Part shown: piece after piece, positions 1 through 60,230 of the stretch
Layout: each line of letters begins with the position of its first letter
Position numbering within the stretch: the first letter of the stretch is position 1
Assembly: GCA_012728165.1 (NCBI GenBank)
Contig: JAAYFQ010000091.1
Coordinates: forward strand, 1 to 60,230
DNA length: 60,230 bases
Source of the DNA: Synergistaceae bacterium
GTDB lineage: Bacteria > Synergistota > Synergistia > Synergistales > Synergistaceae
Direction of reading: 5' to 3'
Program-made: the position numbers and the translations under genes
The notes under the pieces: model-generated
Told to the model about the DNA's origin: nothing
The model's input: only the letters and a program-made list of their open reading frames with translations
The model's database searches: none

Positions 1-1
1 C

Positions 2-655
2 GGATGCGGCCTGACCGCCGACTGTACCGAGATGACAATAGACCCGAAAACAAAAGAACTTATACAGACAAGACCTGCTATTGGCGGAAACGTTATGGCA
101 GATATAAAAACACGAGGACGCGATCCTCAAATGTGCACAGTACGCCCAAAATCGAAAAGACCTCTTTTAGCGGATGCTGCACATAGCGGAACCATAATCG
201 AAGAATCTGTTTCTGCCGATGCTCTTGAATCCCTTCTTACATATATCGGGTTTGAAGCAGAAAAAGCTGTGGGCCTTCCTCTACAGGAAGCCGAACTTAT
301 TATTGCTGGTGGCAAAGGGATGAAAACTGCCAAGAATTTCGCGAAATTAGATGAGCTAGCTGAACTTTTAGAAGGTTCTGTTGGCGCTACGCGAGCAGCA
401 GTAGATTTAGGTTGGGCTCCATATTCCGCACAAATAGGACTTAGCGGTAAAGCAGTCACTCCAAGAATGTATATAGCCTTTGGTATATCTGGAGCCGTAC
501 AGCACATAGCAGGAACATCTGGATCAGAAACGATTATCGCCATAAACCATGACCCAGAAGCCCCGATCTTTAGAGTTGCTGACCTGAGCATTCAAGGCGA
601 TGCAGTAGAGATACTGGAAATCCTTATTGAAAAGATAAAAGCAAGAAAAGTATAA
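2..655 (+). CDS. etfA: Electron transfer flavoprotein alpha subunit, C-terminal part (5' end outside window)
   Basis: The open frame runs in from the left edge (first full codon at base 2), so the Met at 32 is internal. The first visible residues, GLTADCTE, are the conserved EtfA segment just before the FAD domain. The rest is the C-terminal FAD-binding domain, with IIAGGKGMKT, then RAAVDLGW and the GLSGKAVTPRMYIAFGISGA stretch that contacts FAD. EtfA pairs with EtfB (not visible, presumably upstream) to carry electrons between acyl-CoA or related dehydrogenases and a quinone or ferredoxin acceptor in the cytoplasm. The gene ends normally and is followed at once by an intrinsic terminator, so it is the last gene of its operon. 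Family assignment is firm; the dehydrogenase it serves cannot be read from this window. Confidence 0.93.
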   Translation, partial: GCGLTADCTEMTIDPKTKELIQTRPAIGGNVMADIKTRGRDPQMCTVRPKSKRPLLADAAHSGTIIEESVSADALESLLTYIGFEAEKAVGLPLQEAELIIAGGKGMKTAKNFAKLDELAELLEGSVGATRAAVDLGWAPYSAQIGLSGKAVTPRMYIAFGISGAVQHIAGTSGSETIIAINHDPEAPIFRVADLSIQGDAVEILEILIEKIKARKV

Positions 656-681
656 AATTTAAAATTTATCAATATAATATG

Positions 682-711
682 AAGAGATCTGATAATCAGG
701 TCTCTTTTTTT
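682..711 (+). terminator. Intrinsic terminator of the etf operon
   Basis: An 11-bp stem (AAGAGATCTGA with TCAGGTCTCTT, one G-T pair) closes a 3-nt loop and is followed by a T run. It begins 26 nt after the etfA stop codon. Confidence 0.9.
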
Positions 712-731
712 GTGTTCGTTTTTAAATACTA

Positions 732-760
732 TTGACCGCTACACACTATTTGTTTAAAGT
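732..760 (+). promoter_or_regulatory. Probable sigma70-type promoter for the NlpC/P60 gene
   Basis: TTGACC (732-737) and TAAAGT (755-760) are separated by 17 bp, just after the etfA terminator and 28 bp before the next start codon. Read by eye only. Confidence 0.6.
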
Positions 761-788
761 AACTGTATTGAAAGAGAGGTGAAAATAA

Positions 789-2141
789 ATGAAAAAACTT
801 TTTGTAGCTCTGCTTGTTCTTTCTTTATTTTCAACTGTCTCTTACTCTGAACCAACAATATACAAAAACAAATCAGGCGTTATGGAAAAAATGTTGTATG
901 AAAAGTTTTGGATTAGACGAGCAAACAACCCAGATAAGATTTTAATGACAAAAGAGCAGATAAACGAACTTTCTAATAAAATTAAGAAAAGCAAAGCAAC
1001 AGCATGCGTTGATATTTTCTCATACTCAGAAATAATCACAAAAGAAAAACTCGTAAATCTTATAAATACATTTAAATTTTCTAAGGAAGCACGATATAAC
1101 GGAGATACTCTTATTGACAGTGAATACATCGTAAACTTGAAAAAACAACGCAACGAAAAAGCATTAAGCTCATATAATATCGTCCGTTTTGGCACAGTCA
1201 TCAGAGAAACTCAAATCCGTGCCTTTCCAACCTCCGACGCTGCCTATACTGAGCCCAACGATGTCGAATTTGACATGAACATAGAAAGTGTACTCAAAGT
1301 TTGGGAACCATTAGCCTTTCTGCACACTTCTCTTAACGGAGAATGGGAACTAGTTCAAAGCTCTACTTGTCTTGGCTGGGTGAGAACAGAAGATACTGCC
1401 ATAACAAACAAAACTCGATTGCGGAAACTTTTGGAGAGAGATTTTATAACAGTGACGGCAAACAGAATAACAACCGATGTAGACCATAGTAATCCTTCTT
1501 TGTCACCTATTACACTGACTATGGGAACATACTTGCCACTTGCCGACAAAGTTGACACTATCTCAGATATAACAACACAGTACAGTTATTCAGTGATTCT
1601 TCCGGAAAGAGATAGCGATGGAAATCTTGTAGAAAAAATTTCTCGTATTCCATTTAATGCTGATGTACAGCACGGCTATCTTCCGTACACACAAAAGAAT
1701 ATTATCAAACAGGCGTTCAAGCTGCTTGGTGAACGTTATGGATGGGGTGGGCTCTGGAATGCAAGAGACTGCAGCAGCTTCGTAAAAGATATATATTCGA
1801 CATTTGGAATACAATTGCCAAGAAATTCCGCGAATCAGGCGAGAATCCCCTCACTACATTTTGATGTCTCAGACCTGAACGCAAAAGACAAGACTTCGTT
1901 AATCATGGAGCAGCCTGTAGGTGCTTTACTACGCAAAAAAGGACACATTATGCTCTACTTAGGACATTACAATAGAAAACCTTACGTGATACACAACGCT
2001 TATTCTTATGGAGAGTCTGGCAAAAATGGCCAGTATGAACGAATGAAAATCAACTCTGTAGTAATTTCAGATTTGGAAATTACTCTTAAAGACAAAACCT
2101 TATTTATTGATAGCATTATAGACATCAATACAATAAACTAG
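789..2141 (+). CDS. Secreted SH3 / NlpC-P60 (C40) cell-wall peptidase
   Basis: This 450-residue protein has an N-terminal signal peptide (KK, then a hydrophobic stretch to about residue 20). The middle region is of the type seen in SH3b1/NlpC-stabilising proteins, and the C-terminal NlpC/P60 domain spans about residues 300-445. The catalytic Cys is C328 in DCSSF. H386 in KGHIMLY and H402 in VIHNA fit the remaining triad positions. Enzymes of this architecture cleave peptide stems of peptidoglycan (gamma-D-Glu-diamino acid bond) outside the cytoplasmic membrane. An AGAGGTG Shine-Dalgarno 8 nt upstream supports the ATG. It stands alone between a terminator and a convergent transporter gene, so it is probably monocistronic. 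Substrate specificity is inferred from the family. Confidence 0.87.
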   Translation: MKKLFVALLVLSLFSTVSYSEPTIYKNKSGVMEKMLYEKFWIRRANNPDKILMTKEQINELSNKIKKSKATACVDIFSYSEIITKEKLVNLINTFKFSKEARYNGDTLIDSEYIVNLKKQRNEKALSSYNIVRFGTVIRETQIRAFPTSDAAYTEPNDVEFDMNIESVLKVWEPLAFLHTSLNGEWELVQSSTCLGWVRTEDTAITNKTRLRKLLERDFITVTANRITTDVDHSNPSLSPITLTMGTYLPLADKVDTISDITTQYSYSVILPERDSDGNLVEKISRIPFNADVQHGYLPYTQKNIIKQAFKLLGERYGWGGLWNARDCSSFVKDIYSTFGIQLPRNSANQARIPSLHFDVSDLNAKDKTSLIMEQPVGALLRKKGHIMLYLGHYNRKPYVIHNAYSYGESGKNGQYERMKINSVVISDLEITLKDKTLFIDSIIDINTIN

Positions 2142-2394
2142 CTTTTTTTGTCTTTTCCCTTGCTTATCATAATTGTTCTGTATGGCTGTTGGTTCGGGTT
2201 GAAATTGTTGTAGAGTCGCCTGAATGGAAGATTCTAACCACTATGTATCGCAACGCGAGGTATTTATCATCAAATCAAGGATAGGAGCGCCATTTAGCTT
2301 AATACTGCTTATGTCGAATAGAGACCTGGGTCATTGGTGACAGATGCACAGGAAGGCTAATTAAAAAGAAGTATTATTAATAAATCTAATTAAA
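2142..2394. other. Intergenic segment without a recognisable gene
   Basis: No open frame of useful length is seen on either strand. The middle (about 2180-2360) looks richer in G and C than the other spacers and contains small self-complementary parts, for example TCGC-AAC-GCGA near 2250 and GTCA-TTGG-TGAC near 2331. On the minus strand, short peptide-like stretches in different frames are broken by stops. It may be a decayed gene or insertion fragment, or an uncharacterised structured RNA. I cannot tell which. Confidence 0.35.
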
Positions 2395-2430
2395 AATAAT
2401 AGTCGCGGCTAATTAGCCGCGACTATTATT
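2395..2430. terminator. Perfect 36-nt palindrome, probable bidirectional terminator
   Basis: The 18-nt arms are perfectly complementary with no spacer; the GC-rich core is GTCGCGGCTAATTAGCCGCGAC (split arms GTCGCGGCTAA / TTAGCCGCGAC). A/T-rich flanks give U-runs in both directions. It lies 20 nt beyond the stop codon of the minus-strand NSS transporter and also faces the plus-strand peptidase gene. Confidence 0.85.
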
Positions 2431-2450
2431 TTAGGAAACTTGTTTAATTA

Positions 2451-3785
2451 TTACCACTTAAGTCCATTGTAGAAAATAACAGCAACTGTAAGAGGTGCTA
2501 CGATTCGACATATCCAAAGCCAAACTGTGTAAGTTGGAAATGAGATTCTACCGTTTTCAGTAATTTCATCTTTAGCACCTTTAACCCAGAACCAGCCGAC
2601 AAAGAGGCAAATGAAAATTCCGCCGAGTGGCATAACTACATTATTAGTAATATAGTCTGCAGAATCAAGGAATGTTTTTCCGGCTATTTTTGCAATGTGC
2701 CCTCCTTCACCTAGTGCAGAAGGAATACCAAAAGCAGCTATTGCAATACCCATAACAATAACTGATTTTGCACGGCTCCATTTTAACTGGTCTATTCCAT
2801 AAGCAACAACTACTTCAAAAAGCGAAATCGCTGAAGTTAGTGCTGCTATGAAAAGGAGTAGGAAAAACCCGGAGGAAAAGGCTGATCCTAATGGCATTTT
2901 AGAAAAAACTACAGGAAGAGTCATAAATGTAAGTCCGGTGCCGCCATCTGGGGCTATGCCGAATGCAAACGCTGCAGGGAAGATAATAAATCCTGCGAGA
3001 ATTGCTACAAGAGTGTCTAAGAAAACAATTTTTTGCACAGCAGATGGTAAATATTCCTCTTTATTTATATAACTACCGTATGTAATCATTATCCCCATAC
3101 CAAGAGAAAGAGAGAAAAAGCTTTGTCCAACAGCAGCCAATATAGCCTCACCCGTTAGTTTTGAGAAATCGGGTTTCAGATAGAATTCAAGTCCAGCTGC
3201 AGCTCCTGGAAGAGTTACCGAACGAGCGATAAGTACTAACATAATAACAAAAAGTGCTGGCATAAGAATTTTGCAGCTTCTTTCGATGCCGCCAGAGATT
3301 CCTTTATAAACAATGCCAATTATTATTCCCATAACTATTAGGTGGTAAGTTATTGCCTGAACAGGATTAGAAATAAAGGAGACGAATACGTCTGTTGCTT
3401 TACCTGCACCAGCATCTACCATAAGACTGCCGAAAGATTTAAATATATAGGCAAATGTCCATCCTGCGATTACCGCATAGTAAGAGAGCACTACAAATGC
3501 TACAAAAAATCCCATCCAGCCAACTATTGGCCAAAGACCGCCACCAAGCTTTTTGAAAGAACCAACCGCATCTGATTTTGCACTGCGCCCTATTGCAAAT
3601 TCAGCAAGCATGAGGGACATTCCAAGAATAATCACTACCGCAAGATATACCAAAACAAAAGCGGCTCCTCCATATTTACCGGTTATGTATGGAAAACGCC
3701 AAATATTACCAAGACCAACCGCTGAACCTGCAGCAGCCATTATAAAACCAAACCTGCTGCCCCATTCTTCTCTTTTTTCAGACAT
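2451..3785 (-). CDS. Sodium-dependent transporter, neurotransmitter:sodium symporter (SNF/NSS) family
   Basis: This 444-residue integral membrane protein has about 11-12 hydrophobic segments. The hallmark NSS segment is in TM1: GSAVGLGNIWRFPY, the unwound helix that binds Na+ and the substrate amino acid in LeuT/MhsT-type carriers. The TM3-TM5 and TM8 patterns also fit bacterial members. It imports amino acids using the sodium gradient; the exact substrate is unknown. An in-frame codon at 3803 exists, but the ATG at 3785 sits 8 nt after AAAGGAG, so I start there (MSEKREEW). It is a single-gene unit, divergent from the DUF1015 gene and ending in the palindromic terminator. It fits an amino-acid-fermenting lifestyle. 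Confidence 0.92.
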   Translation of the reverse strand: MSEKREEWGSRFGFIMAAAGSAVGLGNIWRFPYITGKYGGAAFVLVYLAVVIILGMSLMLAEFAIGRSAKSDAVGSFKKLGGGLWPIVGWMGFFVAFVVLSYYAVIAGWTFAYIFKSFGSLMVDAGAGKATDVFVSFISNPVQAITYHLIVMGIIIGIVYKGISGGIERSCKILMPALFVIMLVLIARSVTLPGAAAGLEFYLKPDFSKLTGEAILAAVGQSFFSLSLGMGIMITYGSYINKEEYLPSAVQKIVFLDTLVAILAGFIIFPAAFAFGIAPDGGTGLTFMTLPVVFSKMPLGSAFSSGFFLLLFIAALTSAISLFEVVVAYGIDQLKWSRAKSVIVMGIAIAAFGIPSALGEGGHIAKIAGKTFLDSADYITNNVVMPLGGIFICLFVGWFWVKGAKDEITENGRISFPTYTVWLWICRIVAPLTVAVIFYNGLKW

Positions 3786-4058
3786 AAATGCAACTCCTTT
3801 CAAAATTAAAAAATATAAGACCTATTAATATTCAATTATACATTAAAATTTACATATCATGACGAAGCTAATTTAATAAGAAAAGGCAAAATTAAATGAG
3901 TTAATATGTCGGGGATGATCTATAAATATTAAAAGGTATTGTAAGCACACAGTACTGGACGAGTGAACAAAATTCTGTTACCTTTAGATACTCAATAATT
4001 CAAGCATCTATTACTCCACTATTTTATAATTAAAACAAAAATTAAAGGAGGTTCCCAA

Positions 4059-5297
4059 ATGACTTCATGTTTTCTGCCAGCCAATATATTATTGCCAAAC
4101 AAAAATATAGATATGAAAAAATGGGCGGTTATCGCGTGTGACCAATATACAAGCCAACCGGAATACTGGGAAGAAGTAAAGGAATTCGTTGGGTCATCTG
4201 AATCAACTTTAAACCTTATTTATCCTGAAGCATTCTTAGAAGAAAACAACAGCAAAACGGATAGCATTTGTAAATGCATGAAAGACTATCTGCGAAAAGG
4301 AATCATTAACGAAGATATATTAAATTGTTTTATTCTAGTAGAGCGTCAGGTAAATCAGGGTATAAGAACAGGCCTAATAGGAGTAATAGATTTAGAACAA
4401 TACGATTATAATATTGGCTCTGAAAAACTAATCAGGGCAACTGAGGGGACAGTTTTGTCGAGGATCCCTCCAAGAGTAGCAATAAGGTCTAATGCAGTAC
4501 TGGAATGTCCTCACGTAATGGTTTTAATTGACGACCCAAAGAAAAAACTAATAGAACCTGTTGTCGCACAAAAAGCACACCTGCGAAAACTTTATGACTT
4601 CGATTTGATGTTCGGTGGAGGCAATATAAAAGGCTCTGCAATAGAAGGAGAAATGGCAATTTCTTTAATAAGCACTATTTCTAAAATGCAAAAGGAAAGT
4701 AACAATTTCTTCTTAGCAGTCGGAGACGGAAATCATTCGTTAGCCACTGCAAAAACATGTTGGGATAAAATTAAAAGCAATTTAACAAAAGAAGAAATGT
4801 CTAATCATCCTGCCAGATTCTCAATGGTTGAAGTCATCAATCTGCATGATCCGTCTTTGCTTTTCGAACCTATACATCGGATTATATATAATTGCGAAAG
4901 TGACTCATTTTTGGAAGCATTTAATAAATTTATTCTGAATAATGGACTAACTACAACTCCTGGAGACCAAGTTGCCTTTATCGATTCAAGCGGAACGATC
5001 GGGGCTTTTTCTATCAATGGACTAGGAAACCTATTACCTATTGATATTATTCAGCGTTTTCTAGACCTTTTTGCGACTGAAAACGAAGCTCAAATAGATT
5101 ACATTCATGGAGATACTCACGTCATGAATCTTGTAAAAAACAAAAAAGCTGTTGGGATTCTTCTTAATTCAATCGACAAACACAGTTTATTTCCTGCTAT
5201 TGAAGCTGGCGGAGTTTTACCGAGAAAAACTTTCTCTATAGGAGAAGCTGATGAAAAAAAATTTTACGTAGAATGTAGGAAAATCACTATCGAATAA
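4059..5297 (+). CDS. DUF1015 family protein
   Basis: This soluble 412-residue protein has the typical DUF1015 opening (WAVIACDQYTSQPEYW) and the conserved later stretch FFLAVGDGNHSLATAK, followed by PARFSMVEVINLHD. The C-terminal part contains DYIHGDTHV, also typical. The family is widespread in anaerobes. Its biochemical role is not settled as far as I know, and I do not assign one. The ATG has a strong AAAGGAGG 7 nt upstream, and a TATAAT at 4025-4030 could be its -10 box, without a good -35. It is monocistronic, with the NSS transporter divergent upstream and a convergent terminator downstream. The sequence identifies the family but not the reaction. Confidence 0.85.
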   Translation: MTSCFLPANILLPNKNIDMKKWAVIACDQYTSQPEYWEEVKEFVGSSESTLNLIYPEAFLEENNSKTDSICKCMKDYLRKGIINEDILNCFILVERQVNQGIRTGLIGVIDLEQYDYNIGSEKLIRATEGTVLSRIPPRVAIRSNAVLECPHVMVLIDDPKKKLIEPVVAQKAHLRKLYDFDLMFGGGNIKGSAIEGEMAISLISTISKMQKESNNFFLAVGDGNHSLATAKTCWDKIKSNLTKEEMSNHPARFSMVEVINLHDPSLLFEPIHRIIYNCESDSFLEAFNKFILNNGLTTTPGDQVAFIDSSGTIGAFSINGLGNLLPIDIIQRFLDLFATENEAQIDYIHGDTHVMNLVKNKKAVGILLNSIDKHSLFPAIEAGGVLPRKTFSIGEADEKKFYVECRKITIE

Positions 5298-5524
5298 AAT
5301 ATGAATGCTTAGTTCCTTTGTGTCAGAAAGCTCGTTTCATAGATTCTTTTCGAATATTATTTTAGGCCTCATTTACCGGAACCTATTTCGTCATTAATTA
5401 ACAAGCCAAAATTAAATAAGTCAGTACATAACTATTTTAACTTTTGGCTTCAAATAACAAAACATATTTGAATGTAATTTAGAAATTGTAAACAAAAAAA
5501 TGTTCAAAGTTTCAAAATAAAACA

Positions 5525-5564
5525 AAAAGACGAAAGTATCTAAAAATAGATACTTTCGTCTTTT
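5525..5564. terminator. Bidirectional intrinsic terminator between DUF1015 gene and ymdB
   Basis: A 17-bp perfect stem (AAAAGACGAAAGTATCT and its complement) closes a 6-nt loop. There are T runs on both sides, so it can serve the plus-strand DUF1015 gene and the minus-strand ymdB-type gene, whose stop lies 12 nt away. Confidence 0.9.
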
Positions 5565-5576
5565 AATTTTTTTTGT

Positions 5577-6350
5577 TCAACAAGAAGTGTTAATTCGGCG
5601 TATGTCCATTCCTCTTCCTGTTTCACTATCGATGTTTATAACAACGGCCTGTATTCTTACGTCCTCGTCACAGACGTCAAACTTCGTCGGCGTACCATAA
5701 AGAAACCTAGGAATAACAGACTGATATGTCATACCAATTACTCCGGCGTGACCTCCGGTCATTCCTACATCAGAAATAAAAGCTGTTCCTCCCGGTAGAA
5801 CTTCTTCGTCTGCAGTCTGAACATGCGTATGTGTACCAACTACTGCTGAAACCTTACCATCAAGCCAACAGGCCATTGCTTTTTTTTCTGAAGAAGCTTC
5901 TGCATGAAAATCAATCAGTATGGCTGTAGCATCTACTTGCTCTAATAGTTTTTCAGCTTTTTTGAATGGGCAATCAAGAGGGGGCATAAAGGTTCTTCCC
6001 TGTAAGTTGATAACAGCAAGTTTTTCTCCATTTTTTTCATAAATTCCCAAGCCTCTTCCTGGATTTCCTTCAGGATAATTAGCAGGGCGGAGAACTCTTG
6101 TTTCGCTGTCAAGAAATGGAACAAAGTTTTTTTTATCCCATATATGATTCCCACCTGTGAGAATATCTATCCCCATGGAAAAAAGCTCATTCATAACTTT
6201 TTCTGTGAGTCCTCTTCCACCAGCGCTGTTCTCTCCATTTGCAACAATAAAATCAAAATGTCCATATTCGGAGCGAATAGATGGCAAAGCCCGTGCGACA
6301 GTTTCTCGCCCGGGCCGTCCCATAATATCACCTATAAATAGTATTTGCAT
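5577..6350 (-). CDS. ymdB: YmdB-type metallophosphoesterase (TIGR00282 family)
   Basis: This 257-residue cytoplasmic protein carries the metal-binding motifs of the family: GDIMGRPGR at the N-terminus, NGENSAGG, GNHIWDKK, DFHAEASSEK, GTHTHVQTADE and SDVGMTG. The Bacillus homologue hydrolyses 2',3'-cyclic nucleotides and affects RNase Y-linked gene expression. It lies 11 nt downstream of rny, the same pairing as in Firmicutes, which supports a shared role in RNA turnover. Length is normal. It is the last gene of the operon, followed by a strong terminator. The start ATG is the first Met before the conserved QILFIGD strand. Confidence 0.93.
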   Translation of the reverse strand: MQILFIGDIMGRPGRETVARALPSIRSEYGHFDFIVANGENSAGGRGLTEKVMNELFSMGIDILTGGNHIWDKKNFVPFLDSETRVLRPANYPEGNPGRGLGIYEKNGEKLAVINLQGRTFMPPLDCPFKKAEKLLEQVDATAILIDFHAEASSEKKAMACWLDGKVSAVVGTHTHVQTADEEVLPGGTAFISDVGMTGGHAGVIGMTYQSVIPRFLYGTPTKFDVCDEDVRIQAVVINIDSETGRGMDIRRINTSC

Positions 6351-6361
6351 TGCTACACAAC

Positions 6362-7897
6362 CTACTTCGCATACTCTATAGTTCTTGTTTCTCTTATCAA
6401 GGTTACCTTAATCTGACCAGGATAGCGCATTTCTTCTTCTATCTTTCGCGCGATATCATAGGCAAGTTTCTGCATTTCTCCTTCATCTGAGACAGAAGGA
6501 GCAACTGCTATTCGTACCTCACGACCTGCCTGAATGGCGTATGCCTTACCGACTCCGTCAAATGACTTCGCGATTTCTTCAAGCTTTTCTAGCCGTTTAA
6601 CATAAGCATCATGGCTTTCTCTGCGAGCTCCAGGACGTGATGCACTGACCGCGTCAGCTGCAGCAACCAGGATAGCATATATTGTCTCTGGTTCTTCGTC
6701 TTCGTGATGAGCCGCTATTGCATTAACAATATCAGAAGTTTCCCCATATCTTTTGGCTAGATCGGCACCTATTTTGGCATGAGGTCCTTCAATCAGATGG
6801 TCAACGGCCTTTCCTATGTCATGGAGCAATCCCGATCTTCGTGCTTTTATTTCATCAAGTCCTAATTCGGCGGCCATAATTCCTGCTATATGAGCAACCT
6901 CAAGACTGTGAGCAAGCGCGTTTTGACCGTAACTTGTACGGAAGCGAAGCTGCCCTATTATTTTTGTTAGTTCGTAATTCATGTTTTTAATACCAGTTTC
7001 AAGCAAAGCTTGTTCAGCTGTTTCAATGATTTGTATCTGTACGTCCTTTTCGGCACGTTCAATTATTTCTTCAATGCGTGCAGGATGTATACGACCATCA
7101 ACAACAAGTCTCTCTAAGGAAAGACGCGCAACTTCGCGCCGGACTGGATCGAAACTACTGAGCGTAACAGCCTCCGGAGTATCATCGACAATTAAATCCA
7201 CTCCAGTGAGCGTCTCAAATGTTCTTATATTTCGTCCTTCACGACCAATGATACGGCCTTTCATTTCATCTGACGGAAGACTTACTACGCTTACAACTAC
7301 ATCCGATGTGAATTCTACGCTGCAACGCTGTATAGCGGTAGCAATGATCTCCTGTGCCTTACGATCTGCATCACGTTTAGCACGCTCTTCCAACTCTTTA
7401 AGTCTAAGACCAATAAGATGGTTGGCTTCGGATTCAACTTTAACAAGCAGTATGTTTTTCGCTTCTTCACTAGTTAACTGAGCAATTTGCTCAAGTTTCG
7501 AAATAAGCTCCTGCTCTTGAGTAGATAGAACTCTAAGTTTTTCTTGTACCTTCTCGTTACTTAAACGGAGTTCTTCTTCTTTGATACTGAAATTTTCAAT
7601 CTTTTTGTCTAGATTTTCTTCTTTTTGTTCCAAACGACGCTCGGAACGTTGTACTTCACTGCGGCGTTCCTTTACTTCTTTTTCCGCATCTTGTCGTAGC
7701 CTAAGTATTTCATCCTTGCCCTCTAAGAGAAGATCGCGTTTCGCCTGCTCTGCCTTTTTGGCTGCTTCTGAAATTAATCGTTCTGACTCGGAGAGAGCTC
7801 CCTTGTACTTTTGAACTTCTGTTTTTTTTCGATAAGTGTAACCAAGCAGTCCGCCTATAGCGAGACCTGCGATTACACATAATAGTGCAATTAACAT
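6362..7897 (-). CDS. rny: Ribonuclease Y
   Basis: This 511-residue endoribonuclease starts mRNA decay at the inner face of the membrane. Domain order is complete: an N-terminal membrane anchor (residues 1-20), a long Glu/Arg/Lys-rich coiled coil (about 25-180), a KH RNA-binding domain containing [13 protein letters not shown], and an HD domain with HDIGKAVDH and the following HH...DE pattern (AAHHEDEE). The C-terminus is the usual conserved region. The ATG has GAGGTG 8 nt upstream. A sigma70-like promoter lies about 110 nt upstream, and ymdB follows in the same transcript. Length and order match the family. Confidence 0.96.
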
Positions 7898-8009
7898 CTA
7901 CATGTCACCTCAATTTAAATTGTCATGGTTCATTCTTTTTTTACTGCAAATATTATTTTAACTCAATATAGGTTAATTAAATACTTTCTTTTTAACGCCG
8001 ATACGTTGT

Positions 8010-8038
8010 ATTGTACATAATAAATCTTTTATCTACAA
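8010..8038 (-). promoter_or_regulatory. Probable promoter of rny-ymdB
   Basis: On the minus strand, TTGTAG (8038-8033) and TACAAT (8015-8010) are separated by 17 bp, in the 170-nt gap between the recG stop and the rny start. Confidence 0.6.
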
Positions 8039-8067
8039 GTGCGCATTAATTTTTGTGCTGTTTAGAA

Positions 8068-10128
8068 CTAGCCAATTCCTATAATTTCATCACTATTCAG
8101 TTTTATTTTTTTGATAAGAGCTGGCATTTCGGACAAACTTGGATCTCTATTCACCAACTCGTAAGCGTCTTCTCTAGCTTCTAAAAGTAATTCTGTGTCT
8201 TTGAAAAGGTTAGCAACTCTAAAATTTGTCGCTCCGTGCTGTGAGATTCCATCAACTTCTCCTGATCCTCTAAATGAAAGATCTGCTTCTGATATCTCAA
8301 AACCATCATCTGTTTTTAACATAATATTAAGTCTATCAAGTGCTGATTCCTCTAAAGATGCAAGCAGAACACATACTCCTCTACGTTCTCCGCGCCCAAC
8401 ACGCCCACGTAACTGATGTAATTGGGATAACCCAAAATATTCAGGAGACTCTATAACTATTACTGAAGCTTCAGGGACATCAACACCGACTTCGATTACT
8501 GTTGTTGACACCAATATCTTCATATCACCTTTTCTAAACTTTAAAAGAGTCTCCTCTTTCTCATTACTTTCCATTCTTCCGTGAAGAAGGCCTATCTTGA
8601 TTTGTCCTAGATTTTTTTTTAGAAATTCAAATCTACTTTTCGATGATGCTATATCCGAGTCTGTTTGGTCTTCGACTCTAGGGCAAATCCAATAAATTCT
8701 ACCGCTGTTTTGTACCTCTTTCGCTATAAAATCAAGAAGCACGTTAATCTGAGCCATACCAATTATTCGTGTTTCAATTTTTTTTCTACCAACAGGCTTC
8801 TCTTTAAGAACAGATATATCAAGATCGCCGAACAGGCACATTGTTAATGTACGGGGAATCGGAGTGGCACTCATTAAAAGTACATGTGGTACTTTTTTGC
8901 GTTTTAAAAGTATTGCACGTTGCCTAACTCCGAAACGATGTTGTTCATCAATTATAACTACGCCAAGGTTTTTAAATTTCACGCTTTCTTCGAGCAGTGA
9001 CTGTGTACCTACCACAACAAGAGCAGAACCATTTTTTATTGAAGCAAGCGCTTTCCTTTTTTCCGATACAGTAAGCGCACCCTTCAATAAAACAACAGAA
9101 ACTCCGCGAGAAGAAAGGTATTTGGTCATCTGTGAATATAGTTGATCCGCAAGAACTTCAGTTGGTGCAAGAATTGCTGTTTGAACTAGTGCATCAGTTG
9201 CTGCTGCAGCCAATCCGATAGCAACAATAGTCTTTCCGCTACCAACATCTCCCTGTAGTAAACGAGACATGGGGATATTTTTTGATGTGTCTCCAAATAT
9301 TTCGCTCAATACTTTTTCTTGAGAGCTTGTCAGTTTAAAATCGAGCTCTTTTCTAAAGTTCTTATATATCTTTCCTTTGGGAACAATTATGGGGGAGGTG
9401 TTTAAATCTTTTATTTTTTTTCTGCGTAATGCCATTGTTATCTGAATTGTAAAAAACTCATCATAAGCTAGTCTACGTCGCGCTTCTTTCCATTGTTCAG
9501 GAGAAAATGGGCGGTGCATTGTCTCTATTGCTTCTGAAAGAGAAACAAAAGATCTTTTTTTGATTATAAATTTTGGAAGTGTTTCTTCAATAAAAGATAT
9601 ATTTTTTTTCACTTGTGAAGCCACGAAATTTCTAAACCATCTTATATGAAGTCCTGCTGTAGAAGGATATTGAGGTACAATTCCACAAAAGTTCAACTTG
9701 TCGCTCTCATTTTTAATAACTGCGAAATCGGGATTTGAAATCTCCAAGTTATTGCCACGAAAGGACGGGATACCATATATGATTATTGCAGTACCCTCTT
9801 TTAAAATATATTCAAGCCCTTTTCTATTGAACCATGTGGCTAAAATAGTTCCTGTGTCATCACTTAACTCTGCCGTTACTAATTCAAGACCCGGCTTTTG
9901 TAATCTCCTACGTTTTATACTGTTAACCGTGACTTCCAATACAGATGGGGATTCTAAAACGAGTTTTGAGATAGAGACAACATTGCGCCTGTCAACATAT
10001 TTTCTTGGAAAAAACCACAATAAATCGCCAACCGTTGTAATTTCAAGATTGGCAAGCTGTTTTGTTCGTTTTGGTCCAACACCATATTGTGTGCTTATTA
10101 GTTCAGAAAATGGATCAGACACTGTCAA
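8068..10128 (-). CDS. recG: ATP-dependent DNA helicase RecG
   Basis: This 686-residue protein remodels stalled replication forks and Holliday junctions. It has an N-terminal wedge/OB domain (about 60-160), the helicase core with Walker A GDVGSGKTIVA, Walker B/motif II DEQH, motif III MSATPIPRTL, and the C-terminal helicase lobe with RLRGRVGRGERRG-type motif VI (here QLRGRVGRGERRG). The likely start is TTG: GAGGAA in the end of divIVA lies 7 nt before it, and a GTG two codons later is the alternative. It is 1 nt from the divIVA stop, so probably cotranscribed and translationally coupled. Slightly shorter than the E. coli enzyme but complete. Confidence 0.95.
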   Translation of the reverse strand: MTVSDPFSELISTQYGVGPKRTKQLANLEITTVGDLLWFFPRKYVDRRNVVSISKLVLESPSVLEVTVNSIKRRRLQKPGLELVTAELSDDTGTILATWFNRKGLEYILKEGTAIIIYGIPSFRGNNLEISNPDFAVIKNESDKLNFCGIVPQYPSTAGLHIRWFRNFVASQVKKNISFIEETLPKFIIKKRSFVSLSEAIETMHRPFSPEQWKEARRRLAYDEFFTIQITMALRRKKIKDLNTSPIIVPKGKIYKNFRKELDFKLTSSQEKVLSEIFGDTSKNIPMSRLLQGDVGSGKTIVAIGLAAAATDALVQTAILAPTEVLADQLYSQMTKYLSSRGVSVVLLKGALTVSEKRKALASIKNGSALVVVGTQSLLEESVKFKNLGVVIIDEQHRFGVRQRAILLKRKKVPHVLLMSATPIPRTLTMCLFGDLDISVLKEKPVGRKKIETRIIGMAQINVLLDFIAKEVQNSGRIYWICPRVEDQTDSDIASSKSRFEFLKKNLGQIKIGLLHGRMESNEKEETLLKFRKGDMKILVSTTVIEVGVDVPEASVIVIESPEYFGLSQLHQLRGRVGRGERRGVCVLLASLEESALDRLNIMLKTDDGFEISEADLSFRGSGEVDGISQHGATNFRVANLFKDTELLLEAREDAYELVNRDPSLSEMPALIKKIKLNSDEIIGIG

Positions 10129-10129
10129 A

Positions 10130-10798
10130 TTAGTTTTCTTCCTCTGAAAATTCCTCGCTATCTTTCAGTATTTCATCAGGGTTAACTCCAAGCATGTTAT
10201 ATGCTGCTTCTAGGTTTTCTTTATCTGTGGCATCATTAGTAAATTTTTCTTCAACTTCTTCGGCTCTTGAAAGATGTTCTTTATCATGACTTTGCTCTTC
10301 TACATAAGTCTCAAGGACACTCTCTACTGCTTCTGTCATATTAGAGTCGGCATCAATGTTGTTAAGCATTTCTTCATATCTAGCCAAAAGTTTTCTAACT
10401 TCTTGCTCATAAAGAGTGCGTATGTTTCTTATCTGAAAAACACCCTCACGCAACCTACCAGCTTCACCGGCAGCTTCACAACAGATAATTTCAGCTTTTT
10501 TTTCTGCGTCAGAAACAATTTTTTTTGCCTGCTCTCTTGCCGAACAAACTCTTTCGTCTGCACTTTTTTGCGCTAAAATCAATGCCTCTTGAAGAACACT
10601 TTTCATTTTTTCATATTCAGCTAAACTCTCTTTTTTCTCTGTTAAAATGTTTTTCAAATCTTTAGTTTCCTGAGCATAAAACTGTAAAGTCTCTGCTACT
10701 GCGTCAAGAAAATCATCAACCTCTGCGGGATTGTAACCTCTTATGCTTTTTTTGAAAGACTGATTAACCACATCAAGAGAAGTTAAAATTTCTGTCAT
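10130..10798 (-). CDS. divIVA: DivIVA-domain protein
   Basis: This 222-residue protein has the canonical DivIVA N-terminus: LTSLDVVNQSFKKSIRGYNP, then AEVDDFLDAV, which binds curved membrane. A long Glu/Lys-rich coiled coil and a very acidic C-terminal tail follow. DivIVA proteins mark septa or poles and recruit division or wall-growth factors. The AGAGGGTGG Shine-Dalgarno supports the ATG. The nearby yggS and HlyD-like genes recall the ylm/divIVA neighbourhood of clostridia, but no sepF, ylmG or ylmH is seen in between, so the cluster appears reduced. Confidence 0.9.
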   Translation of the reverse strand: MTEILTSLDVVNQSFKKSIRGYNPAEVDDFLDAVAETLQFYAQETKDLKNILTEKKESLAEYEKMKSVLQEALILAQKSADERVCSAREQAKKIVSDAEKKAEIICCEAAGEAGRLREGVFQIRNIRTLYEQEVRKLLARYEEMLNNIDADSNMTEAVESVLETYVEEQSHDKEHLSRAEEVEEKFTNDATDKENLEAAYNMLGVNPDEILKDSEEFSEEEN

Positions 10799-10865
10799 AA
10801 CTTTTCCACCCTCTCATATCTAAATATATTTTTGTTAAATACTACAATTCTTATCAAATTTATTT

Positions 10866-11567
10866 TTAATTCTCTCTTTGAGTAAATATAGCTGTGCCTA
10901 AACGCACTATTGTACTACCTTCCTCTATTGCGATTTCATAGTCTCCACTCATCCCCATAGAGAGTTCCGGGAGTTCCAGTCCAAGTCGAGAACGGAATAA
11001 ATTCCTTCGCTCTCGTAGTCCTTCAAAAGACTTTCTTATAGAAGAGAGATTGGTAACATTAGGAGCTATAGTCATTAAACCTTCTATCGATATTCTTGAA
11101 CATTTTTCTAGTATGCCTTCCAATAGCTCTTCAGCTTTTCCTGGTTGAATTCCAATTTTAGTATCTTCTCCGGACATGTTAATCTCTATAAAAATTGGAT
11201 ATTTAGGAATAGCAAATTCTATTGCAGCCCTATCTATTGCCTCAGCAAGGTCAAGTGTATCTACACTTTCGATTAGATTAAATATTTTAATCGCCTTACG
11301 GACTTTGTTGCGCTGAAGATGCCCTATCAAATGCCATGGAGTTTCATTTTCTCTTGGCCAGTTCGAAAATTTTTTCTGTGCATCCTGTACTCTGTTCTCG
11401 CCAATAATATCAATAAAGTCAGAAGCAGCTACCATCATTTCAAGTGTATGATATTTTGATACTCCCATGAGTTTAACGTCTTTAGGCTTTCGATTGCTTT
11501 TTTTTGACGAAAGTGAAATACGCTCACGTATTTCAGCGATGTTTTCACTAATAAAGCTTGCTACCAT
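10866..11567 (-). CDS. yggS: YggS family pyridoxal 5'-phosphate homeostasis protein
   Basis: This 233-residue single-domain TIM-barrel protein of the alanine-racemase fold binds PLP without known enzyme activity and buffers PLP and amino-acid pools. The PLP lysine lies in LMGVSKYH, and later stretches GENRVQDAQKK, WHLIGHLQRNK and LSMGMSGDYEIAIEEGSTIVRLG are diagnostic. The start ATG overlaps the stop of the upstream HlyD-like gene by 7 nt, which indicates coupled translation. In Firmicutes the same gene (ylmE) sits close to divIVA, as here. Complete and of normal length. Confidence 0.95.
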   Translation of the reverse strand: MVASFISENIAEIRERISLSSKKSNRKPKDVKLMGVSKYHTLEMMVAASDFIDIIGENRVQDAQKKFSNWPRENETPWHLIGHLQRNKVRKAIKIFNLIESVDTLDLAEAIDRAAIEFAIPKYPIFIEINMSGEDTKIGIQPGKAEELLEGILEKCSRISIEGLMTIAPNVTNLSSIRKSFEGLRERRNLFRSRLGLELPELSMGMSGDYEIAIEEGSTIVRLGTAIFTQREN

Positions 11568-12508
11568 AGCTGTATCCTTCCTTCACGTGCACCAGAAGCA
11601 TCTTTAATTACCGCATCACCGATAGATATTCCATTAGTAACTAAGAATTTACTATCTCCCACGTCTTTGCCCTCAACAGATCTAAGTACGACTCTTGTCC
11701 CTCGAACAAGATAAACTTTATATGTTCCGTTTTTAAACACGACCGAAGTTTCTGGAATCAGTGCACCTTTCGTTATTCCTGCTTCTATAGTTAAAATACA
11801 TTTTCTAGAACTCAAAACTTCTGGTTGAAACCATGGTAGGGTCAAATAAACTTTCATTGTGTTCCCAATACTTTTTGACACACGTACATCTGCTCTAGAA
11901 ACCATGTCCATTTCATCCATCATAACTCTCAATGATTTGTTTTTTAATTGGTCACTTAAATCTCCTGTAATATCAATCTTGCCAAGAAACTTTAATTCCT
12001 GTGGCAACATAATTAATTTTCCTATAGATTCTCCAGCAGCGACCGCATCACCGTTTTTTTTCATTGTAACAGGCTGTATATCAGATGGTATTTCATCCTC
12101 ATTCCACAGTTGTGAATACATCCATTTTGATTCCAATCCATCTGTTCCTGCAATAAAATATCCAACGTCAGGTGCTTTTATGTCTATTGGTGTTGAATCT
12201 GAGATTATTGTTGCGATTATGCTACCCCTAACAACTTTTGTCGGGCCTGTCCCTTGGGGATAAGACACGGTCCCTGACTTGCTGGCAGTCAGGACAGACT
12301 CCTTCCACAAAAGAACCCCCTGTGCTTTTACTATTTCTGTATTAATACCTTGAATAGCCCATGTTACTTCAGGACGCATATCTTCGTAGCGGTCAAAATA
12401 AAGTTTGAAAGCCCAGATCCAAACAATTATTATTAGAAATATTGCTAACCAATATTCAAGTCGAAAACCTCTGTGATCTTCTTCTCTTGAATCATAACGC
12501 CTTACCAT
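11561..12508 (-). CDS. HlyD-like single-pass membrane protein
   Basis: This 315-residue protein has a short charged N-terminus, one membrane segment at about 19-36, and a large extracytoplasmic part. That part has beta-rich, lipoyl/barrel-sandwich-like stretches (SGTVSYPQG, then GSIIATI) and a C-terminal piece (ALIPETSVV then YKVYLVRG) like membrane-fusion adaptor proteins. No transporter or outer-membrane partner is adjacent. A HlyD-annotated gene directly before yggS is common in clostridial divisome clusters, so the role may be in envelope or division rather than efflux. That role is inference; the fold resemblance is moderate. Confidence 0.65.
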   Translation of the reverse strand: MVRRYDSREEDHRGFRLEYWLAIFLIIIVWIWAFKLYFDRYEDMRPEVTWAIQGINTEIVKAQGVLLWKESVLTASKSGTVSYPQGTGPTKVVRGSIIATIISDSTPIDIKAPDVGYFIAGTDGLESKWMYSQLWNEDEIPSDIQPVTMKKNGDAVAAGESIGKLIMLPQELKFLGKIDITGDLSDQLKNKSLRVMMDEMDMVSRADVRVSKSIGNTMKVYLTLPWFQPEVLSSRKCILTIEAGITKGALIPETSVVFKNGTYKVYLVRGTRVVLRSVEGKDVGDSKFLVTNGISIGDAVIKDASGAREGRIQLW

Positions 12509-12523
12509 AAGAGCGCTCCGTTC

Positions 12524-13168
12524 CTACACAGATGTCAGAGCAAGTATTTCTCTGACATCATCCATAACTTTCCAAGCACCAAACTTTTTTAAGGATTTCG
12601 ACGAGAAATTCCCTGTCGTCATACCAATGCCTCTAACTCCAGCCGCAATTGTAGTTTTCATGTCAATATCAGTGTCACCTACGTACACAGCATTTTCAAG
12701 TGAAACGTCAAGCTGTTCAAAACCCTTATACAATATATCTGGTTCAGGTTTAGCATTTTCTACATCTATGAGTCCGACAGAAGCATCAAGGTATTCTGCT
12801 AATTTCGTAGCTTCAAGCACAGGTTGTATTATATACCTGTTTGATGCTACTCCAACCTTAATCTCTTGTTCTCTCAATATACTAAGAGTCTCCAACACCC
12901 CAGGAAAAAGAAGTAGCCCATCCTGTTCTTCGCTACGAAACATTTCTCTGTAATAATCAAGCCATTCTTGTTTAAAATCGCCCCAAAAATTACGATAACA
13001 GTCCTCTATTGTAAAACCAATATTTTCAAGAACTTTTTCGCGTGATACATGTTCAACACCTATATAGTCAGCAAGAAGATTTATGCAGCGGTGTATTGCA
13101 TAACTACTATCAACAAGGGTCATATCAAAATCAAATAGAATTCCCTTTATTTCTACATCTTTAGTCAT
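12524..13168 (-). CDS. HAD superfamily hydrolase, phosphoglycolate phosphatase-like
   Basis: This 214-residue cytoplasmic phosphatase has the four HAD motifs: DFDMTLVD with nucleophile D13 and acid/base D15, VASN in motif II, the lysine of NAKPEPD in motif III, and GDTDIDM in motif IV. The helical cap between motifs I and II is the C1 type of Gph/PgmB-like enzymes. The substrate is unknown; phosphoglycolate, pyrophosphate or a sugar phosphate are all possible. Its ATG overlaps the stop of the upstream methyltransferase gene by one base (TAATG), so translation is probably coupled. Confidence 0.85.
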   Translation of the reverse strand: MTKDVEIKGILFDFDMTLVDSSYAIHRCINLLADYIGVEHVSREKVLENIGFTIEDCYRNFWGDFKQEWLDYYREMFRSEEQDGLLLFPGVLETLSILREQEIKVGVASNRYIIQPVLEATKLAEYLDASVGLIDVENAKPEPDILYKGFEQLDVSLENAVYVGDTDIDMKTTIAAGVRGIGMTTGNFSSKSLKKFGAWKVMDDVREILALTSV

Positions 13169-14364
13169 TATTTATTAACTCCTAAAACAAATCCTTTAAG
13201 ATAGTCGGTTTCAGGAACTCCAGAAAGAGCAGAGTGATCTTGCGGCTGATGTATTTCCATTGCGATGCGGCAAGATGTACCTTCATCACGGGCTGCCTCA
13301 TGCAAAGTGTCAAGCAACATATCTCTTGTAAAAGCATGACTACAGGAAAGAAAAACAAGATGCCCGCCCTCACGCAAGCGCTTAAGGCCTCTTATCGCGA
13401 GCTCTTTGTATCCTCTGCGAGCGGAGTCAAGCTGTCCTCTTGCTGGAGAAAAGGGAGGTGGGTCAATTACAACCAGATCAAACCTTTCTCGATCAACATC
13501 CATTTCTCGCATTATATCGAAAGCATTACCGCACCGCCAGATCATTTTGTCTGGCAAGTCATTTTCCTGTAAATTGCGCTTAGCAATATCAATAGCTGAC
13601 TGCGACTGTTCCACTGCAACGCCTTCAGAAGCACCGTAAGCAAGTGCATGCAAACCAAAGTGTCCTTGATAGCTAAAACAATCAAGAACTCGCGCATCTT
13701 TGTAAAGCGGTTTCAACATATCTGGGATATGTCTTACATCAAGATATGCCCCTGTTTTCTGACCATGTTCAATATCTACAAATTCATATATTGAGCCAAT
13801 TTTAACTTTTAATAATTTCGACGGCATTTCTCCAAGTAAAGCTTTTACTTCTCTTGGAATTCCCTCTTTTTCAAGATGTTTTGTCTCATTTCTAAGAACT
13901 ATTGCTGAGAGCTTACGAACTTTACGAAAAGTCTGAGCAACCTTGTCTAAATGACGATACCAACCTATTGCGGAAAGCTGTAAACAAAGAACATCTCCAT
14001 ATAAATCAGCGACTATTCCCGGGAGTCCATCTGCTTCACCATGTATCCAGCGAAATGCTTCTTCGTCCGGGCACCATAGCTTGCGCCACTCCAATGCACG
14101 TGTAATTCTCTCCCTCAACAAGATCATTTGATCTGGTTTTTTTGTTTCATAAGTTAGGACTCGAATACAAAGAGAGCTATCACTCCATAGTCCCCATCCT
14201 TTTATGTTCCCTGCACGATCCTCTAGTGCAATCATATCTCCTGGATTACATTGAGGTGCCTGGCGCAAATTGCCTCTAAATATCCAAGGATGTCTGGCTT
14301 TTATTCTTTCTAAACCGGACGAATCAAGTACTGCCCGGCGTATCATTTTCTTTGGTGATGTCAT
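13168..14364 (-). CDS. Class I SAM-dependent rRNA methyltransferase, RlmI/RlmK-like
   Basis: This 398-residue protein has an N-terminal PUA RNA-binding domain (about 5-80, including RHPWIFRGN) and a Rossmann methyltransferase domain. Motif I is VLDCFSYQGHFGLHALAYGA, the catalytic motif is VIDPPPFSP, and a conserved Cys lies in FLSCSH. This is the architecture of RlmI, which makes m5C in 23S rRNA; other members modify different positions, so I do not assign the base. Start and stop codons overlap both neighbours (TAATG on each side), placing it inside the folE2-methyltransferase-HAD run. Confidence 0.88.
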   Translation of the reverse strand: MTSPKKMIRRAVLDSSGLERIKARHPWIFRGNLRQAPQCNPGDMIALEDRAGNIKGWGLWSDSSLCIRVLTYETKKPDQMILLRERITRALEWRKLWCPDEEAFRWIHGEADGLPGIVADLYGDVLCLQLSAIGWYRHLDKVAQTFRKVRKLSAIVLRNETKHLEKEGIPREVKALLGEMPSKLLKVKIGSIYEFVDIEHGQKTGAYLDVRHIPDMLKPLYKDARVLDCFSYQGHFGLHALAYGASEGVAVEQSQSAIDIAKRNLQENDLPDKMIWRCGNAFDIMREMDVDRERFDLVVIDPPPFSPARGQLDSARRGYKELAIRGLKRLREGGHLVFLSCSHAFTRDMLLDTLHEAARDEGTSCRIAMEIHQPQDHSALSGVPETDYLKGFVLGVNK

Positions 14365-15137
14365 TAAACCTTACTCCTCTCAACACTCGCAAAAGCATCA
14401 TGATTATGGATGCTCTCGTGGCTTGTGACCGAAACTCGAAACCATGTTACTCGAATATCTTTATCAAAAACTATAGCAAGCTCGCGCACCACATCTTCAA
14501 CAAAACGCGGGTTTGCGTAGGCAAGCTCAGTTACTGCTTTTTCGTCTTCGCGCTTTAGTATGCTGTAAATAGGAGCTGATCCACAGGAGTCAGCTATTTC
14601 AGCAAGTTCTTCTATCCACATCCACTCTTTCATACGCACTTCTATTTTCGCATGGGCACGCTGATTATGAGCCCCAAACTCAGAGATTTCTTTAGAGCAA
14701 GGACAAAGAGTCTGAATGGGCGCAATCAGCTCAGTAACAAGATCAAAGTCATTTTCTTTTAGTGATGCTCTAAACGAAACATCATAACGCAATCGTCCTT
14801 TAGCGCCACTCACAGGAGCCTTTTTTGTTATAAAATACGGGAAATTAAATTCGGCATGAGCTTCATTTGCGTTAAGACGCTCTTTTAAAGCTGTAAGTGT
14901 TTCTTCCATGTTACGTAGTGTCACCCGTTTCTCTTGCTTTGCAAGAACTTCTATAAATCTGCTCATATGTGTGCCTCTGTGATCTTTTAGAAGCAAAACC
15001 GAAAGACTAACATCTGCCACTGTTTCTTGTGTCCCATTTTCTCTATCAAGAACCTGAATAGGCCATGATATATCAGATATGCCAACACGATCAATTGAAA
15101 TATTACGTGAGTCACGTTCGCCTTGTACATCTTTCAT
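14364..15137 (-). CDS. folE2: GTP cyclohydrolase FolE2 (type IB)
   Basis: This protein of 257 residues converts GTP to 7,8-dihydroneopterin triphosphate, the entry step for folate and for queuosine. The diagnostic QKR-free type IB regions are present: HRGTHMSRFIE near residue 55, the substrate/metal Cys in LCPCSKEIS, and H in GAHNQRAHAKIEV. A TTG at 15143 is possible, but the ATG at 15137 has GAGGA 9 nt upstream and is preferred. It lies 2 nt after queD and overlaps the methyltransferase gene, so FolE2 and QueD are probably made together. That makes tetrahydropterin/queuosine precursor synthesis the likely shared task. Confidence 0.93.
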   Translation of the reverse strand: MKDVQGERDSRNISIDRVGISDISWPIQVLDRENGTQETVADVSLSVLLLKDHRGTHMSRFIEVLAKQEKRVTLRNMEETLTALKERLNANEAHAEFNFPYFITKKAPVSGAKGRLRYDVSFRASLKENDFDLVTELIAPIQTLCPCSKEISEFGAHNQRAHAKIEVRMKEWMWIEELAEIADSCGSAPIYSILKREDEKAVTELAYANPRFVEDVVRELAIVFDKDIRVTWFRVSVTSHESIHNHDAFASVERSKV

Positions 15138-15139
15138 AA

Positions 15140-15502
15140 TCAAAGATCCTCTCTACGGCAAATCACAGAAGAGTTTTCTGTCTCCCAAACTTGAACCTCA
15201 TAGAGTTCGCAATTATCGCAGGTCAGTGGATTATCTATCATTCTAAATATCCACTTTGCAATGAGCTCTGCTGTAGGTTGAGGAATAATATCATTTATGT
15301 ATGCGTGGTCAAGTTTTGAGAGGACTAACTCATTTACGATTCTTTTAACTTCTGTAAAATCATAAACCATTCCTTCACTGTTAAGTGAGCCTTTTAATAC
15401 TACAGATAAATGGTATGTATGACCATGTAGCTTCTCACACTTACCATTGTAGTTTACGAGATTATGAGCTGCATCAAATTTGAATTTTCTACAGAGGAAC
15501 AT
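15140..15502 (-). CDS. queD: 6-carboxy-5,6,7,8-tetrahydropterin synthase QueD
   Basis: This 120-residue enzyme of the PTPS/QueD family turns dihydroneopterin triphosphate into 6-carboxytetrahydropterin for the 7-deazaguanine (queuosine) pathway. Zinc ligands H13, H26 and H28 and the catalytic C22 are visible in FDAAHN and KCEKLHGHTYH. I start at the ATG at 15502, which gives the normal family length; a TTG at 15553 would add 17 unconserved residues. The stop is 2 nt before folE2. The C-terminal CDNCELYEV adds two extra cysteines. queC, queE and queF are not in the window, so pathway use is inferred from the pair. Confidence 0.92.
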   Translation of the reverse strand: MFLCRKFKFDAAHNLVNYNGKCEKLHGHTYHLSVVLKGSLNSEGMVYDFTEVKRIVNELVLSKLDHAYINDIIPQPTAELIAKWIFRMIDNPLTCDNCELYEVQVWETENSSVICRREDL

Positions 15503-15627
15503 AACGCTCACTTCCAATACATAGTATTTGTCTTTTATTTTACCATTAGACAATTTTCATTACTTTTGTTTTTAAGTGTAGTAACTGTGAGAAACAAAGT
15601 TACTTAAATAAAACACTCTGCCTTTCT

Positions 15628-17469
15628 TTATTGCTTGTTGTCGGCTGATTTAATTTTAGCGGGAACGGAACGACTTGTACCGTTATTTGGTAGAGGGCTC
15701 ATATAAACCAAAAGCTTACTCAAAAGCGCCTGGTTTTTTGTCTGCTGAGCTAGACTTAAAAGCTCATTCAGCTGTTTTGCTTGTGGTCTTATTGTAAACG
15801 CAAAATACAACTGGTTTATGGCTTTACTCCAATCTATATTTTTATGAGTTGCGCTTGCAACTGCTATCAAATGATAAGCAAGCTGCTCTTGAGCTTCATC
15901 TTTTTCCATGGGCATTTTAAGTGCCTGATCTATTCTATAGCGCTGAAGCTCTGCATTCTGAGTCTGAGTTGCACTTCTTAGATACTTGTCGCCGATGAGA
16001 CCTGTCCCTAAGAAAGCAAGACCAGCTATAGACAACACTACAATAAGTAGACCGAAAGCTCGATAAACGTAAGAATGTCTTATTTCAGACCACTTAAAGC
16101 TTATGGGCAAAATCTCTCTATTTGCTATAGCAAAAGCAAAAGCTAGCCAAACAGCGATTTCTATACGATGAAAAGGCCTACTGAATAGAGCATCAAACCA
16201 AATAAGAAAAATCATTGATATTGCCCAAGTCGCTTCAAGGGATAGATTTTTTTTTGCTAAAAGTGCTTTTATGAAAGAGCAAAGCCACCAAAGGCCTAGC
16301 ACTAAAAGTAAAAGTGCGCCAAAAAGCCCAAATTCTGCAAACCATTGTAAATACTCACTATGAGCCCAATAAGTAAATTGCCATTCCAAATTTGGATATT
16401 TCGCCAAGGCAAAACTCTGCGCTTCTAAATAATGCCACTTATAGTGCCCTATACCAACACCCTTTATAGGATACTCCTTAATCATACTTAAGCTTGTTTT
16501 CCATATCCCGTCTCTTTTTCCAAACGTCCCGGGATTCATGAACATATCCATAGTTTTGTTCATAAGATCGTAAGCTCTGCTTAAACCAAGCTTACCTACT
16601 GCAATATTAAGTCCTAGAACAAGAACTACAATGATAACAGCTTGTCCGACTTTTTTTAATCTTAATTTATCGCGAATTGAGTTGAAAATTAGAGAAATGA
16701 TTATTGTGCCAGTAAGAAGCGATAAGACACCGGCTCGTGTTGTAGAATTCCACATTCCCCATGCATTTATAATCAACAATAAAATATTAGAATATTTAAG
16801 CCATTTATCGGACTTTGTTGATTTTTTATCCGAAAAATATACCGTATTCAGATATATACTATTCATTACAGCCATAGCCATCCATAATCCAAACATTTCT
16901 TGCTGACCAGTATTTCCAATATAGTTTCCAGGCACATTCATTATAAATTTAAATGGGCCATTCATATTCCGTATTAGAAGTTCAGCAAATACAACATTAA
17001 GTGTCGCATTTATATTCGCTAACCATAGTACAAGTTTGTGATATTTTTTATTCTTAAAAAGGTCATAACAAAATATGTAGAGTGCGAACAGGCTGGCGAA
17101 AAATAGCCACTCTTTGACATAAGTCGACCAAGACATTACACGAACCCAGATAGGCTGTGCTGAAATATACCCCAGCATCAAAAGCCACATCCAACCAAAT
17201 AGATCTATTTTAAAATTTGTACGGACCGAGCCAAAGACAAGAAGTGTTAGACCACCTATAATCGATATCACAGAAATGGGGACCATAGCACAGGTCCATT
17301 TCATTATATGGAGAGTATCAAACCATCCATAACCTGAAAAGATAAGGCTTGGCACAGACAAAAGAAAAATCACAAGAAAGTAAAAGAGAAATTGTGGAAC
17401 AAGAGGGACAGAAGTCTCTTCCGTAATAGATTGTTTTTCAACGCTATTTTTTATTTTTATTGCTTTCAT
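15628..17469 (-). CDS. O-antigen ligase (Wzy/WaaL-like) family membrane protein
   Basis: This 613-residue protein has about 11-12 hydrophobic segments. A large loop with the family pattern GVGIGHYKWHYLEAQ...WAHSEYLQWFAEFG (conserved H and E) is followed by more membrane segments and a helical, TPR-like C-terminal tail after about residue 510. O-antigen ligases and polymerases act at the periplasmic face of the inner membrane on lipid-linked glycans; others in the family glycosylate proteins or pili. No glycan synthesis genes are adjacent, so the acceptor is unknown. AAAGGGG 7 nt before the ATG supports the start. Its presence argues for an outer glycan layer. Confidence 0.85.
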   Translation of the reverse strand: MKAIKIKNSVEKQSITEETSVPLVPQFLFYFLVIFLLSVPSLIFSGYGWFDTLHIMKWTCAMVPISVISIIGGLTLLVFGSVRTNFKIDLFGWMWLLMLGYISAQPIWVRVMSWSTYVKEWLFFASLFALYIFCYDLFKNKKYHKLVLWLANINATLNVVFAELLIRNMNGPFKFIMNVPGNYIGNTGQQEMFGLWMAMAVMNSIYLNTVYFSDKKSTKSDKWLKYSNILLLIINAWGMWNSTTRAGVLSLLTGTIIISLIFNSIRDKLRLKKVGQAVIIVVLVLGLNIAVGKLGLSRAYDLMNKTMDMFMNPGTFGKRDGIWKTSLSMIKEYPIKGVGIGHYKWHYLEAQSFALAKYPNLEWQFTYWAHSEYLQWFAEFGLFGALLLLVLGLWWLCSFIKALLAKKNLSLEATWAISMIFLIWFDALFSRPFHRIEIAVWLAFAFAIANREILPISFKWSEIRHSYVYRAFGLLIVVLSIAGLAFLGTGLIGDKYLRSATQTQNAELQRYRIDQALKMPMEKDEAQEQLAYHLIAVASATHKNIDWSKAINQLYFAFTIRPQAKQLNELLSLAQQTKNQALLSKLLVYMSPLPNNGTSRSVPAKIKSADNKQ

Positions 17470-17517
17470 AAAAAGAACCCCTTTGTTAAAAACTTTTAAA
17501 GGTGAAACCTTTATTAT

Positions 17518-18885
17518 TTAGCAACTGCCGATGTATCCGCCGCCAATACTGTCCTCAAACCTTGAATATTCTCTAAAAAACACAAGATTTACTTTGCCTG
17601 TCGGGCCACTCCTGTTTTTTGCGACAATGACTTCAGCTGTAGAATCTTGAGAGTCTTCCTGTGAGTAATATGCATCTCTGTAGAGAAATATAACCATGTC
17701 AGCATCCTGTTCTATTGCACCACTGTCACGAAGATCCGAAAGTTGAGGTTTTTTGCTCCCACCACGCTTTTCCACATCACGGGAAAGCTGTGAAAGAGCA
17801 AGAACAGGTACTTTAAATTCCTTGGCTATTCCCTTTAATGAGCGTGAGATCTCTGAAACTTCTTGCTGTCGATTTTCACTTCTTCTTGCAGAATTCATCA
17901 ACTGTAGATAGTCAACTACAACAAGTCCTTTTCCTGGCTTTTGCTTGGCGAAGAATCTTCTGCATCGTGAACGCAGATCCATTGTGTTTAGAGTAGAGCT
18001 GTCATCAATATAAATAGGAGCTGCAGAAAGATTGTCAGCAGCTACTGAAAGGCTATTCCACTGTTCATTTTGAATGCTTTTTGATTCGAATAAGTGACGT
18101 AAATTAACTCTTGATTCAGAAGAAAGCATACGCTGAGCTATCTGTTCACCTGACATTTCGAGACTAAAAATAAGAGCGGGGATATTTTCTTGTAACGCTA
18201 CGTACTGAGCTACGTTTATAGCCCACGCTGTTTTTCCCATTGAAGGTCTTGCAGCTAGTATATACAAACTACCTGCCTGAAATCCGCCTGACATTTTGTC
18301 AAAGTCCTTGAAGCCAGTAGGGACGCCTGTCATAGACAAACCGCTTGCAAGTCTTTTTTCTATGTCATCAAGGGCTAATTTAACAACTTCTTTCGAGTTT
18401 CGAATAGTAGTTGTTTTGCCGCCGCTTCGAGCTACCTGGAAAACTTGCTGCTCTGCTATTTCAAGAATTTCATCAACGTCTTTATCCTCTGAAAAGCCAA
18501 GCCTCGTAATATCACTTCCGACTGTTATTAGCCCTCTATGTATTGACTTATCACGCACAATGCCAACGTGATAGTCAACATTGGCTGTTGTCGTAACGGC
18601 GTCGAGCAAGGCCGCAATAAAAGGAAGCCCTCCGGTTTTTTCTTCAAGATTATGTTTTGTAAGTTCATCTTTGAATGAAAGTGAATCGACAGGAATCCCC
18701 TTTTCGTACATATCGCTCATTAACTCAAACGCAGCACGATGTCTAGGATCATAAAAGTCTTCAGATCGTAATCCCTCTACGACAGACGTTAACGCATCCT
18801 TTTCAAGAAGACATGCTCCAAGAACAGAACGTTCAGCCTCTAAATTAAATGGTGGGACTCTGCCCGATCCTTGGGTCATGCTCAA
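17518..18885 (-). CDS. dnaB: Replicative DNA helicase DnaB
   Basis: This 455-residue hexameric helicase unwinds DNA at the replication fork. The N-terminal DnaB domain (PPFNLEAERSVLGACL) is followed by the RecA-like core: Walker A ARPSMGKTAWA, then IFSLEMSGEQIAQRML, VVVDYLQLM and the H4 region LSQLSRDVE. The start is ambiguous: TTG at 18885 has GGAG 10 nt upstream, and ATG at 18879 is two codons later. It begins 1 nt after the rplI stop, as in many bacteria where rplI and dnaB are paired. No intein is present. Confidence 0.96.
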   Translation of the reverse strand: MSMTQGSGRVPPFNLEAERSVLGACLLEKDALTSVVEGLRSEDFYDPRHRAAFELMSDMYEKGIPVDSLSFKDELTKHNLEEKTGGLPFIAALLDAVTTTANVDYHVGIVRDKSIHRGLITVGSDITRLGFSEDKDVDEILEIAEQQVFQVARSGGKTTTIRNSKEVVKLALDDIEKRLASGLSMTGVPTGFKDFDKMSGGFQAGSLYILAARPSMGKTAWAINVAQYVALQENIPALIFSLEMSGEQIAQRMLSSESRVNLRHLFESKSIQNEQWNSLSVAADNLSAAPIYIDDSSTLNTMDLRSRCRRFFAKQKPGKGLVVVDYLQLMNSARRSENRQQEVSEISRSLKGIAKEFKVPVLALSQLSRDVEKRGGSKKPQLSDLRDSGAIEQDADMVIFLYRDAYYSQEDSQDSTAEVIVAKNRSGPTGKVNLVFFREYSRFEDSIGGGYIGSC

Positions 18886-18886
18886 A

Positions 18887-19333
18887 CTACTCTGTCTCCA
18901 CTTTTAATGTCATGTCAGCTTCTACACCAACGTAAAGTCTCACCTTGAATGGATAGGATCCTATTTGTTTAACAACATCGTCTAACTTAATATCCTTTTT
19001 ATCTACTGAAACACCATATACTGAGTTAATTTTCTCTGCTATCTGTGTAGAGGTAACACTTCCGAAGAGTTTTTCTCCATCTCCTGTGCTTCCTTTTATA
19101 GATACCACCTTGCCTGCTATTTTTTTCTTAATATCTTCTGCAAGGTTAAGTTTTTTATCGTCCTTCTCTTGCTGGATCTTCTTTAGTTCTTGATTTTGAC
19201 GTATTTTCCCAGGCGTAGCTTCTTCAGCCAATCCTCGAGCAATCAAGAAATTACGTCCGTATCCAGTTGAGACCTCAAGTATTTCTCCTTTAAGTCCAAC
19301 TTTACTTACGTCTTGTTTTAATATGACTTTCAT
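18887..19333 (-). CDS. rplI: Ribosomal protein bL9
   Basis: This 148-residue large-subunit protein has the canonical N-terminal domain MKVILKQDVSKVGLKGEI...GYGRNFLI and the long connecting helix (KKIQQEKDDKKLN), followed by the C-terminal rRNA-binding domain. Its ATG overlaps the stop of the DUF2232 gene (ATGA), and the AAGGAGG Shine-Dalgarno is encoded inside the end of that gene, so translation is coupled. It is followed by dnaB. Confidence 0.97.
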   Translation of the reverse strand: MKVILKQDVSKVGLKGEILEVSTGYGRNFLIARGLAEEATPGKIRQNQELKKIQQEKDDKKLNLAEDIKKKIAGKVVSIKGSTGDGEKLFGSVTSTQIAEKINSVYGVSVDKKDIKLDDVVKQIGSYPFKVRLYVGVEADMTLKVETE

Positions 19334-20283
19334 TTTAATTTCCTCCTTATAAGCTTGCGCAAATCATAACAGATATCAAAGATTCCAACTATATATAAAA
19401 TATAAGAGATCGGCGAAAAAATTATACCAAAAATCACAAATGTTGATTTAAAGAAACGATGTACTTTGCGCAAGGTCATAAAGTACCAAGCTAAAGAAAG
19501 ACCTTGAATAATAAAAATTGCTCTCAATACTTCTAAAAGATTAGCAGAAATAACTACAAGTTGTCTTTTATCTGGAAATGCTCTGCTAGCTAAATCTACT
19601 GCGAGGGAAACGAGAAGTGCCAAAAAAATATTTTGAGGACAACGCCATTCGCCAAAAGGAGGCATTTTTACTATAGGCTCATATTTTAAGCGTTTAACTA
19701 TATGTGATGCAAGACAGTATGAAAGTAAACTATCCATAGCAGCAAAAAGTATCAGCATAGATGGCATAAGCAATGACAACCTATCTGTCAAAATTTTAGC
19801 ATAATCTTTTAGAGATAGCGAAGGGGCAGAAATTCCTGCTTTTGAAAAAATATTTGCAGCGGTAGAAATCATTTTGTTCGTTACTTCTGGATCTATCATA
19901 AATGGATTTGAGCCAGTAAGCTGACTAAATACAGTTATAAGGATAATTTTAGAAAATACAGAAGCTGCAATAGAAAATAACATGTAGTCAAATCCGTTTT
20001 TGGCTCTCAAAGATATAGTGCCAAAAGCAACCCCAAGGGCACAAAATGTAATTATATATATTATTGAGGTAAATGGGTCTGAAAGTAAATATATGCAACT
20101 CACACCTATTAAAACGCCAATTGCTGTCATTTTCGGGCCAAGTCTACGAGTTATCAGCATGAATGGAACAGGTGCAATCAACATGAAGAGGGTTGCTGTT
20201 AAAGCAAACCCTGTGATTAGAATAAACATTAGAACACTCATAAGAACCCAGAATATTAATTCAAATATTTTTTTATTGTTCAT
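19330..20283 (-). CDS. DUF2232 (YybS-like) membrane protein
   Basis: This 317-residue protein has about eight hydrophobic segments, arranged like the YybS/DUF2232 family that often precedes rplI or a GdpP phosphodiesterase in Firmicutes and relatives. No catalytic motif can be seen. The family resembles S-component-like or biotin-transporter-like folds, but the function is unknown. Its ATG has GGAGGG 7 nt upstream. It lies downstream of the rpsR terminator and is coupled to rplI. Here no gdpP gene sits between it and rplI. Confidence 0.7.
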   Translation of the reverse strand: MNNKKIFELIFWVLMSVLMFILITGFALTATLFMLIAPVPFMLITRRLGPKMTAIGVLIGVSCIYLLSDPFTSIIYIITFCALGVAFGTISLRAKNGFDYMLFSIAASVFSKIILITVFSQLTGSNPFMIDPEVTNKMISTAANIFSKAGISAPSLSLKDYAKILTDRLSLLMPSMLILFAAMDSLLSYCLASHIVKRLKYEPIVKMPPFGEWRCPQNIFLALLVSLAVDLASRAFPDKRQLVVISANLLEVLRAIFIIQGLSLAWYFMTLRKVHRFFKSTFVIFGIIFSPISYILYIVGIFDICYDLRKLIRRKLK

Positions 20284-20315
20284 GTGTAGCCCTCCACATA
20301 TTTGTCTGAAAAAAA

Positions 20316-20337
20316 GAGAGAGCCAAAAGGCCCTCTC
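20316..20337 (-). terminator. Intrinsic terminator after rpsF-ssb-rpsR
   Basis: On the minus strand GAGAGGGCC and GGCTCTCTC pair (one G-T) around a TTTT loop and are followed by seven T. It lies 28 nt beyond the rpsR stop codon and 33 nt before the DUF2232 start, so it separates the two units or attenuates read-through. Confidence 0.9.
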
Positions 20338-20364
20338 AATATTATAACAGTTATATTAAAAATA

Positions 20365-20604
20365 TTAATCTTGTGAGAACGGAAGAAGTGCTATCAATCT
20401 TGCGCGCTTAATTGCCCTTGTAATCTGGCGCTGATGTTTTGCACAGGCTCCTGTTACACGACGCGGAACAATTTTGCCGCGTTCAGTTATATATTTCTTA
20501 AGCTTTTCAATTTCCTTATAATCTACATGTCCGATTTTATCAACGCAGAAATTACAAACCTTTGGTCTGCGCTTTCGGCGTTTACGGTTGAACGAATTTT
20601 CCAT
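20365..20604 (-). CDS. rpsR: Ribosomal protein bS18
   Basis: This 79-residue small-subunit protein is basic at its N-terminus (RKRRKRRPK) and has the CNFC pair typical of the zinc-type (C+) form, although only two cysteines are close together. The core [31 protein letters not shown] is canonical. It is the third gene of the rpsF-ssb-rpsR operon and ends in a terminator. Confidence 0.97.
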
Positions 20605-20622
20605 TTAAGACTCCACCTCTTC

Positions 20623-21171
20623 CTAGAATGGTATCTCTACGTCTCCAGGCCCTTCAGAATCATCTATTTCCGAGACATCAAGAGGAAATTCCTCTTCAAA
20701 TCCTTCTTCATCACGCAAACTTCCCATATCGCCGCTTGACATTGCATCAGAGTTTTGATTGCTTTGTCCGCGTTGCGAGTTTGTTTCTGGAGAGCGTGCT
20801 GAATAGTCAGATGGTCCATCTTCATTTCTTTGGCTAGAACCTAGGAGAACTACACTTTCGGCTACGACTTCCGTCACCCAACGATGCTGTCCGGTTTTAA
20901 CATCATCGAAATCGCGTACGCTGATACGACCTTCGACGAGAACAGGACGGCCTTTTTTAAGATATTTCTCGCAAATATCGGCAGTAAAACCCCAAGCAAC
21001 GACAGAAATAAAATCTGTTTGACTCTGTTGTTCGCCTGTTGCCTTATTCTTCCATTGACGACCAACTGCGACTGTTATGCGAGCAAGTTTCTGTTTGTTG
21101 GGCGTAAACCTTACATCGGGATCTCTAGCGAGGTTGCCCATAATGACAACCCGATTATATCCACGTGCCAT
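20623..21171 (-). CDS. ssb: Single-stranded DNA-binding protein
   Basis: This 182-residue protein has an N-terminal OB fold (YNRVVIMGNLARDPDVRF...DFISVVAWG...GRPVLVEGRI) and a disordered Gln/Ser/Asn- and acid-rich linker. The acidic tip DVEIPF binds partner proteins such as RecQ or PriA. It sits between rpsF and rpsR, the usual bacterial arrangement, which ties its expression to the ribosomal proteins. The start ATG is 6 nt after the rpsF stop. Confidence 0.96.
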   Translation of the reverse strand: MARGYNRVVIMGNLARDPDVRFTPNKQKLARITVAVGRQWKNKATGEQQSQTDFISVVAWGFTADICEKYLKKGRPVLVEGRISVRDFDDVKTGQHRWVTEVVAESVVLLGSSQRNEDGPSDYSARSPETNSQRGQSNQNSDAMSSGDMGSLRDEEGFEEEFPLDVSEIDDSEGPGDVEIPF

Positions 21172-21176
21172 AATGT

Positions 21177-21461
21177 CTACTTATCCTCCAAATTAACAAC
21201 CATATGTCGTATAATCTGACTTCTTAAACTAAGAATACGTTCCATTTCCTTTACCTGCGCGGGGTCGAGCTTAAACGTGTACAGAATATAAAAACCCTCA
21301 ACCTGTTTCTCAATAGGATAGGCAAAACGTTTCTTGCCCCAAAGATCTACCTTTTCTATCTCTGCTCCTAAACCGCGCACGATCTCGGCAACTTCCTCTG
21401 ATACTGTTTTATGATCCTCAATATCCGCCTGTAGAATAACTATCATTTCATAAGATCGCAC
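21177..21461 (-). CDS. rpsF: Ribosomal protein bS6
   Basis: This is the small-subunit partner of bS18. The family begins M-R-x-YE, so I choose the GTG at 21461, giving RSYEMIVILQADIED as the N-terminus; it lies 10 nt after AGGAGG. A GTG three codons earlier directly abuts the Shine-Dalgarno and is unlikely. Later conserved parts are KVDLWGKKRFAYPIEKQVEGFY and the C-terminal RSQIIRHMVV. Length is 94 residues. First gene of the rpsF-ssb-rpsR operon, with its promoter in the end of the FtsB-like gene. Confidence 0.95.
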   Translation of the reverse strand: MRSYEMIVILQADIEDHKTVSEEVAEIVRGLGAEIEKVDLWGKKRFAYPIEKQVEGFYILYTFKLDPAQVKEMERILSLRSQIIRHMVVNLEDK

Positions 21462-21529
21462 GTACTTCACACCTCCTCCCTTTGGACTCTGGTCTCTTCT
21501 TAAAAAGAGACAGGGATATACAGCCAGTT

Positions 21530-21558
21530 ATTTTAACACTGACCAGTTATCTTTGCAA
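21530..21558 (-). promoter_or_regulatory. Promoter of rpsF-ssb-rpsR
   Basis: TTGCAA (21558-21553) and TAAAAT (21535-21530) are separated by 17 bp on the minus strand, straddling the end of the FtsB-like gene. The leader that follows holds a 7-bp hairpin (GTCTCTT/AAGAGAC, 21492-21511) just before the rpsF Shine-Dalgarno. Confidence 0.65.
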
Positions 21559-21852
21559 GTTTTTGTCTTTTGAGACAATTTCTATTTTATATATCTGCTC
21601 TCCAGATTGTACAAGATTAAATTGTTCTCGTGCTAATCTAGCAATTCCCTCAGGAGAAGTATAATAATCTATTTTTTGCTGAAGTTGTTGGGTTTTGCGC
21701 TTTTCCACAACAAGTTCTTCCATCTTGCTATCCAAGGCCCTTGAAAGTTTATCAACTCTTTTCATTTCTCGCAAGAATGAAACAAGTATAACAACCAATA
21801 AAAACGTTATTATAGCAGAAAAAATAACCCATCGGAGTCTAGGGGGCTTCAT
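21547..21852 (-). CDS. FtsB/DivIC-type septum formation initiator
   Basis: This small 101-residue bitopic protein has a basic N-terminus (KPPRLR), one membrane helix (about 8-27), then a leucine-rich coiled coil (DKLSRALDSKMEELVVEKRK) and the family motif SPEGIARLAREQFNLVQSGE. Such proteins join FtsL and FtsQ/DivIB to activate septal wall synthesis. It lies just after argS. FtsB and DivIC cannot be separated by sequence alone, so no symbol is given. Confidence 0.9.
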   Translation of the reverse strand: MKPPRLRWVIFSAIITFLLVVILVSFLREMKRVDKLSRALDSKMEELVVEKRKTQQLQQKIDYYTSPEGIARLAREQFNLVQSGEQIYKIEIVSKDKNLQR

Positions 21853-21889
21853 GATAAAATTACACCTTTAACTCTTTAAACAAGTTATT

Positions 21890-23566
21890 TTACATTCTTT
21901 CAGGAGCAGAAACTCCTAGAATGCCCAAAACGTTTTTCAGCGCAATGCGTGTCGCTTCGATAAGAAGCAAACGAGATTTCATTACAGACTCCTCTACACC
22001 AATAACTCTTTGTGCATTATAGAAAGCATGAAACGCTTCGGCTAAATCCGTCGCGTAATAAGCTATACGGTGAGGAGCGAGTTCTTCCGCTGATTTGGCG
22101 ATTTCTTCAGGAAGTCTTGATATTTCAGTAGCGAGCGTTATCTCTAATGGATTGATTAAAGTTGATACATTAAAATCGGCGATTAAAGGCACGGCTATAT
22201 TTCTTTCAGTAAGCTCTCTATAAATACTACAAATGCGTGCATAAGCATATTGAACATAGAAAACAGGATTCTCTGATGTTGCTTTCTTAGCGAGTTCAAG
22301 ATCGAAATCTAAAGTGCTGTCACAGCGTCGCATAACAAAGAAAAATCTAGTAGCGTCTACTCCAACTTCATCTATTATTTCACGTAGTGAAATAATAGTT
22401 CCTGCTCGCTTTGACATTTGGACAGCCTGGCCTCCACGTAATAGATTGACCATCTGTATCAAAAGAACTTCAAGTTCTGTATCTTTATGCCCAAGCGCTT
22501 TATTTACAGACTTGACACGCGGGACATATCCGTGATGATCAGCACCCCAAACGTATATAAGCTTCTCAAATTTACGGTCATATTTATTTTTGAGATAAGC
22601 TACATCAGAAGTGAAATATGTAGGCATTCCATTCTGACGTATAAGTACTCTATCCTTGTCATCACCAAATAATGTCGACCTAAACCACAATGCCCCATCT
22701 TGTTCATAAGCGTAATCCCTAGCTTTGAGTGCGTCCATTGCAGGCTCAATAAGATTCTTATCATAAAGAGACTTTTCAGAAAACCATAGATCAAACTTTA
22801 CTCCAAAATCTTCAAGGTCCTTTTTTATCATTCCAAGAACTATTTCGCAGGTTTCTTCTATAAAAAATTTTAGAGATTCATCTAAAGGCTTGTTGGCTAG
22901 GGAGTCTTCGTATTTCTCGACAAATGTTTTCGCAATATCAGTCATATATTCTCCCTGATAACCATCCTCAGGCATACAAACTTCATCACCACGTCCAATT
23001 GCTTCAAAATAACGTGCTTGCGCAGATTTTCCAAGCAACTCCATCTGAAGTCCAGAATCGTTGGTGTAGTACTCACGCTCTACGTTCCATCCTGCAAAGT
23101 CAAGAATTGAGGCAGTTATATCACCAACTGCAGCACCTCGGCCATGCCCCATATGCAAAGGCCCGGTTGGGTTTGCACTGACAAATTCAACTTGGACCCT
23201 GCGTCCGTTGCCATCATTTACACGACCATAGTCCTTGCCTTTTTCTATAGCACTCTTAACGGTACTTGTTATCCAATCCGAAGTAAGTGTAAAATTCATA
23301 AAACCAGGTCCGGCTACTTCGGCCTTTTCTATTATTTTATCTTTAGGAAGTGCTTCTATTATCTCAGTTGCAAGTTTTTTTGGATTAACAGTAAAAGATT
23401 TTGCCAGCTGCATGGCAATATTTGTTGCCCAATCACCATGCCCAGCCTGTCTGGGGCGCTCAATTCGAACAACAAAATCATCGGGGACCTTATATTTATG
23501 TTTATTTGCAATTTGTTGAACTGCTTTTTCCAATAACTCTTTTAATTCTTGCATCGTATTTTGCAA
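21890..23566 (-). CDS. argS: Arginine-tRNA ligase
   Basis: This class I aminoacyl-tRNA synthetase of about 558 residues charges tRNA-Arg. It shows the N-terminal additional domain, the HIGH-type motif ANPTGPLHMGHGRGA, the WGADHHGYVPR stretch, a KMSK-like loop (VQMSKRAGTIIS), and the DALR anticodon-binding C-terminus ending with VLGILGVSAPERM. The start is probably TTG at 23566, 9 nt after GAGGGAG; the ATG at 23554 is too far from it, and a TTG at 23584 lies before it. Complete. Confidence 0.95.
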   Translation of the reverse strand: MQNTMQELKELLEKAVQQIANKHKYKVPDDFVVRIERPRQAGHGDWATNIAMQLAKSFTVNPKKLATEIIEALPKDKIIEKAEVAGPGFMNFTLTSDWITSTVKSAIEKGKDYGRVNDGNGRRVQVEFVSANPTGPLHMGHGRGAAVGDITASILDFAGWNVEREYYTNDSGLQMELLGKSAQARYFEAIGRGDEVCMPEDGYQGEYMTDIAKTFVEKYEDSLANKPLDESLKFFIEETCEIVLGMIKKDLEDFGVKFDLWFSEKSLYDKNLIEPAMDALKARDYAYEQDGALWFRSTLFGDDKDRVLIRQNGMPTYFTSDVAYLKNKYDRKFEKLIYVWGADHHGYVPRVKSVNKALGHKDTELEVLLIQMVNLLRGGQAVQMSKRAGTIISLREIIDEVGVDATRFFFVMRRCDSTLDFDLELAKKATSENPVFYVQYAYARICSIYRELTERNIAVPLIADFNVSTLINPLEITLATEISRLPEEIAKSAEELAPHRIAYYATDLAEAFHAFYNAQRVIGVEESVMKSRLLLIEATRIALKNVLGILGVSAPERM

Positions 23567-23595
23567 AACTTTACACTCCCTCAAATATTAAAAAC

Positions 23596-25425
23596 TTACT
23601 TTCCCTTTCTGAATGGGATATCCAGCATAGGCCACCTCAAACATGCATTTAGTTCTTCTTTCAAGATAGCTGCTAAAGCGGGATCAACGGTTGTTGTCTT
23701 TACTACCCATTTGCTGTCAGCAAGAAGCTGCGCTTTTTTTGGCCAATGAGTAATTGATTCATTAAGCACAGCCTTAGTTTTTTCCCCTATTTTTTTCACG
23801 GGAGGCTGCTGAACAATATGGTACCCTTTTGGCATATCCATACGAACCTTTTGCTCCATAATAAACGGAAAACGGAATGTATATTCTGTGTTTTCACTAA
23901 TCATTTCTCCGACTACAACTGGAATTCCTCCTGGAAGACGGAGCAGAAGGTTATTTGAGTGCAAAATGCCTGCGGGACATTTTACTTTAAACTTGAGAGT
24001 GTAGCCCGTTTTTGTTGGGGATACCTCTATAGGAGTCAATTGCATACCCGGTATCGCAAAGTTTATTCTGTTGGACAAAAATTCAGATAGATCATTTTTA
24101 TCCGGGATGTTGCCGGAAGAAAACAAACCTGTCCAACCGCCCGTAGCAGTAAAGTTAAGAGTTCCTTCTGCAATTCCAAAGTCGTCCATTTTAAGCATCC
24201 AAACTAACTCAAGTCTGTGGTCAGAAGGACTCCCAGAAGAGATAACCTTCTTTGCATGTGCTTTGTCATTATCGGTATATATTATTGAACCTGCTACTGT
24301 CGGTGCAATTACACCAAAATCAGAAGCTTGTCCTGCCTGATAAGGTTCTTTCTTGCCTTTTGCTGTTGTAATATTTAGAACAGGCGCTGTCCACGTTGTT
24401 AAAGATGCGGGACTGTCTTTATCAAGCTCTGTCTCTGCTTGCCACCAGACTTTAGACTCCCAGCCGAGTTTCTCCAACCACTTATTAAGTACCAACGTCT
24501 GTTCCCATGGTGTCCATGGACCCTTGTGAGGAATCTGATCTGCAGGTCGCACCCAATTTTTAGGGTAATTTGTAAGAGTAAGTGTTGGATTCTGCATCCA
24601 TTCCATTAAAGTTGCTCCTGCTTTTTCTTTATCAGAAGCTACAGATATAGGGAAAGGAAGCGTAGGGACCGATTGTGCAAGCTGCTTCATTTCTTTTAAA
24701 CTTTGATCTATTCCTTTTCTGGAACTAAACGTCAGGAAAGGTCTTTTATAAACAACGAACCCCTTACCAGCCCATGAAGCTTGGTTCATTACTTGCCAGT
24801 TATATGTCTGAGTTCCTTTGCTTTTTGCAATTCTGGGATCTTTTACGTCTCTTGCAAACCAGTATAGTTCACGCCCTTCAGGCATTTCTACAGATACTTT
24901 CTGTTCCCAAATCGGAATAATACCAGCCATATCAATTGTATTGTCTACACCATAGCGTTTTCCTTGAGTCTCTCTGATATTTAAAACAACGGCTCTACCA
25001 ACAGCTTCTTTAGGGGTTTGTATGACTTTCCCTTTTGCTCCTCCGATGAGATTTTCATCGGAGACATTAAGTGAACCTTCTTTAAGACCTGTCATCGGGT
25101 TATACCATGAAGCTTCGATAACTTCGAGAGTCCCATCTGAAGGAACAGGTAACTTTATTATTTTCAATGAATTTGGAACAGTTTCTCCTATCATGACGAT
25201 AGTCTGACTATTTTTTTCCATACTGCCATCATTAAGCATCTTAAATTCATGATTTTTCAGCCAAATTAGAGCATTAGATCCAATAAATCCGTCAATGGAC
25301 GGCGCTTCTTTATTTAGTCGTCTGACTTCAGATGCAGCATCCCATGCAAAAGCAACAGACGTACTAAGTAATAATGCACACAAAATAAAACAAAGAAACG
25401 AATATCTTTTTATCGTCTTATTCAA
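23596..25425 (-). CDS. Secreted DUF3857 / transglutaminase-fold-like protein lacking the catalytic triad
   Basis: This 609-residue protein has a clear signal peptide (hydrophobic core 10-26, likely cleavage after AFA). The N-terminal part (about 35-230) resembles the beta-rich DUF3857 domain that precedes transglutaminase-like domains. Around 280-380 the layout fits a transglutaminase core, but the usual Cys position is GPWTPWEQ (302-309), the His strand is TTWTAPVLNI (343-352), and the Asp turn is FGVIAPT (370-376). So no Cys-His-Asp triad is seen and I infer a non-enzymatic scaffold. A beta-rich C-terminal half follows. It sits between secA and argS. No partner is evident. Confidence 0.6.
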   Translation of the reverse strand: MNKTIKRYSFLCFILCALLLSTSVAFAWDAASEVRRLNKEAPSIDGFIGSNALIWLKNHEFKMLNDGSMEKNSQTIVMIGETVPNSLKIIKLPVPSDGTLEVIEASWYNPMTGLKEGSLNVSDENLIGGAKGKVIQTPKEAVGRAVVLNIRETQGKRYGVDNTIDMAGIIPIWEQKVSVEMPEGRELYWFARDVKDPRIAKSKGTQTYNWQVMNQASWAGKGFVVYKRPFLTFSSRKGIDQSLKEMKQLAQSVPTLPFPISVASDKEKAGATLMEWMQNPTLTLTNYPKNWVRPADQIPHKGPWTPWEQTLVLNKWLEKLGWESKVWWQAETELDKDSPASLTTWTAPVLNITTAKGKKEPYQAGQASDFGVIAPTVAGSIIYTDNDKAHAKKVISSGSPSDHRLELVWMLKMDDFGIAEGTLNFTATGGWTGLFSSGNIPDKNDLSEFLSNRINFAIPGMQLTPIEVSPTKTGYTLKFKVKCPAGILHSNNLLLRLPGGIPVVVGEMISENTEYTFRFPFIMEQKVRMDMPKGYHIVQQPPVKKIGEKTKAVLNESITHWPKKAQLLADSKWVVKTTTVDPALAAILKEELNACLRWPMLDIPFRKGK

Positions 25426-25443
25426 AGCAAGTGAGCCCTCCTT

Positions 25444-28140
25444 TTAGTTTCCTTTTCCACAGCACTGTTTATACTTCTTACCACTTCCACATGGGCAGGG
25501 ATCATTCCGTCCGACCTTATTTTCTTTTACAATTGTCTGTGTCCTCTGTGCTGTAGCCATGGCTCCTGGGTTTTCTGTGTCAGAGTTATAGCTTGTAGCA
25601 CATGCAATATCAAGCATATCACGGCTTTCAACCCAGTTTTTCTTATTTTCGTTTCTTTCTGTAACAACGGAAACTCTGAGAGCATACTCAGTAACACCCT
25701 CACGTATTTGCACCAATGTATTTTGGAAAAGGTTAAATGATTCAAACTGATATTCTAACAAAGGATCTTTTTGTCCTATCGCTCGCAATCCTATGCCACG
25801 TCGGAGTTCATCCATAGCAAGAAGATGTTCTTTCCAGTTTGTATCAATAACCTCTAAAAATATGTATCTGAAAATATTTTGGGCAACTTCTGGGCCGAGT
25901 TCCTTAACTTTTAAATTAAAACGATCGACGATCTCGCCAAGTAAGCGTGGAGTTGCCTCATTAAGCTCTAACTCTGTCTCTACTTTTTCTATATGTTTCG
26001 AGATGCCGGGCCAATAAAGGGCATTTAATCTTACACAAACAGCCTGCAAATCAGATTCCTCATTATCTTTATTCGCGAATATTTTTTCAAGTTGCGCTCT
26101 TGCTGTATCCTCAAAAATTTCCTGTGTTCTGGTAATGATATCAGTGTCATCAAGAATCTCACTACGCTCAATATATATTGCCTCACGCTGTTGGTTCATT
26201 ACGTTGTCATAAGCAAGAAGCTGCTTTCGTATATTAAAATGCATATCTTCTACTTTTTTCTGTGCATTTTCTATTGCTTTTGATAGAAGTGAATGTTCAA
26301 TACACTCTCCTTCTTTCATACCAAGTTTTTCCATAATGCCCTGAATACGGTCTCCGCCAAAGAGACGAATAATGTCGTCTTCAAGTGATATATAGAAACG
26401 ACTCTCACCTGGGTCTCCCTGGCGTCCAGAACGTCCACGAAGCTGATTATCTATACGGCGTGACTCATGGCGTTCTGTTCCTATTATGCGCAGCCCACCA
26501 GCCTTCAAAACTTCTTTGTGTTCTTTAGCACAAAGAATACGGAATTTTTCTAAGACGTTTTTGTAGTTTTCCGAGTCCGTTTTAGAATCTGTTCCTAGTT
26601 TTGTTAGTTCTTCTTTTGCTAAAAACTCAGGATTACCTCCAAGTACTATATCAGTTCCTCTTCCTGCCATATTGGTAGCAACGGTAACAGCTCCGAAACG
26701 TCCAGCCTGAGCAACAATAGTTGCTTCTTTATCGTGGACCTTGGCATTCAAAACATTATGTTTAATTCTACGCGCATTCAGAAGTTTGCTAATTTGCTCG
26801 GAGTGCTCTATAGAGGTAGTTCCTACAAGTACAGGTTGCCCCTTTGCATTACATTCAGCGACTTCATCTGCTGCTGCATTATATTTTTCTAGAATTGTTC
26901 TGTATATCGAATCAGGATTATCAACACGTATCATAGGCTTGTGTGTCGGAACGACAATGACTTGTAGTCCATAGATTTCTTTAAATTCTTCTGCTTCGGT
27001 AAGGGCGGTTCCAGTCATACCCGCAAGTTTTTTATACATGCGGAAATAGTTCTGAAGAGTAATCGTAGCAAGAGTCTGACTTTCACAACCAACAGTAACT
27101 CGCTCTTTCGCTTCAATTGCTTGGTGAAGCCCATCCGAGTAGCGACGTCCAAACATGAGCCTACCGGTGAACTCATCAACGATGATGATTTCTTTGTCCT
27201 TTACCACATAGTGAACATCTCTTTGAAAAAGATGATGAGCCTTTAGTGCCTGAACTATTTTGTGAGTAAGAGCTGAATTTGTAAAATCTGTGAACAGATT
27301 CGGCAGATTCATAATACGTTCGGCCTTTGCAATTCCTGACTCTGTAAGAGCTACATTCTGCTCTTTTTCCTCTACCTCAAAATCCGTATCTTTAACAAGC
27401 TCTCTGGCAACACCGTCAGCTCGTTTATATGCTTCTGTATCATCATCTGAAGGACCAGAAATTATGAGAGGTGTTCTTGCTTCATCTATTAATATTGAGT
27501 CAACCTCATCAACAATACAAAATTCGTGACCACGCTGAACTTGTTGGTCTTTCTGTACTGCCATGTTGTCACGTAAATAATCAAACCCGAACTCGCTGTT
27601 CGTTCCATACGTTATATCTTTACGGTAAGCTTCGAAACGCTCTTCGTTTGTTACAAATGGGGAAATAACTCCTATTGTGAGTCCCATTCCGTTATAGACC
27701 GGGGCCATCCATTCGGCGTCACGTTTCGCTAGATAATCGTTAACTGTAATCAGATGAACACCCTTACCAGATATGGCATTTAGAGCTACTGCCAATGTTG
27801 CGACAAGTGTTTTTCCTTCGCCAGTTTTCATTTCGGCTATATTGCCGTCATTTAAAACCATAGCTCCGATAAGCTGTTCTTTGAAATGGCGCATTCCCAA
27901 AGTTCTCATTGAAACTTCGCGAACTCTGGCGAAAACTTCGGGGAGAATGTCATCCAATGTTTCACCATTTTCTAGACGTTTTCGGAAAATATTTGCAGAC
28001 TGAGCTAATTCTTCATCAGTAAGTTTTCTTACCTCTTCTTCGTACGAATCTACTATTTCTGCAATTTGTTCATATTTAGCTATAGCTCTGTCATTAGGGT
28101 CATACCCTAACGCTTTTATAAGTCCACTAAAAATTCCCAC
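25444..28140 (-). CDS. secA: Protein translocase ATPase SecA
   Basis: This 898-residue motor drives unfolded preproteins through SecYEG. Visible parts are Walker A (MKTGEGKTLVATL), DEVDSILIDEARTPL (motif II), the preprotein cross-linking region, GRGTDIVLGG, and RGRSGRQGDPGESRFYISLEDD of motor domain 2. The C-terminal zinc tail is DPCPCGSGKKYKQCC. The start codon is GTG with GGTGGA 7 nt upstream. Full length. The exported DUF3857-like protein is encoded 18 nt downstream. Confidence 0.97.
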   Translation of the reverse strand: MGIFSGLIKALGYDPNDRAIAKYEQIAEIVDSYEEEVRKLTDEELAQSANIFRKRLENGETLDDILPEVFARVREVSMRTLGMRHFKEQLIGAMVLNDGNIAEMKTGEGKTLVATLAVALNAISGKGVHLITVNDYLAKRDAEWMAPVYNGMGLTIGVISPFVTNEERFEAYRKDITYGTNSEFGFDYLRDNMAVQKDQQVQRGHEFCIVDEVDSILIDEARTPLIISGPSDDDTEAYKRADGVARELVKDTDFEVEEKEQNVALTESGIAKAERIMNLPNLFTDFTNSALTHKIVQALKAHHLFQRDVHYVVKDKEIIIVDEFTGRLMFGRRYSDGLHQAIEAKERVTVGCESQTLATITLQNYFRMYKKLAGMTGTALTEAEEFKEIYGLQVIVVPTHKPMIRVDNPDSIYRTILEKYNAAADEVAECNAKGQPVLVGTTSIEHSEQISKLLNARRIKHNVLNAKVHDKEATIVAQAGRFGAVTVATNMAGRGTDIVLGGNPEFLAKEELTKLGTDSKTDSENYKNVLEKFRILCAKEHKEVLKAGGLRIIGTERHESRRIDNQLRGRSGRQGDPGESRFYISLEDDIIRLFGGDRIQGIMEKLGMKEGECIEHSLLSKAIENAQKKVEDMHFNIRKQLLAYDNVMNQQREAIYIERSEILDDTDIITRTQEIFEDTARAQLEKIFANKDNEESDLQAVCVRLNALYWPGISKHIEKVETELELNEATPRLLGEIVDRFNLKVKELGPEVAQNIFRYIFLEVIDTNWKEHLLAMDELRRGIGLRAIGQKDPLLEYQFESFNLFQNTLVQIREGVTEYALRVSVVTERNENKKNWVESRDMLDIACATSYNSDTENPGAMATAQRTQTIVKENKVGRNDPCPCGSGKKYKQCCGKGN

Positions 28141-28248
28141 TAACTATTCCACCCTTCAAAACAAAACACCTTGTACAAATAGATCTGATTAAGTATTTGG
28201 TGATTATATCCTCTACTGTATACAGCCGTCAAAGCAAAAGAGCCTATA

Positions 28249-29469
28249 CTACAAGTCGGCCATCATAAGTGCGAAAACCTTGGTTTCGTTTAGAATATGT
28301 TCTATTTTTGCATACTCATTAGGCATATGAGCAACGGAATCTTCTTGATTCCACACTACCGCAGGTATGCCCTCTTTGCGAAAATATGCGGCACAAGTTC
28401 CGCCTCCTATACCACCAATTATTGGAGCTTTGGGAATTACCTGTAGTAAGGCATTCCGCAACAAATCTACAACAGGAGCGTTTATAGATGTCGGAGCAGG
28501 CGCTTGTTCTTTTTGAATAAATTTGTACGAAATACTAACTTTGAGTTTGTCACAAAAAGATTTTATTTCAGCATTAATAACTTTGATAACAGCCTCAAGA
28601 GGCGCTGTCGGTAAAACTCTACAATCAAAGCAAAAACGTTCATGTCCTGGAACGGTATTTATATTTGGAACATTTGCGTCGCGACGAGTTGGCTCAAAAG
28701 TCGAAAAAGGTGGTTGGAATAAATTATCGACTTCAGGAAAAGCATTGTGAAGAGCTTTATCTAGTGCAACTGAAAACTCGTTCGCAGCACGACAAGCATT
28801 TTTACCAAGATTAGGCATACTTGCGTGCACCTGTTTACCGCAAATATCAAACTCTATCCAGCAAATACTTTTTTCTGCGATTTGAATAAAATTACCGTCA
28901 CTGCTACCAGCATCCGGAACTACTACAAGATCTTCTTGATCAAAGATTCCTTGTTTTATAAGATGGCAAATTCCATGCTCACTTCCTGCTTCTTCATTGG
29001 CAACCATACATAAACAAATTTCATATTCTGGCATTATCTTATTTTTTTGTAACGCAATAAGAGCATAAATAGAAGAGACAAGTTCTTGGCCGTTGTCGCT
29101 AGAACCCCTTCCATAGAGTTTGCCATCTTTGAGAACAGCTTTGAAGGGGTCCGTATTCCAAAGAGAGCGATTCCCTTCAGGGACTACATCTATATGAGAA
29201 ACAATCCAAAGACGTTTTTTTGTCTTTCCTTCTTTTCTAATAATAATATTAGGGCGCACTCCGCACTCAGCAGAGGCATCTTCAGAATTATAAACTTCTA
29301 TTTCATGAAACCCAAGTTCTTTAAGTTTTTTTAGAAGGAATTGTCCCTTTTGATACTCACCATCTCCGCCGTCTGAAGGATTAATTGCAGGTATAGATAT
29401 AAGTTCAGAAAGCAACAAGATCATATCAAGTTCAAGTGATTCAATAGTTTTAAAAAGTTTATTTTTCAT
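28249..29469 (-). CDS. M20 family metallopeptidase
   Basis: This 406-residue zinc peptidase has the M20 metal-site motifs: SHIDVVPEG (His-Asp), GRGSSDNGQ (bridging Asp), ANEEAGSEHG (catalytic Glu pair), VVPDAG and a C-terminal His in SVAHMPNEY. The dimerisation lid lies in the middle (about 200-310). Related enzymes are dipeptidases, carboxypeptidases, acetylornithine deacetylases and succinyl-DAP desuccinylases. I cannot choose, though a dipeptidase fits a peptide-fermenting organism. AGAGAGG 7 nt upstream supports the ATG. Monocistronic or loosely linked to secA. Confidence 0.88.
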   Translation of the reverse strand: MKNKLFKTIESLELDMILLLSELISIPAINPSDGGDGEYQKGQFLLKKLKELGFHEIEVYNSEDASAECGVRPNIIIRKEGKTKKRLWIVSHIDVVPEGNRSLWNTDPFKAVLKDGKLYGRGSSDNGQELVSSIYALIALQKNKIMPEYEICLCMVANEEAGSEHGICHLIKQGIFDQEDLVVVPDAGSSDGNFIQIAEKSICWIEFDICGKQVHASMPNLGKNACRAANEFSVALDKALHNAFPEVDNLFQPPFSTFEPTRRDANVPNINTVPGHERFCFDCRVLPTAPLEAVIKVINAEIKSFCDKLKVSISYKFIQKEQAPAPTSINAPVVDLLRNALLQVIPKAPIIGGIGGGTCAAYFRKEGIPAVVWNQEDSVAHMPNEYAKIEHILNETKVFALMMADL

Positions 29470-29520
29470 AGAAAAACCTCTCTATTTAACTTTATTCTAA
29501 CTGCCAAAAACCCTACTTAA

Positions 29521-30063
29521 CTAATAAAGTAAATCCATACTTTTTACAAGATAATCTGCTCCAGAAGCTACAGTAAGTCCCATCGCAATCCACATCACGA
29601 TTATTGCTCCCGGAATATTGAAGATAAGAAAAACAATTCCGATTATCTGGCTTACAGTTTTAACCTTGCCCCATTTAGAAGCTGCAATAACAACCCCTTC
29701 AGAAGCTGCAATCAATCGAAGTCCTGTGACCATGAACTCACGTGCGATAATGATTACTACCATCCAAGCAGGGATACGATGTAATTCTACAAGCGCTACA
29801 AGAACAGCGATAATCATTATTTTGTCTGCTAATGGATCAATAAATTTACCTAAAGTCGTTACCTGCCCTTTTTTTCTTGCAATATATCCGTCTGCAGCAT
29901 CTGTAGCAGAAGCAACTATAAAGATAAAACCTGCGATAAGATCGCCAATGTTAACCCCTTCTATAAATCCAAATTGAGTTCTCAGCGTGAGAAAGACCAT
30001 TACGACTGGCACTAGAAAAACTCTTGACATACTTAGTATGTTTGGCAAGTTTAAAGCAGACAT
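29521..30063 (-). CDS. pgsA: CDP-diacylglycerol-glycerol-3-phosphate 3-phosphatidyltransferase
   Basis: This 180-residue membrane enzyme makes phosphatidylglycerol phosphate from CDP-diacylglycerol. The complete CDP-alcohol phosphotransferase signature is present: DAADGYIARKKG...LGKFIDPLADK. About five to six membrane helices. GGAGG lies 10 nt upstream of the ATG. It has a long upstream spacer and so is probably transcribed from its own promoter. Confidence 0.94.
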   Translation of the reverse strand: MSALNLPNILSMSRVFLVPVVMVFLTLRTQFGFIEGVNIGDLIAGFIFIVASATDAADGYIARKKGQVTTLGKFIDPLADKIMIIAVLVALVELHRIPAWMVVIIIAREFMVTGLRLIAASEGVVIAASKWGKVKTVSQIIGIVFLIFNIPGAIIVMWIAMGLTVASGADYLVKSMDLLY

Positions 30064-30450
30064 TTAATACTCTCCTCCATTGCTATAATTATGATATTTA
30101 AAATAAATTCAACCAAATATTATACTATATTGCGGCAGTTACTGTTAACAAAACGTTCAAGTAAAAACAGGTATTGACTATATTCGTTATAAAATCCGAA
30201 ATAATATTGTTTTTATCAGATAATCTGAAATTTAAGGACACGATATCTATTAGGTCTATATGTTCAATCTTTATTTCCGCTTTAAGCATAACAGACGATA
30301 AGAATTAGCTCGAAGAACGCATTGAATTTTTGTTGCAACATTCATGAAACTCGTATGTCCTATTTTATTCCTGAACTTATTAAAAATAAATGCCATTCTG
30401 TGAGTAGAGTGACCTTTTTGTATTACACATTAAAAAATTATTAAGCTTAA
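30064..30450. other. 387-nt spacer between mutS2 and pgsA
   Basis: AT-rich with no supported gene. On the minus strand, TTAACA and TATAAT separated by 18 bp (about 30119-30148) could be the pgsA promoter. A short AT-rich palindrome (TTAAGCTTAA, near 30440) followed by T on the minus strand may be a weak mutS2 terminator. Nothing else is recognised. Confidence 0.4.
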
Positions 30451-32805
30451 TTATTTAAATTTCACTATCGTAACTCCGTAGCCACCCTCGTGGGGTCCAC
30501 CTAGATTGTGCTCTAAAACATATGGAATGCGTTTGCATAACGCTTGCACTTCTTTCCTCAATACTCCTTCTCCACGGCCATGTATAACTGTGACAGAATC
30601 ATATCCTGCACGATAAGCGTGGTCGAGGTACTGTTCAACTACCGGAACAACCTCGTCTTTGGTCATATGTCTGACTATTATCGAGCTCGGAACATTAACT
30701 GGTCTCGAAACCTTTATCTGAAAATCAGGCAATTTGAGAGTCGCCTCTTCACTAGAAACGATTGTCAATTTTGTTAAAGGAACTTCTACCTCAAGCGCGC
30801 CCGCTTGCACGATGGCTTTTTTACCAGTCATTCGAACAACAGTTGCCATTCCTTTTGTGCCTATAATACGCACAATATCTCCGGTCTTTAGCCCTTCACC
30901 TGATGCAGCGACAGACCCTTGTGCAACTTTTTTCTCGTTTCTAGCTTCCACAGATTTTTGTATTTTGCTAAAATGGCTTCTCTTTTTCTCCAGTTCACGT
31001 CTGGCAGCTGGCTCTGCTTCAGCATTCTCAAGATTTTTGATAAGAGCTCGCGCAGAATCTTCTGCATTACGAATAATACTGAGTGCCTTCTTATCAGCTT
31101 CTGCTATTAAATTGTCTCGCTTCTCAGCGATATCGTTGATTTTTGATTCATAACTTTCTTTCATCGATTCAAGTTTCGTTCGTAAACTTTCTACTTTTCT
31201 ATTTTCATTTTCCAACATCTCGCGTTTTTTATGAAGCTCCCCTATCAAATCTTCAATAGAAACTTCATTGCTTCTTATGGCAGCTTCTGCTCGTTTTATT
31301 ATGGCATCGGGCATTCCCAATTTCCCTGCTATTAAAAGTGCATTGCTGCGTCCCGGTATACCTATAAGTATTTTGTAGGTCGGAGAAAGTGTAGCTGTAT
31401 TAAATTCAACACTGGCTGTTTCTATTGAGTGTGTTGTAAGAGCGAATTTTTTTATGGGGTTGTGATGTGTAGTCGCAAGTGTCATAGCTTTCTTCTCGCG
31501 AAGCCAATCAAGCAAAGCAATACCAAGAGCTGCACCTTCCTCGGGATCTGTCCCTGCTCCTAACTCATCAAGTATAACTACAGATTTCGAAGTTACGTTT
31601 TTTAAAATCTCAGTGATATGAGTTACATGAGCGCTGAACGTTGATAAGCTCTGTTCTATGCTTTGCTCGTCGCCGATGTCAGCAAAAAGTTCTGCGATAT
31701 CTCCCAGAACAGAGCTGTCTTTTGCTGGAATAGGAAAGCCCATCCATCCCAATGTTATACAAACACCTGCGGTTTTTAATGCTACTGTTTTTCCTCCGGT
31801 GTTAGGACCTGTAATCACAAGAACTCTGAATTTTTTGCCACAATTTATATCAATCGGAACGGCTGTCTTGGAAAGTAAGGGGTGCTTTGCTCCTCTGAAA
31901 TCAAACAAACTGTTTGAAGTCAGCTGAGGCAAGTGCCAATTATATAAACGCTTTTTTTCTGATAGTGCGAAAAACAAATCTATTGTTCCAAGCACATTTT
32001 CAGCGTCTAATATATGCCTAATCCTCTTTAGCACTTTTGTGGTTAATTCTCGTAGAATTCGTTGTTCCTCTTGCACTTCAACATTATGATTAGAGCTGTA
32101 CTCGTTGTTAAGTTTCTGCAGAGAGTGTGGCTCCATATAGACACTATTGCCTGAACCTGACCTATCTACAACAATACCTGGAAATATACTTAGAGCGTCC
32201 TGGCGAACAAGAACTGAATGGCGACCATTTCTAATGGTGAGTACACGTTCTTGAAGCATTGATAATATTGACGGGTCGTTTAGAATAAAATTCCCTTTTT
32301 TGCGTATAGCGTCACGCAAAGAACGAATAGTATCACGAACTTTTCTAAGCTTTTCTGAAGCACTATCATATATACGCCCATCAGCATCAAGGACATCAAG
32401 GGCTGCTACTTCTTCTGTGAAATCACGAAGGGTGCGGATGAAATGAGAGAAGGCAGGATACTCTGACAATTCGTTGGAAAGACATTCTTTTAAACGTAAA
32501 ACAAGAGAGAGCAATATTTTTATTTTTAGAAGTTCAGGACCTGTAAGAAATCCTGTTTCCGAAGCCTCTTCTAGAAGAGGCGCTACGGGAGCAACATCAT
32601 TGTGCCATGGAAGTTCTCCGTTTTTTTCACGGTAGCTCTCAACAGCAAGAAAAAGATTCTGCCTAGTGCGAAGATCTTCTAAGCTCTTCGCAGTTTGAAT
32701 GTCACGCGCAACGTGCAACCCCAGTTCACTACGACAGTGTTTTGAAATAAGAGAGACAATTTTCTCTATCTCTAAACTTTTCAGAGCACTAGTTTCTACA
32801 TACAT
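30451..32805 (-). CDS. mutS2: MutS2 family ATPase/endonuclease
   Basis: This 784-residue protein lacks the MutS mismatch-recognition domain but has the lever/clamp region, ATPase with Walker A TGPNTGGKTVALKT, VILDELGAGTDPEEGAALG, and TTHHNP. A long coiled coil, a KOW-like segment (KTGDIVRIIGTKGMATVV) and a C-terminal Smr nuclease domain (HAYRAGYDSVTVIHGRGEGVLRKEV) follow. It acts in anti-recombination and in rescue of collided ribosomes in Bacillus. Gene order zapA-cvpA-mutS2 matches Firmicutes. Full length. Confidence 0.96.
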   Translation of the reverse strand: MYVETSALKSLEIEKIVSLISKHCRSELGLHVARDIQTAKSLEDLRTRQNLFLAVESYREKNGELPWHNDVAPVAPLLEEASETGFLTGPELLKIKILLSLVLRLKECLSNELSEYPAFSHFIRTLRDFTEEVAALDVLDADGRIYDSASEKLRKVRDTIRSLRDAIRKKGNFILNDPSILSMLQERVLTIRNGRHSVLVRQDALSIFPGIVVDRSGSGNSVYMEPHSLQKLNNEYSSNHNVEVQEEQRILRELTTKVLKRIRHILDAENVLGTIDLFFALSEKKRLYNWHLPQLTSNSLFDFRGAKHPLLSKTAVPIDINCGKKFRVLVITGPNTGGKTVALKTAGVCITLGWMGFPIPAKDSSVLGDIAELFADIGDEQSIEQSLSTFSAHVTHITEILKNVTSKSVVILDELGAGTDPEEGAALGIALLDWLREKKAMTLATTHHNPIKKFALTTHSIETASVEFNTATLSPTYKILIGIPGRSNALLIAGKLGMPDAIIKRAEAAIRSNEVSIEDLIGELHKKREMLENENRKVESLRTKLESMKESYESKINDIAEKRDNLIAEADKKALSIIRNAEDSARALIKNLENAEAEPAARRELEKKRSHFSKIQKSVEARNEKKVAQGSVAASGEGLKTGDIVRIIGTKGMATVVRMTGKKAIVQAGALEVEVPLTKLTIVSSEEATLKLPDFQIKVSRPVNVPSSIIVRHMTKDEVVPVVEQYLDHAYRAGYDSVTVIHGRGEGVLRKEVQALCKRIPYVLEHNLGGPHEGGYGVTIVKFK

Positions 32806-32854
32806 TGCAAGTTACATCCAATATTATTTTTTTTCAAAACAGAACTAATTTTCC

Positions 32855-33433
32855 TCATTTTTTTTTGGGAGATCCTACACCAGTTCGATAAGGACGGACT
32901 ATCTGCTCAAGCGTGCCATCTGGCAAGTTTGACGCTTGTGGGAAAAAATTGTAATCAATAAGTATCTGCCGTACTGAAGGCCAATGTCTACCAGAATAAC
33001 GAAGCACATCACTGGAAGTCATCCAAGTAGGTTTTGTGATTGGGGATAATAGAAATCCGAATATTAGAACAATATATACGACTATTACACTTTTTAGAAG
33101 GCCCGAAAAAACTCCAAGCAACTTATCCATACCACCCATATTGACTACGGAAATAACACTTTTTAATGTTTTTCTAAGCAGGGCAGCTAAAAGTGTTATT
33201 ACAAACCAGACTAGAAGTATCGAGACAAATTGAGCCAAATAAATGTTAATCCCGGTAGATCGTTCTAGCATGTTGCCAATAGTTCCTGAGAACTTAAAAG
33301 ACACATAAATTGAAACGAGAAACCCAACCAAAGTCAGGATTTCTCCTACAAAACCTCGAAAACATCCCTTTATAACAAAATAACAGGCAAGAATGAGAAA
33401 AAATATATCTAACATGTGCCATTCGGCAAACAT
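32855..33433 (-). CDS. CvpA family membrane protein
   Basis: This 192-residue protein has four predicted membrane helices, with the CvpA-type pattern LDIFFLILACYFVIKGCFRGFVGEILTL at the start and MGGMDKLLGVFSGLLKS near the third helix. The family is named for colicin V production but its role is unclear and probably concerns the envelope. The ATG overlaps the zapA stop (TAATG), with AGAGG 7 nt upstream, so translation is coupled. Confidence 0.88.
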   Translation of the reverse strand: MFAEWHMLDIFFLILACYFVIKGCFRGFVGEILTLVGFLVSIYVSFKFSGTIGNMLERSTGINIYLAQFVSILLVWFVITLLAALLRKTLKSVISVVNMGGMDKLLGVFSGLLKSVIVVYIVLIFGFLLSPITKPTWMTSSDVLRYSGRHWPSVRQILIDYNFFPQASNLPDGTLEQIVRPYRTGVGSPKKK

Positions 33434-33702
33434 TAGTCGTCCTCTTTCTCTAATGTATTTACAAGTTTTTCCAGCTTCAAAGCGATATTTGCTGTTTCAT
33501 TAGAAATTGCCATCAGGCCAAGAAAAAGACGCTCCTCCTGACTAAGATGAGGAGGGAAAGAGGAAACCACATCCTGAACAGTGCGTACAACACGAGAAAA
33601 ATGTTCTTCTTTGAGAGGCGTGCTTAGTGTATACCTCTGCCGGCCGACGACAAAAGAATATTTACCGTCATCCAGTTTTTTGATATCAGACATATCTTCC
33701 AT
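33433..33702 (-). CDS. zapA: ZapA-like cell division protein
   Basis: This protein of 89 residues has a ZapA N-terminal head (YSFVVGRQRYTLSTPLKEEHFSRVVRTVQDV) and a helical tail (LGLMAISNETANIALKLEKLVNTLEK). ZapA crosslinks FtsZ filaments at midcell. The ATG at 33702 is preferred because AGAGGAG is 9 nt upstream; the GTG at 33708 is only 3 nt from it. It sits between a coiled-coil gene and cvpA, the clostridial order after pheT. Confidence 0.85.
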   Translation of the reverse strand: MEDMSDIKKLDDGKYSFVVGRQRYTLSTPLKEEHFSRVVRTVQDVVSSFPPHLSQEERLFLGLMAISNETANIALKLEKLVNTLEKEDD

Positions 33703-33733
33703 AGTCACTGTCTCCTCTCAATATCGCCGATTA

Positions 33734-34027
33734 CTAAAAACCCGTATGATGTTCCTCGTTTTCTTTTTTCTCTTCCGCAACCATTGACTGCACACGACCA
33801 AGCAACCCTTGAAGCCTGTTCGTTATCTCTGTCTTTTCACCTTCAGAATCTTCAGACTCTTTGTTTACGCTTTCCTGAAGTTGAAGGATTTCAAGATCTC
33901 TGTCGTCTATTAAATTCTTGAGCTCCTTATTTTCACGCAAAAGATGCTCATTTTCTGTTTTTAATTCCTTTATAAGAGAGTCAAGTTTGTCTATTACGTT
34001 TTCAATATATTCAATCTGTTGTATCAT
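33734..34027 (-). CDS. Small coiled-coil protein, possible ZapB-like division factor
   Basis: This 97-residue protein is almost all heptad-like coiled coil (QIEYIENVIDKLDSLIKELK...LLRENKELKNLIDDRDLEIL), with an acidic middle (EDSEGEK) and a C-terminal helix. It has no membrane segment. GGAGG 7 nt upstream sets the ATG at 34027 rather than 34045. Directly upstream of zapA in a likely operon, it may work with ZapA much as ZapB does in enterobacteria. Coiled coils are low in information, so this role is a guess. Confidence 0.6.
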   Translation of the reverse strand: MIQQIEYIENVIDKLDSLIKELKTENEHLLRENKELKNLIDDRDLEILQLQESVNKESEDSEGEKTEITNRLQGLLGRVQSMVAEEKKENEEHHTGF

Positions 34028-34075
34028 TTCTACCCCTCCACACAAAGTATATAGCAGTAGTTAATATATTAACTA

Positions 34076-36505
34076 CTATAGCCCTCGGATATCTCCGCCC
34101 AATCTTTTGTTAAGTTTTTTCGCTATTTGTTTTGTGACTAGGTCAATTTTATCCGATGTCAAAGTCCCTTCATCTGAACCTATCCATGTACGGAAAGTAA
34201 CGGATTTTTTGTTTTCGCCTATTTGAGATCCGCGATATTCGTCAATGAAGCGAACATCTTTTACAGATCCGGTCTTGAAAGCTACTTCGTATATGTCAGA
34301 CCATTTAACACTTTCATCAAATGTGATTGAAAGGTCAAAGTTTACACGCGGATATTCAGGCAGGTGAGTAAAAACATTGTTACGTGAGGCTAAGGGTTTT
34401 AATTTCTCAACGTCAAGTTCAAAAATAACCGTTACACTACGCCTTATTCCTGCATCGCGTGTTACCTTTGGAGATACAAGTCCGATTTCTCCAACAAGCT
34501 CGTCATTCAAAAGAATATTTATCCAAAGCTTATCTTCCGCCCACATAGGTTTTTGAATCTGAGCAAAGGAAAGTTTTTCCATCTGTGTTCCTGTGTGCAT
34601 ATGTTCAACTACACCTTTAGCCTCACGAAAAAGAACTCTTGCATCATTCCCGACAAAGGCAGCTCCTAGATGACGTGCCATATTCGGCAACATCTCCAGA
34701 GTCTCATTTATAGAGTGGTAATTGTTATTTTTGAATATCTGAGTTAATTCAAAAATACGGAAACTTTCATAATAACGTAGGTTTGTAAATACAGACTTTA
34801 GTAGTCCTGGAACAAGCGTTGAACGCAAATGGCTCTCGTTTGGTGCTGGAGGCATGCTAAGCTCAAGCATTTCGGACATATCAGCACCTGATGCTAAAAT
34901 ATACTCATCTTCTATCCATGGATACGTGAATATTTCTTGCATTCCGCAACGAAATGCTAAATATTCACGTAGTGCTCGCTCCATGCACGCCCCTCGTTGA
35001 TTGATAGCTTTCTCAAGCACAACAGTAGGAGGTACATATTCAAAATTCTCATAACCCATAAGGCGTGCTATCTCTTCAAGAATATCATCAGGTATGGAAA
35101 TATCACCTGTTGATCTCCATGACGGCACTTTTACTAACATATCATCGCCGTTGAATGAAACTTCGAAACCAAGTGACTTTAAATATTTATCTATTTGTTG
35201 CTCTGAAAGTTCCTTGCCTAGCCTTTTGCGCAGGAATGTAAGGCTAACTCTGATCTTAGCTTCTTCAAGTGGCATAGGATAGTTATCAACATACCCGCTA
35301 ATCTCAGCTTCAGGAAATTCGCGATTAAGCATACTCACAATTACAGCTAAAGCGTCATCAACTCGCTGTGGGTCGATGCCCTTTTCAAAACGAGAAGAAG
35401 CTTCCGTTCTTAGATCAAATCGCTGAGCAGTTCTTCGAATGCTTAGTGCATCAAAATTAGCTACTTCAACTATCAGTTCTGTTGTCTCACTTAGAATAGA
35501 ATCAAGTTTTCCACCCATAACTCCCGCAAGAGCAACAGCTGCCTTTTCATCTGCTATAACAAGGTCTTCTGTCGTTAGAGTGAGTATGTCGCCATCAAGC
35601 AACTCAAGTTTTTCACCTGCAAAAGCTCTTCTGACATGGATGCTGCCCTTTATATGATTTCTGTCGAATCCATGTGTAGGCTGACCTGTAGCAAGCATTA
35701 CATAGTTTGTTATATCTACAGGAAGACTGATAGGTCTGACTCCTACGCGCCAAAGAAGACTCTGAATTGCAAACGGAGACGGGACGTTCTTTATGTTTTT
35801 TACCACGAGCCCTGCATAACGAGCACAGCATTCTTTTGAGTCAATCACTATTGAAAGACCATCTGTTGTCTTTGGCAATTCAACTTTGTCAAAAGGTTTC
35901 AGCTGACAGCCGTAGATTGCTGCAAGTTCTCTTGCCATACCATAATGTCCCCAAAGGTCAGGGCGATTTGTCAATGATTTATTGTCAATGTCGATAATTA
36001 TATCGTCTAGATCCAAAGCCTCAGCAACAGGAGTTCCAGGTTTAATATCAAAGTTTGTAATGTCCATAATTTCAGCAGGCTGAGTTGTAGGGAACAAATC
36101 TTCTAAACCTATTTCATTCGAAGAACAAATCATTCCATAACTCATTACACCGCGAAGTTTAGACGGTTTTATCTCAACAGGGTCCCCCTCCCCGTGCCAA
36201 CTAACCATTGCACCAGGAACGGCAACAACTGTAAGTTGATTTGGGGCTAGATTCACACCACCGCAAACTATCGTGCTTGGTTCTGTATCGCCAACGTCAA
36301 CTTTACAAACACGAAGTTTATCTGCGTCTGGATGTGACTCTACTGTCAATATGCGACCTACAACAAATCCGTTCAAATTCTTTTTAATACTAACAGTGTC
36401 TTCCACTTCAACGGTACACATAGTAAGATCATATGACAACTTCGTCATAGTAAGGTCTTTCGGAAGATTCACATATTTTTTTATCCAGTTTAATGAAAGT
36501 TTCAT
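34076..36505 (-). CDS. pheT: Phenylalanine-tRNA ligase beta subunit
   Basis: This 809-residue subunit has the N-terminal tRNA-binding (EMAP-like) domain (VVGRILTVESHPDADKLRVCKVDVG), the B3/B4 editing domain, B5 (RKRLGKELSEQQIDKYLKSLGF), a catalytic-like core, and the C-terminal anticodon-binding FDX-ACB domain. It forms an alpha2-beta2 enzyme with PheS, encoded 12 nt upstream. GGAG 9 nt before the ATG. Complete. Confidence 0.96.
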   Translation of the reverse strand: MKLSLNWIKKYVNLPKDLTMTKLSYDLTMCTVEVEDTVSIKKNLNGFVVGRILTVESHPDADKLRVCKVDVGDTEPSTIVCGGVNLAPNQLTVVAVPGAMVSWHGEGDPVEIKPSKLRGVMSYGMICSSNEIGLEDLFPTTQPAEIMDITNFDIKPGTPVAEALDLDDIIIDIDNKSLTNRPDLWGHYGMARELAAIYGCQLKPFDKVELPKTTDGLSIVIDSKECCARYAGLVVKNIKNVPSPFAIQSLLWRVGVRPISLPVDITNYVMLATGQPTHGFDRNHIKGSIHVRRAFAGEKLELLDGDILTLTTEDLVIADEKAAVALAGVMGGKLDSILSETTELIVEVANFDALSIRRTAQRFDLRTEASSRFEKGIDPQRVDDALAVIVSMLNREFPEAEISGYVDNYPMPLEEAKIRVSLTFLRKRLGKELSEQQIDKYLKSLGFEVSFNGDDMLVKVPSWRSTGDISIPDDILEEIARLMGYENFEYVPPTVVLEKAINQRGACMERALREYLAFRCGMQEIFTYPWIEDEYILASGADMSEMLELSMPPAPNESHLRSTLVPGLLKSVFTNLRYYESFRIFELTQIFKNNNYHSINETLEMLPNMARHLGAAFVGNDARVLFREAKGVVEHMHTGTQMEKLSFAQIQKPMWAEDKLWINILLNDELVGEIGLVSPKVTRDAGIRRSVTVIFELDVEKLKPLASRNNVFTHLPEYPRVNFDLSITFDESVKWSDIYEVAFKTGSVKDVRFIDEYRGSQIGENKKSVTFRTWIGSDEGTLTSDKIDLVTKQIAKKLNKRLGGDIRGL

Positions 36506-36517
36506 TATATCTATCTC

Positions 36518-37615
36518 CTATTTGAACTGATTAAGAAAACGGAGGTCAGCACTGTGAAAAAGCCTCACATCATCAACACCGTAACGCATCATCACAAGGC
36601 GGTCAAGACCAATATTAATATAGAATCCAGACCAAACTGAAGGGTCAAGTCCTGCGGCTTTAAGAACATTGGGATGAGGTGTTCCACCCGGCATAACTTC
36701 TATCCAACCAACATGTTTGCAAACCTTACAGCCTGCTCCATCACATACAAGACAAAGCATGTCTATTTCGAAACCAGGCTCAACAAACGGGAAATAACCA
36801 ACTCTCATACGTACTTTCACATCACGTCCAAAAACTTTATCAAGAATAGTCTTTACAAGAATCTTTCCTGATGCAAAAGAAAAATCTTTATCAACTATTA
36901 AGGCTTCATACTGGAAAAAGGCTCTTTCGTGACGAGCATCTGTAGTTTCATTGCGATAGACACGTCCAGGATATACAAAACGTGCAGGAGCTCCATGTTG
37001 CTGAAGATAGCGCACACTGGCACCTGTTAGGTGAGGACGCATACAGAGACGTTTCGCTCCATGTCCTTCATCATGACCTTTTATCCAATACGTATCCATG
37101 CTCTCCCGTGCAGGGTGCTCTGGAGGAAAATTAAGATTATCAAAAGCAAAAAGCTCACTTGTTATCTCTGGCTCACTGAATACCTCAAAACCCAAAGAAT
37201 TAAAGGCATCATTAAGATCATAGCAAATCTGTGTAATTGGATGTAATCCCCCTTGCTGTGGGACTATTCCAGGAAGAGTTATATCCACCTCTCCATCTAC
37301 AGAAGAAAGAGAGTCGAGCAAATGTTCGTTATGCTGATCTATTGCGTCACTAAGTACTTGTTTGACCTCATTTGCCGCCTGTCCAAGGATTTTTCTAACT
37401 TCAGGAGAAGCCTGTCCGACACTTTTAAGTATTTCTGTAACCTTTCCTTTACGCCCAATCAAGTTAGCACGAACAAGTTGAAGTTCTTCAGGAAGAAACG
37501 TAGCGTTTATTTTTTCAATCCCTGCAGTTTTAATCTCTTTTAGTCTTGCAAACAGATCGTTTTTTTCAACTGTATTTTCTTTCGATTGCATATTGTCCTT
37601 CAGTTTATCAAGCAC
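36518..37615 (-). CDS. pheS: Phenylalanine-tRNA ligase alpha subunit
   Basis: This catalytic subunit of 365 residues shows the class II core: HPITQICYDLNDAF, the PARESMDTYWIKG region, RPHLTGASVRYLQQ (motif 2 area), GRVYRNETTDARHERAFFQYE, and GLDRLVMMRYGVDDVRLFHSADLRFL (motif 3). A cysteine cluster CLVCDGAGCKVC lies in the late region, as in several bacterial PheS. I start at GTG 37615, 8 nt after GGAGG; a TTG at 37630 would place the Shine-Dalgarno inside the gene. Operon with pheT. Confidence 0.95.
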   Translation of the reverse strand: MLDKLKDNMQSKENTVEKNDLFARLKEIKTAGIEKINATFLPEELQLVRANLIGRKGKVTEILKSVGQASPEVRKILGQAANEVKQVLSDAIDQHNEHLLDSLSSVDGEVDITLPGIVPQQGGLHPITQICYDLNDAFNSLGFEVFSEPEITSELFAFDNLNFPPEHPARESMDTYWIKGHDEGHGAKRLCMRPHLTGASVRYLQQHGAPARFVYPGRVYRNETTDARHERAFFQYEALIVDKDFSFASGKILVKTILDKVFGRDVKVRMRVGYFPFVEPGFEIDMLCLVCDGAGCKVCKHVGWIEVMPGGTPHPNVLKAAGLDPSVWSGFYINIGLDRLVMMRYGVDDVRLFHSADLRFLNQFK

Positions 37616-37685
37616 TTCGTATTCCTCCAATATCTATTCACCGTTAATGCAGCATTTCCGGTGGATCTGTTTCGTTAGTTATTAT

Positions 37686-38357
37686 TTATTCCTCTGATTC
37701 TTTATCAATAATTTTATCCATATTTGTCTTATGTCCTAATACCCATAGTTTATCTTCAATATCAAAAGGCCTCGAAGGAGATGGCGCAAACTGCTCACCG
37801 TCATGTTCGAGAAGCACAACCACAACATTATAGCGCTGTAAAAAACGTAATTCAGCAATTGTTTTCCCTATCATATCTTTGGTTGGATTTATCTTGCCAA
37901 GAACAAAATCTCCGCCTTCTATTTTGGTAAAACTTGCATACCAAGGATAGACAAGATTTTCCGCCATATGCTGACCCATTTCTGATTCAGGCAAAATAAT
38001 AGTATGTGCTCCTACTCTTTTTAAAACTTTAGCGTGGACAGCGTTGGCAGCTCGAGCAATAACAACAGGAACTCCAATTTCAACAAGTATAGAAGTACAG
38101 AGGATGCTTGCTTCTATTGCTTCACCTATTGCAACAATCGCAACATCAACTTCCTTGGCTCCTATTTTGATGAGAGAAGCTTCATCCTCAACATCAATCT
38201 GCGCGGCAACATCTATTTTCTCAGACATTTCCGTTATCGGAGCAAGCATATTATCAACACCAATGACTGTCTGTCCCAACTCCACTAGTTTTTCAGCAAG
38301 TGAAATTCCAAAACGTCCAAGTCCGACTATAAGAAATACTTTTTTATCGTTTGCCAT
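37686..38357 (-). CDS. ktrA: Potassium uptake regulatory subunit, TrkA/KtrA family
   Basis: This 223-residue cytoplasmic ring protein has an N-terminal RCK domain with the nucleotide motif GLGRFGISLAEKL and the acidic D of VIGVDN, plus a C-terminal RCK domain (GKINPTKDMIGKTIAEL). It binds ATP/ADP or NAD(H) and gates the KtrB/TrkH pore encoded 54 nt upstream. GGAGG 7 nt before the ATG. The length is that of KtrA (one RCK pair), not of full TrkA. Confidence 0.92.
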   Translation of the reverse strand: MANDKKVFLIVGLGRFGISLAEKLVELGQTVIGVDNMLAPITEMSEKIDVAAQIDVEDEASLIKIGAKEVDVAIVAIGEAIEASILCTSILVEIGVPVVIARAANAVHAKVLKRVGAHTIILPESEMGQHMAENLVYPWYASFTKIEGGDFVLGKINPTKDMIGKTIAELRFLQRYNVVVVLLEHDGEQFAPSPSRPFDIEDKLWVLGHKTNMDKIIDKESEE

Positions 38358-38411
38358 GTCAGAACCTCCAAACTTTCTAATGTTTCAATTAGATATAACT
38401 CTAAAATCATT

Positions 38412-39737
38412 TTAGCCTATTGGAATATGTGTATCAGAATAAACTATTTCTGGGCCTTTATCCCGAGAGACAATCGACGCGAAAAACGACAGTATTCCAA
38501 CTCTACCCCAAAACATAAGTAGTACAAGTATTATTTTACCAGCACTGGAGAAGTTTGGAGTAATTCCTGTGCTCAAACCTACTGTGCCCATAGCCGAAGC
38601 GGCTTCAAAAATCACATCAGCAAAAGGCATTTTTTCTATATAAGTAAGTAATATAGCTGCATTAAAAAAAGTTATTATATAGACCACCGTCAACGCAAGA
38701 GCGCGCCGAACTGTCGAATGAGGAATGGCTCTGTGCATAAATGTAGTTTCTCGTCTGCTATGAAGCTCATTCCATACTGATACAGCAAGAACTCCAATGG
38801 TTGTCGTTTTAATTCCGCCTCCTGTGGAAGACGGGGAGGCACCAATTATCATCAATGTAATCATAATAATACGCCCCAGAGTAGAAAAATGTGCTGGCGC
38901 AACGGTATCAAACCCAGCAGTTCTGCACGTTACACTTGCAAAAAGTGCATTCCATATTTTTGAAAGAAAAGGTAATTCTCTAAATGAGTGGTCCCAGTCA
39001 GAGATAATAATAAAAACTGCACCAAAAATTATGAGTGATATTGTAATAAAAATAACCATCTTAGAATAATGTGAAAGCTTTTTATTGTCTGCTATAGCTT
39101 GCCAGCATTCAGCGAAAACAGGAAAACCGATACCACCTAGAATAATGAGCAGCATAATAACACCTGGTACTATGAAAGATAAAGAAAAACCATTTAATCC
39201 ATTCACAATGGGAGAAAATCCAGCATTGCAAAATGCACTTATAGAATGAAATATTGCATAGTAGATTGATGTAGAAGTTGTTTCTCCATGCAAAATAAAA
39301 CCGAAAAAGAGAAAGGTCGCTCCAAGCAGTTCAAGAAATAGCGTGTAATGAATTACGATTTTAAAAAGTTTTACTGCACCATGAATTCCCTCAACACCAA
39401 GACCGCTAAGAAAAGACATTCGGCTCTTGACGCCTATACGTTTTCCTACCGCCATTGCCATAAGCATCATTCCGGTCATAAATCCTAATCCGCCAAGCTG
39501 AATCAAAATAAGTAAAATTATTTGTGAAAGTAGTCCTAAATCAGTGCCTATGTTTATCGTAGTTAATCCTGTGACACAAACGCCTGATGCGGCAAGAAAA
39601 ATTGAATCCACAAGAGAAAGTGGAAGATTATAAATGTAATTATTACACAAATATAACAGAAGGGCTCCCGCCAGTATAACTAGCAGGAACCCCTGAACAA
39701 GTACTCTTTCAACCCTGTGAGAGGTTCGAAATAGCAA
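38412..39737 (-). CDS. ktrB: Potassium uptake membrane subunit, TrkH/KtrB family
   Basis: This 441-residue channel-like transporter has four M1-P-M2 repeats. The four selectivity-filter glycines are visible in SGVCVTGLTT, AFCNAGFS, TCRTAGFD and MGTVGLST. Its length matches KtrB. The start is probably TTG, 5 nt after GAGGGA, and lies 14 nt after the rplT stop, so it may be cotranscribed with infC-rpmI-rplT. With KtrA it imports K+ (with Na+ in many bacteria). Confidence 0.93.
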   Translation of the reverse strand: MLFRTSHRVERVLVQGFLLVILAGALLLYLCNNYIYNLPLSLVDSIFLAASGVCVTGLTTINIGTDLGLLSQIILLILIQLGGLGFMTGMMLMAMAVGKRIGVKSRMSFLSGLGVEGIHGAVKLFKIVIHYTLFLELLGATFLFFGFILHGETTSTSIYYAIFHSISAFCNAGFSPIVNGLNGFSLSFIVPGVIMLLIILGGIGFPVFAECWQAIADNKKLSHYSKMVIFITISLIIFGAVFIIISDWDHSFRELPFLSKIWNALFASVTCRTAGFDTVAPAHFSTLGRIIMITLMIIGASPSSTGGGIKTTTIGVLAVSVWNELHSRRETTFMHRAIPHSTVRRALALTVVYIITFFNAAILLTYIEKMPFADVIFEAASAMGTVGLSTGITPNFSSAGKIILVLLMFWGRVGILSFFASIVSRDKGPEIVYSDTHIPIG

Positions 39738-39750
39738 GATATTCCCTCAG

Positions 39751-40101
39751 TTAGAGGGCAGCCTTAGCCTTATCGACAAGTTGCGCGAAAGCGGACATGT
39801 CGTTAACTGCAAGGTCTGCAAGCATCTTGCGGTTAATTGTTATATTTGCCTTCTTTAGACCATTTATGAGAGCACTGTAAGCCATTCCATTGGCTCTTGC
39901 TGCTGCGTTTATACGAATAATCCAAAGTTTGCGAAAATCGCGTTTTTTACGCTTGCGGTCTATAAATGAGCTTGCTAAAGCGTGTAAATAAGCCTCACGG
40001 GCACGACGGCAAACATTCTTCTTACGCCCCCAGAAACCTTTTGTAACTGTATATAATTTTTTTAATTTATTGCGGCTTGCGCTAGATCCCCTTACTCGCA
40101 T
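39751..40101 (-). CDS. rplT: Ribosomal protein bL20
   Basis: This 116-residue basic protein binds 23S rRNA early in 50S assembly. The core [22 protein letters not shown]...[20 protein letters not shown] is canonical. In many bacteria L20 represses infC-rpmI-rplT through its leader RNA; a leader with a terminator is present upstream of infC here. GAGGAG 9 nt before the ATG. Confidence 0.97.
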
Positions 40102-40144
40102 TTTATGTCACTCCTCAAAATATTCTATCTTTTTATCCCTAGGT

Positions 40145-40342
40145 TTAAGCGTAGGGCAATACTTTTGTAACGTGTGATGCTACGCAAAGTGGAAGTATTC
40201 CCTTTTTCCTAAGGGCGCGCCTGCGCTTGGAGTTTTTAGTTACAAGAAGGTGTCCTCGTCCAGACTTTTTATAGCTAACCTTACCTGTTCCTGTAATTTT
40301 AAAGCGTTTCTTTGTGCCTGAATGTGTTTTCATTTTAGGCAT
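40145..40342 (-). CDS. rpmI: Ribosomal protein bL35
   Basis: This 65-residue basic protein begins [20 protein letters not shown] and ends with a hydrophobic stretch, as in the family. GAGGAGG precedes the ATG. Middle gene of infC-rpmI-rplT. Confidence 0.97.
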
Positions 40343-40395
40343 TGCTTGTTCCTCCTCTTCGATCCATACCCGAATACAGGGTACTGTTTAAAATT

Positions 40396-41124
40396 TTATG
40401 CTTTTGTTTCTGTTTCAGCCTTTGCTGTAGGTTTCGCATCAGATTCTGGTTTGGTTGTCGCTTTTGTCTCTTTTTTCACGTCAGCTTCAGCTTCAACTTT
40501 TGGCTTTGCTTTTATCTTTAATTCTTCTTTTGGTTTGTCAGAAGAAACAGCTTTCTTAACAATTACTTTTGGTGCTGGTTTGGGCTTACTGATCGGCTCC
40601 GTTGCAATAGGAGCAATCATAATTCTCATATATGATCCTTCCATACGCGGCTGTGATTCAACTTTGCCATATTCTTCAACTTCAGCAACAACCTTGTTGA
40701 GAACTTCACGTCCTCTATCTAAAAAGGCCATTTCTCTTCCGCGAAAGAAAATAGAGGATTTGACTCTATTGCCCTCTTTAAGGAATTTTATTATGGCTTT
40801 AACCTTGAAATCATAGTCATGTTTATCAATTTTGGGACGCATTTTTATTTCTTTTACAACATGACTCTTTTGTTTCTTACGTGCGTCTTTATCTTTTTTC
40901 TGCTGTTGAAAACGGTACTTGCCGTAATTCATTATGCGACACACTGGCGGAGTCGCCGTGGGAGCAACTTCAACCAAATCTAGTGAAGCCTCTTCGGCTA
41001 ATGCTATTGCATCCACTGTTTTCATCACGCCTCGTTTTACATTCTCATGGTCAATGAGAAGCACCTCTGGTGATCTAATATCAGAATTAACGCGAAATTC
41101 ATCTTCTTTCATGTTTGCTGCTAT
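40396..41124 (-). CDS. infC: Translation initiation factor IF-3 with long charged C-terminal tail and probable ATA start
   Basis: IF-3 prevents early subunit joining and checks the start codon. N-domain (FRVNSDIRSPEVLLID), linker (QQQKKDKDARKKQK) and C-domain (KEIKMRPKIDKHDYDFKVK...GRVKSS-like NRVKSSIFFRGREM) are complete. About 70 extra residues follow (from near residue 170), rich in Lys, Pro, Ala and Glu. The ATG at 41112 is 21 nt from the only Shine-Dalgarno, AGGAGG (41134-41139). An in-frame ATA at 41122-41124 is 9 nt from it. Non-canonical infC starts (AUU in E. coli) mediate autoregulation, so I use ATA; with it the protein is 242 residues. Confidence 0.9.
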   Translation of the reverse strand: MAANMKEDEFRVNSDIRSPEVLLIDHENVKRGVMKTVDAIALAEEASLDLVEVAPTATPPVCRIMNYGKYRFQQQKKDKDARKKQKSHVVKEIKMRPKIDKHDYDFKVKAIIKFLKEGNRVKSSIFFRGREMAFLDRGREVLNKVVAEVEEYGKVESQPRMEGSYMRIMIAPIATEPISKPKPAPKVIVKKAVSSDKPKEELKIKAKPKVEAEADVKKETKATTKPESDAKPTAKAETETKA

Positions 41125-41290
41125 GGCGTTACACCTCCTGAAAATATTTTTGTTTCACATAGAAAATGGGACTCGATGCAAAAATGCACCAAGCCCCATA
41201 AAATTACTTCTGGGGGTCAACCTGACAACTAACTTTGTCGGCAGGCGAGAGGCGCATCCTCTACTTAAATACCCTTTGCTATATATTAAC
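41125..41290 (-). promoter_or_regulatory. infC-rpmI-rplT leader RNA with attenuator
   Basis: This untranslated leader of about 165 nt (start inferred from the promoter) holds, in order, a GAGG/CCTC hairpin, a bulged stem (CCT-GCC-GACAA with TTGTC-AGG), a CCCCC run and the terminator at 41166-41199. The CCCCC run can pair with the GGGG of the terminator's 5' arm, which would form an antiterminator. This is the location and layout of L20-controlled leaders in Firmicutes. I cannot match the L20-binding sequence by eye. Confidence 0.6.
41166..41199 (-). terminator. Intrinsic attenuator inside the infC leader
   Basis: On the minus strand a stem of about 15 bp (ATGGGGCTTGGTGCA with TGCATCGAGTCCCAT, including G-T pairs) closes a TTTT loop and is followed by TTTTCT. 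It ends about 26 nt before the Shine-Dalgarno of infC. Confidence 0.75.
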
Positions 41291-41296
41291 TTAGAA

Positions 41297-41325
41297 ATAT
41301 TAACATAAAACTCCTTAATAAGCAA
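41297..41325 (-). promoter_or_regulatory. Promoter of infC-rpmI-rplT
   Basis: TTGCTT (41325-41320) and TAATAT (41302-41297) are separated by 17 bp on the minus strand. It lies between the thrS stop codon and the infC leader, so infC need not depend on thrS transcription. Confidence 0.6.
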
Positions 41326-41460
41326 ATGTTTTTACAATCTCAATTTGCCAATCTCGAACACAACAATAAAATAATATTGATGTAGAAATAGAGATCAAGT
41401 TAGAGCTGTTACTTTAATTGTAGATATTATAATATATTAATTATTAGATTAAGTAATTCC

Positions 41461-43356
41461 TTAATTTTTTATTGGATTGAATTCGTTGTCAAAATGCTCC
41501 ATTAGCTGGTCAAAAGTCATTGAGCCAATATCGCCTTTTGCTCTGTCTCGGACAGCAACTGTCATTTCATCAACTTCTTTCTGTCCTATGACGAGCATGT
41601 AAGGAACTTTCTGAAGCTGTGCGTCACGAATCTTTTTTCCGAGTTTTTCATCTCTGTCATCGACTTCAACGCGGACACCTTTTTTCTGAAGCTTCTTCTT
41701 TAGTTCTGTCGTATAGTCGCCAAATACTGCGCTGACTTGAAGAAGTTTAACCTGCACAGGTGCAATCCAGAAAGGGAATGCTCCAGCATAATGTTCGATA
41801 AGTATGCCCATGAACCTTTCAAGGCTACCAAGAACAGTTCTGTGAAGCATCACAGGACGATGTTCCGCACCATCGGCTCCAATATAAGTTATTTCAAATT
41901 TCTCCGGCAGCTGGAAATCAAGCTGAATTGTACCACACTGCCAAGTGCGACCAATACAATCCTCAAGATGAAAATCTATCTTCGGTCCGTAAAACGCTCC
42001 ATCTCCAGGATTGAGTTTAAATGGTGTATTAGTCTCTTCGAGGGCTTCCTGTAGTTTTTGTTCAGCCAGATTCCAAAGTTCACAGTCCCCCATTGAATCA
42101 GTAGGTCTCGTTGAAAGCTCTATATGGTATTTAAATCCAAAGACATCTTTGTAGATGTAGCTACTAAGGTCCATAATCGCTTTTATTTCATCTTTTATTT
42201 GTTCTGGCATGCAATAAATGTGAGCATCATCCTGTGTAAAAGCACGGACACGCATAAGTCCGTGAAGTGCACCTGAACGCTCATGACGATGAACAAAACC
42301 AAGTTCTGCAACGCGCATTGGAAGTTCTCTATAACTATGGATGTCGTTGTTATATAACAATATTCCACCGGGACAATTCATCGGTTTGATTGCAAAAGGA
42401 GCCTCATCTATTGTGGTGAAATACATGTTGTCCTTATAATGATCCCAATGACCAGACTTAATCCAAAGCGATCTGTCAAGAATCATAGGTGTTTTTATTT
42501 CGACATAATCACGTTTTGTGTGCTCGACACGCCAAAACTCAATCAGCTTGTTCATAATAACCATGCCCTTTGGATGAAAAAACGGAAATCCTGGGCTTTC
42601 TTTATGAATACTAAAAAAATCTAGCTCTTTACCTATTTTTCTATGATCACGTGCCTTGGCTTCTTTAAGACGGTGAAGATAATCTTTTAATTCATCTTCA
42701 CTGCCAAATGCAGTTCCATATATTCGTGTTAACATTTCGTTTTTTTCATCACCATGCCAATACGCTCCGGCAAGTGAAAGAAGTTTAAAAAACTTACAGA
42801 AACCTGTGTTTGGAACGTGTGGTCCGCGACAAAAGTCTACAAAGTTTCCCTCTTTATAAATAGAAAAAACTTCTCCATCTATTTTTTCAATCATGTCAAC
42901 TTTGAGGTCTTCTTCGTTTTTTGTAAAAAATGCGATTGCTTCATCTTTTGAAAGTTCTTCACGTGTGAGTGGAATTTTCTCCTGTGCTATTTTTCTCATT
43001 TCTGCTTCTATTTTGGGTAGATCTTCATCTGAAATCGGGTTAGGAAATCTTATATCATAGTAAAATCCATCTTTAATAGAGGGACCTATACCGAATTTCG
43101 CTTCAGGATAGAGACGTAGTATTGCATGAGCCAATAAATGAGCTGTGGAGTGACGGAGGAAATCGAGCCCTTCTTCAGTGCTTGCATCTATTGGTACAAA
43201 CTCGGTATCTTCTGTGAATACCTTGTCGCAATCTACTATTGTTCCGTCTACTTTTGCTCCTACGGCCTTTTTCAGACGCCATTTTTCTAACAACTGACGG
43301 ACAGAAGCACTGTCTGCTTCGTAACTTTTACCTTCCGGTGTTGTAAAACGTGCCAT
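41461..43356 (-). CDS. thrS: Threonine-tRNA ligase
   Basis: This 631-residue class II synthetase has an N-terminal TGS domain, the editing domain with zinc-type motifs (HSTAHLLAHA and, later, CRGPHVPNTGF), the catalytic core (MNCPGGILLYNNDIHSYRELP, RVRAFTQDDAHIYC, HRTVLGSLERFMG), and the anticodon-binding domain (PVQVKLLQV...GVRVEVDDRDEKLGKKI). GAGGAGG precedes the ATG. A T-box leader upstream couples expression to uncharged tRNA-Thr. Confidence 0.97.
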   Translation of the reverse strand: MARFTTPEGKSYEADSASVRQLLEKWRLKKAVGAKVDGTIVDCDKVFTEDTEFVPIDASTEEGLDFLRHSTAHLLAHAILRLYPEAKFGIGPSIKDGFYYDIRFPNPISDEDLPKIEAEMRKIAQEKIPLTREELSKDEAIAFFTKNEEDLKVDMIEKIDGEVFSIYKEGNFVDFCRGPHVPNTGFCKFFKLLSLAGAYWHGDEKNEMLTRIYGTAFGSEDELKDYLHRLKEAKARDHRKIGKELDFFSIHKESPGFPFFHPKGMVIMNKLIEFWRVEHTKRDYVEIKTPMILDRSLWIKSGHWDHYKDNMYFTTIDEAPFAIKPMNCPGGILLYNNDIHSYRELPMRVAELGFVHRHERSGALHGLMRVRAFTQDDAHIYCMPEQIKDEIKAIMDLSSYIYKDVFGFKYHIELSTRPTDSMGDCELWNLAEQKLQEALEETNTPFKLNPGDGAFYGPKIDFHLEDCIGRTWQCGTIQLDFQLPEKFEITYIGADGAEHRPVMLHRTVLGSLERFMGILIEHYAGAFPFWIAPVQVKLLQVSAVFGDYTTELKKKLQKKGVRVEVDDRDEKLGKKIRDAQLQKVPYMLVIGQKEVDEMTVAVRDRAKGDIGSMTFDQLMEHFDNEFNPIKN

Positions 43357-43379
43357 GAAACTACCTCCTCAATTAGAAT

Positions 43380-43645
43380 ACAAAAACCGCCAACCTGAAA
43401 TAAATCAGGAGGCGGCTATAACCACGGTTCCACTCCAATTCGGCTTGCAAAAAATGCAATCCCTCACTGCGCTATTTAGGGCGCTCCCTAATGCCTTATT
43501 CTTTCGACTTCGACATCTGCTCTGGGGTGGTTTTCAAAAAATTCATATCAGGAATCTTACAGTGCCGCCGCGCGGGATTCCCTCCCTGAGATACAAAATA
43601 TTTTATACTTTTCCCCTTCATCACATTATATTGTTAAGATAAACT
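43380..43645 (-). promoter_or_regulatory. T-box leader (tRNA-Thr sensing) of thrS
   Basis: The T-box sequence GGAGTGGAACCGTGG (about 43422-43437) is present, with UGGA to pair with a tRNA 3' UCCA. It is followed by a terminator stem with GCCGCC...GGCGG (43382-43416) and TTTTTG. Upstream, a stem I region contains GAAA then ACC (43533-43531), the same position as the specifier codon in classical T-boxes, and ACC is a threonine codon. Uncharged tRNA-Thr should stabilise the antiterminator and allow thrS transcription. Stem I ends are approximate. Confidence 0.88.
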
Positions 43646-43651
43646 TAAAAA

Positions 43652-43680
43652 TATATACTACTACGTTTAGCAATTGTCAA
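43652..43680 (-). promoter_or_regulatory. Promoter of the thrS T-box transcript
   Basis: TTGACA (43680-43675) and TATATA (43657-43652) are separated by 17 bp on the minus strand, just before the T-box leader. Confidence 0.75.
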
Positions 43681-43711
43681 GTTTGGAAAGTGGCTCTTTA
43701 ACTAGATTAAA

Positions 43712-44149
43712 CTAGTTTACTCCTGTACTCCCAAATCCGCCAGAAGATCGTGTTGTTTCATCAAGTTCATCACTTTTTACAAGGTTAATTTGCGTGACAG
43801 TAGCAAATACCATTTGAGCAATTCTGTCTCCGATTTCAATTACAAAATCTTCTTTGCCTAAATTAGCAAGAATGACTCTTATTTCTCCTCGATAGTCGGA
43901 ATCTATTGTTCCAGGCGTATTTAGGACAGTGACACCTTTTTTTAGTGCAAGACCACTTCGTGGACGTATCTGAGCTTCGCAACTCAATGGCATTTCCAAA
44001 TACAGTCCTGTCCCCACACAACCTCTGTCTCCTGCTTTTATAACAAGGGATTCAGCTGCGCGTATATCCATGCCTGACGAACCTGGTGTAGCATATGCAG
44101 GAAGAGCAATGCCCTCCGCACTCTTTATCTTTACAGTTATTTTATCCAC
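43712..44149 (-). CDS. dut: Deoxyuridine 5'-triphosphate nucleotidohydrolase
   Basis: This 145-residue trimeric dUTPase shows all five motifs: [44 protein letters not shown], and SSGGFGSTG at the C-terminus. It turns dUTP into dUMP, which keeps uracil out of DNA and feeds thymidylate synthesis. The start is GTG, 10 nt after the pnp stop, with only a weak Shine-Dalgarno (AGGT), so coupling to pnp is likely. The order rpsO-pnp-dut resembles Firmicutes. Confidence 0.96.
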
Positions 44150-44159
44150 CTACAAGTAC

Positions 44160-46442
44160 CTAGTTTCTTTTGTCTCTGTCAAAACGGCGTGCGGGGCGTC
44201 CTTCTTTGTTTCTATCAGATCCGAAATCCCTGCGGGGTCTGTCTGCGCTATCATGTCTAGGGCGTTCTTCATCCTTAGGAAGGAGTGCAAAGCGCTCTTC
44301 ACGTTCCTTCTCAATCGCCACCTGATCAGTGAATGCAGAGTCTGTTGCTAATTCGTCAAGTTTATCGAGTATGCGTTTACGACTTAGGTTAACTCTTTTC
44401 ATATCATCAATTTCTTTTACTGTGACAATGACTTTGTCTCCAACATTGAAAGCACTTTCAATTTTAGGAATGCGATGTGTACTTATTTCACTCACATGCA
44501 TAAGCCCTTCTTTTCCTGGCAAAACTTCAACGAAAGCTCCAAATGTCATTAATCTAGTTACTGTCCCAACAAAGGTTTCCCCTGCCTGTACTTCGCGTAC
44601 AATATCTTCAATGATTTTGATAGCTATTTGAGCTGATTCATTGTTGACTGCGGCAATTGATACACATCCAGTATCATTTACATCAATTTTAGCCCCTGAT
44701 GCTAGAACAATTGAACGGATCATCGCTCCGCCTTTGCCTATAATGTCACGGATTTTTTCTGGATTGATTTGCATAGTCGTGATTTTTGGTGCAACTTCTG
44801 CCACATCAGAGCGGGGCGCTGATATTACTGCATCCATCGCATCTAGAAGTTGCATACGTGCTTTATTAGCCTGAGCTAGAGCTCTTGTAAGAATGTCTCT
44901 ATTTATACCACCGGCTTTGTTATCCATCTGAAGAGAAGTAACTCCATCGCGTGTACCAGCAACTTTGAAGTCCATATCTCCATAGTGATCTTCTAGTCCT
45001 TGAATATCAGTAAGTATTTCAAATTTGCCATTTTCGGCAATGAGTCCCATGGCAATACCGGCAACTTGCTTTTTGAGAGGAACGCCTGCTGCCATCATAG
45101 ACATACTTCCACTGCAAACACTTGCCATCGAGCTTGAACCGTTAGATTCAAGTATGTCAGATACCTGACGTACGACATAAGGGAACTCGGCTTCTGTTGG
45201 AAGAACTGGTGACAATGCTTTTTCAGCAAGAGCGCCGTGACCTATTTCGCGACGTCCAGGACCACGCATCGGTCTTACCTCTCCTACTGAATATGGAGGG
45301 AAGTTGTAGTGAAGGATAAATCTCTTCGAAGGTGCGTCAAGCTTAAGTCCATCAAGAACCTGATCGTCTGATCCGACAATACCCAATGTAGTTACACCGA
45401 GAGACTGTGTTTCTCCGCGAGTAAATAGTGCAGAGCCATGTGTCATAGGAAGAATATCAACTTCACATGTTATTTTGCGAAGTTCATCTGGAGCACGTCC
45501 ATCTGCACGGCGTTTTTCATCGACAAGGAGCTTTCGGACACAGCTCTTAACTATTTCTTCCATTTTTGCAGCTATGTATTTTCCAGATCCTGGTATAGAT
45601 TCTTCAAACTGTGTTTCTGTCTTTGCCTGAGCCGCTGATATAGCTGCTTGACGTGGCTGTTTCTCATTAATTTGAACAGCTTTATAAATATCGTTGTAAA
45701 CTTCTTTCTGCATCCATTCATCTATTTCACAAATGACAGCAGGTGCTTGAAGCTGTACTTTTGGCTTGCCTACTTCGGCACAGATTTTTTCGATAAAGTC
45801 GACTATTTGGCGAATGGCTTCATTTGCAAGTTCCATTGCATCAACAAGTATTTCTTCAGAAACTTCCTGTGCTCCGGCTTCAACCATAGTAATGCCGCCA
45901 CGATTTCCTGCGACAACAAGTTCAAGAGTGCTAGAAAGCATCTCTTCTTCAGTTGGATTGACTATAAGTTTGCCATCAAGACATCCAATACGAACAGCTC
46001 CTAGTGGACCGTTCCAAGGTATATCTGATATTGAAAGAGCAAGTGACGCTCCGTTTATACCAAGTATATTTGCTGGATTAATCTGATCTACGGACATTAC
46101 TGTAGTAACTACGTGGACATCGTTTCTCATCCAATCTTCAAATAGCGAACGTATTGAACGGTCAATCATTCTTCCGCTAAGAACAGCGGTTTCCGTTGGA
46201 CGACCTTCACGCTTTATAAAACCGCCTGGAACTTTGCCGGCAGCATAGTAACGCTCCTCATAATCAACAAGGAGCGGAAAATAATCTAGTCCTTCTCTCG
46301 TTCTATCCGAAAGTACCGCTGTGACTAAAACTGTAGTGTTACCTTGTTTAGCAAATACTGACGCATTTGCTTGCTTTGCGAGACGCCCTATTTCAAAGGA
46401 AATCTTTTTTCCATAAAGTTCTAATTCAAAAATCTGTTTCAT
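44160..46442 (-). CDS. pnp: Polyribonucleotide nucleotidyltransferase (PNPase)
   Basis: This 760-residue phosphorolytic 3'-5' exoribonuclease has two RNase PH domains (first: RTREGLDYFPLLVDYEERYYAAGKVPGGF; second: GRREIGHGALAEKAL, and GISMGL-like GIAMGLI), then KH (IRDIIGKGGAMIRSI) and S1 (GETFVGTVTRLMTFGAFVEVLPGKEGLMHVSEIS). The last 36 residues are Arg/Asp-rich with repeated RPR/RRDF-like pieces. Such tails can bind RNA or partners. AGGAGG precedes the ATG. It lies downstream of rpsO and its terminator. Confidence 0.97.
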   Translation of the reverse strand: MKQIFELELYGKKISFEIGRLAKQANASVFAKQGNTTVLVTAVLSDRTREGLDYFPLLVDYEERYYAAGKVPGGFIKREGRPTETAVLSGRMIDRSIRSLFEDWMRNDVHVVTTVMSVDQINPANILGINGASLALSISDIPWNGPLGAVRIGCLDGKLIVNPTEEEMLSSTLELVVAGNRGGITMVEAGAQEVSEEILVDAMELANEAIRQIVDFIEKICAEVGKPKVQLQAPAVICEIDEWMQKEVYNDIYKAVQINEKQPRQAAISAAQAKTETQFEESIPGSGKYIAAKMEEIVKSCVRKLLVDEKRRADGRAPDELRKITCEVDILPMTHGSALFTRGETQSLGVTTLGIVGSDDQVLDGLKLDAPSKRFILHYNFPPYSVGEVRPMRGPGRREIGHGALAEKALSPVLPTEAEFPYVVRQVSDILESNGSSSMASVCSGSMSMMAAGVPLKKQVAGIAMGLIAENGKFEILTDIQGLEDHYGDMDFKVAGTRDGVTSLQMDNKAGGINRDILTRALAQANKARMQLLDAMDAVISAPRSDVAEVAPKITTMQINPEKIRDIIGKGGAMIRSIVLASGAKIDVNDTGCVSIAAVNNESAQIAIKIIEDIVREVQAGETFVGTVTRLMTFGAFVEVLPGKEGLMHVSEISTHRIPKIESAFNVGDKVIVTVKEIDDMKRVNLSRKRILDKLDELATDSAFTDQVAIEKEREERFALLPKDEERPRHDSADRPRRDFGSDRNKEGRPARRFDRDKRN

Positions 46443-46502
46443 TTTCTTATTTTCCTCCTATTATCTGTCTTTAACTTTTAAATGTTAGCACAAAAACAAC
46501 AA

Positions 46503-46532
46503 AATGGCGAAGGTTTTAAACCTTCGCCATTG
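46503..46532 (-). terminator. Intrinsic terminator between rpsO and pnp
   Basis: An 11-bp stem AATGGCGAAGG/CCTTCGCCATT with an 8-nt AT-rich loop (inner A-T pairs possible) is followed on the minus strand by TTTTGTTGTTTTT. It lies about 30 nt past the rpsO stop and may also be a processing site for pnp mRNA. Confidence 0.85.
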
Positions 46533-46563
46533 TTAAATTGCTTATTTTTTATAACCTTTGAGA

Positions 46564-46830
46564 TTAGTGACGCAGTTCTAAACGCTGGATAAGTGAACGA
46601 TAACGTGCGAAATCTCTGTCTTTTAGATATTGAAGAAGTTTACGACGCTTTCCAACCATCATTAGAAGTCCACGACGCGAGTGAACATCTTTTTTGTGTA
46701 TACGCATATGATCTGTTAGTTCGCGAATACGTGCTGTAAGAATTGCAACCTGAACCTCTGCGGAACCTGTATCTCCCTCATGTACCTTATACTCTGCGAT
46801 TACCTGTTCTTTTTTTTCCTTTTTGATCAT
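46564..46830 (-). CDS. rpsO: Ribosomal protein uS15
   Basis: This 88-residue protein binds 16S rRNA in the platform. The core [26 protein letters not shown] and [21 protein letters not shown] is canonical. The ATG at 46830 lies 8 nt after AGGAG and gives the normal family length; the GTG at 46839 overlaps the Shine-Dalgarno. The upstream leader is structured, which suggests autoregulation. Confidence 0.96.
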
Positions 46831-46916
46831 AATGATCACTCCTGCCTGAGCCTATTACGCTCGATATTCCCAAAACTCAGAGTTACGACATAGTGCGCAG
46901 TTCCGTGTAATGGGCT
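46831..46916 (-). promoter_or_regulatory. Structured rpsO leader, candidate S15 autoregulatory RNA
   Basis: The inferred 5' end, GCCCATTAC (46915-46907), can pair with GTAATAGGC (46858-46850) with a single mismatch. CTGAG (46880-46876) can instead pair with CTCAG (46850-46846), which touches the Shine-Dalgarno region. S15 represses its own mRNA in many bacteria through unrelated leader folds. Confidence 0.45.
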
Positions 46917-46921
46917 GAGTG

Positions 46922-46950
46922 ATAATAACAGAAAGATAGATTTATTGCAA
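46922..46950 (-). promoter_or_regulatory. Promoter of rpsO
   Basis: TTGCAA (46950-46945) and TATTAT (46927-46922) are separated by 17 bp on the minus strand. Confidence 0.65.
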
Positions 46951-47231
46951 CCCATTCTGCCTTTTTAATTTAGAATATAAACACGAAAATATGAGGAAAA
47001 AAATCAAAATATACTCTTGACACGAATGCTTTTCGGGATAATGATTCAAATCTAATCTACTTGTTTTATACACTCAATTTATGTGTTTTCTGTAGACTTC
47101 TAAGTATTACTTACATTCTCTAATTTGTAGTAATGAAAATAATCTATATTTTGATTTTTACTTGTTTTTGTTTATTTTACTTTCGAAGTTTACGTGTATT
47201 GTAACTTAATATAATAAAAAGGAGGATCAGG
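46951..47231. other. Divergent spacer between rpsO and the metallophosphoesterase gene
   Basis: AT-rich, no gene recognised. On the plus strand TATAAT (47210-47215), with GTTTAC 16 bp upstream, is a possible promoter. An isolated AGGAGG at 47220-47225 lies about 80 nt before the annotated gene and far from its start. Confidence 0.4.
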
Positions 47232-47309
47232 CTGCAAATTAACTTTAATAGTTCTGTTGTAATAATTTCAACAATATCCCGACAAACTGCAAGGGAGGAA
47301 TTCTTATGA
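47232..47309 (+). CDS. Possible 25-codon leader ORF with CTG start
   Basis: AGGAGG (47220-47225) is followed 6 nt later by CTG, which opens a frame of 25 codons. That frame ends in TGA, which overlaps the ATG of the metallophosphoesterase gene (ATGA arrangement). The peptide is hydrophobic in the middle (SSVVIIST). CTG starts are rare, so it may simply be a leftover Shine-Dalgarno. Weakly supported. Confidence 0.25.
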   Translation: MQINFNSSVVIISTISRQTAREEFL

Positions 47310-49171
47310 AATCAAATAAAACTCTTAAAGTAATAGTTGCTCTATTAGCTATAATTATTTTAGCCTCTGGTCTCTTCTGGATGATTAATAAAGATGAAGA
47401 CTATGGAAAGAAAGCTCTTGAAAGCAAAGTTAGAATGCAGTTTAACAACGAAGGTAAATTTAAAATTGTTATATTCTCAGATTTGCACAGCGATATTAAA
47501 AAAGCACCTAAGTACATTAAGAATATAGTAGACAAAGAAAATCCAGATTTTGTAATGATTACTGGTGACATTGAGATTTTCGAAGGTTTTCCTGAACTTG
47601 AGAAATATCTTGATGCAGCGTTTGGATACCTCGACGATAAAAAAATTCCGTGGGCACAAGTATACGGAAATCACGATGTTGAATATGTCGCAGGTGGAAC
47701 CAGCGTAAAAGATATGAAAGAAAAAGTTCACGCAGTTTACATGAAGCACCCCTACAACGTTTCAAAGCCTGGTCCTGCAGGTGTATCAGGAGAAAGCAAT
47801 TACGTGCTTCCTGTTTACGGTAGTGACGGAAAATCAGTAGCTATGGCACTCTGGGCTATTGACTCAAACATGTATCTTGAGAATAACTACAAAGGAATGG
47901 CAGCAGATGCAATTCTTCCTAACCCAATTAACGGAGGATACAAGTGGGATTATATTAAACCTGATCAGGTAATGTGGTATTACAACACATCTGAAGCGCT
48001 TGAGAAATATGCTAAAAAGAAAATCCCAGGACTTATGTTCTTCCATATTCCTCTTGCTGAAATGAATTACATTCCAAACAATCCTAAAGAAACAAAAATG
48101 GTCGGCGCGAAACGCGAACCTGTTAACTGTTCAGAAATTAACTCCGGATTATTCTCCTTCCTGCTCTCACGTAAAGATGTTTTTGGTATCTTCAACGGGC
48201 ACGATCACGTTAATGACTTTGTAGGAGAATATATGGGGATTCGCATGGCTTATACGCCATGTATCACACATAAAAACTATCACGGTAAAGATAGTATGGG
48301 TGCTCGTGTAGTAATAGTAGACGAGAAAGATGTTAAAAAGTTCGAAACACACATAGATTATCTATTGGAATTGGGATTTTACGATGATTCTCTTGACAGA
48401 GATGACCCTATCGAACTTACAGACGAAGTACTTAAGAAGAATAACGTTGAAAAGCATGAGACAGCAAATATTCCTGATAAACTGAATGAGCCAGGAATGC
48501 TCGCGAATTTCGACAACTTTGTATCAACACAGAAAGATGACCTTATCGCAAAGGGCAAGGGTGCCACAGTAGGAACAACGTTCTCTTCTGGTACTGATAT
48601 TCCTCCTACTCAGTATCCAAGGGTAGTATCAGTGCCTAACGGATACAAAGGCAATGGTGTTGGAATTATCAAAGACGAGGGCACAGACTACGCTGTTCTT
48701 TCGCTTTACTTCCCCGAAAAGAAATACAACGGGGAAACATACGTTCGTTTGTATGTTGACTTCACAGATGTTGACTGGAATATGGGTTCATTCGGTCTAA
48801 TAGACAACAACGGCGCCGTCTATCAGACAAGAGATAACAAAGGCAAAGAATACATGGCTCTCTTCTATCTACCTGACGGAGAGACAAAGTGGCAGAATTA
48901 CACCCATAGCAACCAGGGACGTTTAGGCGCAACCCAGGGAACTTCCCTCTACAACTTCAAGGGTTGGATTGCACTTAAAGTTGAAGATATGCTCTCAGCA
49001 ACAGGACCTGCAACGAATCCACAAAAAGAACGAAATGGCACACACCTAAAAACTGGAGATGTACTTAAAGGCCTCTATATAAAATATAACTTGCTTCACG
49101 ATTCAATGATCAAGAAGCCTTTCGTATTTGATGAAATTGCTGTTACAAATGAATACTGGAACTTTAAGTAA
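47306..49171 (+). CDS. Membrane-anchored or secreted calcineurin-like metallophosphoesterase
   Basis: This 621-residue protein starts with an uncleaved-looking hydrophobic segment (8-26), giving an exported, perhaps membrane-tethered, enzyme. The metallophosphoesterase domain (about 50-340) has all metal motifs: FSDLHSD, ITGDIE, YGNHDVE, FFHIPLAE and FNGHDHVND. That order fits purple-acid-phosphatase/Dcr2-like members. A C-terminal region of about 240 residues after residue 380, rich in beta strands and charged residues (for example TYVRLYVDFTDVDWNMGSFGL), has no domain I recognise and may bind the substrate or wall. GGGAGG 7 nt before the ATG. Followed by a long terminator hairpin. Confidence 0.82.
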   Translation: MKSNKTLKVIVALLAIIILASGLFWMINKDEDYGKKALESKVRMQFNNEGKFKIVIFSDLHSDIKKAPKYIKNIVDKENPDFVMITGDIEIFEGFPELEKYLDAAFGYLDDKKIPWAQVYGNHDVEYVAGGTSVKDMKEKVHAVYMKHPYNVSKPGPAGVSGESNYVLPVYGSDGKSVAMALWAIDSNMYLENNYKGMAADAILPNPINGGYKWDYIKPDQVMWYYNTSEALEKYAKKKIPGLMFFHIPLAEMNYIPNNPKETKMVGAKREPVNCSEINSGLFSFLLSRKDVFGIFNGHDHVNDFVGEYMGIRMAYTPCITHKNYHGKDSMGARVVIVDEKDVKKFETHIDYLLELGFYDDSLDRDDPIELTDEVLKKNNVEKHETANIPDKLNEPGMLANFDNFVSTQKDDLIAKGKGATVGTTFSSGTDIPPTQYPRVVSVPNGYKGNGVGIIKDEGTDYAVLSLYFPEKKYNGETYVRLYVDFTDVDWNMGSFGLIDNNGAVYQTRDNKGKEYMALFYLPDGETKWQNYTHSNQGRLGATQGTSLYNFKGWIALKVEDMLSATGPATNPQKERNGTHLKTGDVLKGLYIKYNLLHDSMIKKPFVFDEIAVTNEYWNFK

Positions 49172-49199
49172 AATAAAAGCATAAATTTTCCGATATTTT

Positions 49200-49257
49200 A
49201 ATACAGAAAAATAGACACGTGGTTGCACTGCCAATCTCGTGTCTGTTTTTCTGTATT
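49200..49257 (+). terminator. Long terminator hairpin after the metallophosphoesterase gene
   Basis: Outer arms of 20 nt (AATACAGAAAAATAGACACG and its near-perfect complement) enclose an 18-nt loop that has a short inner TGG/CCA pair. The right arm contains TGTTTTTCTG. It lies 28 nt after the stop codon. Confidence 0.8.
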
Positions 49258-49314
49258 GTCATAAAACTTTTACCGCCAACATTGTAATAAATTTGTTCTT
49301 TTTTGACATATTTA

Positions 49315-49343
49315 TTGACACATAAATCTCAACCCTGTATCGT
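49315..49343 (+). promoter_or_regulatory. Probable promoter of the DUF805 gene
   Basis: TTGACA (49315-49320) and TATCGT (49338-49343) are separated by 17 bp, 50 bp before the start codon. Another TTGACA lies just upstream at 49302-49307. Confidence 0.55.
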
Positions 49344-49393
49344 GCAATTAATAACTGTATTTATATCTTAAATTTGTGAGGGGAGTTGTTTTT

Positions 49394-49747
49394 ATGGATT
49401 CTTTGAAAGATTTTTGTAAGGAATATCTGGCAATGTGGAAAAATGCTACTAATTTTTTAGCCCGTACAAATGTTAGAGGCTACTGGATGGCAGTTTTGGT
49501 TAACATAACAATTATTGTTGTTTTAAGCTTTATCGGAATAAGAATTTTAAATAGCAACTTTCTATATAATATCTATGCAGTTGTTGTCCTCATTCCTAGC
49601 CTTGCTATCACTGTCCGTCGTCTCAATGATATTGGAAAAGAATGGTACTGGATATTTATTGGTTTGATTCCTATCGCCGGCTGGATATACATGATTTGGC
49701 TGCTTTCCCAACCTTCTATTCCAGAGAATGGAATCTCCACAGTCTAA
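49394..49747 (+). CDS. DUF805 family small membrane protein
   Basis: This 117-residue protein has four hydrophobic segments, of which the last is short and amphipathic. The motif VVVLIPSLAITVRRLNDIGK followed by WYWIFIGLIPIAGWIY is the DUF805 (YhaH) signature. Function is unknown; such proteins are common, often phage- or envelope-linked in databases. The ATG at 49394 has GGGGAG 8 nt upstream; the GTG at 49376 precedes it. Monocistronic with its own promoter and a perfect palindromic terminator. Confidence 0.85.
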   Translation: MDSLKDFCKEYLAMWKNATNFLARTNVRGYWMAVLVNITIIVVLSFIGIRILNSNFLYNIYAVVVLIPSLAITVRRLNDIGKEWYWIFIGLIPIAGWIYMIWLLSQPSIPENGISTV

Positions 49748-49762
49748 ATTTAATATATATAC

Positions 49763-49798
49763 AAAAAGTGGGTACACTTTAAAGTGTACCCACTTTTT
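49763..49798. terminator. Perfect 36-nt palindrome, terminator of the DUF805 gene
   Basis: Arms of 18 nt (core GTGGGTACACTTT and complement) with no spacer, ending in a TTTTTTTG run on the plus strand. The minus strand also has a T run, so it may act in both directions. Confidence 0.88.
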
Positions 49799-49903
49799 TT
49801 GTTTTTATAAAAACATTAAAATGAATTACTTCTGATGGTCAAGGCCCTAAACAGATGCATCAATCAGTATAAAAACTGTAAAGAATTCTTGAATAAAATA
49901 AGT

Positions 49904-50803
49904 TTATTTGCCGAAAAACCTCTCCATGTCATTTGGTATTGGTGCAACAAAAGTTTTACCTCTGATGTTTTCAGGAAGCTCTGCATCTTGTGGGAAAGTA
50001 ATCGAATAGGCATGAAGCATTGGACGCTTAGCTCCATCTCCACCACCATATTTTCTGTCGCCTAAAATAGCATGACCAATTGCTGACATATGAACTCTTG
50101 CCTGATGTGAACGCCCTGTTATCAAATCAATCTCAACTGTGCTGTACTGCCCGGCCGAAGCAAGTTTTTTATACCGCGTCAAAGCGTGCTGTCCATTTTC
50201 ATTTACTTTAACAATGTTGTTTTCAGAGTCTTTAAGAAGAGGCTTGTTTACTTCGCCCTCTTTCTGTATATCTCCCAAAACAACAGCATAATAAGTTTTC
50301 TTTATTTTACGCTCTCTGATTAATTCAGAAAGATACCTCAGTGCCACGCCACTCATAGCAATCATAACAACTCCTGAAGTATTCCTATCAAGACGCTGTA
50401 AGGTAGCAGGATGGAAATCTCGTCGAGTCCATGAAAGTTCGGCAAGAGCACGTGTGATAAGTGAATCTCCGTCCTTTAAGTTTGGCTGACTAAGAACTCC
50501 TGCTGGCTTATTTACTATCCATACGTAATCATCTCTATGAAGAGTTTCAAGTGGAGGGAATTTGTTTTTTTGCGAAATTGTTGAATCAATAATATTCGGA
50601 ACATCCTCTTGCCATGGTACTTGAAGAAACTGTCCCTCTTCAAGTCTGGTGTCTGCAGAAACTTTTTTGGCATCAAGACGGACTTGTCCCTTGCGTAAAG
50701 CTTTCATTATTGCTCCAAGGGGAACCTGCGGCCACATTGTACGAAGTAGCCTGTCAACACGCCTTCCTGCTTGATCAGCAGTTATATAAAATTCTTTCCC
50801 CAT
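49904..50803 (-). CDS. RluA family pseudouridine synthase
   Basis: This 299-residue protein has an N-terminal S4 RNA-binding domain (RRVDRLLRTMWPQVP) and the pseudouridine synthase fold. The catalytic Asp is D139 in RLDRNTSG; KPAGVLSQPN, ERKIKKTYYAVV and GRSHQARVHMSAIGHAILGD are conserved. It converts uridines in 23S rRNA (RluC/RluD-type positions) but the exact site cannot be read here. The ATG is 6 nt after the yhaM stop, so it is probably cotranscribed with it. Confidence 0.92.
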   Translation of the reverse strand: MGKEFYITADQAGRRVDRLLRTMWPQVPLGAIMKALRKGQVRLDAKKVSADTRLEEGQFLQVPWQEDVPNIIDSTISQKNKFPPLETLHRDDYVWIVNKPAGVLSQPNLKDGDSLITRALAELSWTRRDFHPATLQRLDRNTSGVVMIAMSGVALRYLSELIRERKIKKTYYAVVLGDIQKEGEVNKPLLKDSENNIVKVNENGQHALTRYKKLASAGQYSTVEIDLITGRSHQARVHMSAIGHAILGDRKYGGGDGAKRPMLHAYSITFPQDAELPENIRGKTFVAPIPNDMERFFGK

Positions 50804-50809
50804 GTTAGT

Positions 50810-51835
50810 TTATTCTTCCTCTGAATCTTCTCTATTCCAAAATCTTCTATTAGTGGCATTGTGCCACTGTGATATGGGTTTATCTTCAGGTAGATCTTTT
50901 ACACTGGAACTCCAGCAGAACATACGGAAATCAAGTTCGTCTGCTGATGAAACTATAAGAGCTTCAGGAGTTGCAGGCACTACCGGTGATCCAAATTCTC
51001 TCTGTCCATGGTGACTAAGCAGTATATGAGCCAAATGAAGTTTAAGTTTTTCTTCAAGGTTATGTTCGTCGGCATACTGCATAAAGCGTAAATAGCCCTG
51101 GGCTACATGATCAATGACTGCTCCTTCTGTTGTCATTTCAGGAATCGATGTCATTTTATATGAATCTAATTTTCCGAGATCGTGCAAGAGGGCTCCCGCT
51201 ATAACTACAGCAACATCAACATTATATCCAGAACGTTTCATTGATTCTGCCATTGATTTAGCGCAATCAGCAACAGCCAGAGTGTGCTCTATCAGTCCGT
51301 TAGCATAAGCATGATGATGGCTTACTGCAGCAGGCCAATCTCTAAATTTAGTCCATGTTTCGCCCTGATAAACAAATTTCAGAAAATCTGCTATTTGAGG
51401 ACGGCATGATGCAATCAGACTCTCATAACGCGCAACCATTTCATCTATAGGGATAGGAGAACGGGGAAGGAACTGAGCGGCTGGATATTTGTCCTGATTT
51501 AGCAACGTTATCTTATTAAAATTAAACTGCAACTGCTTGCGATATTCTGCTGTTTTCCCGTCAACGCCGACAGTACTTCCAATCAACCCCAGAATTGCTT
51601 CATCTGGTAGGTCTTTAGCGGGTTCTTCTATATCATCAGCTTCAGTACGGTCAAACCATGCCGCATCTGACCATATTTTCGCATCTATACTTCCCGTTGA
51701 ATCGGAAATAGACATTTCATAATAGGGTTTTCCGTTTTTGTCAGTTTTTTGAAAAAGTGCAGTAATAACAAAAATCGACTTGAAGCTCATCCCCGACGGT
51801 AATTTCTTTAACTCTTGAACATTAAGCAGTGCCAT
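50810..51835 (-). CDS. yhaM: YhaM-type 3'-5' exoribonuclease (OB-fold plus HD domain)
   Basis: This 341-residue protein has an OB-fold (about 15-120: YYEMSISDSTGSIDAKIW) and an HD phosphohydrolase domain (about 160-310: HHHAYANGLIEHTL, ALLHDLGKLDSY, and HILLSHHGQREFGSP). Homologues in Gram-positives trim RNA and DNA 3' ends. GGAGG 8 nt before the ATG, and a good promoter lies 40 nt upstream. Confidence 0.9.
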   Translation of the reverse strand: MALLNVQELKKLPSGMSFKSIFVITALFQKTDKNGKPYYEMSISDSTGSIDAKIWSDAAWFDRTEADDIEEPAKDLPDEAILGLIGSTVGVDGKTAEYRKQLQFNFNKITLLNQDKYPAAQFLPRSPIPIDEMVARYESLIASCRPQIADFLKFVYQGETWTKFRDWPAAVSHHHAYANGLIEHTLAVADCAKSMAESMKRSGYNVDVAVVIAGALLHDLGKLDSYKMTSIPEMTTEGAVIDHVAQGYLRFMQYADEHNLEEKLKLHLAHILLSHHGQREFGSPVVPATPEALIVSSADELDFRMFCWSSSVKDLPEDKPISQWHNATNRRFWNREDSEEE

Positions 51836-51873
51836 AATTGATTTACCTCCGTCTTGTGTTTTTATATCTTTAC

Positions 51874-51902
51874 ATCTTAGTCGTCAAGTACATGCCTGTC
51901 AA
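51874..51902 (-). promoter_or_regulatory. Promoter of yhaM
   Basis: TTGACA (51902-51897) and TAAGAT (51879-51874) are separated by 17 bp on the minus strand. Confidence 0.6.
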
Positions 51903-52076
51903 AGTCCGTGTCTTATCTTATTATGCGAACTATAATCATCTTGAAAAGAAAAACAAAAAAACACTTTTTAGTTATGTGAATAATTTTTTTAAGACAACTA
52001 ACGTGCAGAACTTCTTTGTTCTTTGAACAAATTCAATCAATATGGCTTGTATGCTTGTCATACTTAGAAACAGAAA

Positions 52077-52757
52077 TTAGCCGCGGATTTTAATGTCTGG
52101 CAATAGTTGTTTTACTACTTCTGCCCTTACCTCTTTGTATTCAAGATATTCCTTACTAATACAGTTGACGGGTTTAAAACATTGCACTACCCAGTGATCG
52201 TCGTCATCAAGCTCTTCTCTTATTTGGAAAAGTTTTTCTTTCGAAAGCAGTTCCGGCAAATATGTTGTTCTAAATTCATAAGCAGGAGCATATTTCTTTA
52301 TTAAATTAATACTCTTTTTCAAAAGATTCGAAGAGATAGAGACTCCTGTCACTATTTCCAAGTCTTCGTCATTAAGCGGAGCCTTAACATCCATTGCTAC
52401 GAAATCCACAAGCTTTTCATCGAAAATGCTTTCTAAAACATTTGGAAACGATCCGTTTGTATCAAGCTTAACAGGCAAACCCATCGACTTTAATTCGCGC
52501 ATAAGTGGTATTAATGAAGGACAAATAGTGGGTTCTCCTCCGCTTATAACGACACCGTCTAGAAATGATCTGCGTCGCTCTATATCATTCAAGATTGTTG
52601 CTATTTTAATGGGATCAGTTTTTGAAAAGACAAGGTCATAATTATGGCACCAGGGACACTTAAAGTTACAGCCTGATGTAAATATTACAGCAGCAACATG
52701 GCCCTCCCAGTCTAAAAAAGAAGCGGGGAGATATCCCCCCGCAGTTGTGTTTTGCAT
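52077..52757 (-). CDS. nrdG: Anaerobic ribonucleotide reductase activating protein
   Basis: This radical SAM enzyme of 226 residues installs the glycyl radical on NrdD. The 4Fe-4S motif is CNFKCPWC (CxxxCxxC), followed by VVISGGEPT, the SAM-contact GGE. The ATG at 52757 has AGGT 10 nt upstream; an in-frame GTG three codons earlier is possible. It follows nrdD and so forms the nrdR-nrdD-nrdG operon. The strict oxygen sensitivity of NrdD/NrdG supports anaerobic growth. Confidence 0.92.
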   Translation of the reverse strand: MQNTTAGGYLPASFLDWEGHVAAVIFTSGCNFKCPWCHNYDLVFSKTDPIKIATILNDIERRRSFLDGVVISGGEPTICPSLIPLMRELKSMGLPVKLDTNGSFPNVLESIFDEKLVDFVAMDVKAPLNDEDLEIVTGVSISSNLLKKSINLIKKYAPAYEFRTTYLPELLSKEKLFQIREELDDDDHWVVQCFKPVNCISKEYLEYKEVRAEVVKQLLPDIKIRG

Positions 52758-52834
52758 TTTTATCACTACCTAACTTTTAATTAGATATCTGCGCAAAGCC
52801 TCTCAGCTGTTTTGCACTGTTATAAACTATTTGT

Positions 52835-54970
52835 TTATTTAGGCATTGTCACCGGAACTCGTGCTCTATCTTTTAGTTCTCCCCGTTTACCTGCATTCCA
52901 CGAAGATGTTCTTGTAAAGTAACCAGTTACGCGTGTGATTCCATCTACGTTTTCTGAGTCACAAATTTCACACGTATCACAAAGTCCTCTTTGCATGTGG
53001 TCGCAATCATTGCATATCGTAAACTCGGGACTGAAAGCTATTTGAGCATTTTCAGTATTTTTGAATGTCTTAATTACAAATGATGCGAGTGCCTTTGGAT
53101 CAGGTTTATGTTCACCCATCCAAATATGTGTAATTGAACCAGCTTTGATCATGGGATGGAAAATACTTTCTTTAATTACCTTGTCTATCGGGTCCTGCAC
53201 AAGGTTGTAATTCAAATGTGTACTATTTGTATAGTAAATTTCTCCTGTTTCATAGTTACCCTTAACATATTTGCGTGCATCCTCTGGATAAGCACGAAGA
53301 TCTAGTTTGGCAAATCTGAGAGCAGTGCTCTCGGCAGGAGTCTGTTCAAGCACTATCTTAAGATCGAGACGGTCAGAAAGTTGCTGACATTTGAGATCCA
53401 TGTACTGAATGACAGCTTTTCCAAGTCCTTCTGCTTTAGCGTTTTCATGCAGTTCGAATCCTGTCATTGCCTGAACCATTTCGTTAAGTCCAAGAATTCC
53501 TATAAGATGGCTTGCCTTTCGCATTCTAAGATATGGTTCATCATCATGCGTGGCGCAAAGTGCAGCAAGGGGACCTTCTAGTCCAAGATCCAATATGAGC
53601 TGAAGAAATTCTCGTTTTTGGACATGAGCTTTAGCTGCGAGTTCCATTTCTTTATCTATGATGTCAAACAAAACGTCTTGATCACCGTTGCTTTTATATG
53701 CAGCACGCGGCAGATTCAAAGTAATGTTCTGAAGTGCACAGTGACGCATTTTCCAAGGATGCTTGGCTTCTTCCAAATCTTCCGGTGTAAGCTCAAATGA
53801 AAGACGGCAACACTCAGAAAGCTTGGCGACTCCCCCTCTGTCAAATACAAAATACGTATTGCCTTTTTCGGAAGCTAGTTGGCAAGAAAATTCTAGGAAT
53901 TCTTCCCATCCTTCTTCTTTGAAAAAGTAATCTGTTATATGAAGTAACGGTTTGGGAAAGAAGAAAGGCTGGCCTCTGCTGTCGCCCTTCATATAAACAT
54001 CAAATAATGCTCTAACAAGCATTTTTGCTTCTTTGCCATATTCAGAATAAGTTTTTCCGGTAAATTTACCTCCGGGGCCTATTGCAGGAACATCACGAAA
54101 ATGATTAGGGATTTCGTAGTATACGTTTATATCTGTAAATGCGACCTGTCCGCCACGTCCGCCTGCAAGTTGGTTAAATTCAAATATAAGCTGCTGACAA
54201 AGTTGTTTACACTGCTCATATGTCCAACCCACAATGTATGGTGCAAAGTACATATTGATAGCGTCCCATCCAATCGCACCTGCGAAATGATTCTGTAGCA
54301 CAGACGTCATTTTTAGAATATGTGCAAGAAGAACATCTGCATGTTTTGCAGGAGAAGAAACACTCGTAATAGAAGGAATATTAAGCCCAAAACGCGCAAC
54401 ATAAGCAACGCTCTGACCTGAACAATAAGGTCTATCCACCATGCCAAGATCATGGAGGTGGATGTCACCACTAAGGTGAGCATCTGCAACATCTTTGCTA
54501 AAAATTTTTGTTAGTGCATATTCTTTCAGCACCATTTCAGCTATTGAAAGATTTATAGATTCTGGATTGTGTGACGTATTGCTATTTTCTTTATTTTTTG
54601 TCAACATCATTTTTTCAAGGTCATGCACAGGAATTCCTATACGATTGTGATCTGCAAGTTTTGCATCTAGTCCACGCTGAAAAAGTTTAACGTTAACTAA
54701 CTCGCGTATAATTGAGGTAGTTACTTGAGTGCGTCCTTGCTTGAGCAGCTCTTCTTCAACTTCTATTGCTATTTCCTCTGCTGTAGCAGGATCAACTCCA
54801 GCTTCTAGAATAAGCGCATCACGTATTTTACCGGTGTCCCATGGTGAACGTTTTTCCTGAGCAAGAGCATCAACCATCAAAGCGAGATCTGTTGACTCCT
54901 TAGGATTGTCAAATAAATGTCCTTGTTTGCCTAAGTAAAGCTCTGTCTCCTGACTGATCTTATTTGCCAT
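52835..54970 (-). CDS. nrdD: Anaerobic (class III) ribonucleoside-triphosphate reductase
   Basis: This 711-residue enzyme reduces NTPs to dNTPs. It has an N-terminal ATP-cone region (about 30-100), a 10-strand alpha/beta barrel (e.g. HIHDLG-like DIHLHDLGMVDRPYCSGQS), and a C-terminal zinc site (CNDC...CDTCEIC). The glycyl-radical motif is RVTGYF, with G683 near the end, followed by NAGKRGELKDRAR. The ATG at 54970 has AAGGAG 10 nt upstream and overlaps the end of nrdR by 11 nt; the TTG at 54994 is less likely. Confidence 0.95.
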   Translation of the reverse strand: MANKISQETELYLGKQGHLFDNPKESTDLALMVDALAQEKRSPWDTGKIRDALILEAGVDPATAEEIAIEVEEELLKQGRTQVTTSIIRELVNVKLFQRGLDAKLADHNRIGIPVHDLEKMMLTKNKENSNTSHNPESINLSIAEMVLKEYALTKIFSKDVADAHLSGDIHLHDLGMVDRPYCSGQSVAYVARFGLNIPSITSVSSPAKHADVLLAHILKMTSVLQNHFAGAIGWDAINMYFAPYIVGWTYEQCKQLCQQLIFEFNQLAGGRGGQVAFTDINVYYEIPNHFRDVPAIGPGGKFTGKTYSEYGKEAKMLVRALFDVYMKGDSRGQPFFFPKPLLHITDYFFKEEGWEEFLEFSCQLASEKGNTYFVFDRGGVAKLSECCRLSFELTPEDLEEAKHPWKMRHCALQNITLNLPRAAYKSNGDQDVLFDIIDKEMELAAKAHVQKREFLQLILDLGLEGPLAALCATHDDEPYLRMRKASHLIGILGLNEMVQAMTGFELHENAKAEGLGKAVIQYMDLKCQQLSDRLDLKIVLEQTPAESTALRFAKLDLRAYPEDARKYVKGNYETGEIYYTNSTHLNYNLVQDPIDKVIKESIFHPMIKAGSITHIWMGEHKPDPKALASFVIKTFKNTENAQIAFSPEFTICNDCDHMQRGLCDTCEICDSENVDGITRVTGYFTRTSSWNAGKRGELKDRARVPVTMPK

Positions 54971-55439
54971 TACGTTCGATCTCCTTGTCTTCAATTAATT
55001 TTGCTACTTCCTGTGTAAAGCTCTCTATGTCGGTAAATTCTCTATATACTGAAGCAAATCTTACATATGCTACTTTATTTATTTTACGTAGTTCGTCGGA
55101 CGCGAACTGTCCTATAGTTCCAGCGGCAACTTCGCCTTGGCCTGTAGATCTCAAACGCCCTTCAATATGTGCAACCGCCTCTTCTATCTGTTCCAAAGAA
55201 ACTGGGAGCTTTTCGCAAGATCGCTGTATTCCTTTTGTAAGTTTTTCTCTATCAAAAGCCTCGCGCCTACCACCCTTTTTTGCGACCCAAAGGTAGGGTT
55301 TCTCTTCAAGACGCTCATAAGTAGTGAACCGTCCCTGGCACTTAGGACATTCTCGTCTGCGACGGTTTACTTTACCTTCATCAGCACTTCTTGTCTCTAT
55401 AACTCTAGTTTCTGATGCTCCACAGACAGGACAGTACAT
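54960..55439 (-). CDS. nrdR: Transcriptional repressor NrdR
   Basis: This 159-residue regulator has an N-terminal zinc ribbon (CPVCG...CPKCQGRF) and an ATP-cone (VAKKGGRREAFDREKLTKGIQRSCEKLPV). It senses the dATP/ATP balance and represses ribonucleotide reductase genes at paired NrdR boxes. Such boxes lie in its own promoter here, and nrdD and nrdG are downstream, so it controls its own operon. GGAGG is 5 nt before the ATG. Confidence 0.96.
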   Translation of the reverse strand: MYCPVCGASETRVIETRSADEGKVNRRRRECPKCQGRFTTYERLEEKPYLWVAKKGGRREAFDREKLTKGIQRSCEKLPVSLEQIEEAVAHIEGRLRSTGQGEVAAGTIGQFASDELRKINKVAYVRFASVYREFTDIESFTQEVAKLIEDKEIERNGK

Positions 55440-55452
55440 AATACTCCTCCAA

Positions 55453-55498
55453 ACACTATATGTGCTTCAACCTAAAAATTATACACTATCTGTAGTGA
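55453..55498 (-). promoter_or_regulatory. Two NrdR boxes over the nrdR-nrdD-nrdG promoter
   Basis: Box A, ACACTATCTGTAGTGA (55483-55498), matches the palindromic NrdR consensus closely. Box B, ACACTATATGTGCT (55453-55466), matches in its left half. Starts are 30 bp apart, three helical turns, the usual spacing of NrdR pairs. A TATAAT (55483-55478 on the minus strand) lies between them, so binding would block the promoter. Confidence 0.8.
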
Positions 55499-55499
55499 T

Positions 55500-55853
55500 A
55501 ATAAAAGGGTTTTTCAATGACTCTTTGTCATTAAAATACAAAAAAATTGATAACCACTCATCTGTCCTATTTACATCTTTTTCTACAGCAATAAAGTTAT
55601 AAAATCTTCAAATAAAACGAGGAGAAATGTTTTAAAATAAAGATTATACAAATTTCTAAACGGTATCAATCACTTCAAACACATGCGTAATCTTTTGATA
55701 TTTTTCATAATGAAAGTAGAGAATCTTATGTTTAGAGTGTTTTTACTACTAGCTATTTATATTATGTATAGTTGCTTTCAATTACCTAGTTACTATTTGC
55801 TTTAAACAGCCAGTCAAAAGTGCAGTTTTAAAACTCAAAGTTTGACTCTTTGC
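55500..55853. other. AT-rich spacer between the aminotransferase gene and nrdR
   Basis: No gene, repeat array or clear terminator recognised in about 350 nt. The only assigned elements are the NrdR boxes at its left edge. The aminotransferase stop codon lies at its right edge with no obvious intrinsic terminator. Confidence 0.4.
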
Positions 55854-56942
55854 TTATAAACTTCGTTTTATAATTTGCTCTAAGACATCCATACCGGACT
55901 TAACTAAGAACATATCAGCCTGAGAGCCCATATGGCCAATGCGGAATACTTTTTCTGCTAAGTCGCCATAACTTCCTCCGACAACAACTCCCTGTTTTCT
56001 AAGTGCGGAATCCAAAGCTTTCCATGTCATACCTGTTGGCATTTTGATTGCGGTAACTGTAGGCGACGCAAGTTTTTCATCTTTTACATAAAGCTCGAGG
56101 CCCATCTCTTTTGCACGTTTGCGACAATAAGCGGCAGTTTCTTCGTGACGTTTAAAAGAGTTCTCTAGGCCCTCTTTCAAAACCGACTTTAATGCAACGT
56201 TCAAAGCTGCATTTGAATGCCAGTTATGTGTATATGGCATATATTCTTCTTCTAAAACATTTTTCCATGGAAGTAATGCATCATAGCCTGCATATGCAAC
56301 TTTTTTGGCTACTTTCCATGCTCTATCACTTACAGTAAGAATAGAAAGATCCGGCAACAGAGAAAGGCATTTCTGACTTCCTAGTAGACCAAGGTCTATT
56401 CCCCATTCATCTACACGAACATCCGCACCTATTGCACTTGCTACGAAGTCAACAACGAAGAGTGCTCCGCTCTCTTTTATAATAGGAGCGATATCTTCTA
56501 TTGGATTCAACAATCCGCTTGGCGTTTCACAATGAACTGCTGTAACCATATCGGGTTTAAATGATGAAATGGCCTCAGTCAATAATTTTGTATCAATGAA
56601 TTCCCCATCGTGAGCTTCAAGTAGTTGAATTTCAGCACCCATAGAAATAGCCATATCACCAAAACCACGGCCAAAAAGTCCATTGGAAATTACTAGCACT
56701 TTGTGTCCAGATTTAAGAGTGCTTTTAAGTCCACCCCAGAGGGCTAACATGCCTTCCCCTGATTGAATTGTAATAGAATTTTTAGTTTTTAAAATTTGTT
56801 GTAAAAGATTTTGGTTTTCTTTCAAAAGTTGAAAGAAATCTATTTCTAAATCGGAACTGCCGAAATCTTTCAAATATACTTCGCGATATTTTTGCGGAAC
56901 AGATACTGGACCAGGAACAAGCGGAACTTTGTAGTTTTGCAT
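55854..56942 (-). CDS. Class V aminotransferase (serine-pyruvate/alanine-glyoxylate type)
   Basis: This 362-residue PLP enzyme begins VPLVPGPVSVP, the family's substrate-loop pattern, and has the PLP lysine in LGSQKCL. VHCETPSGLLNPI, VDFVASAIGADV and the late FRIGHMG are also typical of AGXT-like enzymes. It transfers amino groups between alanine, serine or a related donor and a 2-oxo acid; the substrate pair is not determinable. The ATG at 56942 has AGGAGG 10 nt upstream and is preferred over 56963. It lies between the yqeY terminator and nrdR, with its own TATAT-like -10 near 56970. Confidence 0.88.
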   Translation of the reverse strand: MQNYKVPLVPGPVSVPQKYREVYLKDFGSSDLEIDFFQLLKENQNLLQQILKTKNSITIQSGEGMLALWGGLKSTLKSGHKVLVISNGLFGRGFGDMAISMGAEIQLLEAHDGEFIDTKLLTEAISSFKPDMVTAVHCETPSGLLNPIEDIAPIIKESGALFVVDFVASAIGADVRVDEWGIDLGLLGSQKCLSLLPDLSILTVSDRAWKVAKKVAYAGYDALLPWKNVLEEEYMPYTHNWHSNAALNVALKSVLKEGLENSFKRHEETAAYCRKRAKEMGLELYVKDEKLASPTVTAIKMPTGMTWKALDSALRKQGVVVGGSYGDLAEKVFRIGHMGSQADMFLVKSGMDVLEQIIKRSL

Positions 56943-56983
56943 TTGTGCAGGACCTCCTACCATTGATAATACCGTTATATAAT

Positions 56984-57019
56984 AGAAAAAGCGCTAAACC
57001 TAAGTTTAGCGCTTTTTCT
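56984..57019 (-). terminator. Intrinsic terminator of rpsU-yqeY
   Basis: 16-bp perfect stem (AGAAAAAGCGCTAAAC and its complement), 4-nt loop. The 3' arm on the minus strand ends in CTTTTTCT and is followed by ATTATAT. It starts 22 nt after the yqeY stop. Confidence 0.9.
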
Positions 57020-57040
57020 GATTAAGTAAAGATATTATTA

Positions 57041-57508
57041 CTATGCTAGAGAGGATAAGTATGTCTGGACTTGGTTTTTAACTCTGTTGCCATCTGCCTG
57101 GCCATTGACGGATGCAATAACTTTGCCCATCAATCTGCCCATATCCTTGGGTCCTGAAACTGCAAGTTGTGATGCTGTTTCTGCCACAACTTTGGCAAGA
57201 TCTTCATCAGACATTTGAGCTGGCTGATAAACTTCGAGTATTTTAGCTTCTTCAAGTTCCAATTTAGCTCTCTCATTAGCTCCGCCTGAGATGTACATTT
57301 CTGCAGCTTCTCGACGCTGTTTAATAAGTCTTCTGACAATGACAAAGAAATCTTCCTCTGTAAAAGAATCTTCTTTATTTTTATCTATCTGTGCAAGCTG
57401 AACTGCAGATTTCAGCATACGTAGTACCGAAAGCTTTAAAGAATCTTTGCTTTTCATTGCCGTTATAATATCATCATGGAGCTCAAGCTCAAGTTTAAGT
57501 TTAGGCAT
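57041..57508 (-). CDS. yqeY: GatB/YqeY domain protein
   Basis: This 155-residue helical protein has the YqeY pattern: LHDDIITAMKSKDSLKLSVLRMLKSA, then YISGGANERAKLELEEAKILEVYQPAQMSDEDLAK, then GPKDMGRLMGKVIASVNGQADG near the end. The fold is the tRNA-binding domain of GatB but without a catalytic part; function unknown, perhaps in tRNA handling. The ATG is 2 nt after rpsU, and the pair rpsU-yqeY is conserved in many bacteria. Confidence 0.93.
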   Translation of the reverse strand: MPKLKLELELHDDIITAMKSKDSLKLSVLRMLKSAVQLAQIDKNKEDSFTEEDFFVIVRRLIKQRREAAEMYISGGANERAKLELEEAKILEVYQPAQMSDEDLAKVVAETASQLAVSGPKDMGRLMGKVIASVNGQADGNRVKNQVQTYLSSLA

Positions 57509-57510
57509 GA

Positions 57511-57699
57511 CTATCTTTCAGTCTTCCTACCTTTATTTCGAGCCATTTCTGCCTTCTTGCGTTTCTTAATTTCGCTGGGTTTTTCGTACCGTTCGTGCTT
57601 TCTTGCATCACGAAGGGTGCCCACCTTCCTAATTTCACGCTTAAAACGTTTCAGCGCATCTTCGATAGACTCATTATCGCGTCTTCTTACGGTGGTCAT
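57511..57699 (-). CDS. rpsU: Ribosomal protein bS21
   Basis: This 62-residue strongly basic protein begins [20 protein letters not shown] and ends with Arg/Lys-rich [16 protein letters not shown], as in bS21. It binds 16S rRNA near the anti-Shine-Dalgarno. A G-rich Shine-Dalgarno (GGGGGG) precedes the ATG. Confidence 0.95.
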
Positions 57700-57771
57700 C
57701 TACATTCCCCCCCTTTCTACGCCACTTACAGAACAAAATACAAATGTGCAAGCGGGGATAAACACTCAGTA

Positions 57772-57800
57772 AGTATAGCTTAAAATGAGCTCCCTTTCAA
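57772..57800 (-). promoter_or_regulatory. Promoter of rpsU-yqeY
   Basis: TTGAAA (57800-57795) and TATACT (57777-57772) are separated by 17 bp on the minus strand, 73 bp upstream of the start codon. Confidence 0.65.
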
Positions 57801-57868
57801 GTTGATTAATCAACTGTTTTATCCAAAGAAATATCATTTTTGATTAAAACTTTAAATTGTTAAGAATA

Positions 57869-57897
57869 TTGACAGTGAATAACCCTACACCTAGAAT
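57869..57897 (+). promoter_or_regulatory. Promoter of the asparaginase gene
   Basis: TTGACA (57869-57874) and TAGAAT (57892-57897) are separated by 17 bp, 44 bp before the start codon. Confidence 0.7.
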
Positions 57898-57940
57898 TCA
57901 TACATAGACTTTCATCAAACTAATGGATGGAGTGCATTAA

Positions 57941-59005
57941 GTGGAAAAAATTATTATAGCCGCGATGTGTTCTGTATATTTATTGCTCTTGCGCCCTTTC
58001 CGTGCAATAGCCGAGACAGAGAGCAAACTACCGAACATACATATTGTTGCAACAGGTGGAACTATTGCAGGACTTGCGAAAAGTGCAACAGAAACCTCCG
58101 ACTATAACCCTGCACTTTTATCTATAAACACAATACTCGAAAACGCGGTTGGATTTAACACTATTGCAAACATAAACAGCGAGCAGTTCTCTCAATTAGA
58201 CAGCACTGACATGACTACGAATGATTTATTGGCACTGACTAAGCGTATTAATAAGCTTCTGTCTGATGATTCTGTAGATGGAGTTGTAGTTACTCATGGA
58301 ACAGATACTATGGAAGAAACGGCTTACTTTCTAAATTTAACAGTAAAGAGCAATAAACCTGTTGTGCTTGTCGGCTCAATGCGTCCTGCTTCGGCTATCA
58401 GTGCTGACGGCCCGCTAAACTTATATAATGCGATTCTTATCGCAGCGAACAAGGTCAGCTGTGACAAAGGCGTGTTGATTGCCATGAACGATGGAATATA
58501 TGCGGCAAGAGACGTTAGGAAGACGTCTACACATAAAACAAATGCATTTCAAGGAACAGAATACGGCTGTATTGGCACTGTGCAAAGTGGCGTCGTAAGA
58601 TATTATTACAACTCAATAAAAAAACATACTATAGAAAGCTGTTTTGACATTGATGATTTGAATGAACTGCCTAAAGTTGAAATAATTTATGAATATATAG
58701 GCAGCTCCGACACTCTGCTATCAAATATTGTTCGAAATTGTGAAGGGATTGTCTTTGCAGGGAACGGAAATGGTAATCTAAATAAAGACACAGAGTCTTT
58801 TATAAAATCTACTGAATCATTACCTGTGCTTGTACGTTCTTCAAAAACTTTGAGTGGTGCAGTGCAGCAAATTGAAAAATATAAAAGCCTTGGTATACTG
58901 ACCGCAGACGATCTTACACCACAAAAAGCACGGATATTACTTATGCTGGCTCTAACAAAGACTAATAATTTGATTGAGATACAGGATTTTTTTAACGAAT
59001 ATTAA
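57941..59005 (+). CDS. ansB: Exported type II L-asparaginase
   Basis: This 354-residue protein has a signal peptide (about residues 1-24, ending in AIA) and all type II asparaginase sites: ATGGTIAG with nucleophile T41, VVTHGTDTMEE with T121 and D122, and K194 in DVRKTSTHK. The T121-to-K194 spacing (73) equals that of E. coli AnsB (T89-K162). It hydrolyses asparagine (and slowly glutamine) outside the cytoplasmic membrane, releasing ammonia and aspartate. The start is GTG with GGAG 8 nt upstream. Own promoter and terminator, so monocistronic. Confidence 0.92.
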   Translation: MEKIIIAAMCSVYLLLLRPFRAIAETESKLPNIHIVATGGTIAGLAKSATETSDYNPALLSINTILENAVGFNTIANINSEQFSQLDSTDMTTNDLLALTKRINKLLSDDSVDGVVVTHGTDTMEETAYFLNLTVKSNKPVVLVGSMRPASAISADGPLNLYNAILIAANKVSCDKGVLIAMNDGIYAARDVRKTSTHKTNAFQGTEYGCIGTVQSGVVRYYYNSIKKHTIESCFDIDDLNELPKVEIIYEYIGSSDTLLSNIVRNCEGIVFAGNGNGNLNKDTESFIKSTESLPVLVRSSKTLSGAVQQIEKYKSLGILTADDLTPQKARILLMLALTKTNNLIEIQDFFNEY

Positions 59006-59039
59006 AAAGATAAGCCTTTTTTGTAGGGCTTATCTTTTT
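59004..59039. terminator. Bidirectional terminator between ansB and mtaB
   Basis: 13-bp stem (AAAAAGATAAGCC with GGCTTATCTTTTT), loop of about 10 nt, T runs on both strands. It begins at the ansB stop codon region and serves both convergent genes. Confidence 0.88.
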
Positions 59040-59099
59040 AATATAGTTTACGGTTCTATAAAATTGCGATAATAATTTTATCTTTGACAGCTTGTTTTA

Positions 59100-60230
59100 T
59101 TATTGATTTGAAATCAGAATGCCATTTTCATATCTTTCAGGTATAACGTCTACGATATCAGAAGTTTTTTCGCCCTTGTCTTCTTTACACACCCTAATGT
59201 AATGCGGTGTAAGACCACTAACGATTCTTCGTTTTTTTTCTTCTACAAGAATTGAAACCTTTTCACCAATCCAGGATGAACAGTATTTTTCATGTAACTC
59301 TTCCGCAATAATTAATGCCTCGTTTTTACGTTCGCGAATAATATTTACAGGCAACAGGGGCATTTGTGCTGCATTAGTGCCAGCGCGTCGTGAATATGGA
59401 AAAACATGGATTTTGCCAAATTCTATCTCTTTTATAAGATTCATGCTGTTTTCAAATGCATTATCATCTTCGCCAGGAAATCCAATCATGAGGTCTGTAC
59501 TTATGTGCACTCTCTCTCCAAGCTTTTTTCGGACATTGTCAACATTCTTTCTATATTCGTCGACAGTGTAACCTCTACGCATTTGATTTAAAACACCATC
59601 ATCTCCGCTTTGAAGTGGCAGGTGTAGATGGTGACAAAAAACCTCTGTTTCGGCTAGAGCGCACAAAAGCTTGTCCGTCACGGCAAATGGTTCTATTGAG
59701 CCAAAACGCAACCGTTTGATACCCTTTATTCCACCAATACGACGCACTAAAATATCAAGATTTTCGTACAATCCAATGTGTATTCCGGTAAGTACAATTT
59801 CAGAACATCCTGATTCAACGATTTTAATCGCCTCTGCAATAGATTCATCCATATTCCGCGAAACAGGTTTTCCTCTGACATAAGGAATGATGCAGTAACT
59901 GCAATAATGATTACAGCCATCCTGCACTTTAAGAAAAGCTCTAGTATGAAGTCGTGGTCTGTCAAGCTCGAGAGAGTCCCATGTTGTTTCTTTAAGAAGC
60001 TCGTTTTCAGATAATGCAAACGAAACAGCTGTTTCAGGAAATTCGAAATGATCTGCAATAATTTCAGGGAGTTTATATTTTAATCTGCTACCTACAAGGA
60101 TATCAATTCCAAATCGCTGTCGCTCTTCTTCTGTAAGTTTCTGAGCATAGCAGCCACACACAATAATAAGTGTTAAAGGAGATTCTCTGCGTATTTTTCG
60201 TATTAATTTGCGACATTTTCGTTCAGCGGC
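59100..60230 (-). CDS. mtaB: tRNA t6A37 C2-methylthiotransferase MtaB (5' end outside window)
   Basis: This radical SAM methylthiotransferase turns t6A37 into ms2t6A37 on tRNAs reading ANN codons. The frame is open to the right edge, so the GTG at 60161 is internal. Visible parts are the end of the UPF0004 domain (LTLIIVCGCYAQ), the radical SAM motif CNHYCSYC, then VSRNMDESIAEAIKIVESGCSEIVLTGIHIG, HLPLQSGDDGVLNQMRRGY, TDLMIGFPGE and a C-terminal TRAM-like domain. CGCYAQ and the LTGIHIG stretch favour MtaB over MiaB or RimO. At least 377 residues are present. Confidence 0.92.
   Translation of the reverse strand, partial: AAERKCRKLIRKIRRESPLTLIIVCGCYAQKLTEEERQRFGIDILVGSRLKYKLPEIIADHFEFPETAVSFALSENELLKETTWDSLELDRPRLHTRAFLKVQDGCNHYCSYCIIPYVRGKPVSRNMDESIAEAIKIVESGCSEIVLTGIHIGLYENLDILVRRIGGIKGIKRLRFGSIEPFAVTDKLLCALAETEVFCHHLHLPLQSGDDGVLNQMRRGYTVDEYRKNVDNVRKKLGERVHISTDLMIGFPGEDDNAFENSMNLIKEIEFGKIHVFPYSRRAGTNAAQMPLLPVNIIRERKNEALIIAEELHEKYCSSWIGEKVSILVEEKKRRIVSGLTPHYIRVCKEDKGEKTSDIVDVIPERYENGILISNQ

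Follow-up and report, generated by a model that had tools for sequence, protein, structure and literature searches.

A probable AUA start codon of infC in a Synergistaceae bacterium and its conservation across the phylum Synergistota

The infC gene of the Synergistaceae bacterium studied here almost certainly starts at the AUA codon at positions 41124-41122 of the window, by which we mean the whole stretch of 60,230 nucleotides that was analysed. A first-pass annotation of this DNA had proposed that infC probably starts at AUA and not at AUG, and the proposal is supported by the spacing from the Shine-Dalgarno (SD) sequence, by a sister species and by a comparison of 161 genomes. The positions and spacings given there were also right (AGGAGG at 41139-41134, ATA at 41124-41122 after 9 nt, ATG at 41112-41110 after 21 nt). 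We favor AUA because of the 9-nt spacing, the absence of the ATG from the sister species, the conservation throughout the phylum and the retention of the reading frame. Judged from the sequences compared, AUA appears to have been kept as the infC start over phylum-scale divergence; it is a phylum-wide case of a known kind and involves no new mechanism.

The window belongs to a 1.55-Mb draft genome; among named genomes, its closest relatives are Synergistaceae MAGs. The frame was identified as initiation factor IF-3 well above the TIGR00168 equivalog cut-off (203.3 bits vs 60), and the gene order thrS-infC-rpmI-rplT matches that of E. coli. The genes of the operon are the following:

40396 to 41124, minus strand: infC, IF-3, 242 aa counted from AUA (TIGR00168, E 2.2e-60; 44% identity to E. 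coli IF-3)
40145 to 40342, minus strand: rpmI (L35), from the list of open reading frames, the next operon gene after infC, in the order found in E. coli
39751 to 40101, minus strand: rplT (L20), from the same list and in the E. coli order; its product is the likely ligand of the leader, a role suggested by B. subtilis

The IF-3 of the window carries a C-terminal tail of about 65 residues (40396-40600, minus strand), rich in Lys, Glu and Ala, which is absent from E. coli IF-3. A T-box leader was seen 5' of thrS (43405-43630, minus strand); its score of 87.9 bits falls short of the cut-off, 93.

On the minus strand the start region reads ...TTTTC AGGAGG TGTAACGCC ATA GCA GCA AAC ATG AAA GAA GAT GAA TTT CGC..., with three elements:

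41132 to 41139, minus strand: extended Shine-Dalgarno AGGAGGTG, the longest match to the complement of the consensus anti-SD
41122 to 41124, minus strand: ATA, putative infC start codon, in frame, 9 nt after AGGAGG and conserved in relatives
41110 to 41112, minus strand: first in-frame ATG, codon 5, probably an internal Met, 21 nt from the SD and replaced by ATA in the sister species

The SD is longer than AGGAGG, as AGGAGGTG matches the complementary consensus of the 16S tail over 8 nt; the anti-SD was taken as the standard consensus, since the pattern for the 16S tail had no match in the host draft genome. Going 5' from the ATA, the frame meets a TGA immediately beyond the tenth codon. Apart from the ATG at 41112-41110, no canonical in-frame start was found near the infC SD in the window sequence, so that a near-cognate codon stands in frame at SD distance and no canonical start does, the pattern expected of an infC with a non-canonical start. 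The strong extended SD 9 nt upstream would direct translation from AUA and yield an IF-3 of 242 aa, with the initiator tRNA inserting fMet at AUA. Translation might instead start at the ATG, with the ATA as mere leader sequence and a protein of 238 aa. The ATG is canonical and the conserved IF-3 sequence starts after it; however, it lies 21 nt from the only SD, it is missing in the sister species and in almost all relatives, and ATA or ATT is kept in frame, together with the spacing from the SD to that codon, so we regard a start at the ATG as extremely improbable.

The position of the infC SD is exceptional within the window. SD statistics were collected from open reading frames with a match of at least 6 nt to TAAGGAGGTGATC (18 frames; the other 35 of the 53 have no SD of such strength). 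In 16 of these 18, an ATG, GTG or TTG is located 7-11 nt from the SD. This leaves infC (21 nt) and a plus-strand frame antisense to the thrS T-box region; the latter is probably spurious and no gene. infC is therefore the sole real gene of the window that has a strong SD yet lacks a canonical start at 7-11 nt. The same reading procedure, applied to E. coli K-12 infC as a positive control, returned GGAGG-AATAAGGT-ATT.

In the sister species (genome G001, locus L002) the corresponding region reads GGAGGTGTAACGCC ATA GCA ACA AAC ATA AAA; the ATG of the window is replaced by ATA, and no canonical start was found within reach of the infC SD. We then read the infC starts of 162 Synergistota genomes, one of which (L102) was N-masked and omitted, leaving 161 scorable genomes in 59 genera. 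At the start position 100 genomes have ATA, 26 have ATT and 28 have TTG, and in the other seven ATA is followed by TTG as the next codon; ATA or ATT alone thus occupies the site in 126/161, while neither ATG nor GTG was found there in any of the 161. By genus, 46 have ATA only, eight ATT only, two both, two ATA beside TTG, and one mostly TTG. The tree, built on 90 columns, supports only a rough count of start-codon changes. The alignment with relatives that had been suggested as a check thus shows ATA or another near-cognate codon strongly conserved at the same spacing. No relative with the SD shifted beside the ATG was seen, and even the sister species lacks this ATG.

Among automatically scored loci outside genus g38 the spacing is 9 nt in 111, 8 nt in 13 and 10 nt in one; for L078 it was printed as 5 nt but is 8 nt by a better SD. 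Most relatives keep GGAGGTG in the infC SD. Five loci (L017, L109, L122, L141, L164) were misread by automatic SD calling and were reassigned by eye from the sequence; every g38 locus was also judged visually, giving TTG or ATA beside TTG. In genus g49 (L122, L141, L164) the SD is degraded (GAAGGGATCGGTGA) and the ATA start is retained. In one genome (G004), tRNA genes lie directly 5' of infC (L070, 1-255, plus strand). Outside the phylum (L053, L054 and L039, L041), where a good SD is likewise present, infC apparently starts with ATC in a Fibrobacter-titled record and with CTG or ATT in Spirochaetes. We also considered whether the TAG within ATAG could serve translational coupling but dropped the idea, since the frame of this TAG differs between the ATA and the ATT versions.

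So that the test would not be circular, we picked the triplet lying 8 or 9 nt from GGAGG regardless of frame in 117 non-duplicate loci. It was ATA or ATT in 101/117, and in all 101 of these it was in frame with IF-3. Across the loci of this test, eight different distances, from 12 to 39 nt, separate the start from the conserved core; the insertions and deletions between the two thus preserve the frame, which is what a translation start at ATA predicts. The remaining 16 loci comprise the TTG genus together with L105, L112 and L032; L105 and L112 are parsing failures and both have ATA at 9 nt, and L032 has its ATA one or two bases farther on.

Downstream ATGs behave differently. Of the five genomes read in genus g51, four combine the ATA, 8 nt from the SD, with an ATG at 20 nt; this downstream ATG is missing from their relative L148. 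With such ATGs present in the window and in g51 and absent from the sister species and L148, they come and go, and the ATA stays. These g51 ATGs, and the in-frame position of the ATG in the window, would fit a dual use restricted to this species, in which AUA would be the principal, regulated start and the ATG a weak, unregulated internal one. No separate SD stands at a suitable distance from the ATG, though, and the ATG is absent from the sister species; we consider such dual use improbable. Beside the preferred start at AUA, a minor product may arise from the ATG at 41112-41110.

The clearest departure from AUA/AUU is genus g38. Here infC apparently starts with TTG in 28 of 30 genomes (for example L104, L111, L118 and L138), which make up all 28 TTG cases of the phylum, and in most the TTG lies 7-8 nt from AAGGAGG. 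The two exceptions, L167 and L168, have ATA followed by TTG, and the sequences suggest that in this genus the start moved by one codon, with UUG taking over from AUA. A start outside AUG, GUG and UUG therefore seems dispensable for infC.

How might the AUA act? IF-3 destabilises 30S complexes on codons that pair incompletely with the initiator anticodon; at high IF-3 levels initiation on its own mRNA would decrease, and at low levels increase. By homology with the AUU start of E. coli infC, the AUA likely mediates such feedback. infC starts with ATT in E. coli and with ATC in Streptomyces, and IF-3 represses such codons, its own included (PMC5472188); ATT starts are also found in Listeria (PMC13068326) and, by proteomics, in Xanthomonas (PMC5559785). 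The window resembles E. coli in its thrS-infC-rpmI-rplT order, strong SD, near-cognate AUN start and 44% identical IF-3, but the codon is AUU there and AUA here, and translational feedback is known there and proposed here. Closest in codon is S. aureus, a member of another phylum, whose infC start was placed experimentally, by Ribo-Ret, at an AUA with an extended SD (PMC13009471), whereas here it was located by comparison only. The idea of AUA as an alternative codon for the same logic is thus already known. Reporters of other S. aureus genes with AUA or AUU gave about 10-30% of the AUG output (PMC13009471). Our searches of the open-access literature on infC in Synergistetes or on infC starting at ATA turned up no report for this phylum.

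Upstream of infC lies a second potential regulatory region:

41158 to 41272, minus strand: L20-leader-like 5' leader of infC-rpmI-rplT (RF00558, 31.6 bits, below the gathering threshold of 58.7)
41168 to 41198, minus strand: terminator-like hairpin with a long stem in the fold, followed by ATTTTCT

The relatives do not reach the L20_leader threshold either (at most 44.4 bits). A scan of 20 loci found the element again at this position in 11, each time with a score under the cut-off (e.g., L095, L026 and L010), and in the window and these relatives it occupies the place of an L20 leader, the 5' leader of infC-rpmI-rplT. In B. subtilis, the L20 leader is combined with an ATT infC start, and the element is said to be confined to Firmicutes (PMC6097659); the L20-leader-like RNA described here, below the Rfam cut-off, lies outside that phylum. 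The infC-rpmI-rplT region of B. subtilis shares with the window a near-cognate start, an upstream L20-leader-like element and a terminator-like hairpin, which makes the architecture of the window familiar; unlike there, the start here is AUA and not ATT, the leader scores below the Rfam cut-off, and L20 binding is putative. By analogy with B. subtilis, L20 is the likely ligand of the leader.

This leader, the L20 attenuation that controls the operon in B. subtilis, and the move of one genus to TTG are all consistent with AUA being the start and no feedback device: it would simply keep IF-3 low relative to L35 and L20, and an L20-type leader would do the regulating. Against this, non-canonical starts are repressed by IF-3 in E. 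coli and Streptomyces, and AUG or GUG never replaces AUA/AUU in the 161 genomes, an absence that constant low output would explain equally well. We consider this explanation rather unlikely and prefer an AUA start that would mediate feedback. Whether the AUA/AUU start was kept throughout the phylum by selection for IF-3 feedback, and whether g38 with its UUG may have lost or weakened that feedback, we judge to be an even matter.

These results extend non-canonical infC initiation, with AUA as the codon, to almost an entire phylum, and the fact that AUG never occurs at the site gives comparative support to selection on the start codon. Across Synergistota, gene callers that accept only ATG, GTG and TTG will truncate IF-3 or misplace it. 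Genus g38, with its UUG, is the most interesting contrast regarding loss of feedback and, if the proposal holds, would be a natural experiment on the avoidance of AUG by infC.
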